A stretch of DNA of 64,000 nucleotides from Lysobacter concretionis Ko07 = DSM 16239 (GTDB lineage: Bacteria; Pseudomonadota; Gammaproteobacteria; Xanthomonadales; Xanthomonadaceae), in NCBI RefSeq assembly GCF_000768345.1, contig NZ_AVPS01000003.1:186001-250000 (forward strand), written 5' to 3'. The stretch's first letter is position 1. Each line of letters starts with the position of its first letter. Positions 1-64,000 of this stretch are shown one piece after another. The notes beneath the pieces are model-generated. The model was not told the origin of the DNA. It saw nothing but the letters and a program-made list of their open reading frames with translations, and made no database searches. The position numbers and the translations under genes were made by a program.

Positions 1-25
1 CCAGCTGTTCCGGCTTGAGTTCCAT
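1..25 (-). CDS. holA: holA, DNA polymerase III delta subunit (first codons only)
   Basis: Only eight codons are inside the window: an ATG at 25 reads M-E-L-K-P-E-Q-L leftwards off the edge. It starts 2 bases after the lptE stop codon. The order leuS-lptE-holA is standard in gammaproteobacteria, and the MxLxPEQL opening is typical of HolA, the clamp-loader delta subunit. The identification is therefore mainly positional. Confidence 0.6.
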
Positions 26-27
26 GC

Positions 28-702
28 TCAGCGCGGGTGGCCCGGGGTTGGCCCGGCGCCCGGCTCGATGTCGGATTTGTCAGCCGCCGGCGGCACGGGC
101 TCAGGTACCGGTTGCGCGGGCACTGGCGCAAGCGCGTCCGCCGCTTCCATCGCGGCCCTGGCGGCATCGGTGGTGCGGATGAACACCTTGGCCGGGTCGC
201 CGGAGACGCGCTCGGCGCCGGTGGCGGCATCGATCCGCCGCAGGACCGAGGCGGCCATCTCGCGCTGCATCTCGCGCACCAGGATGTCGCGCTCGCCCTC
301 GGTACCGATCGAGTTGTTCGGCACCGAGATGTAGTCGCGCGACAGCTCGATGTTCTGCTCCGGCACCAGCACCGTGCCATCGCCGTTGCGCAACTCGAAC
401 ACCACCGCGTAGCGCAGGCTGAACTCCTGCGCGCGGCCGCGCGAATCGACGCTGATCGGGGTATCGCCCCAGCGTTCGGCCTTGATCTGCAGGATCGCCG
501 GCGTCTCGGTCGCCGCGGTGGCCGGTGTCGCCCCGGCCCGGGCCAGGGCCTCGGACAGGGACTCGGCCAGCGGGCTGTAGCGACTGGTCGAGGTCACCTT
601 CACCGGGTCCAGTTCGGCCGGCAGGGTCAGCGCGTTGCGCAACTGGAAGCCACAGGCCGACAGGGCCAGCACGAGAACGAGGGGCAGCAGGCGTCGGATC
701 AT
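28..702 (-). CDS. lptE: LPS-assembly lipoprotein LptE
   Basis: Outer-membrane lipoprotein that plugs the LptD barrel and helps insert lipopolysaccharide into the outer leaflet. The 224-residue product has a lipoprotein signal peptide with lipobox LSAC (lipidated Cys17), followed directly by the GFQLR segment characteristic of LptE/RlpB. The central part has the expected alternating beta pattern. The last 40 residues or so are a Pro/Ala/Glu-rich tail that is probably disordered and is longer than in E. coli. It lies between leuS and holA on the same strand, the usual neighbourhood. The 85-base gap after leuS shows no clear terminator, so co-transcription is likely. Confidence 0.93.
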   Translation of the reverse strand: MIRRLLPLVLVLALSACGFQLRNALTLPAELDPVKVTSTSRYSPLAESLSEALARAGATPATAATETPAILQIKAERWGDTPISVDSRGRAQEFSLRYAVVFELRNGDGTVLVPEQNIELSRDYISVPNNSIGTEGERDILVREMQREMAASVLRRIDAATGAERVSGDPAKVFIRTTDAARAAMEAADALAPVPAQPVPEPVPPAADKSDIEPGAGPTPGHPR

Positions 703-787
703 CGGCGCAGTCTGACCGACGCGGATGGACGCATCAAGCGCCAGGACGACGCCGGGCTGAACCGGGTACGGCGGGCAACCAAACCGT

Positions 788-3580
788 TCAGCCCGCCACG
801 ATATTGACGATCTTGCCCGGCACCACGATCACCTTGCGCACGTTCAGGCTCTCCAGGAACCTGGCCACGTGCGGCTCGGCCAGCGCCAGACGCTCGACCT
901 CGGCCTTGTCCAGGCCGACCGGCGCCTCGATGGTGCCGCGCAGCTTTCCGTTGACCTGCACCGCCATCACCACCGCATCGCGGGCCAGCGCGGCGGGATC
1001 GACCGGCGGGAACGGCACGTCCTCCAGCAGCGTCTCCGGGTGGCCCAGCGCCTGCCACAGGGCGTGGCTGGTGTGCGGGGTGACCGGGTTCAGCAGCAGC
1101 ACCATCGCCTGCAGCGCCTCGTGGCGTACCGCCCGGCCCGCATCGGTCATGTCGTTGAACCGGCCGACGTGGTTCAACAACTCCATCAGCGCGGCGATCG
1201 CGGTGTTGAAGGCATGGCGGCGACCGTAATCGTCTCCGACCTTCTGGATGGTTTCGTGCAGTTGCCGGCGCAGCGTCTTCTGCGCCGCGTCCAGCACCAC
1301 ACCACCCTTCAGCAGATCGTGGATGTCGGGGTGGTCGGGCTGGCCGACATGGGTCAGCACCCCGCGCCAGAACCGGCGCAGGAAGCGCGCCATGCCCTCG
1401 ACGCCGGCCTCGTTCCACTCCAGCGACAGCTCCGGCGGCGCGGCGAACATCGAGAACAACCGCACCGTGTCGGCACCGAACTTGTCGACCATCAGGCGCG
1501 GGTCGACGCCGTTGTTCTTGGACTTGGACATCTTCTCGACGCCGCCGATCACCACCGGCTCGCCGTCAGCTTTCAGGGTCGCCCCGGTGATGCGGCCGCG
1601 TTCATCGCGGACGATCGCCACGTCGGCCGGGTTGATCCAGTCCTTCGCGCCGTTGGCTTCTTCGCGATAGAAGGTCTCGGCGATGACCATGCCCTGGGTC
1701 AGCAGGTTGGTCGCCGGCTCGTCGCTGTCGACCAGCCCCTGGTCGCGCAGCAGGCGGTGGTAGAAGCGGAAATACAGCAGGTGCAGGATCGCGTGCTCGA
1801 CGCCGCCGATGTACTGGTCGACCGGCAACCAGTGGTTGGCGCGCCCGTCGACCTGGGTGTCCGCGCCCGGCGAGGTGTAGCGCGCGTAGTACCAGCTCGA
1901 CTCCATGAAGGTGTCGAAGGTGTCGGTTTCGCGTTCGGCCGGACCAGAGCAGCCCGGGCAGGAGGTCTTGCGCCATTCCGGGTCCGCCTTGATCGGCGAG
2001 CCGGTGCCCATGAACTCGACATCCTCCGGCAGCACCACCGGCAACTGGTCTTCCGGCACCGGCAACGCGCCGCACGCCTGGCAGTAGATCACCGGGATCG
2101 GGCAGCCCCAGTAACGCTGGCGGCTCACGCCCCAGTCGCGCAGGCGGAAATTGACCCGGCGCGCACCGCGGCCTTCGGCCTCGAACCTCGTGGCCAGCGC
2201 GTCGAACGCCTGCTGGAAATCCAGGCCGTCGTAGTCGCCGGAATTCACCAGCCAGCCACGCTCGGTGTAGGCCTGCCCGGCCAGGCCCTGCTGGAACTGC
2301 TCGACCACCTGCACCGCGGCGCCGGTGTCGTAGGCATCCGTGGCGCCGCCCTGACCGAGCGCGCTGCCCATCGGGTCGGCATGCGAGCCCAGGTCGCGAC
2401 CGATCTCCCTCAATGCATCGCGCACCGCATCGGGCACGATCACGAGCTTGATCGGCAACTGGTAACGCGTCGCGAATTCGTGGTCGCGCTCGTCGTGGCC
2501 CGGCACCGCCATCACCGCGCCGGTGCCGTAGTTCATCAGCACGAAGTTGGCGACGTACACCGGCAGCTCCTCGCCAGTGACCGGGTGCAGCGCGCGCAGG
2601 CCGGTGTCCATGCCGCGCTTTTCCTGGGTCTCAAGCTCGGCCTCGCTGACACCGCCCTTGCGCAGCTCGGCGATGAACGCGGCCAGGTCGTCGTTGCCGG
2701 CGGCCGCATGCGTGGCCAGCGGATGCTCGGCGGCGATCGAGACGAACGTCACCCCCATCAGGGTGTCGGGACGGGTGGTGAACACGGTCAGCGGTTCTAC
2801 CGCGGCACCGCCGGCATCACGCACGTCGAAACGGATCTCCAGCCCCTCGGAGCGGCCGATCCAGTTGCGCTGCATGGTCTTGACCGCGTCGGGCCAGCCC
2901 GGCAGGTGGTCCAGTCCGTCGAGCAGCTCCTGCGCGTAGTCGGTGATCTTCAGGAACCACTGCGGGATCTCGCGCTTCTCCACCAGCGCGCCGGTGCGCC
3001 AGCCGCGGCCATCGATGACCTGTTCGTTGGCCAGCACGGTCTGGTCGACCGGATCCCAGTTGACCACCGAGTTCCTGCGGTAAGCCAGGCCCTGCTTCAT
3101 CAGCCGCACGAACATGCGCTGCTCGTGCACGTAATACGACGGCTCGCAGGTGGCGAACTCGCGCGACCAGTCGATCGCGTAGCCCATCTGCCGCAGCTGC
3201 GCCTTCATGTGGCCGATGTTGGCGTAGGTCCACTTGGCGGGCGCGGTGTGGTGCTTGATCGCGGCGTTCTCCGCCGGCAGGCCGAACGCGTCCCAGCCCA
3301 TCGGTTGCAGCACGTTGTGGCCGGTCATCCGCTTGTAACGGCTGATCACGTCACTGATGGTGTAGTTGCGCACGTGACCCATGTGCAACGCGCCCGACGG
3401 ATATGGCAGCATCGACAGGCAGTAGTACTTGGGCTTGTCCGACGACTCGTCGACCTCGAACGCGCGGGTGCCGTCCCAATAGCGCTGGGCGGCGAGCTCC
3501 ACGGCCCGGGGGTCGAACGCGAGCGGGCTGGAACCACCATGATCGATGGTGCCGGAGTCGTTGGAGGCTTCAATGGACAC
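788..3580 (-). CDS. leuS: Leucyl-tRNA synthetase
   Basis: Class I aminoacyl-tRNA synthetase charging tRNA-Leu, cytoplasmic. The Rossmann-fold HIGH motif appears as HMGH (about residues 66-69), the editing domain carries the TTRPDTLMG motif, the zinc-type cysteine clusters CQACG and CPGC lie in the middle, and KMSKS is at 683-687. An anticodon-binding domain follows. An open frame continues far upstream, but homology begins near [12 protein letters not shown], so I chose the GTG at 3580 (930 residues). No strong Shine-Dalgarno sequence is visible there, so the start is the uncertain part. It is divergent from the GGDEF gene at 3773. Confidence 0.95.
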
Positions 3581-3772
3581 GGTGCGGACCGGAAACGGAG
3601 AGACCGGAAAGCCTACCGCAGTGCACCAAACGCCGCCATGCGGCGCGTCGGAGCGGCCCGTGTCGCCGCCGTTGCCACTGAACGCCCGCACACGCGACCC
3701 GCGACCCAACCGCTGGCACAACTCTTGCTTTCCCCAACTTGAACCATTTTCCCTCTTGATGACCTGATCGCG

Positions 3773-5491
3773 ATGCCGCCCGTCACCTCCGCCCCGTCCA
3801 GCCGCCTCCGCCCATACCGGATGCCGGCCTTCATCCTGTCGGTGGTGCTGCTGATCTGCGTCGGCGTGGCCATGGTCCTGAGCATCCGCAGCTTCACCCG
3901 CAGCACCGACCTGGTGGAACACAGCTATCAGGTGATCAACACGGCGGAGGCCATCCGATCCTCGGCCCGCTCGACCGAATCCGATGCGCGCGGCTACCGC
4001 CTCAGTGGTCGCGACCAACTGCTGGCCGAGTACCTGGCCACGTTTCCGGCGACCCGGAAAGCCACTTCACAGCTGGTGGTCATCACCCGGGACGACCCGG
4101 CCCAGCAGACCCGCGCGCTCGAGGTGGAGACGCTGGTGGAGAAACGTCTGGCCGAACTGCAACGGCTGATCGACATACAGCGCGACCAGGGCATCGCCGA
4201 GGCGCAGCGCGAAGGGCTGGACAGCCCCGGCTTCGGCCAGATGCAGCAGATCAACCTGCTCATCGATACCGTGCTGACCCAGGAGCATCACCTGTTGCGC
4301 GAGCGTCGCCAGACCATGGCCACCCTCGCCGCCGTCACCATCGCCGGGGTGGTGGCAGGCATCCTGTTGCCGCTGGTGCTGCTGGGCCTGCTGCTGGGCG
4401 GCCTGACCCGGGAGAACCGGCGCAGCCTGAAGCTGGAGCGGGAAGCGCGCAGCACCATGCGGGAGCTGGCGATATCGCTGGAGCAACGCAGCCGCCTCTC
4501 CGAGCAGCGCCGCGTGCTGGGCGCGTACGCCGGCATCCTGCAGAGCTGCGAAAACCTGAACGAGGCGCTGAACGTCACCGCCGAGGTGATCGCGCAGATG
4601 CTGCCGACTGCCGGTGGCCGCTGTTACGTGCTGCGTTCATCGTTGAACCAGGTCGAGGCACTGTCCCGCTTCGGCACGGAAACCGTTCCCAGCGATTCGG
4701 TATGGGCACCTTCCGCCTGCTGGGGACTGCGCCGCGGCCAGCCGCACCGCAGCGGCCATGGACCGGGCAACGTCTATTGCAGCCACCTCCACATCGAAGA
4801 CCTCGGGGAAAACGGCTGGACCCTGTGCGTGCCGCTGATGGCCCAGGGTGTCTCGCTGGGCCTGCTGCATGTCAATGGCGCCACCGGCGGCAGCAGCGAG
4901 GACGTGCAGGTGGTGGAGGCCATCGCCGAGCAGTTGAGCCTGGCCATGATCAACCTACAACTGCGCGAATCGCTGCGGGTGCAGTCCCTGCGCGATCCGC
5001 TCACCGGCCTGTACAACCGCCGGTATCTGGAAGAAAACACCCAGCGCGAGCTGCAGCGTTGCCAGCGGCGCGGGCTTCCGCTGTCGGTGATCATGCTCGA
5101 CATCGACCATTTCAAGCGCTTCAACGACGAGCATGGCCATGCGGCCGGCGACGCACTGCTGACGGCCATCGCGCAGACCCTGCAGACCCACACCCGCGAC
5201 GAGGACATCGTGTGCCGGTATGGCGGCGAAGAGTTCACCGTGGTGATGCCGGAAGCCAGCAGCGAGGACGCCCAGCGACGCGCGGAGGAAATCCGCAGCG
5301 CGATCGCCACCACCACCGTGGTGCACCTGCGCAAGACCCTGGGGCCAAATACCGCTTCACTGGGCGTGGCGACATATCCCTTCGATGGCAGCACCCCGGC
5401 CGAATTGATCGGGTCCGCCGATACGGCGCTGTACCGGGCCAAGGCGGAAGGACGCAACCGCTTCGTGGTGCATCAGCTCGCGCGGGCCTGA
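3773..5491 (+). CDS. Membrane diguanylate cyclase (CHASE3-GAF-GGDEF)
   Basis: Predicted to make cyclic di-GMP from two GTP. Layout: transmembrane helix about 18-37; a periplasmic CHASE3-like four-helix sensor about 40-180 ([16 protein letters not shown] is typical); a second helix about 183-208; a coiled-coil linker; a GAF domain about 245-395; and GGDEF about 405-570. The active loop is GGEEF at 484-488, a catalytically competent variant. The product-inhibition I-site RxxD is present as RDED at 475-478, so feedback control is likely. It stands alone on its strand with no partner kinase or regulator. The sensed signal cannot be read from the sequence. Confidence 0.92.
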
Positions 5492-5652
5492 CGACGCGCC
5501 GACCTGTCGATCAAAGCTGGATCGCGACCGGGCCGAAGCCCATGACAACTGGCTGATCAGTTGAGTTGAACTGAGCTGACCTGTCATGTCGGGCCGGCAT
5601 GCTTCGCCCCGCCATGCTTCAATCCGGTCAGTCCCATCACCGGATACCACCG

Positions 5653-6969
5653 ATGACCGTCCGCCTGGTCCGTACCGCCGTTTGCACCGCCCTCGCCCTT
5701 TCCTGCCTGTCCTTCGCCAGCCACGCCGCCAGCGGATCGACGGCCCTGCACTGCGGCCAACTGTTCGACAGCCGCAGCGGCGACGTGCTCGGCCCGCACA
5801 CCGTGCTGATCCGCGACGACCGGATCGCCGCGGTCACCGCCGGCCACGCCGAGGTGCCGGGCACGCCGGGCATCGATCTGTCCGGGCACACCTGCACACC
5901 GGGCTGGACCGACCTGCACGTGCACCTGGGCAGCCAGTCGAGTCCGGACAGCTACTCCGAAGGCTTCCGCCTGGACGACGTCGATTACGCGTTCCGCTCG
6001 GTGGGCTACGCGAAGAAAACCCTGCTGGCCGGCTTCACCAGCGTGCGCGACCTCGGCGGCGAAGTCAGCCCGCACCTGCGCGACGCGATCAACCAGGGGC
6101 TGGTGGACGGGCCGCGGATCTGGGCGGCCGGCAAATCCATCGCCACCACCGGTGGCCACGCCGATCCGACCAACGGCTACAACTCCAGCCTGTCGCACCT
6201 GCTCGGCCCGCCCGGCCCGACCGAGGGCGTGATCAACTCGGTCGCCGACGCCCGCCAGGCCGTGCGCCAGCGGTACAAAGACGGCAGCGACGTGATCAAG
6301 ATCACCGCGACCGGCGGCGTGCTGTCGTATGCCAGGTCAGGCGATGCCCCGCAATTCCGGGTGGACGAGATCCAGGCCATCGTCGATACCGCAAAGGACT
6401 ACGGCTACCACGTCGCCGCCCACGCCCACGGCGAGGAGGGCATGCGCCGCGCGGTGGAGGCCGGCGTGACCAGCATCGAACACGGCACCTACATGAGCGA
6501 CGAGGTGATGGCGCTGATGAAGCGCAAGGGCACCTGGTACGTCCCGACCGTCTACGCCGGCCGCTTCGTCGCCGACAAGGCGAAGATCGACGGCTACTTC
6601 CCCGACGTGGTGCGCCCGAAAGCGGCCAGGATCGGCGAGTTGATCCAGGCCACAGCCGCGCGCGCCTACAAGGCCGGCGTGAAGATGGCCTTCGGCACCG
6701 ACATGGGCGTCGGCCCGCACGGCGACAACGCACGCGAGTTCGTCTACCTGGTCGAAGCCGGTGTCCCGGCCGCCGTCGCCCTGCAGATGGCCACGATCCG
6801 CGCCGCCGAGGTCCTCGGCGTCGACGATCAGGGCGTGATCGCGCCCGGCCAGCGCGCCGACATCGTGGCGGTCAAGGGCAATCCGCTGGAAGACATCAAC
6901 CGCGTGCTCGACGTCGCGTTCGTGATGAAGGACGGCGTGGTCTACAGCCAGCCCGGGACGTCGCCATGA
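5653..6969 (+). CDS. Exported amidohydrolase (prolidase/imidazolonepropionase-like)
   Basis: Metal-dependent hydrolase of the amidohydrolase superfamily, probably acting on a dipeptide or a cyclic amide in the periplasm. The chosen ATG gives a clean signal peptide ([20 protein letters not shown], cleavage near residue 24). Metal ligands are visible as the HxH pair in DLHVHLG, a lysine in VIKITATGG that would be carboxylated, histidines in AAHAHG and IEHGTY, and the aspartate in FGTDMG. An in-frame ATG at 5599 would bury the signal peptide behind 18 residues and is less likely. Close relatives include Xaa-Pro and Xaa-Arg dipeptidases; the substrate is not determinable here. Confidence 0.88.
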
Positions 6970-7072
6970 TCCGGCCAGGACCCGGTCACGCCATCGCCGC
7001 CCGGCGCATCTGGACGGCGCGCGATGCAGATGGCCGCGACCGGCGCTGCAGGGCGGCATCGAGCCCGGTCCG

Positions 7073-7555
7073 ATGACGCCCCCGCTCGCCCCGTCGTGGT
7101 CGGTGTCGCAATGGTTCAACGCCGGGCCGGATCTGGGCCTGGCCTCGTTGCGTGGCCGGCCGGTGTTCCTGCACGCCTTCCAGATGCTGTGTCCGGGCTG
7201 CGTGCAGCACGCGGTGCCGCAGAGCCTGAAGGTCGCCGCGGCCTTCGCCGATACCGACCTGGCAGTCATCGGGCTGCACACCGTGTTCGAGCATCACGGG
7301 GTGATGGGACCGGACGCGCTGCAGGTGTTCCTGCACGAGAACCGGATCGGCTACCCGGTCGGCGTCGATGCCTACCGCGATGACGACCCGTCCACCCACC
7401 CGCTGCCGCTCACGATGCAGGCCTACGCGATGCAGGGCACCCCGACGCTGTGCCTGATCGACCGTCGGGGCCGGCTGCGCGCACGGCATTTCGGCCTGCT
7501 GGACGACCTCGCGCTCGGCGCACAGATCGGGGCCTTGCTGGCCGAACCGGCTTGA
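7073..7555 (+). CDS. Thioredoxin-fold redoxin (peroxiredoxin/TlpA-like)
   Basis: A 160-residue single-domain redoxin without a signal peptide. It has the AhpC/TlpA pattern: an N-terminal strand (LASLRGRPVFLHAFQ), a CPGC active-site pair near residue 41, and the cis-proline region GTPTLCLIDRRGRLR. CPGC rather than TxxC suggests a thiol oxidoreductase rather than a classical peroxidase. No Shine-Dalgarno sequence stands out before the ATG, so the start is moderately uncertain. It lies 103 bases after the amidohydrolase, and any functional link to it is unknown. Confidence 0.82.
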   Translation: MTPPLAPSWSVSQWFNAGPDLGLASLRGRPVFLHAFQMLCPGCVQHAVPQSLKVAAAFADTDLAVIGLHTVFEHHGVMGPDALQVFLHENRIGYPVGVDAYRDDDPSTHPLPLTMQAYAMQGTPTLCLIDRRGRLRARHFGLLDDLALGAQIGALLAEPA

Positions 7556-7722
7556 TCGACGCCGTCCTTCAAGACGAGGGATTCCGCCGTCGCCACGCGC
7601 CCTGCACGGGCCTGCACCGGGCTTACATCGTGCCAGCGCTGGCGACGCGCGGCCGGTCGCAGCGGGTTGGAATCCGCGCCTCTGGCACCATCTAGGGTCG
7701 AACTTCCTCCGCGAGCCGCCCC

Positions 7723-8595
7723 ATGCCTGACGCCATTACCACCCTCCACGTCTTCGACGCCACCACCGAAGGTTTCGAGGCCGACGTCCTGCACAAATCC
7801 CTGCAGACGCCGGTGCTGGTCGACTTCTGGGCCGAGTGGTGCGGGCCGTGCAAGCAGCTCGGGCCGGTGCTGGAAAAGCTGGCCGCCGAATACCACGGCA
7901 GTTTCGAGTTGGCCAAGGTCGATGTGGACAAGCAGCCGCAGCTGGCGGAGGCCTTCCAGGTGCGCTCGATTCCGACCGTGTTCCTGGTCAAGGGCGGGCA
8001 GATCGTGGACGGTTTTCCGGGCGTGCTGCCGGAGGGCCAGATACGCGAATTCCTGAAACAGCACGGCGTCGAGCCGGGCGAAGCACCGCCGGTCGCGGAT
8101 GACGAAGCCGACGCCGCGCCGCTGGACCCACAGGCCGAAGTGGCGCGCCTGCGCGCGGCGGTTGCCGAGGCGCCCGACAACGCCGAACTCCGACTGGACC
8201 TCGCTGTGGCGCTGCTGCAGACCGGCGAAGGCGATGAGGCGACACGCCTGCTCGATGCCTTGCCGGCCAACCTGGCGACCGACGACCGCACCGTGATGGC
8301 CCGTGCGCGGCTCGGGTTCGCGGCGCTGGCCAAGGACGCACCCGCGCTGGAAGCGCTGCAGCAGGCGATCGCCGCCAATCCCGACGACCTGCGTGCGCGT
8401 CACCTGCTCGGCGCGCGCCATATCGTCGCCGGCCAGTCCGAGGCGGCGCTGGAGCAGTTCATCGAGATGCTGGCGCGCGATCGCAACTACGACGGCGGGC
8501 TGCCACGCACCGCGCTGATCGATGCGTTCCGCGTGACCGAAGACGCAGCCCTGGTCGGGCGCTACCGCCGCCGGATGTCGTCGCTGCTGTTCTGA
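7723..8595 (+). CDS. cnoX: CnoX-type thioredoxin/TPR co-chaperone
   Basis: Chaperedoxin of the YbbN/CnoX family: an N-terminal thioredoxin domain (about 5-110) joined to tetratricopeptide-like helices (about 125-285). Family members hold unfolding proteins during oxidative stress and pass them to GroEL or DnaK. This copy has the intact redox motif WCGPC (39-43), unlike E. coli CnoX, which has lost thioredoxin activity; Caulobacter CnoX also keeps WCGPC. It therefore probably both holds clients and reduces or repairs disulfides. The C-terminal repeats read like those of the family. It appears monocistronic. Confidence 0.9.
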   Translation: MPDAITTLHVFDATTEGFEADVLHKSLQTPVLVDFWAEWCGPCKQLGPVLEKLAAEYHGSFELAKVDVDKQPQLAEAFQVRSIPTVFLVKGGQIVDGFPGVLPEGQIREFLKQHGVEPGEAPPVADDEADAAPLDPQAEVARLRAAVAEAPDNAELRLDLAVALLQTGEGDEATRLLDALPANLATDDRTVMARARLGFAALAKDAPALEALQQAIAANPDDLRARHLLGARHIVAGQSEAALEQFIEMLARDRNYDGGLPRTALIDAFRVTEDAALVGRYRRRMSSLLF

Positions 8596-8693
8596 TCCCT
8601 GCTGTCTTGATCCCAGTTGCGCCAAGCGGGCACGACACGGCCTTGACCGGCCCTGCCTGATGCTGCCGTGATGCCGCTCTCCCGGAGGCCACC

Positions 8694-10133
8694 ATGCCCG
8701 CGCTGAAGAAGTCCTACCCGTACTACCTCGCCGGTGCAGCGCTCCGCGAGAATGCCGACCTGGTCGTCCTCGACAAGTACAGCGGCAAACCGGCGACACG
8801 GGTGGCGATGGCCGACGCGGATGCCGTGCAGGCGGCCATCGCAGCGGCCCACGGGTCACGCGGAGCGATGGCGGCGTTCCCGCCCGATGCACGCCGCGCG
8901 GTGCTGGAGCATTGCGTGCGCCGCTTCGGCGAGCGCCATGAGGAACTCGCGCAGACCCTGTGCATCGAGGCCGGCAAGCCGATCAGGGATGCACGCGGCG
9001 AGGTGTCGCGCCTGATCGACACGTTCCGGATCGCCGCCGACGAGGCGACCCGGATCGGCGGCGAGGTCATCGAACTGCAGATCTCCGCGCGCACCCGCGG
9101 CTACCGCGGCATGACCCGGCGCGTGCCGGTGGGCGTGTGCAGCTTCATCACGCCGTTCAATTTCCCGCTCAACCTGGTCGCGCACAAGGTCGCCCCGGCG
9201 ATCGCCGCCGGCTGCCCGTTCGTGCTCAAGCCCGCGGCCAAGACCCCGATCGGTGCGCTCATCATCGCCGAGGTGCTGGCCGAGACCGACCTGCCCAAGG
9301 GCGCGTTCTCGGTGATGCCCTGCTCCAACGAGGACGCCGCGCCACTGGTCGAGGACGAGCGCATCGCCCTGCTGAGCTTCACCGGCGGCCTGGTCGGCTG
9401 GGACCTGAAGGCGCGCGCGGGACGCAAGAAAGTGGTGCTGGAACTGGGCGGCAACGCGGCCTGCATCGTCGATGCCGATCCGGGCGCGGACCTGGACGCG
9501 GTGGTCGGGCGACTGGTCAGCGGCGCGTATTACCAGTCCGGCCAGAGCTGCATCAGCGTCCAGCGCATCCACGCCCATGTCGATATCTACGACCGGCTGC
9601 GCAGGAAGCTCAAGGCGGCGATCGGCAAGCTGCAGGTGGGCGACCCGCGCGACGAGGCCACCTTCATCGGCCCGATGATCGACGAGGACGCTGCCCGACG
9701 CGTGGAGGACTGGATCGCCGCGGCGCGCAAGGCCGGGGCGAAGAAGCTTGCCGGCGGTCCACGGACAGGCAACCTGCTGCCAGCCTGGTTGCTGGAAGGC
9801 GTGCCGCGCGATGCGGATCTGTATCGCCGCGAAGCGTTCGGACCGGTCGCGTTGATGGAGCCGTTCGAGCATTTCGACGATGCGCTGGATGCCGTCAACG
9901 ACAGCGACTTCGGCCTGCAGGCCGGCGTGTTCACCGCCCGTCTGGACCATGCGATGCGCGCCTGGGACCGGCTCGAAGTGGGCGGTGTGATCGTTGGCGA
10001 CATCCCCAGCTTCCGCGTCGACAACATGCCGTATGGCGGGGTGAAGCACTCCGGCCTCGGCCGGGAAGGCGTGCGGTACGCGATCGAGGACATGACCGAG
10101 CCGCGTTTGCTGGTGATCCGCGACCCGCAATAG
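8694..10133 (+). CDS. NAD(P)-dependent aldehyde dehydrogenase
   Basis: Cytoplasmic aldehyde dehydrogenase, 479 residues, the normal family length. It shows the cofactor-binding TPFNFPLNLVAHKVAPA segment, the general-base glutamate in LELGGN (Glu250), and the catalytic cysteine in YYQSGQSCISVQR (Cys286). The C-terminal YGGVKHSGLGREG signature is also complete. A Shine-Dalgarno GGAGG lies before the ATG. Sequence style is closest to GapN/succinate-semialdehyde/glyceraldehyde-type dehydrogenases, but the aldehyde substrate cannot be assigned. There is no obvious pathway partner next to it. Confidence 0.9.
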   Translation: MPALKKSYPYYLAGAALRENADLVVLDKYSGKPATRVAMADADAVQAAIAAAHGSRGAMAAFPPDARRAVLEHCVRRFGERHEELAQTLCIEAGKPIRDARGEVSRLIDTFRIAADEATRIGGEVIELQISARTRGYRGMTRRVPVGVCSFITPFNFPLNLVAHKVAPAIAAGCPFVLKPAAKTPIGALIIAEVLAETDLPKGAFSVMPCSNEDAAPLVEDERIALLSFTGGLVGWDLKARAGRKKVVLELGGNAACIVDADPGADLDAVVGRLVSGAYYQSGQSCISVQRIHAHVDIYDRLRRKLKAAIGKLQVGDPRDEATFIGPMIDEDAARRVEDWIAAARKAGAKKLAGGPRTGNLLPAWLLEGVPRDADLYRREAFGPVALMEPFEHFDDALDAVNDSDFGLQAGVFTARLDHAMRAWDRLEVGGVIVGDIPSFRVDNMPYGGVKHSGLGREGVRYAIEDMTEPRLLVIRDPQ

Positions 10134-10175
10134 CTGGCCCGCGGCATCCCGGCCGCGGCAACCGGCCTGCGCCAA

Positions 10176-13034
10176 TCACCGAACGGCGATTCGGCCCGAC
10201 GTCACCATCTGCTCGGCGGGACGACCGAGCAGGTAGCCCTGGCCGAACACGCAGCCCAGTTCGCGCAGGATGTCGCGTTGCTGCCCGTTCTCGATGCCTT
10301 CGCCAATGGTGTAGATGCCCAGGGTGCCGGCCAGCGCCTGGATCGCGCGCACCACCGCGATGCTTTCCGCCTGGTTCTCACCGGTCAGGCCGGCGACGAA
10401 GCTCTGGTCGATCTTCAGGCACTCGATCGGGAAACGGTGCAGGTACGACAGCGCCGAGTACCCGGTACCGAAGTCGTCCAGCTGCGCCAGCACGCCGTGG
10501 TCGCGCAGGGTATGCAGCGTCCGCAGCGCGCGCGGCACGTCGTCCAGCAGCGCCACCTCGGTGATCTCCACCCGCAGGCGTCCCGGGTCGGCACCGGCGT
10601 TGCCGACCAACTGCAACAGGCGCTCGGCAAAGTCGCCGGTGCGGAAGTGGCGTGGCGATACGTTGATCGAGACGTAGCCTTCCCCACCGCGGGACAGGCG
10701 CGAAATGACCTGTGCGTACATCAGCCAGTCGACCTCCTCGATCAGGCCGTTGTCCTCGCCCAGACCGATGAATTCGCCCGGCGCCAGCAGGCCGCGGGTC
10801 TGGTGCCGCCAGCGCAGCAGCGCCTCGTGGCCGATCACCACCATGTCGTCCAGCCGCACGATCGGCTGGTAGAACGGGACGAAGCTGTCGCCGTTGATGG
10901 CCCGGCGCAGGTCGGCTTCCAGATCGAGGATCCTCGACGCTTCATCGCGCATGTCCTCGTCGAACACCGCCCAGCGGTCGCGCCCGGCTGCCTTGGCGCG
11001 GTACATCGCCGCATCGGCGTCGCGCAGCAGGTCGGTGCCGGTGCTGTATCGCGGATTCCACAGCGCGATGCCCAGGCTGGCTGAAGGAAACACCTCGCGC
11101 CCGGCGACCCAATAGGGCCGTCCCAGCATGTGCAGGACCCGCTGCGCGAGTTCCTCGGCCACCTGCAGGCCATCGATATCGTTGACCAGGATCGCAAATT
11201 CATCGCCACCCAGCCGCGCGACCAGGTCCTCCCCGCGCACCGCATCGATGATCCGGCGCCCCGCTTCCACCAGCAGGTCGTCGCCGGCGGCATGGCCGAC
11301 GCTGTCGTTGACCAGCTTGAAGCGGTCCAGGTCCAGGAACAGCACCGCGAACCCGCGCGGCTTCTCGCCGAGCATGCTGTGCCGCGCGTTCGTGCGGGCG
11401 TTGCTGATCGCGGTGGCGAGGTGATCCAGCAGCTGGGTGCGGTTGGGCAGGCCGGTCAGCGCGTCGTGGCGTGCCTGATGGGTCAGTTGCTGCTCGGCGC
11501 GCAACCGCTCGCCGATCTGCTCGAGCAGTTCGGCGTTCGCCATCGCCAGCTCGCGGGTCCGTGCCTCGACCCGCTGCTCCAGCTCGGCATGCGCGTAGAC
11601 CAGCCGGTCCTGGCCCTGCTTGCGCGCCAGGCCGATGCTGATGTGGTTGGCGACAAAGGTCAGCAGGTCCTGGTCGCGCGGGGTGAAGTTGATCGCCGGC
11701 GAATAGCTCTGCACCGCGATCACCCCGACTACCAGGTTGTTGCGATACAGCGGCACGCCCAGCCAGCAATGGGCGAGCGTGCCGTGGCCGCGCAACTGCC
11801 CTTCGGCCTCCAGCTGTGCAAGCCGCTGCGGACCGGTCAGCAACGCGCGCCCGGTGGTGATCACGTATTCGGTCATGCCCGTATCGAGCCGCCGGCTGAC
11901 GCGGGGCGCGTCGCGCTCATCGATCGAGTAGGGAAACTCGAGCCGGTCGCCATCCTCGGACAGCAGCGCGATATAGAAATTGCGTGCGTACAGCAGCTCG
12001 CCGACCACGTCGTGGACCTGGGCGTAGAAGCGCTCCAGCGTCTCGGACGTGATCGACAGCTCGGCGATGCGGAACAACGCGCGCTGCAACCTCTCGGCGC
12101 GCTGGCGCTCGACGATCTCGGCCTGCAGGTCGCGGTTGCTCAACTGCAACGCCTGGGTGCGCTCCTCGACCCGGCGCTCGAGTTCTTCACGTGCCTGATG
12201 GCGATCCAGCGCGGTCAGGATGTGCTGGGCGACGAACACCAGCAGCGCCCGCTCCTCCTCGCCATAGCTGCCCGGACGGTCGTAGCTCTGCACCACCACC
12301 GCGCCGCATACCTGGTCGTTCCGGCGCATCGTCACCCCCAGCCAGTCCTCGCTGTCGGGCCCGTGGGCGCCATCCTCAGCGACCCCGAGTTTCCGCCGCA
12401 CGTGCTCGGACGTGCCCTGGACCGCTTCGCCGTGGCGCAGCAGGGCCAGGGTCAGGCTGTTGGGCGTGCTGCGCGCCTCGATCTCCAGATCCGGATCGGG
12501 CACAAACGAGTCGTGGTCGTCGGCGAAGTACAGGAAGCGGTAGCTGTCGTGCACAGCGTCGTACAGGACGATGTAGAAGTTCTCGGCGTACATCAGCCCG
12601 GCGACGACGCGGTGGATGCGTTCAAGCATGTCGGCCAGTTCGAGGTCCGAGCCGGCCAGATCGGCGATTTCGTACAGCGCCTGTTGCAGCCGCTCCGACT
12701 TTTCCAGCGACTCCGCCCTCGCATTCGCACGCACTGCCGCCAGATGCAGATCGATCGTGCGCCGCGCCAGCGCCATCCACGCCGTGCGCAATGGCGCAGG
12801 CAGGGGCTCGGCCAGTTTCGCGACAAGCAGCGACGGACCGTCCTCGCTGTACCAGCTAAGTTCGATACGGTGCGGGTCTTCAGGGTCGCCGTCGGCGAGC
12901 GGGCCTGCCGGGTCGCGCCGGCGCAACGACACCTGCGAGCCGGCGGGCAGGACGGCCTGCAATGCAGCGACCAGTGCCGCCGCCTCGGAGGCCGTTGCAC
13001 TATCCGTGGCGATGTCTGCGTCGATCGACTGCAT
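10176..13034 (-). CDS. GAF-GAF-GGDEF-EAL cyclic di-GMP protein
   Basis: A soluble dual-output protein of 952 residues with two GAF sensors (about 125-290 and 335-500), each followed by a coiled coil, then GGDEF (about 555-715) and EAL (about 725-950). Both output motifs look intact: GGDEF at 609-613, and in the EAL domain EALLRW (737-742), EITE, DDFGTGYS and KIDQSFV. It could therefore either make or degrade cyclic di-GMP. There are no transmembrane helices, so the signal is intracellular. I chose the ATG at 13034; longer in-frame starts would run into the divergent gene at 13243. Confidence 0.9.
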   Translation of the reverse strand: MQSIDADIATDSATASEAAALVAALQAVLPAGSQVSLRRRDPAGPLADGDPEDPHRIELSWYSEDGPSLLVAKLAEPLPAPLRTAWMALARRTIDLHLAAVRANARAESLEKSERLQQALYEIADLAGSDLELADMLERIHRVVAGLMYAENFYIVLYDAVHDSYRFLYFADDHDSFVPDPDLEIEARSTPNSLTLALLRHGEAVQGTSEHVRRKLGVAEDGAHGPDSEDWLGVTMRRNDQVCGAVVVQSYDRPGSYGEEERALLVFVAQHILTALDRHQAREELERRVEERTQALQLSNRDLQAEIVERQRAERLQRALFRIAELSITSETLERFYAQVHDVVGELLYARNFYIALLSEDGDRLEFPYSIDERDAPRVSRRLDTGMTEYVITTGRALLTGPQRLAQLEAEGQLRGHGTLAHCWLGVPLYRNNLVVGVIAVQSYSPAINFTPRDQDLLTFVANHISIGLARKQGQDRLVYAHAELEQRVEARTRELAMANAELLEQIGERLRAEQQLTHQARHDALTGLPNRTQLLDHLATAISNARTNARHSMLGEKPRGFAVLFLDLDRFKLVNDSVGHAAGDDLLVEAGRRIIDAVRGEDLVARLGGDEFAILVNDIDGLQVAEELAQRVLHMLGRPYWVAGREVFPSASLGIALWNPRYSTGTDLLRDADAAMYRAKAAGRDRWAVFDEDMRDEASRILDLEADLRRAINGDSFVPFYQPIVRLDDMVVIGHEALLRWRHQTRGLLAPGEFIGLGEDNGLIEEVDWLMYAQVISRLSRGGEGYVSINVSPRHFRTGDFAERLLQLVGNAGADPGRLRVEITEVALLDDVPRALRTLHTLRDHGVLAQLDDFGTGYSALSYLHRFPIECLKIDQSFVAGLTGENQAESIAVVRAIQALAGTLGIYTIGEGIENGQQRDILRELGCVFGQGYLLGRPAEQMVTSGRIAVR

Positions 13035-13242
13035 ATTCGGGGCTGGCTGCCGTTTCCGTATCTGCCGAAGGATAGCGCGCCAGCCCGGTCGGTTGCCGGC
13101 ACCGGTCCCGCATCGACTTTGCCGCCGCGGCACCAGCCCGTACCCTGCTGCGATGAACCCCATGTTTGCAAGGCGATGAGGAAGGCAGCGCTGCACGCCC
13201 GGTTTCCGCTGTTCGCCGCCCGCCTGGTATCCCACCTCACCG

Positions 13243-13860
13243 ATGAGCCGCCTGCCTACCCTCGCCGACCGGGTCCGCCATGAGACCGAGGTCAAGCACA
13301 GCCGTTTCCTCGCGCTGGCCGCGCCGGTGGAATCGCCCGAGGCTGCGCTGGCGTTCGTGGCCGAAGTGGGCGATCCCGCCGCGACCCATAACTGCTGGGC
13401 CTACCGGATCGGCGATCTGTACCGCTCCAGCGACGACGGCGAGCCGGCCGGAACCGCGGGGCGCCCGATCCTGTCGGCGATCGACGGCCAGGGCTTCGAC
13501 CAGGTGGTCGTCGTGGTGACCCGCTGGTTCGGCGGCATCAAGCTGGGCGCCGGCGGACTGGTCCGTGCCTACGGCGGCTGTGCGGCGGAATGCCTGCGCA
13601 CCGCGCCCCGACGCGAGCTGGTCGAGTTCGTCGACTGCACCATCGCGTTCGGATTCGCCGACACCGGCGCGGTGCATGCCGCGTTGGCAGCGCACGGCGC
13701 GGACAAACTCGACGAGCAGTTCGACGCCACCGGCAGCCGGCTGCAGCTGCGCTTGCCGGCCGACCGCCTGGAGGCGCTGCGCGAGCAGTTGCGCGACGCC
13801 ACCCGCGACCGTGCCCGCGTCATCGACGCCGATACACAGGCCGGGGAGCGGTCCGGATGA
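13243..13860 (+). CDS. yigZ: IMPACT/YigZ family protein
   Basis: Member of the UPF0029/IMPACT family (E. coli YigZ; eukaryotic IMPACT modulates the Gcn2 kinase). The N-terminal domain has the family signature KHSRFLA, then HNCWAYRIG, SDDGEPAGTAGRPIL and VVTRWFGGIKLGAGGLVRAY. A C-terminal ferredoxin-like domain of about 65 residues follows. Length (205) is normal. A role in translation or ribosome binding is suggested for the family but not settled in bacteria. The msbA-like exporter starts 40 bases downstream on the same strand. Confidence 0.9.
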   Translation: MSRLPTLADRVRHETEVKHSRFLALAAPVESPEAALAFVAEVGDPAATHNCWAYRIGDLYRSSDDGEPAGTAGRPILSAIDGQGFDQVVVVVTRWFGGIKLGAGGLVRAYGGCAAECLRTAPRRELVEFVDCTIAFGFADTGAVHAALAAHGADKLDEQFDATGSRLQLRLPADRLEALREQLRDATRDRARVIDADTQAGERSG

Positions 13861-13900
13861 CGCTGCCACGCCGGGGCGCCGATAGCGGACAATACGCCGC

Positions 13901-15715
13901 ATGAATGCCGCCCCCGATTCAGCAACCCAGCCCCCGACCCCGCCTCAGGACCCGGCCCCGGACGCCGGCAAGGGCAAGCCGCCGGTGGGCAGCCTGAAGG
14001 CGCTGTGGCCGTTCCTGGGCCGCCACCGCGGCCTGTTCATCGGCTGGCTGGTGGCGCTGACCTGTTCATCGGCGGCGACCCTGAGCCTGCCGGTCGCATT
14101 CAAGACCATGATCGACCAGGGCTTCGCCCAGGGCGGCGGCGGCGCGATCGACCGTGCATTCATGCTGCTGTTCGCGGTTGCCGTGGCATTGGCACTGGCG
14201 ACCGCCGCGCGGTTCTTCTTCGTCTCGCTGCTGGGCGAGCGGGTGGTCGCCGACCTGCGCGAGCGCCTGTACTCGCACCTGATCACCCTCGATGCCGGCT
14301 TCCACGACCGCAGCCGCAGCGGCGAGCTGGTGTCGCGCCTGACCGCCGACGCTGAACTGCTGCGCGGGGTGATCGCCACCAGCATGTCGGTCGCCCTGCG
14401 CAGCCTGGTGACCTTCATCGGCAGCATCGTGATGCTGTTCGTCAGCAGTCCGCACCTGGCCGCCTACGCGCTGGTCGGCATTCCGCTGGCGGTGCTGCCG
14501 ATCGTAGTCGGCGGCCGGCGGCTGAAGAAGATCTCGCGCGCCAGCCAGGACCGCGTCGCCGACGCCAACACGCTGGCCAACGAGACCCTCGGCGCGGTCG
14601 CCACGGTGCAGGCGCATGTGCGCGAGCCGTATGAGCTGGGCCGGTTCCACGAGGCGCTCAGGATTGCGGTCGCCACCGCACGCCGGCGCATCCAGGCGCA
14701 GGCGTGGGTCACGGCGATCGCGATCGTGCTGGTGTTCGGTGCGATCACGCTGGTGCTGTGGTCCGGCGCGCACGACGTGGTCGACGGCCGGATGAGCGCC
14801 GGCACGCTCGGCCAGTTCGTGCTGTACGCCCTGATCGGCGGCGGCTCGATCGGTTCGCTGGCCGAGGTCTGGAACGAGGTGCAGCGCGCGTCGGGCGGCA
14901 TGGGACGGATCAGTGAACTGCTGGAGGAAACCTCCGCTATCACCGCGCCGGAGCATCCGCAAACCCTGCCGCAACCGGTCCGCGGCGCGCTGGCGATGGA
15001 CCGCGTCACCTTCCATTACCCGATGCGTCCCGACCAGCCCGCGCTGGAGGATTTCAGCCTGCACGTGAGCCCCGGCGAGACCGTCGCCCTGGTCGGCCCG
15101 TCGGGCGCCGGCAAAAGCACCGTGCTGTCACTGCTGCTGCGCTTCCACGACCCGCGCAGCGGCACCGTGACGGTCGATGGCATCGATATCCGCCAGCTCG
15201 ACCCGGCGCAGCTACGTGGCGCGATGGCGCTGGTGTCGCAGCAGCCGAGCATCTTCGCCACCACCGCGCGCGACAACATCCGCTACGGCCGGCTGGAGGC
15301 GAGCGATGCCGAGGTCGAGGCCGCCGTGCGTGCTGCCCACGCCACCGACTTCATCCAGGCCCTGCCGCAGGGGCTGGGCACCGAACTGGGCGAGCGCGGC
15401 GCACGCCTGTCCGGCGGCCAGCAGCAGCGCATCGCGATCGCCCGCGCGCTGCTCAAGGACGCCCCGATCCTGCTGCTGGACGAGGCCACCAGCGCGCTGG
15501 ACGCGCAAAGCGAACGCGCCGTGCAGCAGGCACTGGACACCTTGATGGAAGGCCGCACCACCGTCGTCATCGCCCATCGTCTGGCCACGGTGCTGAAAGC
15601 CGACCGGATCATCGTGATGGACCACGGCCGCGTCATTGCCGAAGGCAGCCACGAGCAGCTGCTGGCGCAGGGCGGCCTGTACGCGGAACTGGCGAAGCTG
15701 CAATTCCTGGATTGA
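13901..15715 (+). CDS. MsbA-like ABC exporter half-transporter
   Basis: Fused permease/ATPase of 604 residues that would work as a homodimer in the inner membrane. Six transmembrane helices occupy about 40-320. The nucleotide-binding domain follows, with Walker A GPSGAGKST (399-407), signature LSGGQQQR (503-510), Walker B ILLLDEATSALD and the switch histidine in VVIAHRL. The N-terminal 35 residues are Pro/Gly-rich. It belongs to the lipid/multidrug exporter group that includes MsbA, but no lpxK follows it, so it need not be the lipid A flippase; a multidrug role alongside the downstream MATE gene is equally possible. Confidence 0.88.
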   Translation: MNAAPDSATQPPTPPQDPAPDAGKGKPPVGSLKALWPFLGRHRGLFIGWLVALTCSSAATLSLPVAFKTMIDQGFAQGGGGAIDRAFMLLFAVAVALALATAARFFFVSLLGERVVADLRERLYSHLITLDAGFHDRSRSGELVSRLTADAELLRGVIATSMSVALRSLVTFIGSIVMLFVSSPHLAAYALVGIPLAVLPIVVGGRRLKKISRASQDRVADANTLANETLGAVATVQAHVREPYELGRFHEALRIAVATARRRIQAQAWVTAIAIVLVFGAITLVLWSGAHDVVDGRMSAGTLGQFVLYALIGGGSIGSLAEVWNEVQRASGGMGRISELLEETSAITAPEHPQTLPQPVRGALAMDRVTFHYPMRPDQPALEDFSLHVSPGETVALVGPSGAGKSTVLSLLLRFHDPRSGTVTVDGIDIRQLDPAQLRGAMALVSQQPSIFATTARDNIRYGRLEASDAEVEAAVRAAHATDFIQALPQGLGTELGERGARLSGGQQQRIAIARALLKDAPILLLDEATSALDAQSERAVQQALDTLMEGRTTVVIAHRLATVLKADRIIVMDHGRVIAEGSHEQLLAQGGLYAELAKLQFLD

Positions 15716-15809
15716 GGACGGCGCAACGTCGGGCCCGCGGCGGCAGGCCGGACTGTCGCGGTGCACTCACCCGTCCGCCGGCAGACTGCCCGCTCCCCCG
15801 GGAGAGTGC

Positions 15810-17288
15810 ATGAGCAAGAAGGACACCGTCGGCCACGCACGACGGCTCACCGAAGGCCACGTCGGCCGCACCATGATCACCTTCGCGCTGCCGATCATGG
15901 CCGGCAATGCGGCGCAGTCGCTCAACGGCTCGATCAACTCGATCTGGGTCGGCCGCTACCTCGGCGAGGCCGCGCTGACCGCGACCGCGAACGCCAACAA
16001 CCTGATGTTCTTCCTGATCGGCGCGGTGTTCGGCATCGGCATGGCCGCGACGATCCTGATCGGCCAGGCCATCGGCGCCAACGACACCGCCCAGGCGCGC
16101 CGCGTGATGGGCACCAGCGCGACCTTCTTCATCTCGCTGTCGGTGGTACTGGCGGTGGCCGGCTGGTTCCTCGCCGACCCCGTGCTGCGCCTGATGGGCA
16201 CGCCGGAAGCCGCGCTGCCGATGGCCGAGAGCTACCTGCAGGTGATCTTCCTGGCGATGCCGTTCCTGTATGCGTTCGCGTTTTTCTCCGCGGCGCTGCG
16301 CGGCGTCGGCGACTCGCATACTCCGTTCCGCTTCCTGCTGCTGTCGGTGGTGCTGGACATCGTGTTCAACCCGCTGCTGATCTTCGGCTACGGGCCGTTC
16401 CCGACGATGGGGATTGCCGGCTCGGCCACCTCGACCTTCCTCGGCCAGGGCATCAGCCTGGTGGCGATGCTGCTGCACCTGCGCCGCAGGCGGCACCTGC
16501 TGTGGCTGGGACGGGCCGATATGCAGCTGTTCAAGCTCGACCTGGTGATCCTGCGTGCACTCATCGTCAAGGGCGTGCCGATGGGCCTGCAGATGGTGCT
16601 GATCTCGCTAGCGATGATCGCGATGATGACGATGGTCAACGCCTACGGCATCGTCACCGCGGCCGCCTATGGCGCGGCACTGCAACTGTGGACCTACGTG
16701 CAGATGCCGGCGATGGCGATCGGTGCGGCCTGCTCGTCGATCGCCGCGCAGAGCGTGGGCGCCGGCAACTGGCAGCGGGTCAACGCCACCGCGCGCACCG
16801 GCATCGGCTACAACTTCCTGCTGACGGGGGCGCTGATCCTGCCGCTGATCCTGCTCGACCGTTACACCCTGACGCTGTTTCTGCCCGATGGCAGTGCGTC
16901 GATGGAAATCGCCCGCCACCTCAACCACATCGGGGTGTGGTCGTTCCTGTTCTTCGGGGTGACCTTCGTGGTCTCCGGCGTGGTCCGCGCGACCGGTGCG
17001 GTGGTGCCGCCGCTGGTGATCCTGGGCATCGCGCTGTGGGGCATCCGGGTGCCGTTTGCCGAGTGGCTGCAGCCCACCTTCGGCGTGGACGCGGTGTGGT
17101 GGAGTTTCCCGATCAGCGCCTTTGCCGCGATGCTGATGTCGCTGGCGTACTACCGCTGGGGCGGGTGGCGCAGCGCACGCATGCTGCCGGTCGACCCGCA
17201 CCAGATCGCGATCCCGTCCGAAGTGCCGGCACAAGCCCCCTCGCCGATTGCCGACCCCCTGCCGGAGCGCGGCGCGACCGGCTATTGA
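15810..17288 (+). CDS. MATE family cation-antiport efflux transporter
   Basis: Inner-membrane multidrug exporter of the MATE (NorM/DinF) superfamily, 492 residues with 12 predicted helices in two six-helix halves. MATE hallmarks include the opening RTMITFALPIMAGNAAQSLNGSINSIWVGR and the second-half block VKGVPMGLQMVLISLAMIAMM. The ATG at 15810 is preceded by GGGAGAG at good spacing; an earlier in-frame ATG would overlap the exporter gene. It may be co-transcribed with the ABC gene 94 bases upstream, giving two different efflux pumps in tandem. The substrate is unknown. Confidence 0.9.
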   Translation: MSKKDTVGHARRLTEGHVGRTMITFALPIMAGNAAQSLNGSINSIWVGRYLGEAALTATANANNLMFFLIGAVFGIGMAATILIGQAIGANDTAQARRVMGTSATFFISLSVVLAVAGWFLADPVLRLMGTPEAALPMAESYLQVIFLAMPFLYAFAFFSAALRGVGDSHTPFRFLLLSVVLDIVFNPLLIFGYGPFPTMGIAGSATSTFLGQGISLVAMLLHLRRRRHLLWLGRADMQLFKLDLVILRALIVKGVPMGLQMVLISLAMIAMMTMVNAYGIVTAAAYGAALQLWTYVQMPAMAIGAACSSIAAQSVGAGNWQRVNATARTGIGYNFLLTGALILPLILLDRYTLTLFLPDGSASMEIARHLNHIGVWSFLFFGVTFVVSGVVRATGAVVPPLVILGIALWGIRVPFAEWLQPTFGVDAVWWSFPISAFAAMLMSLAYYRWGGWRSARMLPVDPHQIAIPSEVPAQAPSPIADPLPERGATGY

Positions 17289-17370
17289 GGCGGTACACGC
17301 GCATGGGATCGGGGCGGATGGCCGCGGCCGGTTCCGGACCAGCACGTTCGCGGCGGCTTGCCGACGGGTC

Positions 17371-17400
17371 TGATCTGGAGTGGCCTGATCTGGAGTGGCC
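17371..17400. repeat. 15-bp tandem duplication upstream of the copper genes
   Basis: Two perfect adjacent copies of TGATCTGGAGTGGCC, followed within 25 bases by two related pieces (AATCTGAATTGG and TGATCTGGATCAG). It lies 77 bases before the DUF2946 start, where an operator or promoter could sit. Confidence 0.8.
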
Positions 17401-17476
17401 AATCTGAATTGGGTGTCGATCAGCTTGATCTGGATCAGCGTTTACGCCGGCCGGACATCGCACAATCGTTCCCACG

Positions 17477-17959
17477 ATGCGCCACCGTACGTTCCACCTC
17501 TGGATGAATCGCCTGGCACTGGCCGCCGTACTGGCGTTGCTGCTGGTCCCGACCACCGGGCGTATGGCGGGCATGGCTCCGATGCAGCCCGAGGCCATCG
17601 CATCCGCGGCGGCGACACTGGCCGGACGCACGGCGTCGGCAGCGCATGCCATGGCAGGCCCGGTGCCGGCATCCGCCGCTGCTCCGATCGCCGCAACGGA
17701 TAGCCTCGCCAGCGCGCACCCGGCCAGCCCGCACTCGCCTCGTCCGGGGCCGAACCCGAATCCCGGCCCACACGACGGTATGCCGGCCGACTGCGCGTAC
17801 TGCCCGCTGCTGCAGACGATGGCGGCACTCCCGTCATGGATCGCGCTGGCCGCGCCGGCCATCGGGCAAGAAGCACGGATAGCGCCGGCCCTGCCGCCGC
17901 GCCGCGGACAACGCCATCCCACCGGTCTTGGTTCACGCGGCCCACCACGCGCCGCCTGA
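17477..17959 (+). CDS. DUF2946 family small exported protein
   Basis: A 160-residue protein of unknown biochemical role. An N-terminal hydrophobic helix (about 10-25) may be a signal anchor. A low-complexity Ala/Pro/His segment follows, then the DUF2946 hallmark DCAYCPLLQ with its CxxC-like pair, and a second hydrophobic stretch (TMAALPSWIALAA). Family members typically sit beside copper-related genes. Here it directly precedes a copper-type TonB receptor with 83 bases between them, so the two are likely one operon. Met and His residues around the Cys pair would suit Cu binding, which is an inference. Confidence 0.75.
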   Translation: MRHRTFHLWMNRLALAAVLALLLVPTTGRMAGMAPMQPEAIASAAATLAGRTASAAHAMAGPVPASAAAPIAATDSLASAHPASPHSPRPGPNPNPGPHDGMPADCAYCPLLQTMAALPSWIALAAPAIGQEARIAPALPPRRGQRHPTGLGSRGPPRAA

Positions 17960-18042
17960 CGTTCCGCCCGCTTCCCCACCGTTTTTCCTTCCCCTGCAAC
18001 GCGCGGCGACGCCCGCTTGCACCCTGCTGTTCTGGAGTTCCC

Positions 18043-20124
18043 ATGCCGTACCTGCGTGATTCGATGATCCGTTCGTCGTGCCTGTCCGTGGCCGTCGCGA
18101 TGGCCCTCGCCTGCTCCCTGCCTGCCCATGCCGCAACATCGGCCGGTGGCGATACCGCCTTGCCGATCGACCTGGATGCGGTGGTGGTCGTTGCCGCCGC
18201 CCCGGTGTCGGCGCTCACGTTCGAAACCGACCCGCGACTGCCACGTCAACCGGTGCCGGCCAGCGATGGCGCCGACTACCTCAAGACCATTCCCGGCTTC
18301 ACCGCGATCCGCAACGGCGGCACCAATGGCGATCCGGTCCTGCGCGGCATGTTCGGTTCGCGCCTGAACCTGCTCAGCAACGACGGCGCGATGCCCGGCG
18401 CGTGCCCGTCGCGGATGGACAACCCGATGTCGTACGTCTCGCCGGAGACCTACGACAGCCTGGTGGTGATCAAGGGGCCGCAGACGGTGCTCTGGGGCCC
18501 CGGCGCCTCCGCCGGCACGGTGCGTTTCTCGCGCGACCGCGAGCAGTTCGACGAGCCGACCATGAAGCTCGCCGGCAGCCTGCTGGGCGGCTCCTTCGGG
18601 CGCAACGACCAGGTGCTGGATGCGACCTTCGGCGCCGCGCCGGGCTATGCGCGCATCAGCGCCAACCGCTCCGACTCCGACGATTACCGCGACGGCGACG
18701 GCAACGACGTGGCGTCGGCCTGGAACAAGTGGAACGCCGACCTGGCACTGGGCTGGACGCCCGATGCGGACACCGTCGTGGAAGCCTCGGCAGGTACCGG
18801 CGACGGCGAGGCGCGGTACGCCGGGCGCGGCATGGACGGCTCGCAGTTCAAGCGCGAGAGCTATGGCCTGCGGCTGGAGAAACGGAACCTGGATGGCCTG
18901 CTGGACGGGATCGAGACCAACGTGTTCTACAACCGGGCCGATCACGTGATGGACAACTACAGCCTGCGAAAAACCAATCCGAACGGCGCGATGCCGATGC
19001 CCATGGCCTCCAACGTCGAGCGCACCACCACGGGCGGCCGCTTTGCGGCAAGCTGGCGCAGCGATCACGTCGAGGTGACCGCCGGCGTGGACGGCCAGGA
19101 CAGCCGCCATCGGCGCCGCAGCGCCCACGGCCGGGGGGCCTACCGGTCGCAGCCCTGGACGACGGATGCGCGCTTCCGCACTGTCGGTGCGTTCGCCGAA
19201 GCAAACTGGCATATCGCCGACCACAAGCGGCTGATCGCCGGTGCGCGTGCTGATCGCGCCCAGGCCACCGACGAGCGCGCCACCCTCGGCAAGATGGGCG
19301 CGCCCAACCCCACCGCCGGCAGAACGCGCCACGAAACCCTGACCGCCGGCTTCATCCGCTTCGAGCAGGATCTCGGCGACGTGCCGTTGAACTGGTACGC
19401 CGGCATCGGCCACACCGAACGCATGCCCGACTACTGGGAACTGTTCTCGCCCAACATGGGACCGACGGGCACGCCAAACGCGTTTGCCGGCGTCGACACC
19501 GAAAAGACCACCCAGCTCGACATCGGCCTGCAGTACCGCACCAAGCGCGTCGATGCCTGGGTGTCGGCCTATGCCGGCCGGATCGACGATTACCTGCTGT
19601 TCCGCTATCACGCCGGCGGCATGATGGGGCCGATGTCCCAGGTCACCAACGTGGACGCGAAGATCCACGGCGCCGAGTTGGGCGTCGAGTACCGCCCGAC
19701 CCGGCAGTGGAAGCTCGGCGGCACCCTCGCCCAGGCCTGGGGCGCGAACCGCGATGCCGGCACCCCGCTGCCGCAGATGCCGCCACTGGAAGCGCGCCTG
19801 TCGCTGGCCTGGGACAACAGCCGGTGGTCCGCCGGGGCACTGGTGCGGGCAGTCGCCGCGCAGGACCGCATCGCACCGGCGCAGGGCAGCGTGGTCGGGC
19901 AGGACCTCGGCCCGAGTGCGGGCTTCGCCACCTTCGCCGTCAACGGCGGGTATCGCTTCAACGAAAAGGCGCAGCTGACGGTCGGCGTCGACAACGTGTT
20001 CGACCGCACCTACGCCGAGCACCTCAACCTGGCCGGCAACGCCGACTTCGGCTACCCCGCCGACCCGGTGCGGATCCACGAACCCGGACGTACCGCCTGG
20101 GTGAAGCTCAACCTGACGTACTGA
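18043..20124 (+). CDS. oprC: TonB-dependent copper receptor (OprC/NosA type)
   Basis: Outer-membrane 22-strand barrel receptor for copper, powered by TonB. It has a signal peptide (cleavage near AHA, residue 30), a plug domain (about 45-175) and a barrel ending in an aromatic-polar terminal strand (AWVKLNLTY). The plug carries Cys121-x3-Met125 (ACPSRMDNP), matching the CxxxM copper-binding site known from Pseudomonas OprC. Met/His-rich extracellular loops (AMPMPM, HAGGMMGPM) add to the case. The ATG at 18043 gives the best signal peptide; an upstream in-frame ATG would overlap the DUF2946 gene. Length (693) is normal. Confidence 0.9.
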   Translation: MPYLRDSMIRSSCLSVAVAMALACSLPAHAATSAGGDTALPIDLDAVVVVAAAPVSALTFETDPRLPRQPVPASDGADYLKTIPGFTAIRNGGTNGDPVLRGMFGSRLNLLSNDGAMPGACPSRMDNPMSYVSPETYDSLVVIKGPQTVLWGPGASAGTVRFSRDREQFDEPTMKLAGSLLGGSFGRNDQVLDATFGAAPGYARISANRSDSDDYRDGDGNDVASAWNKWNADLALGWTPDADTVVEASAGTGDGEARYAGRGMDGSQFKRESYGLRLEKRNLDGLLDGIETNVFYNRADHVMDNYSLRKTNPNGAMPMPMASNVERTTTGGRFAASWRSDHVEVTAGVDGQDSRHRRRSAHGRGAYRSQPWTTDARFRTVGAFAEANWHIADHKRLIAGARADRAQATDERATLGKMGAPNPTAGRTRHETLTAGFIRFEQDLGDVPLNWYAGIGHTERMPDYWELFSPNMGPTGTPNAFAGVDTEKTTQLDIGLQYRTKRVDAWVSAYAGRIDDYLLFRYHAGGMMGPMSQVTNVDAKIHGAELGVEYRPTRQWKLGGTLAQAWGANRDAGTPLPQMPPLEARLSLAWDNSRWSAGALVRAVAAQDRIAPAQGSVVGQDLGPSAGFATFAVNGGYRFNEKAQLTVGVDNVFDRTYAEHLNLAGNADFGYPADPVRIHEPGRTAWVKLNLTY

Positions 20125-20136
20125 GTCGGCTCAGCT

Positions 20137-20170
20137 CGCCGCGGCCATCCCGTCATGGATGGCCGCGGCG
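20137..20170. terminator. 12-bp hairpin between convergent receptor and GST genes
   Basis: CGCCGCGGCCAT pairs perfectly with ATGGCCGCGGCG across a 10-base loop, starting 13 bases after the receptor stop. There is no T-tract, so it may be a structured 3' end rather than a classical terminator. Its GGCCAT...ATGGCC core is shared with the hairpins at 27921, 28105 and 28135. Confidence 0.55.
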
Positions 20171-20190
20171 CAGCCCCGTAGCCGGCCCGC

Positions 20191-20880
20191 CTACGCCGGC
20201 TTGCCCTGCCCGAACAGGATCCTGCGTTCTTCGTCGGTCATCGGGCCTTTCGAATACGCGGTCGACGGATCCTCGTAGACCTTGATCGTCGCCGGCCGCT
20301 GCCTGATCGCCTCGAACCAGCGGGCGAGATGGGGAAAGTCCTGCAGCCGCTGCCCGTGCGCCTCGTACGGGACGATCCACGGGTAGATCGCCATGTCCAC
20401 GATCGAGTACGTATCGGCGATGAACTCCCGCCCTTCCAGCTGGCGGTCGAGCACGCCGTACAGCCGGGTGACCTCGCGCGTGTAGCGCTCGATGCCGTAG
20501 GGCACCGGCTCCGGCGCGTAGACGCGGAAGTGGCCGGCCTGCCCGGCCATCGGCCCGAGTCCGGCCACCTGCCAGAACAGCCACTGCAGCGCCTGGAAGT
20601 GCGCGCGTTCGTCGACCGGCATGAAGCGTCCGGTCTTCTCGGCCAGGTACAGCAGGATCGCGCCGGACTCGAACAGCGCCAGCGGCTCGCCGCCCATGAT
20701 TGGCTTGTGGTCGACAATCGCCGGCATCTTGCCGTTCGGCGAGATCGCCAGGAAGTCGGGCTGGAACTGGTCGCCCTTGCCGATATCCACCGGGATGGTG
20801 CGGTACTCCAGACCCGCTTCTTCCAGGAACAGGCGGATCTTGTAGCCGTTGGGGGTCGGCCAGTAATACAGATCGATCAT
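20191..20880 (-). CDS. Glutathione S-transferase (YfcG-like)
   Basis: Cytoplasmic GST of 229 residues. The thioredoxin-fold N-terminal domain (about 1-85) opens with LYYWPTPNGYKIRLFLEEAG, the Asn-containing active-site segment of the YfcG/YghU (nu) group. It continues with the cis-Pro and glutathione-binding blocks NGKMPAIVD and ALFESGAIL. An all-helical C-terminal domain follows. Such enzymes usually act as disulfide-bond reductases using glutathione. I chose the ATG at 20880 (AGG ribosome site 8 bases upstream) over a longer start with 32 extra residues that have no family match. It is convergent with the copper receptor. Confidence 0.9.
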   Translation of the reverse strand: MIDLYYWPTPNGYKIRLFLEEAGLEYRTIPVDIGKGDQFQPDFLAISPNGKMPAIVDHKPIMGGEPLALFESGAILLYLAEKTGRFMPVDERAHFQALQWLFWQVAGLGPMAGQAGHFRVYAPEPVPYGIERYTREVTRLYGVLDRQLEGREFIADTYSIVDMAIYPWIVPYEAHGQRLQDFPHLARWFEAIRQRPATIKVYEDPSTAYSKGPMTDEERRILFGQGKPA

Positions 20881-21006
20881 GACGAAACCTCGTGCGTTTC
20901 CGGTGTTGGACAGCCTACCCATCGCCGGGCCGGTCGGGACCAGCGGAATCGGGATTGAGCATTCCAGCCACTCCACCGCACCTCCGGCGGACGAGGGTGC
21001 CGGCCT

Positions 21007-22695
21007 TCAGTCGCCAACCGGCAACGCCCGGTCGATCAATTCCGCCAACGCCACGCCGGCCGGCAAGGTGCCCATCGCCAGCCCGTGCGCGCCGCCCAGG
21101 CGGCTGCGGCAGAACGCCTCGGCCGCCGGGCTGCGGGCCCGCAGCAGCAGGCTGCCCTGCAACGCCAGGGCGAGCCGTTCGACAAAATGGCGGGCCTGGG
21201 CCTGGTCGATCGCGACCCCGTCCAGCAACGGTCCGCGAAGGCGCTCGGCCGCGGCCGCGTGGTCGGGATGACCCTCGCCGGCCTCCTGCAACTCCGCCCA
21301 CAGCGCGGCGCCGGTCTCCGGCTCCCGCGACAACGCACGCAGCACGTCCAGGCACTGGATGTTGCCGCTGCCCTCCCAGATCGAGTTCAGCGGCGCCTGC
21401 CGGTACAGCCGCGGCAGGATCGACTCCTCGATGTAGCCGTTGCCGCCGAGGCACTCCTGGGCCTCGTTGACGAACGCCGGCGCGCGCCGGCACACCCAGT
21501 ACTTGCCGATCGCGGTGGCGACCCGTGACAACGCCGCCTCGGCGGGGTCGCGCGGCGCGGCATCGACCGCGCGGGCGACCCGCATCGCCAGCACCAGCGC
21601 GGCTTCGGCCTCGATCGCCAGATCCGCCAGCACGTTGCGCATCAGCGGCTGGGCGGCCAGCGGCTGGCCGAATGCGCTGCGGTGGCGGCAATGGTGGACC
21701 GCCTGCGCGAGCGCCATGCGCATCTGCGCCGCGCCTCCCAGCAGGCAATCCAGCCGGGTCAGCATCACCATCTCCAGGATGGTGGCGATGCCGCGGCCTT
21801 CCTCGCCGATCAGATACGCGCGGGCACCGCAGAACTCGACCTCGGCGGACGCGTTCGACCAGTCGCCGAGCTTGTCCTTCAAGCGGATCAGCCGGAACGC
21901 GTTCTTGCGGCCATCGCCCAGCCGGCGCGGCATCAGGAAGCAGGTCAGGCCATCGGGTGCCTGCGCCAGCACCAGGAAGCCGTCGCTCATCGGCGCGGAA
22001 AAGAACCACTTGTGCCCGACCAGCGCGTACGACGTGGCCGAGGCGAGGTCGCCAGAACCCGGCAGCCGCGTGGCGACCGTCGTGTTGCCGCGCACATCGC
22101 TGCCGCCCTGCTTCTCGGTCATGCCCATACCGATGGTGACGCCGGCCTTGTCGCCGATCGGCACCCCGCGCGGGTCGTAATGGGGCGCCGCAGCCTTGTC
22201 CGCCCACTCGGCCAGCGCCGGCTCGCGCCGCAGCACCGGCACCGCGGCGTGGGTCATCGTCAACGGGCAACTGGTGCCCGGCTCGACCTGGTGGTGCAGG
22301 TAGCTCAATGCGGCGCGGACGACATGCGACCCCGGACGCGGGTCGCGCCACGCGCCACCGCTGACGCCGTGTTCGATCGCCGCCTGCATCAGCGCGTGGT
22401 AGTTGGGGTGGAATTCGACCCGGTCGATGCGGTGCCCGAAGCGGTCGTGGCTGCACAGGCGCGGCCGGTCGCGGTGGGCGTCGAACGCCCACTCGTACAG
22501 CGTGCCGCCGGCCAGGGCGCCATACGCCGCGACCGATTCGATGTGATCGCCGACGTGATCGCCGGCACCCTCGCGGGCGATCGCCCCGCGCAGCACGATG
22601 TCGTCGCGCCACAGGTCGCGCGGGGCGAACTCCGGCGGCTGGTTGTCCACCCGGTGGGTCTCGAATGAAGCTGCCTGCGGCAACCGGGTATTCAT
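21007..22695 (-). CDS. aidB: AidB-type acyl-CoA dehydrogenase
   Basis: FAD-dependent acyl-CoA dehydrogenase of the AidB subfamily (isovaleryl-CoA dehydrogenase activity and a DNA-alkylation response in E. coli). The AidB-specific N-terminus (NQPPEFAPRDLWRDD), MTEKQGGSDVR, and ECLGGNGYIEESILPRLYRQAPLNSIWEGSGN are all present. Length 562 compares with about 540 in E. coli. The ATG at 22695 has a strong GGAGG site. No ada or alk gene is nearby, so its link to alkylation damage here is an inference from family. Confidence 0.92.
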   Translation of the reverse strand: MNTRLPQAASFETHRVDNQPPEFAPRDLWRDDIVLRGAIAREGAGDHVGDHIESVAAYGALAGGTLYEWAFDAHRDRPRLCSHDRFGHRIDRVEFHPNYHALMQAAIEHGVSGGAWRDPRPGSHVVRAALSYLHHQVEPGTSCPLTMTHAAVPVLRREPALAEWADKAAAPHYDPRGVPIGDKAGVTIGMGMTEKQGGSDVRGNTTVATRLPGSGDLASATSYALVGHKWFFSAPMSDGFLVLAQAPDGLTCFLMPRRLGDGRKNAFRLIRLKDKLGDWSNASAEVEFCGARAYLIGEEGRGIATILEMVMLTRLDCLLGGAAQMRMALAQAVHHCRHRSAFGQPLAAQPLMRNVLADLAIEAEAALVLAMRVARAVDAAPRDPAEAALSRVATAIGKYWVCRRAPAFVNEAQECLGGNGYIEESILPRLYRQAPLNSIWEGSGNIQCLDVLRALSREPETGAALWAELQEAGEGHPDHAAAAERLRGPLLDGVAIDQAQARHFVERLALALQGSLLLRARSPAAEAFCRSRLGGAHGLAMGTLPAGVALAELIDRALPVGD

Positions 22696-22788
22696 CCCCG
22701 CCTCCTGCCGTTGTGACTGATCCGCGAATCTAGCGCACCGGCAGTATCGGCGCGGCGACGGCAATACCGTCAACGCCGGGTCACGAAG

Positions 22789-22815
22789 CAAAAAAACCCC
22801 GCCGAAGCGGGGTTC
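22789..22815 (-). terminator. Rho-independent terminator of the cold-shock gene
   Basis: On the minus strand AACCCCGC pairs with GCGGGGTT around a stable TTCG tetraloop and runs into seven Ts. It begins 26 bases after the csp stop codon. Confidence 0.92.
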
Positions 22816-22841
22816 CCGGAAACGTGCAACCAGTCGCCGAC

Positions 22842-23048
22842 CTATTCGGCCGGCGTGATGTTGGACGCCTGCGCACCCTTCGGGCCCTGGGTCAACTCGT
22901 AGCTGACACGCTGGCCTTCCTGCAGGCTGCGGAAGCCCTTGGAATTGATTGCGGAAAAATGCGCGAACACATCCGCACTCCCATCTTCAGGGGAAATGAA
23001 ACCAAATCCCTTGGCGTCGTTGAACCACTTCACGGTGCCGTACTGCAT
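22842..23048 (-). CDS. Cold-shock domain protein
   Basis: A 68-residue single-domain CspA-family RNA/ssDNA-binding protein. Both RNP motifs are present: KGFGFI (RNP1) and VFAHFSAI (RNP2), with the usual [15 protein letters not shown] opening. It acts as an RNA chaperone in the cytoplasm. It is monocistronic, with its own promoter (23111-23139) and a strong terminator. The roughly 55-base 5' leader is shorter than the long thermosensor leader of E. coli cspA, so it may be constitutive rather than cold-induced. Confidence 0.96.
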
Positions 23049-23110
23049 ATCCTGGATGACCTCATGGCTGGGTTGACGCGCGCGGCGTGGGGGCGACCGG
23101 ACGCCCGCCG

Positions 23111-23139
23111 AGTATGCAAACTGAACGCAGGATTGACAA
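23111..23139 (-). promoter_or_regulatory. Sigma-70-type promoter for the cold-shock gene
   Basis: On the minus strand TTGTCA, a 17-base spacer, then CATACT. Spacing is ideal and the boxes match 5 of 6 and 4 of 6 consensus bases. It would give a 5' leader of about 55 bases. Confidence 0.5.
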
Positions 23140-23153
23140 TCGGATCGGCTGGT

Positions 23154-23936
23154 TCAGTCCGCAATTCCGCACGCCAGCAGCGCACCCAGCAGGGCCGGCA
23201 GGCCCGATGAGGCGGCGGCGACGTTGTCGAGCACGTCCTGCAGGGTGATCACCTCGTCCGGATCCGGCCCCGCACCGGCCGCCCAGTTGGCGACGATCGC
23301 CAGGCAGGCGTAGTCCAGCCCCATCTCGCGCGCCAGACCCGCTTCAGGCATGCCGGTCATGCCGACCAGATCGCAACCGTCGCGCCGCATCCGGGCGATC
23401 TCGGCGCGGGTTTCCAGCCGCGGCCCCTGGGTTGCGCCGTAGCAGCCACCGGCCGCCATCGCGATACCGGCCTCCGCCGCCGCGGCGATCACCGCGTTGC
23501 GCAGCGTGCGCGTGTAGGGCTCGCCAAAGTCGACGTGCAGCACCTCGTTGCCACCGGCCCCATCGGCCTCGCCGTCCCAGACCGTCGAGACCCGGCCCCA
23601 GGTGTAATCGATCAGCTGGTCGGGGCAGCCCAGCACGCCGGGGCCGAAGCGCTCGGTGATGCCGCCCACGGTATTGAGCGCGAGCACGCGTTGCGCACCC
23701 AGCGCCTTCAAGGCGGCGAGGTTGGCGCGGTAGTTGACGCGGTGCGGCGGCAACGAATGGCCCTCGCCATGGCGGGCCAGGAACGCGACGCGATGACCGT
23801 CGAGGCGGCCGATGCGCACCGGCCCCGACGGCGCGCCGTACCGGGTCACCGGCTGGTGGCTCTCGACATCCGCCAGCCCGGCCAACTGGTACAGCCCGGT
23901 GCCGCCGATGACGGCAAGGGCGATCGATTCGCTCAT
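23154..23936 (-). CDS. mtnP: S-methyl-5'-thioinosine phosphorylase
   Basis: Phosphorolysis of 5'-methylthioinosine to hypoxanthine and methylthioribose-1-phosphate in polyamine/quorum-signal by-product recycling. The sequence follows the characterised Pseudomonas aeruginosa MTIP (PA3004): GGTGLYQL phosphate loop, FLARHGEGHSLPPHRVNYRANL, and TQGPRLETRAEIARMRRDG...VGMTGMPEAGLARE. An MTAP acting on methylthioadenosine is the main alternative, but the overall wording is MTIP-like. It sits directly downstream of nagZ and hpt; nagZ-MTIP adjacency also occurs in Pseudomonas. Next to Hpt the hypoxanthine product could be salvaged at once. Confidence 0.85.
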   Translation of the reverse strand: MSESIALAVIGGTGLYQLAGLADVESHQPVTRYGAPSGPVRIGRLDGHRVAFLARHGEGHSLPPHRVNYRANLAALKALGAQRVLALNTVGGITERFGPGVLGCPDQLIDYTWGRVSTVWDGEADGAGGNEVLHVDFGEPYTRTLRNAVIAAAAEAGIAMAAGGCYGATQGPRLETRAEIARMRRDGCDLVGMTGMPEAGLAREMGLDYACLAIVANWAAGAGPDPDEVITLQDVLDNVAAASSGLPALLGALLACGIAD

Positions 23937-23949
23937 GGCTTCAGTCCTT

Positions 23950-24510
23950 TCAGTCCTTCAATGCGTAGATGGCCGGCAGGTTGCGCCCCTGCTCGTGGTA
24001 ATCCATGCCGTAGCCGAACACATAGCGGTCCGGCACCTCGATGCCGACGTAATCCGCCTGCAGGTCGGGTACGGCGCGGTCGTGCCGCTTCAGCGCCAGC
24101 GCGGCGATACGCACGTCAGCCGCGCCTTCCGCGTGGCACCAGGCGGTGATCGCGGCCATGGTGTGGCCCTCGTCGAAGATGTCGTCGACCAGCAAAACCC
24201 GCCGTCCCTTCAAGGACGTGGCCGGCCGGTGCTTCCACAGCAGTTCACCACCGGCGGTCGCGCCGCGGTACCGGGTCGCGTGCAGATAGTCGAACTCCAG
24301 GTCCAGGCCCAGCGCTCCCAGCTCCATCGCCAGTTGCGCGGCAAAGGGCATGCCGCCGTGCATCACCGTCAGGTACACCGGCCGGGTGTCCACGCCATCG
24401 ACATAATCGGCACGGATCGCCACCGCCATCCGCGCGATCGCCTGCTCCAGCGCTGCGCGGTCGAACAGCAGGTCCGCATCGGCGAGCGCCGTGCGCAGGT
24501 CGGCGCTCAT
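23950..24510 (-). CDS. hpt: Hypoxanthine-guanine phosphoribosyltransferase
   Basis: Type I purine phosphoribosyltransferase that makes IMP or GMP from hypoxanthine or guanine and PRPP. The PRPP loop is VLLVDDIFDEGHTM, the catalytic Asp lies within it, and the purine loop region YVGIEVPDRYVFGYGMDY is typical of HGPRTs. The 186-residue length is normal. Its ATG overlaps the nagZ stop (ATGA), so the two are translationally coupled, and mtnP follows after 13 bases. A longer open frame exists upstream but lies inside nagZ. Confidence 0.9.
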   Translation of the reverse strand: MSADLRTALADADLLFDRAALEQAIARMAVAIRADYVDGVDTRPVYLTVMHGGMPFAAQLAMELGALGLDLEFDYLHATRYRGATAGGELLWKHRPATSLKGRRVLLVDDIFDEGHTMAAITAWCHAEGAADVRIAALALKRHDRAVPDLQADYVGIEVPDRYVFGYGMDYHEQGRNLPAIYALKD

Positions 24511-25502
24511 GCCAGCCCCTCCAGACGGGTGCGGCTGGCCCGGTAATGGCCATCGGCCAGCAGGTTGTCCCAACCCATCGGGCCGCCGCCGATCAGGCCG
24601 GTCAGCGCCATCGTGTTGAGGGTGCGGCCCTCGACCGCCTTCAGCGACTCCTCGACCAGTTCCGGATGGCACACCAGCACCACGTCGCAACCGGCGTCCA
24701 GATGCAGGTCGACGCGCTGCTTGATGCCGCCGGCGGAGAACGCCGCCGCCATGCCGATGTCATCGGAGAACACCACCCCGCGGAAGCCCATCTCCTGGCG
24801 CAGGATCTCCTCGATCCAGCGCTTCGAATACCCCGCTGGTTCCGGCGCGACCTGCGGATAGACCACGTGCGCCATCATCACCGCATCGGCCTTGGCCTCG
24901 ATGCCGGCGACGAACGGCACCAGGTCGAGCGCGCGGATCTCCTCCAGCGGGCGAGGATCGACCGCATCGTCGAAATGGGTGTCTTCCAGCACCGAGCCGT
25001 GGCCCGGGAAGTGCTTGAGGGTCGCCGCCATGCCGGCCTGGTGCATGCCGCGCACGTAGGCGCGGGTGAACTCGGCGACCACCGATGGATCGGCGGAAAA
25101 CGCGCGGTTGCCGATCGCCCGGTTGCCGCGGCCCAGGTCGACCACCGGCGCGAAACTCAGGTCGACGCCGCTGGCCTTGATCTCGCTGGCCATCAACCAG
25201 GCGTGCTCCTGGGCGAGTTCGAGGGCGCCATCGCGGTCACGCGCGAACAACGCGCCGAAATCTTCCAGCGGCGGCAAAACGCTGTAACCCTCGCGGAAGC
25301 GCTGCACCCGACCGCCTTCCTGGTCGACGCAGACCAGTTGCGGGCGCGGCGCGGCGGCGCGGATCGCCTGCGACAGTTCGGCAACCTGCGCGCGGGAGGC
25401 GAAGTTGCGGGTGAACAGGATCACGCCGGCGCAGGCATCGTGCTGCAGCCAGTCGCGCTCCTGCGCGGTGAGTTCGGTGCCGGCGATGCCGATCACGAGC
25501 AT
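24507..25502 (-). CDS. nagZ: Beta-N-acetylhexosaminidase NagZ
   Basis: Cytoplasmic family 3 glycoside hydrolase that removes GlcNAc from anhydro-muropeptides during cell-wall recycling; its products can feed AmpC beta-lactamase induction. The GH3/NagZ motif KHFPGHGSVLEDTH with the acid/base histidine is present, as are DQEGGRVQRF and the nucleophile aspartate in VVFSDDIGMAAA. Length is 331. The ATG at 25502 has GGAG five bases upstream. First gene of a nagZ-hpt-mtnP operon. Confidence 0.95.
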   Translation of the reverse strand: MLVIGIAGTELTAQERDWLQHDACAGVILFTRNFASRAQVAELSQAIRAAAPRPQLVCVDQEGGRVQRFREGYSVLPPLEDFGALFARDRDGALELAQEHAWLMASEIKASGVDLSFAPVVDLGRGNRAIGNRAFSADPSVVAEFTRAYVRGMHQAGMAATLKHFPGHGSVLEDTHFDDAVDPRPLEEIRALDLVPFVAGIEAKADAVMMAHVVYPQVAPEPAGYSKRWIEEILRQEMGFRGVVFSDDIGMAAAFSAGGIKQRVDLHLDAGCDVVLVCHPELVEESLKAVEGRTLNTMALTGLIGGGPMGWDNLLADGHYRASRTRLEGLA

Positions 25503-25567
25503 GGGGGACTCCTGGGTGGACAAGGCGCGCAACGCGCCCGGCATTGTCACGCAGTTGATCGGTTCCT

Positions 25568-25639
25568 GTAGGAGCGATGTCAGCCGCGACCTGTCGAATG
25601 TTGCAGTGATGCCCAGGTCGCGACTGACGTCGCTCCTAC
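25568..25639. repeat. REP-type inverted repeat pair (GTAGGAGCG family)
   Basis: Two 25-base arms, GTAGGAGCGATGTCAGCCGC + GACCT and its inverse, match at 23 of 25 positions across a 22-base loop. This is the GTAGGAGCG palindromic family common in Xanthomonadaceae. The right arm supplies the TAG stop codon and last codons of the CYTH gene. Confidence 0.85.
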
Positions 25640-26151
25640 CCGGCCTGACCGGCTTTCTCCGCCTCGCTCCATTGCGAATACGGCCGGCTCGCCAGCGCGA
25701 GGTTGTAGTAACGCGGCTCGTCGGTGACCTCGCTGCCCAGCCAGTCGGGATGCGCGAACACGGCATCGGCGTCGTCCAGCTCGATCTCGGCCACCACCAG
25801 CCCGGCGTTGTCACCGAGGAATTCGTCGACCTCCCACAGGTGGCCCTCGAATTCCACATGGTGTCGGCGCTTGTCGACCAGCCCACCGACGCTCAGCGCC
25901 AGCAGCGCGCGCGCATCATCGACCGGGATCGGATAGTCGAACTCCTGCCGGGTGTGGCCCAGCTCGCGTGACTTGAGGTTGAGCCAGGCGGCGTCGCCGG
26001 CGATGCGCACGCGCACCGAAGCCTTCATCGCGCCGGCGTCCATCGCCGCCAGATCGTTCAGGTAGCCCTGCGCCATCGGCACGACCCTGTGCGCGGCGGC
26101 ACGCCAGGCATCGCCTGCCACCAGGAACTTGCGTTCGATTTCAATCGCCAT
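25636..26151 (-). CDS. CYTH domain protein (triphosphate tunnel enzyme)
   Basis: A 171-residue CYTH-fold protein, probably an inorganic triphosphatase. The defining ExExK motif is at the extreme N-terminus (Glu4-Ile-Glu6-Arg-Lys8), and the charged strands needed for a metal-triphosphate tunnel follow (VRVRIAG, LNLKSR, DKRRHHV, WEVDEF, VAEIELDD). It lacks the CHAD domain found in longer relatives such as E. coli YgiF. The ATG has an AGGA site. The TAG stop lies inside the REP arm at 25615-25639, so the C-terminus has probably been set by repeat insertion. Confidence 0.88.
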   Translation of the reverse strand: MAIEIERKFLVAGDAWRAAAHRVVPMAQGYLNDLAAMDAGAMKASVRVRIAGDAAWLNLKSRELGHTRQEFDYPIPVDDARALLALSVGGLVDKRRHHVEFEGHLWEVDEFLGDNAGLVVAEIELDDADAVFAHPDWLGSEVTDEPRYYNLALASRPYSQWSEAEKAGQAG

Positions 26152-26175
26152 CGGAGTCCTCGGAACGGCTTCGTT

Positions 26176-26231
26176 GTAGGAGCGACGTGAGTCGCGACTC
26201 ACCGGTGGAGGCATGCCTCCACCGCTCCTAC
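26176..26231. repeat. REP element able to form a three-way junction
   Basis: An outer stem GTAGGAGC/GCTCCTAC encloses two perfect internal palindromes, GTGAGTCGCGACTCAC (26187-26202) and GGTGGAGGCATGCCTCCACC (26204-26223). It lies between rlmD and the CYTH gene, just upstream of the latter's ribosome site. Confidence 0.85.
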
Positions 26232-26275
26232 GAGGGGGATCGCGGTACGAACAAGGCGACACATTCGCAGGCGTA

Positions 26276-27607
26276 TCACCCCTTCTCGAACACCGCGATC
26301 GACTCGACATGCGCGGTATGCGGAAACATGTCCATCACGCCCGCAGCCCGCAGCGTCCAGCCGCGCTCGTTGACCAGATACGCCGCATCGCGGGCCAGCG
26401 ATGCCGGGTGGCAGCTCACGTAGACGATCCGCTTGAACTGCTCCAGCGGCAGCTCGGCCAGCACGAAGTCCGCGCCCGAACGCGGCGGGTCCAGCAGCAG
26501 CTTGTCGAAGCCCTCGCCCATCCACGGCTGGTCGCTGAGATCCTTCGACAGGTCGGCGGCGTGGAACTGCGCATTGGCAATGCCGTTGCGCGCGGCATTG
26601 TCACGCGCACGCTGGACCAGTCCGGCATCGCCCTCGACCCCCACCACCTCGCGCACCGAGCGCGCCAGCGGCAGGGTGAAATTCCCCAGCCCGCAGAACA
26701 GATCGAGCACACGATCCTCCGGCTGCGCCTCCAGCAGGTCGATCGCCAACTGGATCATCTTGCCGTTGAGTCCTGCGTTGACCTGGATGAAGTCGAGCGG
26801 ACGGAATGCGAACTCCAGATCCCACTGCGGCAACCGGAAAGCCAGCCGGGGATCGTGCGGCCACAACGGATGCACGCTGTCGACACCGCCGGGCTGCAGG
26901 AAGATCGCAAACCCGTGTTGCTGGCCGAACGCGACCAGCGCCGCCTGGTCCCCGTCGCACAACGGCGCCATGTGGCGGACGGTCAACGCGACGCCATTGA
27001 AGTCGGGCATCGGATCGCCGGCAATGAACTCGATCTGCGGGATCTCGCGCCGCGCCTGCAGGCTCTCGACCAGCGCTGCGAGCGCTTCGACCTTCTCGCC
27101 GACCTCCGGAATGACGGTATGGCAATGGGCGATGTCGGCCACGAAGCGCGGATCGGTCTCGCGGAAACCGACCAGGGTCTTGCCCTTCTTCTCGACCCGG
27201 CGCACCGAAAAACGGCCCTTGCGACGGTAGCCCCAGGTCGCGTCGGTCAACGGCTCCAATACGCGTCCGGGAACGATGCCACCACTTTCGCGGAGGTTTT
27301 CCAGCAGTACGGTCTGTTTGGTGAGGATCTGCCGGTCGCCGGCGTAATGCTGCATCGCGCAGCCGCCACAGGTGCCGAAGTGGGCGCACCGCGGCTCGAC
27401 CCGCTCTGGCGCCGCCTGCAGCACCTCGACCGTCCTGGCCTCATCGACACCGCGATGACGCCCCGTCCGCGCCGCCATCACCCGTTCGCCCGGCAACGCG
27501 CCGGCCACCAGCAAGGTCTTGCCATCGGGAAGGGAAACGACGCCACGGCCGTCATGGGACATGCCGTCGATGACGACTTCAAAAGGGGTTTTATCCAGGC
27601 GGGCCAC
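26276..27607 (-). CDS. rlmD: 23S rRNA (uracil-C5)-methyltransferase RlmD
   Basis: SAM-dependent methyltransferase for U1939 of 23S rRNA. A TRAM-like beta domain comes first (about 5-60), then the [4Fe-4S] cysteines CAHFGTCGGC and a later Cys, then the Rossmann methyltransferase domain with VLDLFCGLGNFTLPLA (SAM loop), DPPRSG, and the catalytic cysteine in VYVSCHPASLARD. Homologues begin near RLDKTPF, so I chose the GTG at 27607 (443 residues). No clear ribosome site is visible, and a start a few codons further upstream is possible. Upstream lies the repeat-rich intergenic region. Confidence 0.93.
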   Translation of the reverse strand: MARLDKTPFEVVIDGMSHDGRGVVSLPDGKTLLVAGALPGERVMAARTGRHRGVDEARTVEVLQAAPERVEPRCAHFGTCGGCAMQHYAGDRQILTKQTVLLENLRESGGIVPGRVLEPLTDATWGYRRKGRFSVRRVEKKGKTLVGFRETDPRFVADIAHCHTVIPEVGEKVEALAALVESLQARREIPQIEFIAGDPMPDFNGVALTVRHMAPLCDGDQAALVAFGQQHGFAIFLQPGGVDSVHPLWPHDPRLAFRLPQWDLEFAFRPLDFIQVNAGLNGKMIQLAIDLLEAQPEDRVLDLFCGLGNFTLPLARSVREVVGVEGDAGLVQRARDNAARNGIANAQFHAADLSKDLSDQPWMGEGFDKLLLDPPRSGADFVLAELPLEQFKRIVYVSCHPASLARDAAYLVNERGWTLRAAGVMDMFPHTAHVESIAVFEKG

Positions 27608-27765
27608 AGGCAAAAGCAGGAAGCTCAGGGCCGCGTATTGTCGCAGATGCGTCCGGGCCGGCAGCGGTCGCCGAATGGATCGCGGGGGCTGCTCCCGGGT
27701 GGGTCTAACGGCCATCCCCATTTGCTTGGTGTTCGAGTAGAAGTGCGTGTGATTGCGTAGGCAGC

Positions 27766-27836
27766 GTCTGCCGGGTATCCCGATCAGTCGCTCCACGATA
27801 TTCGCTTGGTGATCGGGACACCCGACAGGCGCCACC
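27766..27836 (-). repeat. 71-bp palindromic element, copy A
   Basis: Matches 31889-31959 in inverse orientation at about 65 of 71 bases. Each copy is itself an imperfect palindrome: on the minus strand CTGTCGGGTGTCCCGAT and ATCGGGATACCCGGCAG are inverse at 15 of 17 bases, around a 27-base centre. Not a recognised insertion sequence. Confidence 0.85.
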
Positions 27837-27887
27837 AAAATTTCCCGGTACCCGAAGGAAGATCAAAAGCGCCCTGCCAATGAATCG

Positions 27888-27959
27888 CCGATGCGGCGTC
27901 CTGACGGGGTGTTGCGGACAGCGGGCCATGGATGGCCCGCGGCGGTGAGTACGGCCATG
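27888..27959 (+). repeat. 72-bp direct repeat, unit 1, with GGCCAT hairpin
   Basis: Identical to unit 2 (28072) at 68 of 72 bases. Contains the perfect hairpin GCGGGCCATGGATGGCCCGC at 27921-27940. Confidence 0.88.
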
Positions 27960-28071
27960 CACGTTCTGTCCGGAACCAGCAGCCCAATCGATGCGTGTAT
28001 TGCCCAGACAGCGCCTACCGGATTGTCTCGGTGGCCGACGGAAAGCCCCGCTGCGCCACGTCAACGAATAA

Positions 28072-28143
28072 CCGATGCGGCGTCCTGACCGGGTGTTGCG
28101 GACAGCAGGCCATGGATGGCCTGCGGCGGTGAGTGCGGCCATG
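28072..28143 (+). repeat. 72-bp direct repeat, unit 2, with GGCCAT hairpin
   Basis: Second unit, 184 bases after the first. Its hairpin GCAGGCCATGGATGGCCTGC (28105-28124) differs from unit 1 by a paired change that keeps the stem intact. Confidence 0.88.
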
Positions 28144-28152
28144 GATGGCCGC
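28135..28152. repeat. Third GGCCAT hairpin
   Basis: GCGGCCATGGATGGCCGC, a perfect palindromic hairpin overlapping the end of unit 2. Unit 1 has only the left half of this hairpin. Confidence 0.8.
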
Positions 28153-28211
28153 CCGAACCGGGCAGCAAGCACCTGGTCAGGGCGACGCCCCGCCCGAAGC
28201 TAACAATCCGT

Positions 28212-28255
<44 letters not shown>

Positions 28256-28288
28256 CCATCAACTCAACCACCAACCAACAGCAGCAAC

Positions 28289-28906
28289 CTACTTCTGCTT
28301 CCAGCTGCTCCCGCTCTGGTACCACCAGCCGCTGTGTGCACTGGCGATCCACTGCTTGGCGAACACCTCGCGGATCTGCGACTCCCACTCCGGGTGACCA
28401 TTGGCCACCGCGACCTCGCGATACACCGCGTTGCGGTCGCGGTTGTCCTCAGCCACCGCCTGCTGGATCTGCGCCCGGTCCTTCAGCGCCAGCTTCGATG
28501 CGTCGCGCACCACGATCGTGCCGTCGCTCGCAAACCCGAGCGCGCCCGCATCGAAACCCGCACGCAGCGTCGAGTTGAAACGCGCGGCCATCCGCGACTG
28601 GATCGCCTGGATCGCCGGCGTCTTGATGCTGATGTCGGGCGACTGCGCATGCGCGCTGCCGATGCCGACCAACGCATACACGTCCACCCGCGAAGCCAGC
28701 TGCCGCCACGACATAGGGGCGAGCATCGCACTCGGCCCACCCGACTTGTCATCGGCCGGAGCGGCCGCGGGTACCTCTTCGCCGATCACCTTGTCGACGA
28801 ACTCCTTGGCCGCCTCGCGCGCTTCCGCCGCGGGAAAATACACATTGATCGTGACGCAAGCCGTGACCATCACGGCGGCAACCGGAATTCCCATCCAACG
28901 GCGCAT
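28289..28906 (-). CDS. ydbL: YdbL/DUF1318 lipoprotein with YnbE-like N-terminus
   Basis: Partner of the AsmA-like protein YdbH, which together with YnbE moves phospholipids to the outer membrane in E. coli. The 205-residue product has a lipoprotein signal with lipobox VTAC (Cys17) followed by VTINVYFPAAEAREAAKEF. Its C-terminal half resembles E. coli YdbL, including the Trp-rich end. E. coli YdbL is a shorter, soluble periplasmic protein, while YnbE is the lipoprotein; here no separate ynbE fits in the 45-base gap after ydbH. The ATG has GGAGA upstream. The DUF1318 call is firm; the combined role is inference. Confidence 0.85.
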   Translation of the reverse strand: MRRWMGIPVAAVMVTACVTINVYFPAAEAREAAKEFVDKVIGEEVPAAAPADDKSGGPSAMLAPMSWRQLASRVDVYALVGIGSAHAQSPDISIKTPAIQAIQSRMAARFNSTLRAGFDAGALGFASDGTIVVRDASKLALKDRAQIQQAVAEDNRDRNAVYREVAVANGHPEWESQIREVFAKQWIASAHSGWWYQSGSSWKQK

Positions 28907-28951
28907 GAAGTGTCTCCTGGGGAATCGTCTGAACAGGGGTCAGACGGTACG

Positions 28952-31030
28952 CTAGTCGACCAGCGGTTTCACGTCGCCCTTGCCCACCGCGGCCAGCCGC
29001 TCGACCAGGATCGGCCAATCCACGCGGCGGTTGAAACCCACCACGGTCAGGCGCGGCAGGCCGGAGCCACGCACGATGACGAAGCCGTTGCCGGCTGAAC
29101 CGATGCCATCCATCGTGCAGACCTCGTCCAGCAACCGGCAGCCGATGCCGATCTTCGAATAGCCGAAATCGTCAAAAAACCCGATCAACTGCGACTGCAG
29201 GGAATTCACGAACGACGCGTTGCCCACGCTGGTCAAGTCCTGCACCGCGCGCTGGCTGATCCGCTGGCGCACGCCACGATGCCGGTCGGTGACCAGTTGC
29301 GCATCGAAGGCGACCGGCTCCCAGCTGACCAGGCGCAGATCACCGATGCGGCCGTCGAGCTTTCCGCTGATGCTGCCGAAATCGAACGCACCGGTCAGCG
29401 CCAGCAGATCGATGTCGTCGAACACGATGTCGGCCGACAAGGTGGGCAGCACGCCAAACGGCCGCTCCATCGACAAGGCCGACACGCCCACGCGGCCGCC
29501 GAACAACTGCATGGCCAGGCCGCCGTCGAACACCAGCGTCTCGTCGGCGTAGCGGGCTTCGGGGATCGTGCCACTCAACTCGCCGGTGAACGCCGGCCAG
29601 TCCAGCGCCGCCGACAACTTCGCCACGTCGATCCGCTCCAGCGCCAGACCGAAACGCAGGTCGATGCCCTCCCCTGCGCGCGGCGGCTGTATCCGCAGGT
29701 GATCGAAGCGGGCACGGCCGCCCAGGATCGGCACCTCCACCGCCTCACGCAGTCGCAGGCTGCCGTCGCCGCTAGCGAACGGCAGTCGCGCGGCGCCGAA
29801 CGCCAGGCCGTGCACCGCTCCCTCGCGCCATCGCAGCTCGCTGTTCACCGGCCGGGTGGCGGAGAACTCGACATTGCCGTCCAGGCCGGAGAAGGCGAAC
29901 CGGCCGTCGGGCTCCGCCATGCTCATCCCGTGCACGCGGAACATGGCATCCGCCAACACGCCCTCGCGCATCTGCACGGTCGCCTCCATTGACCCTTCGA
30001 GCTGGAGATCGCCCATTCCCGCCATGCCCAGCCACCCACTCAGGTAGGCATCGCGCAGGGGTTTCAGATCCGGGCTCTGCAGGCGCAGATCGAGCGTCGT
30101 CAGGTTGACGTCGGGATCCAGCGCGGCGCTGCCGTCCACCAGCAGAATGCCGGGGTCGCTCCAGTGCAGTTCGGGCAGCTGCCAGCCTTCGGCGGCGCGC
30201 TGCCGGGCGACCACTCTCAGCGTCGTCGATCGTTCTTCCAGCGCCACGTAGGTGCTGCCAAACAGCAACTCGCCGCCGTTCACCCGGCCATCGAGGACGA
30301 CGCTGTCCTGCCCGCCCAGCCGGGCATCGACCGCGAAGTCCGCGTCGACGCTTTCCGCCGCGATGCTGCCGTCGGCGGTATCCAGCGCCGCCGCATGCAG
30401 TGCGACCGGGCCGGCGATCCGCAACGGTTCCGCGTCGGCCGCCGTGACCGTCAATCGCGCGTCGCCGGTGCCGCCGACCAGCCGCGCACTCGACCAGGCT
30501 TGCGAGAGCAGCGCCTGCAGCCAGACCAGTGGAATCCGGGTCAGGTCGATCCGGGTCACATCCGGTGTTGCAGCGTCGCGATGCAGGCCGACCCGGCCGC
30601 CACCACCCGACAGGCGGGCATCGGTCGTGGCAGCGCCGATCTCGACCGCCAACTGCATCGACCCGCCCGCACTGCGCACCGGGCCGGCGCAGCGCCAGCC
30701 GCCCGCGTCATCGCGTTGCAGCGGACAACGCCAGTCCAGGTCGGTGAACCGGTACCCCAGCTCCGGCGCGTCCGCCCGCCGCGCGCGCAATCGCAGCTCG
30801 CCCTCGACGGCACCGGGTGGCCAGGACAGTTGCACCTGGACACCCTGCAGGCTTGCGATCGCCGTATCGACCCGCTCGATCCGCGCCGTCATCGTGCGCG
30901 CCTGGGCGTCGGCCGCGGACAACGCCATGAATATCCCTAGCAGCAACGCGAACACCCACGGCAGGCGTCGCGCCACGCCCCGCACGTTCGACAGCGGGTG
31001 CGGCGGCAGCGATAGTGGCGGGCAGACCAT
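28952..31030 (-). CDS. ydbH: YdbH family AsmA-like intermembrane lipid transporter
   Basis: A 692-residue inner-membrane-anchored periplasmic protein expected to form a long beta-groove bridging to the outer membrane. An N-terminal hydrophobic helix (about 23-42) is followed by beta-strand-rich repeats typical of AsmA-like proteins. The C-terminus has the YdbH block with SISGKLDGRIGDLRLVSWEPVAFDA, IGIGCRLLDEVCTMDG and a final GFNRRVDWP strand. E. coli YdbH is larger (about 880). The ATG at 31030 is 45 bases from the divergent REC-Hpt start. It forms an operon with ydbL. Confidence 0.88.
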   Translation of the reverse strand: MVCPPLSLPPHPLSNVRGVARRLPWVFALLLGIFMALSAADAQARTMTARIERVDTAIASLQGVQVQLSWPPGAVEGELRLRARRADAPELGYRFTDLDWRCPLQRDDAGGWRCAGPVRSAGGSMQLAVEIGAATTDARLSGGGGRVGLHRDAATPDVTRIDLTRIPLVWLQALLSQAWSSARLVGGTGDARLTVTAADAEPLRIAGPVALHAAALDTADGSIAAESVDADFAVDARLGGQDSVVLDGRVNGGELLFGSTYVALEERSTTLRVVARQRAAEGWQLPELHWSDPGILLVDGSAALDPDVNLTTLDLRLQSPDLKPLRDAYLSGWLGMAGMGDLQLEGSMEATVQMREGVLADAMFRVHGMSMAEPDGRFAFSGLDGNVEFSATRPVNSELRWREGAVHGLAFGAARLPFASGDGSLRLREAVEVPILGGRARFDHLRIQPPRAGEGIDLRFGLALERIDVAKLSAALDWPAFTGELSGTIPEARYADETLVFDGGLAMQLFGGRVGVSALSMERPFGVLPTLSADIVFDDIDLLALTGAFDFGSISGKLDGRIGDLRLVSWEPVAFDAQLVTDRHRGVRQRISQRAVQDLTSVGNASFVNSLQSQLIGFFDDFGYSKIGIGCRLLDEVCTMDGIGSAGNGFVIVRGSGLPRLTVVGFNRRVDWPILVERLAAVGKGDVKPLVD

Positions 31031-31075
31031 CGCCGCAGCATACCTTCCGCCCCCGCACGCCAGAGCATCGCGCCC

Positions 31076-31828
31076 ATGACCACCCCGTCGGCCCTGCCAC
31101 GAATCCTGCTGGTCGAAGACGAACCCACCAGTTGCGCCTTCCTTGCCGCCGCCGCGCGGGCGATCCCGGCCGAAGTGGACGTCGCCGACAGCATTGCCGC
31201 GGCGCTGGCATTGGCCAGGAGCGGGCGATACGACCTGTGGCTGTTCGATGCGTCCTTGCCCGACGGCAACGGCAGCGACCTGCTCGCCCGCCTGCAGGAC
31301 GACTACCCGACGGTCCGCGCGATCGCGCACACCGCGTCCAACGAACCGGAAACGCTGCGCGCACTGAGCAAGGCCGGCTTCGACGACGTGCTGGTCAAGC
31401 CGCTGCCGGCGACCGCCGTGCAGGCGGCCGTGCGACGCATCCTCGGCCTGCCCGTCGACGGCGTCGCCATCGCGGATGCCGCCGGCGCCCGGCCGCTGTG
31501 GGATGACGAAGCCGCCGCGAACGCGCTCAATGGCAACCGCGCCCATATCGAGACATTGCGGGGGTTGTTCGTGGCCGAATTGCCGCAGGCGCGACAACGG
31601 ATCATGGACGCCGTGCACGAAGGCCACGCCGATGCGGTCAGTGCCGAGCTGCACCGGCTGCGCGCCAGCTGCGGTTTCGTCGGCGCGACGCGCCTGGGCC
31701 TGCTGGTGCAGGCCTTGCAGCAGGTGCCCGAGGATGCCGGAGTGCTCGCGCGTTTCGATGCCACCGCAGGCGAGACGCTGGCGCAGTGGTCATCCCATCC
31801 GGAAGGCCATCCGCTCGCTCCGGCCTGA
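31076..31828 (+). CDS. Orphan response regulator with REC and Hpt domains
   Basis: A 250-residue phosphotransfer protein. The receiver domain (about 8-125) has acidic pair Glu14/Asp15, phospho-acceptor Asp58 (LFDASLPDGNG) and Lys107 (VLVKPL). The C-terminal Hpt helical bundle (about 145-245) carries His193 in LHRLRASCGFVGA, the HxLKG-like motif. There is no DNA-binding or enzymatic output, so it should pass phosphate onwards in a multistep relay. No histidine kinase is nearby. It diverges from ydbH across 45 bases, so regulation may be shared. Confidence 0.85.
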   Translation: MTTPSALPRILLVEDEPTSCAFLAAAARAIPAEVDVADSIAAALALARSGRYDLWLFDASLPDGNGSDLLARLQDDYPTVRAIAHTASNEPETLRALSKAGFDDVLVKPLPATAVQAAVRRILGLPVDGVAIADAAGARPLWDDEAAANALNGNRAHIETLRGLFVAELPQARQRIMDAVHEGHADAVSAELHRLRASCGFVGATRLGLLVQALQQVPEDAGVLARFDATAGETLAQWSSHPEGHPLAPA

Positions 31829-31888
31829 AGCGAACGGCTTGGAGCGCCGCCCTGCCGGGGTGCTTTCTTTCGGCCACCGAAGAATTCC

Positions 31889-31959
31889 GGTGGCGGCTGT
31901 CGGGTGTCCCGATCACCAGGCGAATATCGTGGAGCGACTGGGCGGGATGCCCGGCAGGC
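31889..31959 (+). repeat. 71-bp palindromic element, copy B
   Basis: Inverse copy of 27766-27836 (about 65 of 71 bases), placed between the REC-Hpt gene and recO. It ends 3 bases before the recO stop codon (31962), so it may act as a 3' structure for either convergent gene. Confidence 0.85.
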
Positions 31960-31961
31960 AC

Positions 31962-32696
31962 TCAGGCATGACTGCCCCGGGGTTTTGGCAGGCCGGCCAG
32001 CATCTCCCAGGACTTGAGTCCGCGAGGGCCGAGATGATGCACCAGCACCTCGCGCATCACCCGTCGCAGGCCGGGCAGGTCGTCGGCCTCGGGAGACTGG
32101 TCGGACGCCAGGCAAAGCAGCCCGCGCCCGGTGGCCGCACCGCTGCGATCGCCATGGCCCCGGTCGCTCAATAATCGGCGCGGCCCGTGCTCGGGATCGA
32201 CCCGGTAACGCGCGGCCGGGTCGATCGGCTCGCCATCGCCATCGTGGCTCCAGTCGAAACCGACACCCAGCGCATCGAGCAGGTCGCGCTCGAACCGGCG
32301 CAGGGTCCAGGCCAGCGGTTCGGTTGCGCGCAGGCGTTCGCGGGCAATGGCATAGGCCACGAACAAGTCCGGCTGCGGCTCGTCGCGCGGCGTCATCCGC
32401 AAGGTCAACTCGTTGAGGTAGAACCCGGCCATCATCGCCTCGCCGGCCAGCCGGGGCGCGGCATCCAGCGCCTCGGCCGAGCGCAGTTGCGCCAGCTCAC
32501 CCTGTTGCACCGCGTCGATGCGGATCGACTGCAGCGGCTGCAGGGCCGCCCGCAACGGATGGCGCTTGGCGCCCCGCACCCCGCGCGCCACCAGCCCGAT
32601 GCGGCCGTGGTTCGCGCTCAGCACCTCCACCAGCAGACTCGTCTCGCGCCACGCGCGGGCATGCAGGACGAACGCCGGCTCACCGGTCAGGCGCAT
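31962..32696 (-). CDS. recO: DNA repair protein RecO
   Basis: Recombination mediator of the RecF pathway that loads RecA on SSB-coated DNA with RecR. It has the N-terminal OB-fold opening [34 protein letters not shown], typical of RecO, followed by the helical domain ([18 protein letters not shown]...LFVAYA). The C-terminal part lacks an obvious zinc-finger CxxC pair, as in other gammaproteobacterial RecO. Length 244 is normal. Last gene of the lepA-lepB-DUF4845-rnc-era-recO group. Confidence 0.94.
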
Positions 32697-32777
32697 GGGA
32701 TGGAAAGGCGGTGTGCGCGCCCGGCTCTCGCCGTCATGACCGCGCGGCGCGCCGGCTTGGGCGCGGCACGCGCGGGT

Positions 32778-33683
32778 TCAGTCGTGATACCCGAACGCCC
32801 GCAATGCCGACTCGTCATCCGACCACCCCTCGCGCACCCGGACCCAGGTTTCCAGAAACACCTTGGCGGCAAACAGCTGCTCCATCTGGATGCGCGCGCG
32901 CGTGCCGATCTCGCGCAGGCGCTCGCCGCCCTTGCCGATCACGATCGCCTTCTGGCCGTCGCGCTCGACCCAGATCACCGCGCCGATCCGCAGCAGCGGG
33001 CCATCGACGATGAAGCGCTCGATCTCCACCGTGGTCGCGTACGGCAATTCCTCGCCAAGCTGGCGCATCAACTGCTCGCGGACCAGCTCGCCGGCCAGGA
33101 ATCGCTGGCTCTTGTCGGTGATCTCGTCCTCGGGATACATGGCCGCCTGCTCGGGCATCAGGCCCAGCAACTGCTTGACCAGCGCCTCCAGCCCCTTGCG
33201 CTTGAGCGCGGAGACCGGGTGCACGCCGGCAAACTCGCGCCCTTCGGACACCATCGCCAGATACGGCAGCAACTCGGTCTTGTCCTTCAGCCGGTCGACC
33301 TGGTTGACCACCAGCACCACCGGCACGCCGGCATGGCGGAGCGCCTCGTAGGCGAAAGTGTCGGATTCCTCCCACTTGCCGGCGCGGACCACCAGCATCG
33401 CCGCATCGACGCCTTCCAGCGCGCCGCGCGCCGCCCGGTTCATCCAGCGGTGCATGGCGGTGGCGGTGGAACTGCCCTGGTCGCGGTGCAGTCCGGGGGT
33501 GTCGACCAGCAGCAGCTGGCCTTCCGGGAAGGTCGCGATGCCCAGCAGGCGATGGCGGGTGGTCTGCGGACGCGAGGAGACGATGCTCACCTTCGCGCCG
33601 ACCAGCGCGTTGGTCAGGGTGGATTTGCCGACGTTGGGACGGCCGATGACGGCGACGTGGCCGCTGCGGTGAGATGGGTTCAT
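32778..33683 (-). CDS. era: GTPase Era
   Basis: Essential GTPase for 16S rRNA maturation and 30S assembly. GTPase motifs are G1 [10 protein letters not shown]3 DTPG and G4 NQVD, with SALK as G5. The C-terminal KH RNA-binding domain carries [22 protein letters not shown]. The ATG at 33683 (301 residues) matches family starts; 24 extra upstream residues in frame come from a degenerate REP element. The rnc-era-recO order is a classic conserved operon. Confidence 0.96.
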
Positions 33684-33692
33684 GGGGGGATT

Positions 33693-33720
33693 GTAGAGGG
33701 AGCGAGGTGAGTCGCGACCC
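33693..33720. repeat. Degenerate REP half-element
   Basis: GTAGAGGGAGCGAGGTGAGT followed by CGCGACCC resembles the left part of the REP element at 26176. It has a small insertion and no right arm. It lies in the era 5' region. Confidence 0.45.
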
Positions 33721-33779
33721 ACCGGCGATGAAATCCCTTGGTCAGGAAGAACCACCGCAGGCCGTTGCCGACGCCCGGA

Positions 33780-34439
33780 TCAGGACCCGGCAAGCGCCGC
33801 CAGCGCGGCCTCGGCGGCGGCCTGCTCGGCGCTGCGGCGCGAACTTCCCTCGCCTTCGCTCAGCAGCGGCGGCTGGCTCAGGGTGCAGGTGACCCGGAAG
33901 GTCTTGGCGTGGTCCTCGCCGCCCTCGGCGACCAGTTCATACACGGGCAGCGGTTTCTGACGGCCCTGCAACCATTCCTGCAGGCGGGTCTTGGCGTCCT
34001 TGCCGACCTTGTTCGGTGGCGGCAACGCCTCCATCGCCGCCGCGAACCAGGGCATCACCACCGAACGGCAGGTGTGGAAGTCCGCATCCAGATAGATCGC
34101 CGCGACCACCGCCTCCAGCGCATCGGCGAGGATCGAGTCGCGCCGGTGACCGCCGGTTTTCATCTCGCCCGGGCCCAGCGTCAGGCGTTCGCCCAGTTCG
34201 AGCGCGCGCGCGATCGGCGCCAGCGCGGACTCGCGCACCAGCTCGGCGCGGCCGCGGGTCAATGCGCCTTCATCGGCCTTGGGCCAATGCCGGTACAGCG
34301 CCTCGGCGACGAACAGGTTGACCAGCGCGTCACCCAGGAACTCCAGGCGCTCGTTGTGCGGAGCGCCTGCGCTGCGGTGCGTCAGTGCCTGCGCCAGCAA
34401 TTCGGGCCGCGCAAACACGTGGCCGATCCGGTCTGCCAT
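33780..34439 (-). CDS. rnc: Ribonuclease III
   Basis: Double-strand-specific endoribonuclease for rRNA processing and RNA decay. The signature [12 protein letters not shown] carries the catalytic acidic residues, and the second acidic cluster is in [20 protein letters not shown]-terminal double-stranded RNA-binding domain follows ([13 protein letters not shown]...[10 protein letters not shown]). Length 219 is normal. It follows the DUF4845 gene by 13 bases in the lepB-DUF4845-rnc-era-recO operon. Confidence 0.96.
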
Positions 34440-34452
34440 CGCCTGGTGCTGC

Positions 34453-34830
34453 TCAGTTGCGCGCGCCGCGGCGCAGTTCCTTCTCGGTGTGGAACTTGCC
34501 CACCACGTCGAGGTTGGCGATCAGCGGCTTGCGCACTTCGTACTCCACCGTCACCAGGTAGCCCGAGTCCTTGCGCACGACCTTGATGTCGGCGGGTTTG
34601 ACGTTCTCGGAATAGTTGATGTTCATGCGGCGGAAGAACATGTCCTTGATCCGCGCCGGCGACTCGTCGGTGACTCCCGGCTCCTTCGCGATGCCTTCCA
34701 GGGACTGCTTGACCGAGTAGTACTCCGAATACATCGGAATCACCTTCATCCCCATGAAAATGAACACACCCGCCACGCCCAATACGATGATGAAACCGAT
34801 CAAGGTAATGCCACTTTGCTTGTGCTTCAT
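34453..34830 (-). CDS. DUF4845 membrane protein
   Basis: A 125-residue inner-membrane protein of unknown function. It has a single N-terminal helix (about 8-30, [21 protein letters not shown]) with a pilin-like QSGITLIG opening, then a periplasmic alpha/beta domain (YYSVKQSL...[23 protein letters not shown]). The family is fixed between lepB and rnc in many beta- and gammaproteobacteria, implying a role near protein export or the envelope, but this has not been shown. The ATG at 34830 was chosen over a longer start without homology. Confidence 0.85.
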
Positions 34831-34914
34831 GCCGTTTGTCCCCGGTGATTGTTTCGCGCGCCACTGTCGACGCGCACTCCCCACATGCCCCGCCCCATCG
34901 CTGGCGGAAGTGTC

Positions 34915-35700
34915 TCAGCGGATCCGCTCGCCAATGCGCGAGAAGTCGATTCCACCGTCGATGTTCATCCAGATCAGGAACGCCTTGCCGCGCAGGTTCT
35001 GCTCCGGCAGGAAGCCCCAGTATCGGCTGTCTTCGCTGTTGTCGCGATTGTCGCCCATCACGAAATACTCGCCTTCCGGCACCACCCACTCGCCCTCGGC
35101 GGGATCGCGGAACGGCAGCCCGGTGCGCTCCAGCACCCGGTGCGGGTGATCGGCCAGCAATTCGCGGAACTCCCCGGCTCCGCTCATCTCCGCTCCGTTG
35201 CCGCGCCCTTCATAGTGGCCCAGCGACTCGTAGGCCAGCGGAACGCCGTTGATGAGGACCTGGTTGTCGTAGTAGCCGATGCGGTCGCCCGGCAGGCCGA
35301 TCACGCGCTTGATCCAGTCCTGGTCGGGATGGTGGGGTGGGCGGAACACCACCACCTCGCCGCGTTTGGGCTCGCCGATATCGACGAACTTCCTGTTGCT
35401 GATCGGCAGCCGCAGGCCGTAGGAGAACTTGTTGACCAGGATGAAATCGCCCGTCAGCAGGGTCGGCATCATCGAATTGGACGGGATCCGGAACGGCTCG
35501 GCGATGAAGCTGCGCAGCACCAGCACCGCCAGCAGCACCGGGAAAAACGCCTTCGCGTAATCCACGTACCACGGCTCGGCGCCGTCATCGAGCAATCCCT
35601 GGTGGGCCGCACGGCGCTTGGCCAGCACCAGCTTGTCGAGCAGCCAGATCAGTCCGGACAAGAGGGTGAACACCACCAGGGCGATTTCGAACCAACGCAT
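34915..35700 (-). CDS. lepB: Signal peptidase I
   Basis: Inner-membrane serine/lysine protease that removes signal peptides from Sec and Tat substrates. Two N-terminal helices (about 5-26 and 52-68) are followed by box B with catalytic Ser76 (IPSNSMMPT) and box D with catalytic Lys131 (DWIKRVIGLPGD). Box E is GDNRDNSEDSRYWG. Length 261. It follows lepA by 45 bases, the normal partner. Confidence 0.96.
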   Translation of the reverse strand: MRWFEIALVVFTLLSGLIWLLDKLVLAKRRAAHQGLLDDGAEPWYVDYAKAFFPVLLAVLVLRSFIAEPFRIPSNSMMPTLLTGDFILVNKFSYGLRLPISNRKFVDIGEPKRGEVVVFRPPHHPDQDWIKRVIGLPGDRIGYYDNQVLINGVPLAYESLGHYEGRGNGAEMSGAGEFRELLADHPHRVLERTGLPFRDPAEGEWVVPEGEYFVMGDNRDNSEDSRYWGFLPEQNLRGKAFLIWMNIDGGIDFSRIGERIR

Positions 35701-35745
35701 GCGTATTCCTTTCGTCTGTCGCCGGCGGCTGCCGACGGTTGCCGG

Positions 35746-37539
35746 TTATTTGTGGTCGTTCTGCAACACCGCCAGGAACGCTTCCTGCGGGATCTCCACG
35801 CTGCCGACCTGCTTCATCCGCTTCTTGCCCGCTTTCTGCTTTTCGAGCAGCTTCTTCTTGCGCGAAATGTCGCCACCGTAGCACTTGGCCAGCACGTTCT
35901 TGCGCATCGCCTTGACCGTGCTGCGCGAGATGATCTGCGAGCCGACCGCGGCCTGGATGGCGACGTCGAACATCTGCCGCGGAATCAGCTCGCGCATCTT
36001 TTCGCAGATTTCCCGGCCGCGCCGGTCGGCGTGGGCGCGGTGGGTGATGATGCTCAGCGCATCGACCTTGTCGCCGTTGATCAGGGTGTCCACGCGCACG
36101 AACGGGCCGGCCTGGAACCGCACGAAGTGGTAATCCAGCGAGGCATAGCCGCGCGACACCGACTTCAGGCGATCGAAGAAGTCGAGCACGACCTCGCTCA
36201 TCGGCAGTTCGTAGCTGATCTGCACCTGGCTGCCCAGGTAGGTGATGCCGATCTGGTTGCCGCGCTTCTCCTCGCACAGGGTGATCACGCTGCCGACGTA
36301 ATCGGGCGGGGTGAGGATGTTGGCGCGGATGATCGGCTCGCGGATTTCCTCGGTCAGGTTGGCCGGCGGCAGCTTGGCCGGGTTGTCCAGCGACAGGATT
36401 TCGCCATCGACCTTGAGCACCTCATACACCACCGTCGGCGCGGTGCTGATGAGGTTGAGGTCGTACTCGCGCTCCAGCCGCTCCTGCACGATCTCCATGT
36501 GCAGCATGCCCAGGAAGCCGCAGCGGAAACCGAAGCCCATCGCCTCGGAGGATTCGGGTTCGAAGCGCAGCGCGGCGTCGTTGAGGCGCAGCTTGTCGAG
36601 CGCCTCGCGCAGGTCGGGGTAATCGTCGGCGTCGACCGGGAACAGGCCCGCGAACACGCGCGGCTGCATTTCCTGGAAGCCCGGCAGGGGTTCGGCGGCA
36701 GGATCGGCCAGCAGGGTCAGCGTGTCGCCCACCGGCGCGCCATGCACATCCTTGATGCTGGCGTTGATCCAGCCTACCTCGCCCGCCCGCAGCGCCGGCA
36801 TTTCCTTGCGCTTGGGCGTGAACACGCCGACCTTGTCGACCAGATGCCAGCGACCGGTGGACATCACCAGGATCTTGTCACCCGGTTTGATCTCGCCCTG
36901 CATCACCCGCACCAGCGACACCACGCCGAGGTAGTTGTCGAACCACGAGTCGATGATCAGCGCCTGCAGCTTGTCGGTATCGCGCGGCCTGGGCGGCGGG
37001 ATGCGGGTGACGATCGCCTCCAGCACCTCCTCGACGTTCAGGCCGGTCTTGGCGCTGATCGCGACCGCGTCGCTGGCGTCGATGCCGATCACCGCCTCGA
37101 TCTCGGCCTTGGCGCGGTCCACGTCGGCGGTCGGCAGGTCGATCTTGTTGATCACCGGAATCACTTCCAGTCCCTGCTCGACGGCGGTGTAGCAGTTGGC
37201 GACCGACTGCGCCTCGACGCCCTGGGCGGCGTCCACCACCAGCAGCGCGCCTTCGCAGGCGGCCAGCGAGCGGCTGACCTCGTAGCTGAAGTCGACGTGG
37301 CCGGGCGTGTCGATGAAGTTCAGGTGATAGGTCTTGCCGTCGCGCGCCGTGTAGGGCACCGACACCGACTGCGACTTGATGGTGATGCCGCGCTCACGCT
37401 CGATCGGGTTGTTGTCGAGCACCTGCGATTCCATCTCGCGCGCCGTCAGGCCTCCGCACATCTGGATCAGGCGATCGGCCAGGGTCGACTTGCCGTGGTC
37501 GACGTGGGCAATGATGGAGAAATTTCGTATCTGCTGCAT
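35746..37539 (-). CDS. lepA: Elongation factor 4 (LepA)
   Basis: Ribosomal GTPase that binds stalled or initiating ribosomes and can back-translocate. G1 is [10 protein letters not shown]3 DTPGHVDF, G4 NKID. The C-terminal LepA-specific domain ends with [25 protein letters not shown], the tRNA-facing basic tail. Length 597 is exactly typical. First gene of the lepA-lepB group; a hairpin separates it from degP upstream. Confidence 0.97.
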
Positions 37540-37642
37540 GCGATCGGCAACGGCCCAAGGCCAGGAAAGTTAACGCGTGATTATCGCATACGCCGCCACA
37601 ACCGCTCCGGCGCCCCGCCAATGCAGGGCCACCGGTTCGCAC

Positions 37643-37664
37643 AGCGCGGCACGATCGCCGCGCT
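37643..37664. terminator. Hairpin between degP and lepA
   Basis: AGCGCGGC pairs with GCCGCGCT around a 6-base loop, 24 bases past the degP stop. No T-tract follows on either strand, so it may only weaken read-through from degP into lepA. Confidence 0.4.
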
Positions 37665-37688
37665 ACGCCTGTTCAGTTCAACACCGGC

Positions 37689-39209
37689 TCAACGCGTGGC
37701 GGCGGTCACGGCGATGAACTGGGTGTTTCCGCCGCGACGGATCAGCAACATCACCGTGTCGCCCGGCTTGACCCCGGCCAGCTTGCGGTTCAGCTCGGCC
37801 GCGCTGCCGACGCTGTCGCGACCCACCGCCACCACCACGTCGCCTGCCGCCACGCCGGCCTCGCGGGCGGCGTCGCCGACATCGGCCAGCAACACGCCTT
37901 CGTCGTTACCCAACCCCAGCTGCTGGCGCTGGGCCGGCGCAAGGTCGCGGCCTACCAGGCCCAGCGGGTTGCTGCCGACCGTTGGCCTGGTGGACGGATC
38001 CGGCGCGGCATTGCCATTGGACGCGGTCACGGCCTGCGCTTCCTCGCCCCCGACCACCACATCCAGCTGGCGGGTCTTGCCGGCGCGGAACACTTCCAGC
38101 CTGGCCTTGCTGCCCGGTGCGATCGCGCCGACCAGCGGCGGCAGGTCGCTGACATCCACCACCGGGGTGCCATTGAACGAGCGGATCACGTCCATGCGCT
38201 CGATGCCCGCTTTCGCGGCGGCGCTGCCGGCCTGGATATTGGTGACCATCGCACCGCGGCTGTCGGGCAGGCCGATCGCCTTCGCCGCCTCGGCGGACAC
38301 CGGCATGATGTTCACCCCGAGCATGCCGCGGCTGACCTTGCCGGTGGCCTTGATCTGCTCGAACGCGCTCATCGCCAAGTCGATCGGGATCGCGAAGCTG
38401 ACGCCCATGTAGCCGCCGGAATTGGAGAATATCTGCGAATTGATCCCGACCACCTCGCCGGAGGTGTTGAGCAGCGGGCCGCCGGAATTGCCCCGGTTGA
38501 TCGCCACGTCGGTCTGGATGAACGGCACGTACTGCTGGCCGGAATACGGATTGGACCGACCCACCGCGCTGACAATGCCGGCGGTGACCGAATGGTCCAG
38601 CCCGAACGGCGAACCGATCGCCACCACCCACTGGCCCGGCTCGACCGCGGCCGAGTTGCCGGCGCGCAACCAGCGCAGGTTGTCGGCCTTGATCTTCAGC
38701 ACCGCCACGTCGTACTGCTCGTCGCTGCCGACCACTTCGGCCTGGAACTCGCGCCGGTCCGACAGGGTCACGGTGACCTTGTCGGCGCCATCGACCACGT
38801 GGAAATTGGTCAGCACGTAGCCGTCGTCGGAGATCAGGAAACCGCTGCCCAGCGAGGTGCCGCCGCCCTGCGGCCCTTGCGGCGCACCGGGGCCGCCCGG
38901 AAAGGGCATCCCGAAGCGCCGGAACAGCTCCTCGAACCCGTCCGGCAATCCCTGCCCGCGCGAATTGCCCTGCCGGGGCACCGGCATCGTCTCGGCGCTG
39001 ATGTTGACCACGGCCGGACCGACCCGCTTTACCAGCTGGGTGAAGTCCGGCAGACCGGTGACCAGCGGTTGGGGCGCCGGCGGAGTGACCGCCTGTGAGG
39101 CGATGGCCGCCGTGGTCGCCGCGGTCGGTGACTGTTGCGCCGTGCAGGCGATGGGCAGCGCAGCGGCGAGAACGCCGAGCAGGGCAATGGAGCGAAGCGG
39201 ACGGTTCAT
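37689..39209 (-). CDS. mucD: DegP/MucD periplasmic serine protease
   Basis: HtrA-family protease and chaperone degrading misfolded envelope proteins. A signal peptide (about 1-22, possibly with a lipobox-like IAC) is followed by a trypsin-like domain with the full triad His137 (NFHVVDGAD), Asp167 (YDVAVLKI) and Ser242 (NRGNSGGPL). Two PDZ domains occupy about 300-385 and 415-500. It sits directly downstream of rpoE-rseA, the arrangement of Pseudomonas and Xanthomonas mucD, and probably feeds back on sigma-E activation. Confidence 0.94.
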   Translation of the reverse strand: MNRPLRSIALLGVLAAALPIACTAQQSPTAATTAAIASQAVTPPAPQPLVTGLPDFTQLVKRVGPAVVNISAETMPVPRQGNSRGQGLPDGFEELFRRFGMPFPGGPGAPQGPQGGGTSLGSGFLISDDGYVLTNFHVVDGADKVTVTLSDRREFQAEVVGSDEQYDVAVLKIKADNLRWLRAGNSAAVEPGQWVVAIGSPFGLDHSVTAGIVSAVGRSNPYSGQQYVPFIQTDVAINRGNSGGPLLNTSGEVVGINSQIFSNSGGYMGVSFAIPIDLAMSAFEQIKATGKVSRGMLGVNIMPVSAEAAKAIGLPDSRGAMVTNIQAGSAAAKAGIERMDVIRSFNGTPVVDVSDLPPLVGAIAPGSKARLEVFRAGKTRQLDVVVGGEEAQAVTASNGNAAPDPSTRPTVGSNPLGLVGRDLAPAQRQQLGLGNDEGVLLADVGDAAREAGVAAGDVVVAVGRDSVGSAAELNRKLAGVKPGDTVMLLIRRGGNTQFIAVTAATR

Positions 39210-39348
39210 GGAATCGGCCTCCGGTTACAAGTGGGAAGAAGGATTTTTAACAGGGTCAATTGCCGCATCACTCGAGGCGGCATACGTCGGGGCGCAGGCA
39301 GTATCGGCACCCCGGGAACTTCGACCATGAGCGGCGTGTGGACAGGGA

Positions 39349-40347
39349 TCAGTGCCCCGGCTGCCCGGTCGCTGCTCCGGCCGGCTCAAGGGCAGACGGA
39401 CGGTCCTGGTCAACACGCCCCCGGTCCAGATGGCTTTGCCGAACGTGACCCTGCAGGGCCTCCGGCTCGAACGGGTAGAACGAAAGCGAGGCCGACGGCT
39501 CACCCGCGCCGTGATAACCCGCCGTCAATGCACCCGAGGCGGAATAGCCCGGCAGCACAGCGCGCGGCCACGGCCGGGACACGACCTCGCCGACCGGCAT
39601 GAACGGATGCAGCGACTTCGCCGCGACCTCGCTCCCGGCCAACGCACCGACCGCCACGGATGCACCAACCGGAGTGGTAGCAGAAGCGACCGCTGTCGCC
39701 GCTTCGTGTTGGCGGTTTTGCGACCCGCGCAGGGCCGCGCGTTGCGACTGCCCGCGCGCACGGCGCTCGCCGACACGGCGCGGCACGTCGGCCACCGCAA
39801 CTGCCGCCGCGAGCGCCAGTCCCGCGCCGTCAGCCGGCGACTTTGCCGGCAATTCCACAGGGGACTCCGATGCAGGTGTCTCCACAACTCCGGCATCCGA
39901 AGCGGCAAACACACCGGCCGTCACCGGCGAAGTCGCAACCGTCTGCCGGGTCAGTGCATCCGACGAATCGCCGGCCTGGAAGGCCGGGCGCACGACAAAC
40001 AACGCCGCCATCGCCACCGACGCCGCCAGGGCCGCGCCGCCGATCCAGCGCCGCGTACGGACCGCGGCCTTGCCGGGAAGGGAAACCGGAAGGACCGGTG
40101 CCACGCCATCCGCATGCAGGCCTTCCTGCGCCACCGCCGCCATCACCCGCTCGGCGAATCCTGCCGGCGCGGCCGCCATCGCGTTGCCACGCAGCACGTC
40201 GCCGGCGAGCTGCCATCGGCCGCAGGCTTCTCGCCATTGCGCGTCATGACCGAGGCGCTTCAGCGCGAAGCGCCGGGCGTCATCGTGCAGTTGGCCGTCA
40301 AACAACGCACTGAGGGTTTCGGCATCGTGGATTTGACTGGTCGACAT
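39349..40347 (-). CDS. rseA: Anti-sigma-E factor RseA
   Basis: Inner-membrane anti-sigma factor that holds RpoE. The cytoplasmic RseA-N domain (about 8-75: ETLSALFDGQLHDDARRFALKRL) is followed by one transmembrane helix (about 101-121) and a periplasmic region. At 332 residues it is over 100 longer than E. coli RseA; the extra is a long low-complexity Ala/Val-rich periplasmic tail with an Arg-rich patch. Its ATG overlaps the rpoE TGA (TGATG), so the pair is translationally coupled. No rseB is next to it. Confidence 0.88.
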   Translation of the reverse strand: MSTSQIHDAETLSALFDGQLHDDARRFALKRLGHDAQWREACGRWQLAGDVLRGNAMAAAPAGFAERVMAAVAQEGLHADGVAPVLPVSLPGKAAVRTRRWIGGAALAASVAMAALFVVRPAFQAGDSSDALTRQTVATSPVTAGVFAASDAGVVETPASESPVELPAKSPADGAGLALAAAVAVADVPRRVGERRARGQSQRAALRGSQNRQHEAATAVASATTPVGASVAVGALAGSEVAAKSLHPFMPVGEVVSRPWPRAVLPGYSASGALTAGYHGAGEPSASLSFYPFEPEALQGHVRQSHLDRGRVDQDRPSALEPAGAATGQPGH

Positions 40348-40967
40348 CAGAATTTCCGCTCCTGGGAGTCGTGGTCCGGGTCAAGCAAGGGGCGCAGTTC
40401 CTGATCGATCGCCTCACGGGCGCGGAATATCCGCGACCGCACGGTGCCGATCGGACACGCCATCTTTTGCGCGATCTCGTCGTAGCTCAGGCCATCGACC
40501 TCGCGCAGGGAAATCGCGACGCGCAGGTCTTCGGGCAAGCCTTCGACCACACGCATCACCGCCTGTTCCACCTCCTGCCGCATCAGCTCGCGCTCGGGCG
40601 TGTCGGTATCGCGCAGGCGGATGCCGGTATCGAACTGCTCGGCGTCGCCGACATCGATGTCGGCCGTGGGTGGCCGGCGGTTCTGCGAAACGAGATGGTT
40701 CTTGGCGGTATTCACTGCAATACGGTGCAACCATGTATAGAACTGCGCATCGCCACGGAAGTTAGGCAGCGCGCGATAGGCGCGCATGAACGCATCCTGG
40801 GCGACGTCCTGGCATTCGCTCCAGTCAGAGATGTAGCGGCCGATCAGCCCCACGATCCGGTGCTGGTACTTGCGCACCAATGCATCGAATGCCGTGCTGT
40901 CGCCCTGCTGCACACGTCTGACCAGATCCTGGTCGAACTCCTGGTCCAACAATTTGTTCTCGGCCAT
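40347..40967 (-). CDS. rpoE: Extracytoplasmic-stress sigma factor RpoE
   Basis: ECF sigma factor (sigma-E/AlgU group) directing the envelope-stress regulon. Sigma region 2 (about 25-95, YISDWSECQDVAQDAFMRAYRALPNF) and region 4 (about 135-190, LREVDGLSYDEIAQKMACPIGTVRSRIFRARE) are complete. The ATG at 40967 (206 residues) was chosen because the sigma-E-type promoter at 41011-41039 lies just upstream. Longer in-frame starts (41000, 41099) would sit at or before the transcription start. Confidence 0.95.
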   Translation of the reverse strand: MAENKLLDQEFDQDLVRRVQQGDSTAFDALVRKYQHRIVGLIGRYISDWSECQDVAQDAFMRAYRALPNFRGDAQFYTWLHRIAVNTAKNHLVSQNRRPPTADIDVGDAEQFDTGIRLRDTDTPERELMRQEVEQAVMRVVEGLPEDLRVAISLREVDGLSYDEIAQKMACPIGTVRSRIFRAREAIDQELRPLLDPDHDSQERKF

Positions 40968-41010
40968 ACCGCGCGCCGGCACTCCTGTCAGCTCGGCCAT
41001 GGCCGAACGA

Positions 41011-41039
41011 TGAGACAACCCTGTCGGGGAGAAAGTTCC
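41011..41039 (-). promoter_or_regulatory. Sigma-E-type autoregulatory promoter of rpoE
   Basis: On the minus strand GGAACT, 17 bases, then GTCTCA. This fits the sigma-E consensus (GGAACTT in E. coli; GGAACT/GTCNNA reported for Xanthomonas, from memory). It would give a leader of about 35 bases before the rpoE ATG. Confidence 0.75.
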
Positions 41040-41187
41040 ATCACCAACGATTGGGGCGCCGCTGCCCGCCTGCAACCGTCGGGGAACATGGTGAGGCATG
41101 CGAGGTCCCGCGCGTCACTGATTTGACGCCGGTGAAACAACCTCGGGATGATAGCGGCTTACCCCATACCTGAACGGATGGTGCCGC

Positions 41188-43257
41188 ATGGCCCCTCATG
41201 ACACTGCGCTGCTCCGCTTCGACGGACTCCGTGCCCGGCACTGGCATGCCGAGATGCGTGCCGATGGCGTGCTGGTGTTGTCGCTCGACCGCGCCGGTGA
41301 AACCGTCAACGCGCTGTCGCAGGACGTGCTGATCGAACTGGACGCGCTGATCGAACGCATCGCCATCGACCCGCCCAAGGGCGTGGTGCTCCGCTCGGCC
41401 AAGGCCAGCGGCTTCATCGCCGGCGCGGACATCAAGGAGTTCCAGGGCTTCGATGAAACCGGCAACGTGGCCGGTGCGCTCAAACGCGGGCAGCAGGTGT
41501 TCCAGCACCTGGCCGACCTGCCCTGCCCCACGGTGGCGGCGATCCACGGCTTCTGCATGGGCGGCGGCACCGAGTTGGCGCTGGCCTGCGACTACCGGGT
41601 TGCCAGCAAGGACGGCTCGACCCGGATCGGCCTGCCGGAGGTGCAGCTGGGCATCTACCCCGGCTGGGGCGGCAGCGTGCGCCTGCCGCGGCTGATCGGC
41701 GCGCCGGCGGCGTTCGAGATGATGCTGACCGGACGCGCGGTGTCGGCATCGGCGGCCCGCGCCAGCGGACTGGTCGACAAGGTGGTCGAGCCGGCGGTGC
41801 TGGTCGACGCGGCCGCGGCGCTTGCCCTGCACGGCCGCAAGCGTCCGTTCAAGCAGCGCTTCATGGGCTGGGCCACCAACCTCTGGCCGGCGCGCCAGGC
41901 CATCGCGCCGATGCTGCTGAAGCAGGTCGCGCGCAAGGCCCGCAAGGAGCATTACCCGGCGCCGTATTCACTGGTCGCGACATGGAAGGCGACCGGCGGA
42001 AGCGTGGAGCGCCAGTTGGCCGCCGAACGCAGATCGGTAACAAAACTCGCCTCCACTCCGACCGCGCGCAACCTGATCCGGGTGTTCTTCCTGCAGGAAC
42101 GGCTGAAGAGCGTCGGCGGCAAGGATCACGGCATCCAGCATGTGCACGTCATTGGTGCCGGCGTGATGGGCGGTGACATCGCGGCCTGGGCGGCCTACAA
42201 GGGTTTCCAGGTCACTCTCAATGACCGCGAGCAGCGCTTCATCGACGTCGCCATGGGCCGTGCCGGTGAACTGTTAGCCAAACGCGTGCGGGACGAGAGC
42301 AAGCGCCCGGAAGTCGCGGCGCGCCTGAAGAGTGACGTGGCCGGCGATGGCGTGGCCGCGGCGGATCTGGTGATCGAGGCGATCATCGAGAACCCCGAAG
42401 CCAAGCGCGACCTGTACGCGGTGATCGAACCGCGGATGAAGTCCGACGCGCTGCTGACCACCAACACGTCGTCGATCCCGCTGGTAGACCTGCGCGACGG
42501 CATCCAGCGCCCGGCACAGTTTGGCGGCCTGCACTATTTCAACCCGGTCGCGCTGATGCCGCTGGTGGAGATCGTCCAGCACGACGGCATGGCGCCGGAA
42601 ACCCGCGAGCGTCTGGCCGCGTTCTGCAAGGCGATCGGCAAGCTGCCGGTGCCGGTCGCGGGCACGCCGGGCTTTCTCGTCAACCGGGTGCTGTTCCCGT
42701 ACATGCTGGAAGCGGTGACCGCCTGGTCGGAAGGCATTCCGGGCGCGGCGATCGACAAGGCCGCGGTCCGGTTCGGCATGCCGATGGGGCCGATCGAACT
42801 GGTCGACACCGTCGGTCTGGACGTCGCCGCCGGTGTGGGCGCGGAGCTGTCGCCATTCCTTGGCCTGACCGTGCCGCCGGCACTGGCCAAGCAGGCCGAG
42901 CCGGGCAAGCGCGGCAAGAAGGACGGCCAGGGCCTGTACAAGTGGGAGGATGGCAAGGCGGTCAAGCCCGATTTGCCGGACAACTACCAGCCACCATCCG
43001 ACCTGGAGGATCGCCTGATCCTGCCGATGCTCAACGAGGCGGTCGCCTGCCTGCACGACGGCGTGGTGGCCGATGCCGAACTGCTCGACGCCGGCGTGAT
43101 CTTCGGCACCGGCTTCGCGCCGTTCCGGGGTGGCCCGATCCAATACATCCGCCAGACCGGTGCCGACGCCCTGCTGGAGCGGCTCAAGCAGTTGCAGGCC
43201 CGTCACGGCGACCGTTTCGCCCCACGTCCGGGCTGGGAATCCGCCGCGCTGCGGTGA
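41188..43257 (+). CDS. fadJ: FadB/FadJ-type enoyl-CoA hydratase/3-hydroxyacyl-CoA dehydrogenase
   Basis: Multifunctional beta-oxidation alpha subunit of 689 residues. The N-terminal crotonase domain has oxyanion and catalytic blocks with Glu129 (GGGTELALA) and Glu151 (GLPEVQLGIYPGWGGS), matching the two catalytic glutamates of FadB. The Rossmann domain (about 315-495) has VHVIGAGVMGGDIA, and HYFNPVALMPLVEI carries the dehydrogenase histidine. C-terminal dehydrogenase domains follow. FadJ/FadB usually pairs with a thiolase gene, but none is adjacent. FadJ versus FadB is not decided by sequence alone. It diverges from rpoE. Confidence 0.9.
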   Translation: MAPHDTALLRFDGLRARHWHAEMRADGVLVLSLDRAGETVNALSQDVLIELDALIERIAIDPPKGVVLRSAKASGFIAGADIKEFQGFDETGNVAGALKRGQQVFQHLADLPCPTVAAIHGFCMGGGTELALACDYRVASKDGSTRIGLPEVQLGIYPGWGGSVRLPRLIGAPAAFEMMLTGRAVSASAARASGLVDKVVEPAVLVDAAAALALHGRKRPFKQRFMGWATNLWPARQAIAPMLLKQVARKARKEHYPAPYSLVATWKATGGSVERQLAAERRSVTKLASTPTARNLIRVFFLQERLKSVGGKDHGIQHVHVIGAGVMGGDIAAWAAYKGFQVTLNDREQRFIDVAMGRAGELLAKRVRDESKRPEVAARLKSDVAGDGVAAADLVIEAIIENPEAKRDLYAVIEPRMKSDALLTTNTSSIPLVDLRDGIQRPAQFGGLHYFNPVALMPLVEIVQHDGMAPETRERLAAFCKAIGKLPVPVAGTPGFLVNRVLFPYMLEAVTAWSEGIPGAAIDKAAVRFGMPMGPIELVDTVGLDVAAGVGAELSPFLGLTVPPALAKQAEPGKRGKKDGQGLYKWEDGKAVKPDLPDNYQPPSDLEDRLILPMLNEAVACLHDGVVADAELLDAGVIFGTGFAPFRGGPIQYIRQTGADALLERLKQLQARHGDRFAPRPGWESAALR

Positions 43258-43273
43258 TCAGGCAAGCCGTACT

Positions 43274-43310
43274 TCACACGCGCGTGCCGTCAGCGCCTCA
43301 CACGCGCGTG
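43274..43310. repeat. Paired TCACACGCGCGTG palindromic repeats
   Basis: Two 13-base copies (43274 and 43298), each containing the palindrome CACGCGCGTG, lie just after the fadJ stop. A related GCGCTTCACGCGCGGC follows. Confidence 0.6.
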
Positions 43311-43353
43311 AACCGCAAACCCGCGCTTCACGCGCGGCAATGCGTACTTCCTT

Positions 43354-43416
43354 GCAGGAGCGGCTTCAGCCGCGAACCTGCGAATTGGACCCATGTACGG
43401 GTCGCGCCTGAAGGAA
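43354..43416. repeat. REP element (GCAGGAGCGGCTTCAGCCGCGA type)
   Basis: A well-kept left arm with internal hairpin GCGGCTTCAGCCGC, and a decayed right arm (GTCGCGCCTGAAG). It lies between convergent fadJ and pilZ; same family as the elements at 25568 and 26176. Confidence 0.7.
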
Positions 43417-43477
43417 ATCCAATCGCACGCCCGAAGAAAGCCCCGAGGGCCAGCAGTCCACGAAACCAGCCGATCAG

Positions 43478-43834
43478 CTACATCGTGTGGGTCGCGCGCT
43501 CCGCGTCCAGGGTGCCGGCCAGCAGGGCCTCGATCTTGCCCTTGACGGTCTCGCCTTCGGCACCTTCACCGAACTGGATACCGATGCCGGCCGGGCGATT
43601 GCCCTGGGCACCGGCGGGAGTGACCCAGATGACCTTGCCGGCCACCGGCAGACGCTCGCCGGATTCGGGCAGCGTCAATAGCAGGAACACCTCGTCACCC
43701 AGGAAGTAACGCTTCGGCGTCGACACGAAGATGCCGCCATGCTTGATGTAAGGCATGTAGGCGTTGTACAGCGACGCCTTGTCCTTGACCGCCAACGACA
43801 CGATGCCCTGGCGGGCCCCGGCTGGTGCGTTCAT
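43478..43834 (-). CDS. pilZ: Non-canonical PilZ domain type IV pilus protein
   Basis: A 118-residue single PilZ domain required for type IV pilus assembly in Pseudomonas and Xanthomonas, where it binds the PilB ATPase and FimX. It shows the family opening IVSLAVKDKASLYNAYMPYIKHGGIFV. The cyclic di-GMP-binding RxxxR and (D/N)xSxxG motifs are absent, as in other PilZ proper, so it should not bind the nucleotide itself. Last gene of pabC-mltG-tmk-holB-pilZ, with a 4-base gap from holB. AGAGGGGA precedes the ATG. Confidence 0.93.
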   Translation of the reverse strand: MNAPAGARQGIVSLAVKDKASLYNAYMPYIKHGGIFVSTPKRYFLGDEVFLLLTLPESGERLPVAGKVIWVTPAGAQGNRPAGIGIQFGEGAEGETVKGKIEALLAGTLDAERATHTM

Positions 43835-43838
43835 ACCG

Positions 43839-47499
<3,661 letters not shown>

Positions 47500-47507
<8 letters not shown>

Positions 47508-48897
47508 CGGCAACACCCAGCGCACGCAACATGCCACGCGCCTTGGCGCGCGTCTCTTCCAACTCAGCGCGCGGATCGGAGTCGATCACGATGCCGGCGC
47601 CGGTGCGGAACCGCAGCAGATCGCCTTCGATCTCGGCGCTGCGGATCAGGATGTTGAGGTCGAGGTCGCCATCGCGGTTGAGCCAGCCCATCGCGCCGGT
47701 ATAGCTACCGCGCCCCTCGGCTTCCAGCTCGGCAATGATCTGCATGCAGTGCACTTTCGGTGCGCCGGTGATGGTGCCGCCGGGGAACGTCGCCCGGATC
47801 ACCTCGCCCGGCGTCACGTCCGCACGCAGGCGGCCACGCACGTTGCTGACGATGTGGTGCACGTGGGCGTAGCTTTCCACCGTCATCAACTCATTGACCT
47901 CCACGCTGCCGGGCGTGCACACCCGGCCGAGGTCGTTGCGCTCCAGATCGATCAACATGACGTGCTCGGCGCGCTCCTTGGGATGGCCGACCAGCTCGTC
48001 GATCGTGTCGCCGTCATCGTCGCCGGCGACACGGGCGCGGGTGCCGGCGATCGGCCGGGTTTCCACCACGTCGCCACGCACCGAGATCAACCGCTCCGGC
48101 GACGCGCTGACGACCGACCAGGCCGGCTGCCGGACAGGTTGTTGAGCCTGTTGTTGATCATGCCGTTGGAACAGCCCCGCGAACGGCGCCGGGTTGTTCT
48201 CGCGCAGGCGCTGGAACAACCCCGCCGCATCCACCGGCCCCTCGAAGCGCGCGCGCCATCCGCGCGACAGATTCGCCTGGAACACATCGCCCGCCGCCAG
48301 GTAATCGAGCACCCGCGCGACGCCATCCACATACCGCCCGGGCTCGTCCTCATCGACGACGACCGGCGGTCGCCAGGCCGGCAACGGTGCCGGGGCCCGA
48401 TCAAGATCGGCCAGATCCTGCGTGATGCCCTCCAGAAGTGCCTCGAGCCCCGGCTCCGCCAGTGCGATGCACTCGCCACGGGCATGGTCGCGCACGACCG
48501 CGGCTGGACAACGCACGGCCAGCGCGACCGGCAACCCGCCCGCGGCCGCAGGCAGATGCAGGACCGGTTCAATCTGGGCCGCCAATTCATAACCCAGCAG
48601 CAGCGCCCAGCCGCCCCGGAACGGCCAGCGGGGCTCGTCGTGATCGACCCGCTGCGCAAGCCATGCGGCGTCCAGCGCCTGCAGGAAGTCATCGCCGATC
48701 ACGACGCCGCGCTGATCGCGGACCTTGCCATCGGCATCAAGCTGCAGCGACTCGCCATTGCCGGCCAGCAACAGGTCCCAGCGCCCCTGCGCGGTGCCCG
48801 CCGCGCTGGATTCCAGCAGCAACGGATAGCGCGCCGGCGCACGCCGGTGCAGATCCAGCAGATCGATCGTCGGCGACAACTGGCGGGTCAGCAGCAT
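47500..48897 (-). CDS. pabB: Aminodeoxychorismate synthase component I
   Basis: Chorismate-binding enzyme making 4-amino-4-deoxychorismate with a PabA amidotransferase that is not in the window. Motifs: DVFQANLSR, VSASPERLI, ERNDLGRVC, GGTITGAPK and the C-terminal AGIVIDSDPRAELEET. At the site where E. coli PabB has PIKGT with a covalent lysine, this protein has PIAGT (282-286), the anthranilate-synthase-like form. Position beside pabC supports PabB over TrpE. The ATG at 48897 matches family starts. Length 465. Confidence 0.88.
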
Positions 48898-49077
48898 CGG
48901 AAACTCATGCGGGGATTGCCGTGATTGCCGCCCGGTACGATCGTGCCCGACGCCGCCGATCGCCGACCCCGGCATGGATGCCGTGCAGCAAAACGCCCCG
49001 AGCGAAGAGCGCTTCGGTCGCCTCCGGGAATACCTCCCTGAAACCCGTCAAGCGCACTTCGGCGGGCTTCCGGCAAG

Positions 49078-50331
49078 TCAGATCCGCTTGAATACCAGCG
49101 TGCCGTTGGTACCGCCGAAGCCGAAGCCGTTGGAGACCACGACATCGACCGTCGCCTCGCGGGCGGTGTTGGGCACGTAATCAAGGTCGCAACCCTCCCC
49201 CGGCGCATCCAGGTTGATCGTCGGCGGGATGATGCCGGTGTGCAGCGCCATGACCGAGAAAATCGCCTCCGCACCGCCGGCCGCGCCGAGCAGGTGACCG
49301 GTCATCGATTTGGTCGAGCTGACCATCGTCCTGTAGGCGTGATCGCCGAGCGCACGCTTGATCGCCAGCGTCTCGGCGACGTCGCCCAGCGGGGTCGAGG
49401 TGCCATGCGCGTTGAGGTAGCCCACCTGTTCCGGATTGACGCCGGCATCCTTCATCGCGGCGACCATGCAGCGCGCCGGGCCTTCGCCGTCCTCGCTGGG
49501 CGCGGTCATGTGGAACGCATCGGAGCTCGCGCCGAAGCCCACCAGCTCGCAATAGATGCGCGCACCGCGGGCTTTGGCGTACTCGTACTCCTCCAGCACC
49601 AGGATGCCGGCACCATCGCCGAGCACGAAACCGTCGCGGTCCTTGTCCCACGGCCGCGACGCGCGGGTCGGGTCGTCGTTGCGGGTGGACATCGCCTTCA
49701 TCGAGCAGAAACCGCCCACCGAAGTCGGCGAGGAGCCGCGCTCGCCGCCGCCGGCGAGCATCACGTCCGCGTCGCCATACTGGATCATCCGCATCGCCAT
49801 GCCGATGGAATGGTTCGACGTCGCGCAGGCGGACACCGCGGAAAAATTGGGGCCCTTGATGCCGGTCAGCAGCGACACCTGCCCCGGCAGCATGTTGATG
49901 ATCGTGCTGGGCACGTAGAACGGCGAGATCTTGCGCGCGCCGCCGGCAAGGTATTTGGCGGTCTGCTCCTCGATGCCGAGGATGCCGCCGATGCCGGAAC
50001 CGATCAGCGCGCCGACGCGTTCGGCATTGGCCTCGGTGATTTCCAGCCCGGAATCCTCCAGCGCCATCAGCGACGCGCCGACGCCGTAATGGATGAAGCT
50101 GTCCATCTTCTTCGCGTCCTTCGCCGGCACCCAACGGGTGACGTCGAAATCGCGGATCTGCCCGGCGATGGTCGTGGTGAAACCGGTGGTGTCGAAGTGG
50201 GTGATCGGGCCGATGCCCGAACGGCCATTGACGATGCCGTCCCAACTGCTGGCCAGGTCGTTGCCCAGGGGCGAGACGAGGCCGAGGCCGGTGACAACTA
50301 CGCGCCTGCCGAAGGCCGGTCGATTGGACAT
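49078..50331 (-). CDS. fabF: 3-oxoacyl-ACP synthase II
   Basis: Condensing enzyme elongating acyl-ACP with malonyl-ACP. The Cys-His-His triad is visible in VSACATSNHSIG, NAHGTSTPLGD and KSMTGHLLGAAGG. The GFGGTNGTLVFK ending is standard. Length 417. The ATG at 50331 has GGAG upstream. Order acpP-fabF is conserved; a terminator-like hairpin in the 159-base gap may lower fabF expression relative to acpP. Confidence 0.96.
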   Translation of the reverse strand: MSNRPAFGRRVVVTGLGLVSPLGNDLASSWDGIVNGRSGIGPITHFDTTGFTTTIAGQIRDFDVTRWVPAKDAKKMDSFIHYGVGASLMALEDSGLEITEANAERVGALIGSGIGGILGIEEQTAKYLAGGARKISPFYVPSTIINMLPGQVSLLTGIKGPNFSAVSACATSNHSIGMAMRMIQYGDADVMLAGGGERGSSPTSVGGFCSMKAMSTRNDDPTRASRPWDKDRDGFVLGDGAGILVLEEYEYAKARGARIYCELVGFGASSDAFHMTAPSEDGEGPARCMVAAMKDAGVNPEQVGYLNAHGTSTPLGDVAETLAIKRALGDHAYRTMVSSTKSMTGHLLGAAGGAEAIFSVMALHTGIIPPTINLDAPGEGCDLDYVPNTAREATVDVVVSNGFGFGGTNGTLVFKRI

Positions 50332-50398
50332 GGAGAACTCCGCTTGCGGACGCGCCGGCACCGTGCCCGACAGCGCGCCTGGAATGTGTATGCCGTGG

Positions 50399-50425
50399 AA
50401 AGACACAAGGCCGCACGATGCGGCC
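50399..50425 (-). terminator. Terminator/attenuator between acpP and fabF
   Basis: On the minus strand GGCCGCA, loop TCG, TGCGGCC, then TTGTGTCTTT. A 7-bp stem with a T-rich tail fits partial termination after the highly expressed acpP. Confidence 0.7.
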
Positions 50426-50490
50426 CCGGTCTGTAGCGCCGGGCGTGGCACGCCGATCCTTGACCGGTCGCGCCTCCACCCATCCGCGGA

Positions 50491-50730
50491 TTACGCCTTG
50501 ACGTGCGTCGTGACGTAGTCGATCGCCTGCTGCACCGAGGTGATCTTTTCGGCTTCCTCGTCCGGGATCTCGCACTCGAACTCTTCTTCCAGTGCCATCA
50601 CGAGTTCGACGGTATCGAGGGAGTCGGCGCCGAGGTCGTCGACGAACGAAGCGTTGTTGGTGACTTCTTCTTCCTTGACGCCAAGCTGTTCGACCACGAT
50701 CTTCTTGACGCGCTCTTCGATGCTGCTCAT
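50491..50730 (-). CDS. acpP: Acyl carrier protein
   Basis: A 79-residue acidic carrier of fatty acyl chains. The phosphopantetheine site is Ser37 in [10 protein letters not shown]. Very strong ribosome site (GGGAGGAG) before the ATG, as expected for one of the most abundant proteins. It lies between fabG and fabF; the 135-base gap from fabG probably holds its own promoter, although no box pair stands out. Confidence 0.98.
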
Positions 50731-50865
50731 TGGTATTCACTCCTCCCGTACGGGATATTCGATGGAATAGTGTAGTGGAATCGAGGCCTTCGCGACTATC
50801 CGCAAAAGCCCTTTCGCCCCAGTTACTTGCTGTGTACCTGGTGCGTAGTTGGTGCGCATCCAGCG

Positions 50866-51612
50866 CTACGGCATGTACATCCCGCCGTTGACGTGCAGGG
50901 TTTCCCCGGTGATGTAGGCCGCCGATGGACCGGCCAGGAAGGCCACCGCGCGGGCGATGTCGGCCGGCTCGCCGAAGCGGCCCAGGGCGATCTGGCCCAG
51001 CATCGCCCCCTTGGCGTCCTCGGGCAATGCGCGGGTCATGTCGGTATCGATGAATCCGGGCGCGACCACGTTGACGGTGACGCCACGGCTGCCGATTTCC
51101 TTCGCCAGCGACTTGCTGAACGCGATGATGCCCGCCTTCGCCGCCGCGTAGTTGGCCTGTCCGGCGTTGCCGGTGACGCCGATGACCGAGGCGATATTGA
51201 CGATGCGGCCGCGACGGGCCTTCATCATCGAGCGCATGACCGCCTTGGACGTGCGGTAGACGCTGCTCAGGTTGGTGTCGATCACCGCCTGCCAGTCCTC
51301 GTCCTTCATGCGTAGCAGCAGGTTGTCGCGGGTGATGCCGGCGTTGTTGACCAGGATCGAGATCGTGCCGATGTCCTTGCCGATGCCGTCGATCAGCGCG
51401 GCGGTGGCTTCGGCATCGGCCACATCGACCACGCGGCCATGGCCACCGTGGGCGGACAGGCGCGCAGCGATCGCGGCCGCACCGGCTTCGGAGGTGGCGG
51501 TGCCGATCACGGTCGCGCCCTGGGCGGCCAGTTCATCGGCAATCGCGGCGCCGATGCCGCGGCTGGCACCGGTGACGAGGGCGATCTCGCCATGAAGGGG
51601 TTGGTTGCTCAT
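50866..51612 (-). CDS. fabG: 3-oxoacyl-ACP reductase
   Basis: NADPH-dependent short-chain dehydrogenase for the first reduction of fatty-acid elongation. Cofactor loop TGASRGIGAAIA, NNAG, catalytic Ser in NIASVIG and Tyr-xxx-Lys in NYAAAKAG. Length 248. The ATG at 51612 follows fabD by 49 bases. Confidence 0.97.
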   Translation of the reverse strand: MSNQPLHGEIALVTGASRGIGAAIADELAAQGATVIGTATSEAGAAAIAARLSAHGGHGRVVDVADAEATAALIDGIGKDIGTISILVNNAGITRDNLLLRMKDEDWQAVIDTNLSSVYRTSKAVMRSMMKARRGRIVNIASVIGVTGNAGQANYAAAKAGIIAFSKSLAKEIGSRGVTVNVVAPGFIDTDMTRALPEDAKGAMLGQIALGRFGEPADIARAVAFLAGPSAAYITGETLHVNGGMYMP

Positions 51613-51661
51613 GTCTCTCCTGCTCTTGCACGAACCGCGTTCGCGGATCCTGCTCGTTGGG

Positions 51662-52633
51662 TTATTTCCAGTCGGCCAGTGCGGCGTCAAGCTCGGCGGG
51701 CGTGCCGATCGTACGTGCATCGAGCGATTTGTCGATGCGCTTGACCAGCCCCGTCAGCACCTTGCCCGGACCGCATTCGGCAACGCGGGTCGCACCGTGT
51801 TCGGCCAGCGTCCGCACGCAGGTGGTCCATTGCACCGGCAGATACAGCTGGCGGACCAGGGCGTCGCGGATCGCCTCGGCGGTCTCGTGAACCCGGCCAT
51901 CGACGTTCTGCACCACCGGCAGGGACGGCGCATGCCACTGGATATCGCTCATCGCCACGGCCAGTCGGTCCGCCGCATCACGCATCAGCGGCGTGTGCGA
52001 GGGCACGCTGACGGCCAGCTTGACCGCCTTGCGCACACCGCGCTCGGCGAGCAGGGTCAGGGCCTTGTCGACCGCTGCCACATGACCGCCGATCACGATC
52101 TGGCCGGGCGAGTTGTAGTTGGCCGGCACCACCACGTCCCGGCCCGAGGCCGATCCGCAGGCCTGCTCGACCAGCACGTCGTCGGCCCCCAGGATCGCCG
52201 CCATGGCGCCGGTACCGGCCGGTGCGGCGTCCTGCATCAACTGGCCGCGCAGGCGCACGAGCTTCGCCGCCTCGGCCAGGCCGAGCACGCCGGCGGCGAC
52301 CAGCGCGCTGTATTCGCCAAGGCTGTGTCCTGCCAATTGCGCCGGCTGCACGCCGCCGCGCGCCTGCCACAGGCGCCACACCGCCACACCGGCGGCCAGC
52401 AGCGCCGGCTGGGTGAACTCGGTCTGGTTGAGCCGGGCTTCCGGCCCTTGCTGGCTCAGCGCCCACAAGTCCGCGCCGGCGCCGTCGCTGGCCTCCGCGA
52501 AGGCGTCCGCGATGATCGGGGACTGCCGGGCGAGCTCGCCCAGCATGCCCAGCGACTGCGAGCCCTGGCCCGGAAACACGAAAGCCAGCTGGTGACCCCC
52601 GATGGGATGTTCGACGCTCTGAGAATCGCTCAC
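51662..52633 (-). CDS. fabD: Malonyl-CoA:ACP transacylase
   Basis: Loads malonyl groups onto ACP. The nucleophile Ser lies in GHSLGEYSAL and the partner His in VPSHTPLM; FVFPGQGSQ is the family opening. I chose the GTG at 52633 because AAGGGA sits in front of it and the extra residues of the ATG at 52666 have no family match. Length 323. A terminator in the 167-base gap from fabH suggests a separate promoter. Confidence 0.93.
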   Translation of the reverse strand: MSDSQSVEHPIGGHQLAFVFPGQGSQSLGMLGELARQSPIIADAFAEASDGAGADLWALSQQGPEARLNQTEFTQPALLAAGVAVWRLWQARGGVQPAQLAGHSLGEYSALVAAGVLGLAEAAKLVRLRGQLMQDAAPAGTGAMAAILGADDVLVEQACGSASGRDVVVPANYNSPGQIVIGGHVAAVDKALTLLAERGVRKAVKLAVSVPSHTPLMRDAADRLAVAMSDIQWHAPSLPVVQNVDGRVHETAEAIRDALVRQLYLPVQWTTCVRTLAEHGATRVAECGPGKVLTGLVKRIDKSLDARTIGTPAELDAALADWK

Positions 52634-52746
52634 ACGGCGTCCCTTGCAAATGAAACGCGCCATCATACGAGCGATTGCGCCGACCCGTCTGTACCTGGGC
52701 GTACTGTTACCGGGCGGTGTGGGAAGACCACTTCCGCCGGCTGGAA

Positions 52747-52776
52747 CGAAAACGCCCCCGACAAGGTCGAGGGCGT
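52747..52776 (-). terminator. Rho-independent terminator after fabH
   Basis: On the minus strand ACGCCCTCGAC pairs with GTCGGGGGCGT (one G-T pair) around CTT and runs into TTTTC. It begins 24 bases after the fabH stop. Confidence 0.82.
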
Positions 52777-52800
52777 CCGGGATGGCGCAAGGAGCAGGAC

Positions 52801-53781
52801 TCAGTAGCGCAGCAGCGCCGAGCCCCAGGTGAAGCCGCCGCCAAAGGCCTCCAGCAGCACCAGTTGCCCGCGTTGCACCCGGCCCGAGCGCACCGCCTCG
52901 TCCAGCGCGAGCGGCACGGAGCCCGACGAGGTGTTGCCGTGCTTGTCGACGGTGACGATCACGCGCTCCATCGGCATCTCCAGCCGGCGTGCGGTCAGCT
53001 CGATGATGCGCAGGTTGGCCTGGTGCGGAATCAGCCAGTCGATCTCGCTGCGGTCCAGCCCATTGGCTTCCAGGGTTTCCTCGACGACCGCGTCCAGCGC
53101 CTTGACCGCGTGCTTGAACACGTCGTTGCCGGTCATCATCACCTTAACGCCGGCGTTGTGCTCCTCGGGCTTGAACCCGACCGAGACGCCCACCGGGTTG
53201 TACAGCAGCTCCTTCTTGCCGCCATCGGCGTGCAGATGGGTGCTGAGGATACCGGCCTCGCTGTCGGCCTTGAGCACCACCGCGCCGGCCCCGTCGCCAA
53301 ACAGCACGCAGGTCGAGCGGTCGGTCCAGTCCAGCATCCGGGTGAGGGTTTCCGCACCGATCACCAGCGCCGTCTTCACCGTGCCGGACTGGATGAACTT
53401 GTCCGCCACCGACAACGCGTAGACGAAGCCCGAACACGCGGCATTGACATCGAACGCCGGGCAGCCGTTGGCCCCCAGGCGGTGCTGCACGAGGCAGGCA
53501 GTCGACGGAAAAATGATGTCGGGCGTGGTCGTGCCCAGCACGATCAGATCCAGCTCGGAGGCTTCGACACCGGCGGCCTCGAGCGCACGCACGGCGGCGT
53601 GATAGGCCAGGTCGCCCGTGGTCTCACCTTCCGCAGCGACATGGCGCTGGCGGATGCCGGTGCGCGTGGCGATCCACTCGTCACTGGTCTCGACGATCTT
53701 CGAAAGATCGTCGTTGGTCAGCACTTTTTCCGGCAAGTAGCTGCCGGTGCCCGCAATGCGGGAATAGATTCGATCAGTCAT
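52801..53781 (-). CDS. fabH: 3-oxoacyl-ACP synthase III
   Basis: Starts fatty-acid synthesis by condensing acetyl-CoA with malonyl-ACP. Catalytic Cys in [11 protein letters not shown], His in IPHQANLR and Asn in KHGNTSSGS. Length 326. In E. coli plsX stands between rpmF and fabH; here the 271-base gap has no such gene. Confidence 0.96.
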
Positions 53782-54052
53782 CACCACTCCGCAGCCAAAC
53801 GCCGGTACACGGACCACTGTTACGCGAGCCGCCGCACACCGGCAAGGGAAACCCATCGCCACCGGGCACCGGACGACGGCCGGCAGCAGTTGTCAGCAGT
53901 GTCTCGGATTCGGCCCGGAACGTTGCTACCACACGCCTGCATTCCGGCACGGACCGGCTCAACGCGCCAATCCCAACCATGGCCGGTTCAAACGACCGCC
54001 GGAGACGGCGGCCGCGCACGCCTGTTTGTGCGGCGCGGCGAGGTAACGAAGC

Positions 54053-54247
54053 TTACTCTTCGTCGGCAACGTTGGAGCGGGTGTCGATCACCTTCTTGCC
54101 GCGGTAGTAGCCGTCAGCGGTGACGTGGTGGCGGACGTGGGTCTCGCCGGTGGTCGGGTCGGTGGACAGCAGCTTGCTGGACAACGAGTCGTGGGAGCGG
54201 CGCATGCCACGCTTGGACGGGGAAACGCGGGACTTCTGGACAGCCAT
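54053..54247 (-). CDS. rpmF: 50S ribosomal protein L32
   Basis: A 64-residue ribosomal protein with the usual [20 protein letters not shown] opening and [14 protein letters not shown] end. It has no CxxC zinc pairs, so it is the zinc-independent form. A longer in-frame start at 54319 lies in the yceD-rpmF gap region and is rejected on length and homology. Follows yceD, the universal pairing. Confidence 0.97.
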
Positions 54248-54335
54248 GGTCTTACTCCAGGGAAAACCGTAAAAAAATATCGGTCGTGGTGAATCCGGCT
54301 GGATGCCGGACCGGTTCAAGGGACAACCCGTGATT

Positions 54336-54872
54336 CTAATTCGAGTTGTCCGGTTTGTTCTTCAATGCAGACAACGCCGCGAACGGGTTGATGCGCTCCA
54401 GGTCGGCTTCCGGGACCGGCCAATCGGCTTCCATCGCCTCGGTACCGGGCTTCACCGGCACCACCGGGATGGCGAGGATCAGCTCGTCCTCGACCAGGTC
54501 GGTCGGCGACAATATGCCGTCCGCAGGCATCAGCAAGGGCTCGTAGCCCTCCGGCAGCGCCGCCTCGTCGGCCTCGTCGCGGATCAGGCCGAGTCGCTGC
54601 TCGATCGTCACCGGAAACAGGAACCGCTCCAGACTGCGCTGGCACAGCAGCGGCAAGGCCGTCTGGGCGCGCAAGTCGGCGTACGGAATCTGCAGTTCAT
54701 CGGTGCCGAAATCGAGCGAGTACTCCACCTCACCGTCTGCATCGACCAGGCTGCCGCGCAAGCGCAGCAACGAAGTCAACGGCACACGGCCCTCGATGCC
54801 ACGCCGCGTTGCCACCATGCGCCAGGCATCCAGGACTTCGGGCACCGGCATTTTGGGCACGTCAGCGGACAT
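54336..54872 (-). CDS. yceD: YceD family protein (DUF177)
   Basis: A 178-residue protein of the YceD/DUF177 family, fixed next to rpmF across bacteria. Members are linked to 23S rRNA and large-subunit assembly (plant relatives), but the bacterial role is not settled. Conserved parts include the [12 protein letters not shown] block, with only one of the usual two cysteines, and the acidic [12 protein letters not shown] segment. The ATG at 54872 is the first good start. Confidence 0.9.
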
Positions 54873-55052
54873 AAGCCGGAGAATGGTAAGGATCGCCCCC
54901 CGGCATGTCAAACCACCCAGCATGCCGGCCGGGCCGTCCCGTGGACGATCCGCGACGGCACATCGCCCATTCCCGGCGACGGGGCCGCGGGAGGGTTTGC
55001 CCGGCCCTTTCGGCCACGGCAGACTGGGTGCTCATTCCAGCCTGTCCGCACC

Positions 55053-55418
55053 GTGAACCCATCCCTGCTTCTGATCGTCGTGCTCGCCGCGACCGTGTTG
55101 CTCGCCCTGGTGTTTGCGCGCCGCCTCACCGGCCGGCGCCAGCGTGCGATGCACCAGTTGCTGGATGCCGCCGACGCCCTGGAAACCCGCCTGCGCACGG
55201 CGCGCTCGGAGATCGAGGCGGTCGCAGGCGACCTCGCCGAAGACCCGGTCCACGACGCCATGCGCGAGATGCTGCGGCAACGTCTGTGGCTGCGTGAACA
55301 GGGCCAGCACGCGTCGGTGGAGGAATTGCAGCAGGTGCGCCGCTCGATCGTCGATGCCAGCGACCGCATCGAGCAGCAATTGCGGCAGATCCAGCGCGCC
55401 CGTGCACCGGTGAACTGA
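55053..55418 (+). CDS. Small membrane-anchored coiled-coil protein, unknown function
   Basis: A 121-residue product with an N-terminal helix (about 3-22, PSLLLIVVLAATVLLALVFA) followed by Arg-rich residues and a long charged helix (about 30-118) with coiled-coil heptads. I do not recognise a family. A GTG start at 55053 fits; the open frame extends far upstream over yceD, which is antisense. The stop is 3 bases before maf, so the two are probably co-transcribed, but that does not reveal the function. Confidence 0.65.
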   Translation: MNPSLLLIVVLAATVLLALVFARRLTGRRQRAMHQLLDAADALETRLRTARSEIEAVAGDLAEDPVHDAMREMLRQRLWLREQGQHASVEELQQVRRSIVDASDRIEQQLRQIQRARAPVN

Positions 55419-55421
55419 GCC

Positions 55422-55997
55422 ATGCCGCGGCTGATCCTGGCCTCCACGTCGCGCTATCGCGCCGAATTGCTCGGCCGGCTGCGGCTGACTTTCGACATTG
55501 CCGGCCCCGAAGTCGATGAAACGCCACTGCCGGGTGAATTTCCCGCCACCCTCAGTCGCCGTCTGGCGGCAGCCAAGGCCGACGCCATTGCCTGCCGGGA
55601 GCACGATGCCTGGGTGATCGGCTCCGACCAGGTCGCCGACATCGAGGGCCGGGTGCTCGGAAAGCCCGGCGATCGCGGGCGGGCGATCGACCAGCTGGCG
55701 GCGATGTCCGGCCGTACGGTGCATTTCCACACCAGCCTCTGCCTGCAGCATGGGGACGGTCGCCGCCTGCGGGCGCTGGACACCACCACGGTCCGCTTCC
55801 GCACGCTGGGGAACGACGAGATCGCGCGTTACATCGATGCCGAGCAGCCGTTCGACTGCGCCGGAAGCTTCAAGTGCGAAGGCCTGGGCATCAGCCTGTT
55901 CAAGACCATCCAGTCCCGCGACCCGACCGCGCTGGTGGGCCTGCCGCTGATCGCCACCGCACGCCTGCTGCGCGAAGCGGGCTTCCCGGTGCCCTGA
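55422..55997 (+). CDS. maf: Maf-family nucleotide pyrophosphatase (YceF type)
   Basis: House-cleaning NTP pyrophosphatase, probably for 7-methyl-GTP as in E. coli YceF. Motifs: LILASTSRYRAELL, PEVDETPLPGE, IGSDQVA, GKPGD and CAGSFKCEGLGISLF. The SDQV and GSFKCEG forms point to the YceF rather than the YhdE subgroup. Length 191. It is divergent in context from yceD, next to which yceF also lies in E. coli. Confidence 0.93.
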   Translation: MPRLILASTSRYRAELLGRLRLTFDIAGPEVDETPLPGEFPATLSRRLAAAKADAIACREHDAWVIGSDQVADIEGRVLGKPGDRGRAIDQLAAMSGRTVHFHTSLCLQHGDGRRLRALDTTTVRFRTLGNDEIARYIDAEQPFDCAGSFKCEGLGISLFKTIQSRDPTALVGLPLIATARLLREAGFPVP

Positions 55998-56033
55998 GCC
56001 GCCACAGCGACACCGACATCGCAGACCCGGCCG

Positions 56034-57974
56034 TCACCGGATATTGATTGGCTGCTCCGACCAGGTTTCCACGCTGCCGTCCGCCCCATGCAGGCGCAGA
56101 CCCAGCCAGTGGCGGCCTGGCGCGATATCGCCCAGATCCACCCGCCCGCCGAACCCCACCCGCGGCTGGTTCGGGTCATTGCTGATCTTCCAGTAGGTCG
56201 CAACGCCCGGACTGTCGAGGCCGTATTTCACATCCGCCACGGGCTGGCCATCCAGCAGCACTTCGACCCGCTCCAGTCCGACACCGTCCTTGAACGCCCA
56301 GCCGGCGATATCGAAACTGCGGCCCACCGTCGCACCGCTGGCCGGACTGTCGATCCAGGCCATCGCCGGGGCCGTGCAGGCACCGGCCGTCGGCATCGAC
56401 GGATCGAGCCGGAACAGCACGAAGCGCTGGCGGCCGTGATCGACATTGAGCACCTGCGGTGCCGGCAGCGGCCCGACCATGCGGCACAGGTCGTGGTAAC
56501 GCTGCAGCAGATCCTTGTAGGAGACGTCGCTGGAGGCAGTCACCAGCAATACCGGCGCGTCGTTCCATGACGGACCGAACTGCCTGCCCCAATCCGCGCG
56601 GCCGGGTGCCTGCAGGTTCCACAACCGCAACTGCGGCGCGCGGCCGTGCTTGTGGTTGAGGGGATGGTCGAGCACCGGAATCCCCGCATCACCCAGGGCG
56701 AAACCCAGCTCGGCTCCGACCTTGAAGCTGCCGGCCACCAGCTTCGTCCCCGCCGGCATCTGCGCGCGGTTGAAGCGGACGGCCTCGGCCAGTTCATCCC
56801 AGCCGGCGAAGTTGGACGGATACCACTTTTCCGCCGCGGTACGGGCGCGCACATCCGGGATCGACACCACGGTGTAATAGCCCAGCGTCAGCACCAGCCC
56901 GAGCCCCGCGGTGGCCCAGGTGGCCACACGCAGCCAGCGCGGCCAGATTGCGAACGCAGCCGGCAGCAAGGGCAACAACGCCAGATAGCCCGGCAGCGGC
57001 CAGTGGAAACTGACCCGCTCGGTGTCGGCGAAAAAGCCCAGCGCAAAGAACCCCATGACCAGCAGCCCGCCCAGCAGCGCGAAGTAACGCGACACCGGCA
57101 ACGCACTGCGATGGCCGCGCCAGCACGCAAACGCCAGGGCGGCGAACAGCAGCGGCGTCACCATCAACGCCTGGACGGCGATGAACAGGATGCCGTCGGC
57201 ATGGAACGCCCACGGGTGCCGATCGACCAATTGGAAGCGCAAACCGGCATCGGCGTTGTCCAGGTTCCATGCCACCAGTGGCGCCCAGGCCGCCGCGCCG
57301 ATCGCAATCGCCATCCACACGCGCGCATCACGCAGCAGCTTGCGTCCATCGGCCAGCAGCAACAGGGCGAGCAGGCCGACGCCGATCACCGCGATGAAGC
57401 GGTAATGACTGAGCGCGCCGATCGACAAGCCCAGCGCCAGCTCCAGCGCGGCACCGGCATCGACCCGGCGCAGCAACCGCGCGCCGCCGTCCAAGCACAG
57501 CAAGGTCGCCAGCGCCATCGCCGCATCCGGCAGCGCAAGCAGCCCCAGGGTGCCCGACAGCGGCAGCAGCAACGCGAAACAGCCCGCCTGCCAGCCGTGG
57601 ACATCGCCGTATTCGCGCGCGGTGATGCGCATCACCAGCCACGGCACCAGCGCCGCGATGACCAGGAACGGCAACCGCAGGCCCAGCTCCGTGTTTCCGC
57701 CCAGGCTGACGCCCAACCGGCCCAGCCAGGCGGTCAGTCCGGGCAGGTCGGAATACGCCGGGGCGAGGTGCTGGCCTTCAAGCCAGTAGAAGGTTTCATC
57801 GACAAACAGCGGCAGGCGCGCGGCGACCAGCAGCTTCAGCACCAGCAGCGCGACGAACAACCCCCAGAACCAGCGCCGGGCCGACTCGGCGCCGGCCTGC
57901 GGTTGCCGGTAGGCAGCGGTGGCGTCCGGATCGGACCGCAAACCGGACTGTGGGGGAGCCGGGATTTCGCGCAT
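56034..57974 (-). CDS. ArnT-like GT39 glycosyltransferase with C-terminal beta domain
   Basis: Polytopic membrane enzyme of 646 residues that would use a polyprenyl-phosphate sugar. The first periplasmic loop has the DE pair FVDETFYWLEGQ, followed by ten or more helices (to about residue 385), as in ArnT/PMT-type transferases. A periplasmic region comes next, and the last 100 residues form an Ig-like beta domain (SFDIAGWAFKDGVGLERVEVLLDGQPVADVKYG). The acceptor could be lipid A or a cell-surface glycan. No arn genes are nearby, so this is probably not L-Ara4N transfer. Confidence 0.85.
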   Translation of the reverse strand: MREIPAPPQSGLRSDPDATAAYRQPQAGAESARRWFWGLFVALLVLKLLVAARLPLFVDETFYWLEGQHLAPAYSDLPGLTAWLGRLGVSLGGNTELGLRLPFLVIAALVPWLVMRITAREYGDVHGWQAGCFALLLPLSGTLGLLALPDAAMALATLLCLDGGARLLRRVDAGAALELALGLSIGALSHYRFIAVIGVGLLALLLLADGRKLLRDARVWMAIAIGAAAWAPLVAWNLDNADAGLRFQLVDRHPWAFHADGILFIAVQALMVTPLLFAALAFACWRGHRSALPVSRYFALLGGLLVMGFFALGFFADTERVSFHWPLPGYLALLPLLPAAFAIWPRWLRVATWATAGLGLVLTLGYYTVVSIPDVRARTAAEKWYPSNFAGWDELAEAVRFNRAQMPAGTKLVAGSFKVGAELGFALGDAGIPVLDHPLNHKHGRAPQLRLWNLQAPGRADWGRQFGPSWNDAPVLLVTASSDVSYKDLLQRYHDLCRMVGPLPAPQVLNVDHGRQRFVLFRLDPSMPTAGACTAPAMAWIDSPASGATVGRSFDIAGWAFKDGVGLERVEVLLDGQPVADVKYGLDSPGVATYWKISNDPNQPRVGFGGRVDLGDIAPGRHWLGLRLHGADGSVETWSEQPINIR

Positions 57975-58098
57975 CGGCAGATGACCTCGTTACACTCGGA
58001 TGATTGTGGCCGGCCGCGAAGCTGCGCCTCTCCGGGACGATCCCGTGGAGTGGCAGAAAATTCGCATGGGCGGCGCTGAACGACTTCTGGAGAACACC

Positions 58099-59079
<981 letters not shown>

Positions 59080-59085
59080 CCCGCG

Positions 59086-60051
59086 ATGCCTGGACGGTGG
59101 TTCCGGCAGCTGCATCGTTGGGCGCTGGTGTGGACGCGCCCGCGGGAGCCCGAAGCCCTGCCCGCACGCTTCGACCGTCGTCGCGTGTACGTGCTGCCGA
59201 CCCGGTTCGGCCTGTTCTACCTGGTGCTGCTGCTGACCATGCTGTTGGGCGCGCTGAACTACAACAACAATCCCGCATTGCTGCTCGGCCTGCTGCTTGG
59301 CAGCACCGGGCTCGCCAGTCTGATTGCGGGCCAGCTTCAACTGACGGGTCTGGCCATCAGCGCCATCGAAGCCGAGCCCGTGCCGGCCGGCAGCGACCTG
59401 TTGCTGCTCGTGTACGCCCAGGCCGACGACGGACGGCGGCGGCGCGGCCTGCAGGTCAGCCTCGACACCGACAGCTCCCGCCCTTCCCTGCTGGGTCTGG
59501 AGCAGGGCCGCGGCGAGGCGCAACTGCTGGTTCCCACGACCCGGCGCGGCTGGCTCGACCTGGCCCGCCTGCAGGTTTCCACCACGCACCCGCTCGGGCT
59601 GGCACGCGCATGGGCCTACGTCTGGCCGCAATCGCCGCTGCTGGTGTATCCACGCCCCGAGACCGACGGCCCGCCGCTGCCGACCGGTGCCGGCGACCGG
59701 GCGCAGAGCCGCCTGCATCCCACCGGCGATGACGTCCATCACCTGCGCAACTACCGCCGTGGCGACTCCCGCCGGGCGATCGCCTGGAAGGCGTCGGCAC
59801 GCCGCGACACCTTGCTGGTGCGCGAATACGAACAGCCACTGGGCGCCGACGTTGTGCTCGACTGGCACGGCCTGACGCGCATGCCGGGTGAGGAGCGGAT
59901 CGGCCGGCTGGCGCGCTGGGTCGACGAGGCCGAACGCGACGGCCGACGGTACCGGCTGGTGTTGCCCGGCCAACCCGCGCTCGGTCCGGCACAGGGCCCG
60001 ATCCACCGCCACGACTGCCTGCGCGCGCTGGCGCTGTTGCCCCATGAGTAA
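59086..60051 (+). CDS. DUF58 domain membrane protein
   Basis: A 321-residue protein with two adjacent N-terminal helices (about 43-80) and a C-terminal DUF58 domain whose signature is DDVHHLRNYRRGDSRRAIAWKASARRDTLLVREYEQ. DUF58 proteins accompany MoxR ATPases and are thought to be their substrates or adaptors. It starts 6 bases after moxR and overlaps the transglutaminase gene by 8 bases, so all three are coupled. Confidence 0.93.
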   Translation: MPGRWFRQLHRWALVWTRPREPEALPARFDRRRVYVLPTRFGLFYLVLLLTMLLGALNYNNNPALLLGLLLGSTGLASLIAGQLQLTGLAISAIEAEPVPAGSDLLLLVYAQADDGRRRRGLQVSLDTDSSRPSLLGLEQGRGEAQLLVPTTRRGWLDLARLQVSTTHPLGLARAWAYVWPQSPLLVYPRPETDGPPLPTGAGDRAQSRLHPTGDDVHHLRNYRRGDSRRAIAWKASARRDTLLVREYEQPLGADVVLDWHGLTRMPGEERIGRLARWVDEAERDGRRYRLVLPGQPALGPAQGPIHRHDCLRALALLPHE

Positions 60052-62044
60052 GTCCGCCGCCGTTGCGCTGGACCCGGGCAGCCGTCGCTGGACGCTGGCC
60101 GCGGCGGGTGCCTGCCTGTTTCCGCTGCTGCTGCAATTGCCGTCGCCGCTGGCGCTGCTGATCGGCGCGGCCGGCGCGGCGGTGGTCGCATTGTCCTGGC
60201 GCACACCGGTGCACGGCCTGCTGCGCCTGCTGATCATGTTCGCGCTGCTGGCCGCGGTGTTCGCAATGTCCGGCCACCGTTTCGGCCGCGATACCGGCTG
60301 CGCCGTATTGGCCGCGATGCTGGCCATCAAGCCGGCGGAGACCTTCAGCCTGCGGGAGGCACGCAGCCTGCTCGGGTTTGCCCTGTTCGCTCCGTTCGGC
60401 ACCTTCCTGCTCGACCAGGGACCGTTGAGCCTGTTGCTGGGTCTGGTCGGCGCGGTGCTGGCACTGTGCGCCTTGCAGCGTCTGGCCGATCTGGAGTCGG
60501 GCGATCTCGTTGCGGTGCGGGCCAGCCGCCGTTTCGCCGGCATCGGCCGCCTGCTGGCGATCGGCCTGCCGCTGGCGCTGGCCGCGTTCTGGCTGTTCCC
60601 GCGCCTGGGCTCGCCGCTGTGGGGCGTTCCCGAACGCGCGTTGGCGCGTACCGGACTGTCGGACCAGATGACGCCGGGACAGTGGATCGACCTGATGGCC
60701 GACGACACGCCGGCACTGCGCGTGCGTTTTTCCGGTGCCGTCCCGCCGACCTCGCAGATGTACTGGCGCGGCCCGGTGCTGTCGGACTTCGACGGCCGCA
60801 GCTGGACCCGCGCCCGCTGGATGGGCACCTTGCCGGCCGCACCGGTGCAGCGCGCCGCGACGCAGTGGGACTACGAGATCGAGATCGAACCCACCGACCG
60901 GCGCCAGATGGTCGCCCTCGAACTGCCGCTGGAGGCGCCCGAAGGCACCCGGCTCGGGCACGATCACGAGCTGTTCGCCGACCGGCCGTTGAGCGCGCTG
61001 ACCCGCTGGCGGATGCAGTCGGCCCCGCCGGCCGCGTTCGAGCCGCAACTGCGCGCCGGGCTGCGACAGGCCGCGCTGGCGCTCCCGGACGGTTACAACC
61101 CGCGCACGCTCGCCCTCGCCCGCCAATGGCGCGCCGACGCCGGCCGCGACGATGCCGCGATCGTGCGGCGCGCCATGGACTGGATACAGCGCGATTTCGC
61201 CTACACCCTGAGCACGCCGCTGGCCGGGCACCACTCGGCCGACGAGTTCCTGTTCGACCAGCAGGAGGGCTTCTGCGAACACTTCAGCTCGGCCTTCGTG
61301 GTGCTGATGCGCGGGGCCGGCATCCCCGCGCGCGTGGTCACCGGCTATGTCGGCGGCTACCGCAACCCGTTGGGCGACTACTGGCTGGTGCGGCGCTCCG
61401 ACGCCCATGCCTGGGCGGAGGTGTGGCTGGAAGGCCGCGGCTGGGTCCGCGCCGACCCGACCGCCGCAGTCGCGCCGGAACGCATCTACGACACCCTCGA
61501 CGACCGCATACCCGGATCGGGCAGCCTGTTCGGCCGCGTGCTGGGCGATGCCAGCGGGCTGTTCAACATGACCGACTGGTTGCGGCGCGGCTGGAACGAT
61601 CTGGTGCTCGGGTTCAATGCCGAACGCCAGACCCGGCTGCTGCGCCCGCTGGGCATCGACCGGCTGGACGGCGTCAAGCTGGGGCTGCTGTTCGCACTGA
61701 TGGCGCTGCTCGGGCTGCTGTGGATGATCTGGCTGAGCCGTCGCGCCGAGCGCCAGCCCGATCCGGTCCTGCGCGCCTGGCATGCACTGGAGCGCCGCTA
61801 CCGGCGACGTGGACTGGGGCGCGCACCCGATGAACCCGCGATCCAGTGGGCGCAACGCGTGGCCGCCGGGCAGCCCGGCGGCGATGCCGGCCTGGATCGC
61901 CTCAGCCACCGTTTCAGCGATTGGCGCTACGCTACGACGGGTCCGGACAAGACATCGCGCGGGTCACGCGAACGCGAATCACGTGAACTCATACGTGCCC
62001 TGCGCCGCCACCGGCCGCATGCCGGCAGGGATGGCGCAGACTGA
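60044..62044 (+). CDS. TgpA-like transmembrane transglutaminase
   Basis: A 666-residue membrane protein like Pseudomonas aeruginosa TgpA (PA2873). About six N-terminal helices (DUF3488, about 20-185) are followed by a periplasmic transglutaminase-like domain (about 335-490), a last helix (about 550-570) and a cytoplasmic DUF4129-like tail. The Cys-His-Asp triad is visible in EGFCEHFSSAF, DAHAWAEVW and RADPTAAV. The ATG at 60044 overlaps the end of the DUF58 gene. The physiological substrate is unknown. Confidence 0.92.
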   Translation: MSKSAAVALDPGSRRWTLAAAGACLFPLLLQLPSPLALLIGAAGAAVVALSWRTPVHGLLRLLIMFALLAAVFAMSGHRFGRDTGCAVLAAMLAIKPAETFSLREARSLLGFALFAPFGTFLLDQGPLSLLLGLVGAVLALCALQRLADLESGDLVAVRASRRFAGIGRLLAIGLPLALAAFWLFPRLGSPLWGVPERALARTGLSDQMTPGQWIDLMADDTPALRVRFSGAVPPTSQMYWRGPVLSDFDGRSWTRARWMGTLPAAPVQRAATQWDYEIEIEPTDRRQMVALELPLEAPEGTRLGHDHELFADRPLSALTRWRMQSAPPAAFEPQLRAGLRQAALALPDGYNPRTLALARQWRADAGRDDAAIVRRAMDWIQRDFAYTLSTPLAGHHSADEFLFDQQEGFCEHFSSAFVVLMRGAGIPARVVTGYVGGYRNPLGDYWLVRRSDAHAWAEVWLEGRGWVRADPTAAVAPERIYDTLDDRIPGSGSLFGRVLGDASGLFNMTDWLRRGWNDLVLGFNAERQTRLLRPLGIDRLDGVKLGLLFALMALLGLLWMIWLSRRAERQPDPVLRAWHALERRYRRRGLGRAPDEPAIQWAQRVAAGQPGGDAGLDRLSHRFSDWRYATTGPDKTSRGSRERESRELIRALRRHRPHAGRDGAD

Positions 62045-62093
62045 TGCAGGGCAGGCCAATGACCGCGACCCACCCCCGACACGGAGAACACCC

Positions 62094-62579
62094 ATGAGCA
62101 TCCGTCTTGCCATCCTCGCGCTCGCCACCGTACTGCTGGCCGCCTGCGCCAGCCAGCCCAAGCCGCTGCAGGGCGAGTTCGCCCAGATCAGCCCCCACGA
62201 CGCCGGCAGCATCGACCGTACCGGTGCCCTCGTGCGCTGGGGGGGTCGGATCGTGCAGGTCGAGCCGCACCCGAACCGCACCTGCTTCGAGATGATCTCG
62301 ACCCGGCTCAACGTCTACGGCCGACCGTACTGGGCGACCGACGACGTCGGCGGCCGCTTCATCGCCTGCCGCGACGGCTTCTACGACCCGGCGCTGTTCC
62401 AGACCAACCGCGAGGTGACCTTCACCGGCCGCATCGATGGTTATGAGAACCGCCGCATCGGCGGGTACGACTACCGTTTCCCGCGCGTCGCCGCCGACGT
62501 GGTGTACCTGTGGCCGGTGCGCGAACGGGTCGACGTGATCACCCGCCCCTCGCCGTGGCCGTGGTGGGGTTACTGGTAG
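62094..62579 (+). CDS. Slp family outer-membrane lipoprotein
   Basis: A 161-residue lipoprotein with lipobox LAAC (Cys18) and the Slp-family pattern VRWGGRIVQVEPHPNRTCFEMI, RFIACRDGFYDPALFQTNREVTFTGRI and VVYLWP. E. coli Slp is a starvation-inducible outer-membrane lipoprotein; its molecular job is unclear. GGAG lies 9 bases before the ATG. It follows the transglutaminase gene by 49 bases and ends at a strong bidirectional terminator. Confidence 0.9.
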   Translation: MSIRLAILALATVLLAACASQPKPLQGEFAQISPHDAGSIDRTGALVRWGGRIVQVEPHPNRTCFEMISTRLNVYGRPYWATDDVGGRFIACRDGFYDPALFQTNREVTFTGRIDGYENRRIGGYDYRFPRVAADVVYLWPVRERVDVITRPSPWPWWGYW

Positions 62580-62611
62580 CAGCCAGCGTCCGGGAAGCCG
62601 CCGACACACAT

Positions 62612-62640
62612 GAAAACGCCCCGTAAACCGGGGCGTTTTC
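62612..62640. terminator. Bidirectional terminator between slp and the HIT gene
   Basis: GAAAACGCCCC pairs perfectly with GGGGCGTTTTC around a 7-base loop, giving T-runs on both strands. It serves both convergent genes. Confidence 0.92.
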
Positions 62641-62656
62641 GCATCCTGCGGGATGA

Positions 62657-63010
62657 CTACTTCTGCGTGCCGAACCGGCCCAGCGGGGCACCGGCCAGCA
62701 GGTGCAGGTGGATCTGGAACACGGTCTGGCCGGCATGCTCGTTGCAGTTCATCACCACCCGGTAGCCGTCTTCAGCCAGGCCCTCGCGCTTGGCATACTC
62801 CGCGGCCGCGTGCACGAGGCCACCCACGACCGCGGCCTGCCCATCGGTCAGGTCGTTGAGTGTCGCGATCGGGGTCTTGGGCACGAACAGCACATGCACC
62901 GGCGCCTGCGGGGCGATGTCGCGGAACGCGATCAGGCGGTCGTCCTCGTAGACGATGTCGGCGGGCAGTTCGCGGCGGATGATCTTGCCGAAAATGGTGT
63001 CGTCGGTCAT
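62657..63010 (-). CDS. hinT: HinT-like HIT family hydrolase
   Basis: Purine nucleoside phosphoramidase of the HIT superfamily, 117 residues. The opening TIFGKIIRRELPADIVYEDD and HVLFVPKTPI match HinT. The histidine triad reads Gln99-Ile-His101-Leu-His103: the catalytic middle His is kept, but the first triad His is Gln. The ATG at 63010 gives the normal length; the open frame extends over recR antisense to nothing useful. Confidence 0.92.
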   Translation of the reverse strand: MTDDTIFGKIIRRELPADIVYEDDRLIAFRDIAPQAPVHVLFVPKTPIATLNDLTDGQAAVVGGLVHAAAEYAKREGLAEDGYRVVMNCNEHAGQTVFQIHLHLLAGAPLGRFGTQK

Positions 63011-63078
63011 GGCGGAACTCCGGTGAGGATGGCGGCATTGTCGCCCGGTGCGGGCGGTGGCCGGCCCGGGATATTTCT

Positions 63079-63675
63079 CTAGGGCATCTCGCTGCGGCTG
63101 CCGAACGCGTGCGACAGGGTGCCGCGATCGACGTATTCCAGTTCGCCGCCCAGCGGCACGCCATGGGTCAGCCGGCTGGGCCGGACGTTGTGCTGGCGTG
63201 CGATCTGGCCGACGTAATGGGCGGTCGCCTCGCCTTCCACCGTCGGGTTGGTGGCGACGATCAACTCCGACACCTCGCCTTCGGCCAGCCGCGCATGCAG
63301 GCGATCCAGCCCCAGCTCGGCCGGGCCGATGCCGTCGAGCGGGCTGAGCCGCCCCTGCAACACGTAGTACAGCCCGCGGTAGCCGGTCGCCTGCTCGATC
63401 GCGAGGCGGTCGGCCGGGGTTTCCACCACGCACAACTGATGGACATCGCGCGAGGCGCTGGCGCAGGTCGGGCAGACCTCGTCCTCGCTGAAATCCCGGC
63501 AACGCGCGCAATGGCCGATCTTCTCCACCGCGACCGCGAGCGCATCGGCCAGCCGCTGGCCACCCGCGCGCTCCCGTTCGAGCACGTGGTAGGCCATGCG
63601 CTGGGCCGACTTCTGGCCGACGCCGGGCAGCACGCGCAACGCGTCGATCAACTGCTCAAGCAGGGGTGAGCTCAT
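63079..63675 (-). CDS. recR: Recombination mediator RecR
   Basis: Partner of RecO (also in this window) in loading RecA at gaps. Helix-hairpin-helix opening ([27 protein letters not shown]), C4 zinc finger [16 protein letters not shown], and Toprim domain ([15 protein letters not shown]...). Length 198. Lies 10 bases after ybaB, the usual pairing, often with dnaX upstream of it beyond this window. Confidence 0.97.
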
Positions 63676-63684
63676 CGCGGAGCG

Positions 63685-64000
63685 TCAGAACGGCAACTTC
63701 ATTCCCGGCGGCAGCTGCATGCCGGCGGTCGCCGAACCCATCTTCTCCTGCGAGGCCGCGTTGACCTTGTTGACCGCGTCGTTGATCGCCGCGGCGATCA
63801 GGTCTTCGGCCATTTCCGGGTCGGACAGCACGCTGGGATCGATGCGCACCTTGCGGCACTCCATGCGCCCGGTCAGGGTCACGTTGACCATGCCGCCGCC
63901 GGCGTTGCCGGTGACCTCGATGTTGGCCAGTTCTTCCTGCGCACGCTGCATGTTTTCCTGCATCTTCTGCGCTTGCTGCATGAGTTGGGCGATGTTTCCA
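63685..64000 (-). CDS. ybaB: YbaB/EbfC nucleoid-associated protein (5' end outside window)
   Basis: DNA-binding dimer of the YbaB/EbfC family. The visible part reads [21 protein letters not shown]... at the right edge and continues to GMKLPF, with the conserved strand [25 protein letters not shown]. The start codon lies just beyond position 64000, since family members begin a few residues before GNIAQLM. Sits directly before recR, as in most bacteria. Confidence 0.94.

Follow-up and report, generated by a model that had tools for sequence, protein, structure and literature searches.

The window analysed, a stretch of 64,000 nucleotides from Lysobacter concretionis Ko07 = DSM 16239, carries a block of repeats flanked by the genes of RlmD (NF009639) and of a DUF1318 protein (PF07027), each on the minus strand. 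The gap between these two genes is 679 bases, a length exceeded in just 2 of the 57 relatives having both genes, and the repeat block is thus an insertion in the lineage of the window. The features of the locus are given in Table 1; the repeated unit to which most of them belong is called an arm in what follows. GTTGCT-type hexamer repeats (28205-28255) come right after the complete arm, and runs of GTTGCT or CTTTGC were also seen 3' of other arm copies, in this genome and in others. The second dispersed inverted repeat has a conserved loop and the core GCGAATATCGTGGAGCGAC, and a reverse copy of it was recognised by eye near 31880-31960. A weak match to the family model on the minus strand at 45325-45443 (24.6 bits, E 0.011) is perhaps a decayed arm or a chance hit.

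Table 1. Repeat features of the window and the basis on which each was placed
Feature	Coordinates	Strand	Basis
Second dispersed inverted repeat	27764-27832		Upstream of 11 arm copies in the genome; association only
First unit, a truncated arm that reaches the start of hairpin B	27888-27959	+	45.5 bits, family model
Hairpin A of the first unit, GCGGGC-CATGGATG-GCCCGC	27921-27940	+	Unit alignment
Complete TwoAYGGAY-like arm, to which the second unit belongs	28076-28194	+	114.7 bits, family model
Basal stem, 5' side (P1 + P2)	28077-28099	+	Alignment columns 4-26, pair counts
Hairpin A of the complete arm, GCAGGC-CATGGATG-GCCTGC	28105-28124	+	Alignment, fold
GAGT, hairpin B (28135-28152, loop CATGGATG), CCGA; tandem G-A positions	28131-28156	+	Alignment, fold
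Basal stem, 3' side (P2 + P1)	28165-28188	+	Alignment columns 94-117, pair counts

The initial annotation had described two 72-bp direct repeats, and comparison of 27888-27959 with 28072-28143 gave the identity claimed (68/72), with mismatches at 27906/28090, 27923/28107, 27938/28122 and 27951/28135. The compensated base pair that it had pointed out is present as well: 27923/27938 and 28107/28122 lie on opposite sides of the stem of hairpin A in their respective units and form a G-C pair in the first unit and an A-T pair in the second. The third hairpin reported downstream is hairpin B of the complete arm. The repeat extends beyond the 72 bp noted, over 91 nt with 89% identity. The pattern GGCCATN{0,10}ATGGCC was found four times in the window (0.16 expected; four or more in none of 100 shuffles) and 22 times per strand in the genome, compared with once for the backward control. 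A further hairpin at 20137-20170, which had been held to be related, is real and folds stably, but the family model gave no match there, so its kinship to the repeats did not hold up. This hairpin is strong, single and located directly 3' of an apparent stop codon, and the Rfam P13 model scored 31.3 bits on it (cut-off 70).

We built a covariance model, R1, from 15 aligned and folded copies of the window genome; the fold of this alignment has a double change at 21 of its 37 pairs. R1 gave 26 matches in that genome at E≤1, 21 of them strong (E≤2.5e-10) and one of the weaker ones an antisense shadow. The element is about 117 nt long. Its variable basal stem, of some 17+4 pairs, leads to a junction with hairpin A and with a short tandem-G-A stem that carries hairpin B, both hairpins having the loop CA(N)GGA(N)G. 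In the loop of hairpin A (C-A-N-G-G-A-N-G) both N are variable and the other bases almost fixed, the loop of hairpin B is similar or shorter by one base, and the tandem-GA columns (GA and GA) are nearly fixed in the consensus. At least two CA(N)GGANG motifs were present in 111 of 133 distinct matches and at least one in 129, in a count where identical rows were merged and weak matches and one shadow were included. CANGGANG is the RsmE core, and the loop CA(N)GGA(N)G has the CsrA/RsmA pattern. In the window, the fold of 28072-28190 was better than those of all 200 shuffles (z -5.4, and -4.0 for the minus strand), while that of 27888-27999 was matched or bettered by 42 of 200.

A DNA search of the genome gave extra copies with a long loop insert. 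A GC-rich, hairpin-forming insert of about 85-100 nt, following CA(N)GG directly and changing GGA to GGG, occurs at several loci in the apical loop of hairpin A, of hairpin B or of both (L339 6471 and 6578, L028 1544 and 1657, L031, L071, L076, L436, L235 and L240).

Selection for the folded form had been deduced from the compensated pair of the two units. One double change in two copies does not prove selection, since a template switch from one arm of an inverted repeat to the other can yield both changes at once (PMC8794818); the deduction was supported by the covariation of the other copies. In 82 matches (74 distinct), 95.6% of the cells were paired, versus 67.9% after shuffling and 38-43% with slid partners, and 664 cells showed a double change versus 185 in shuffles, with none of 500 shuffles reaching the pairing or the double-change value; the alignment was fitted to R1 and related rows were counted separately, which favours the model, but the gap is large. 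The basal stems of the 17 copies in genome G057 were 46-48% identical and 97% paired, and the unpaired core was 86% identical. Stem identity between copies was 53-62% in G127, G136 and G137 and 82-83% in G097 (7 copies).

For seven G057 sites an orthologue was identified in G119 (L. daejeonensis GH1-9). In six same-arm pairs with 223 stem pairs, 173 were unchanged, 26 had changed on both sides and still paired, 9 had changed on one side and still paired, 10 had been broken by a one-sided change, and 5 had two-sided changes but did not pair in both genomes. Changes were seen at 14 of the 166 bases of the unpaired core and at 2 of the 62 in the loops. This comparison leaves out L363/L428, where the two species keep opposite arms, and its alignment is less certain for the basal stems of L361/L430 and L364/L426, which have indels; L361/L430 is a doublet in one species and a single arm in the other. 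An excess of 26 pair-keeping double changes over 19 single ones, with seven double changes and no single one in hairpin A, is also what could be left by neutral palindromes, in which template switching or conversion between the sides of a stem keeps complementarity without selection. The double changes often fall in adjacent pairs, as templated events would leave them, and such a mechanism is described in PMC8794818. Template switching may be the source of the raw double changes in the arms; a wholly neutral origin predicts no excess of G-U over C-A pairs and leaves the constant loops and the tandem G-A unexplained.

The basal-stem cells of 221 arms contained 271 G-U and 25 C-A combinations, a count with some bias because the alignment model itself somewhat favours G-U. 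These 221 arms, also used for the doublet, spacer and gene-placement counts, remained from 273 aligned rows once identical sequences had been merged and 15 named matches removed, of which 11 were antisense shadows of a stronger match and 4 were weak or cut off. The ratio of G-U to C-A was 89:18 in the left arms and 79:17 in the right arms of 48 divergent doublets, and hairpin A alone showed no lean (10 versus 11). Such an excess points to one strand, the one bearing GGA, being kept folded, and since we infer that the strand of an arm was assigned mainly by its loops and junction, it is largely independent evidence for that strand. The excess weakens the neutral reading, which we consider very improbable. 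The excess of double changes, the double changes between orthologues, the near-constant loops and the one-strand excess of G-U together make selection for a single-stranded fold likely, and both RNA and single-stranded DNA fit it.

R1 at E 0.001 matched 35 of the 119 family genomes, 15 of the 200 from the order and 3 of the 369 from the class. Among 25 named genomes, eight carried arms: Pseudoxanthomonas sp. J35 (43), Luteimonas padinae (22), Lysobacter daejeonensis (20), L. colneyensis (Luteimonas; 19), Luteimonas abyssi (18), Vulcaniibacterium gelatinicum (12), Luteimonas mephitis (3) and a Thermomonas bin (2). Neighbouring arms at most 700 bases apart formed 51 divergent, 11 tandem and no convergent pairs (n = 62), with one convergent pair at a larger distance, 791 bases (L112). 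Plasmid, phage and viral collections gave no arm match with the queries tried. At L110 1949-2713 and L111 2025-2835 divergent arms flank a protein, an addiction-module antidote protein (TIGR02684) at the former and an HNH protein (PF01844) at the latter, and L109 holds a protein too. A general cargo between the arms was rejected, the spacers being short in most doublets.

The copy number of up to 43 per genome, the patchy presence and the divergent doublets, in which each arm keeps its own outward strand, could also come from a mobile element acting as single-stranded DNA, of the REPIN or MITE kind, whose loops and bulges would be read by a transposase and which would have no role as RNA. G-T pairs are tolerated in single-stranded DNA as well, and one arm lies in frame (L112 2917-3031) within the ATP-dependent helicase gene hrpB (TIGR01970) of G081. 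This site is variable: six of the seven relatives listed are without an insertion and one has a different insertion. No target duplication was established, the sole hint, a weak one, lying beside the hrpB copy. By hand count, 23 of the 35 carrier genomes and 60 of the 84 lacking the element have a Y1 transposase. No arm of convincing score (23.7 bits at best, E 0.043) was found in 32 transposase neighbourhoods of carriers, which cover every Y1 gene listed for them except the third of G108. This distribution and these neighbourhoods led us to reject mobilisation by RAYT or TIRYT as a present-day link. The copies are, moreover, inherited in place at orthologous sites, and their loop matches a motif of protein-bound RNA. 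A role purely as mobile single-stranded DNA is possible but, in our view, doubtful.

Compared with REPs, REPINs and TIR repeats, as characterised in PMC3733652, the arms are likewise dispersed and often intergenic, form inverted dimers (51 of the 62 neighbouring pairs being divergent) and lie in some cases within reading frames. REPs measure 20-40 bp and carry a GTAG or CGTC tag; the arm instead has about 117 nt and two hairpins, lacks this size and tag, and is not found flanking Y1 genes. The Y1 gene of the window genome is adjoined by an ordinary GTAG-type inverted repeat. Integron attC sites, IS200/IS605 ends and riboswitches were set aside by their general anatomy.

Of 141 arms that could be placed relative to genes, 69 lay between convergent and 10 between divergent genes, while 4 of 68 element-free neighbouring gene pairs were convergent; these placements rest on crude gene calls, and 80 further arms were not placeable. 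Such a bias would suit a role at 3' ends, in which a stable hairpin terminates or shields the transcripts of convergent gene pairs and its GGA loops serve a purpose other than CsrA. That explanation leaves unaccounted for both the invariance of the CA(N)GGA(N)G loops in the two hairpins and the fact that each arm of a doublet keeps its strand, and a mobile element would also gather in convergent sites because such sites are harmless; we regard it as improbable. Between co-directional genes, 26 arms were sense and 36 antisense, which does not favour read-through in one direction. A promoter in the doublet spacers was sought and none was seen, a -10-like motif showing no excess in 48 spacers (8 in 6442 bases, versus 223 in 147049 bases of the loci).

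The Rfam model TwoAYGGAY (RF01731) matched the window arm end to end at 28062-28203 with 35.2 bits (E 2e-4, 151 bases searched). As this is below the gathering score of 43 bits, the arm is called TwoAYGGAY-like instead of being assigned to the family; L340 (46.6 bits) and L341 (45.0 bits) gave matches above the cut-off. TwoAYGGAY was not listed by Rfam at gathering over the whole window, nor at E 5 over 27600-28350 (751 bases), where it was presumably missed through stricter filters. The family has two AYGGAY terminal loops, as has the window arm, and occurs in Gammaproteobacteria; its tandem GA in the stem and its poorly conserved outer stem, as given in PMC4333381, are both features of the arm. 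The arms differ from it in being high-copy and dispersed, in forming divergent doublets and in having copy-specific basal stems. The 2010 listing of TwoAYGGAY (PMC2864571) classes it as a probable RNA, not cis-regulatory, with no known function, and binding of CsrA by it was already proposed in 2014 (PMC4333381), so the proposal is not new here. In the main texts of the open-access literature searched, we did not find the Lysobacteraceae form, dispersed divergent doublets, up to 43 copies per genome, copy-specific basal stems changing in pairs, or the sister form described below.

Distant matches have other backbones with the common plan and loops. In G171, three arms of a distant form surround the RNase P RNA gene, on both sides of it (L340 1204-2236). 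A sister (GAGCC) form, sought with the pattern GAGCCNCCANGGATGGNTTCACGG and at most one mismatch, occurred in 17 of 369 genomes of the class and 16 of 272 genera, with none for the backward control among the matches listed. At 29 sites taken from its loci, the two N beside the loop stem paired as T-A (13), C-G (11), A-T (3), G-C (1) and T-G (1), 27 sites had, by pattern, a first hairpin with a GGA loop, and 27 had a basal stem of at least 12 pairs with one mismatch allowed. The stems of the sister form vary from genome to genome, and some copies within one genome have similar stems. The Rfam TwoAYGGAY model scored 30.9 bits (E 0.0022) on L446 and 22.2 bits (E 0.2) on L443, where a microRNA model scored higher.

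The sponge RNAs CsrB/CsrC and RsmX/Y/Z have GGA in hairpin loops, the form bound by CsrA, and the arms have it too, in pairs. The arms differ from these RNAs in having two loops each, many copies per genome and no known promoter, and no gathering-level Rfam match was found in the window. RsmU of Xanthomonas campestris, as presented in PMC7694677, is an RsmA-binding RNA with GGA motifs from a related genus; unlike the arms, it comes from the 3' UTR of one mRNA, is reported as limited to Xanthomonas and is no dispersed repeat. According to the same paper, the sequenced Xanthomonas genomes have no CsrB-type homologue.

The analysis shows the fold of the arms, their paired changes, the preferred strand, the constancy of the loops, the doublets, inheritance at orthologous sites and a likeness to RF01731, and we propose, with a probability of about one half, that the arms are RNA modules whose two loops would take both halves of a CsrA/RsmA dimer. 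The unit seen in the window is one arm of a dispersed TwoAYGGAY-like element that presents, on one strand, a long basal stem and a junction with two hairpins having CA(N)GGA(N)G loops. Arms would have arisen from divergent doublets that entered sites for the most part intergenic, many of them flanked by convergent genes, and were inherited in place after entry. Where an arm is transcribed, its two loops could hold both halves of the dimer, and the copies might be decoys dispersed over the genome or local sites at which CsrA lands. The window genome has one CsrA gene (PF02599, 92 bits). Two results speak against such a role: the spacers lack a promoter signal, and arms between co-directional genes show no sense bias.

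A more specific version, fairly unlikely in our estimation, is that the doublets, mobile now or in the past, are outward-facing pairs of CsrA/RsmA decoys which spread in the Lysobacteraceae, the sponge side of the system being carried by tens of scattered arms and not by one or two RNA genes, with the outer stems renewed by paired changes and the loops fixed. This version assumes, by analogy with what PMC7694677 reports for Xanthomonas, that CsrB-type RNAs would be absent from the carrier genomes.

The orthologous pairs are a clear case for studying the origin of compensated double changes. With more than 200 natural variants having fixed loops and free stems, and many copies per genome, the CsrA role proposed for TwoAYGGAY is directly testable, and close genomes with and without the element also serve this purpose. 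If the arms bind CsrA, a dispersed set of them in relatives of Xanthomonas would bear on how the Csr system is balanced.
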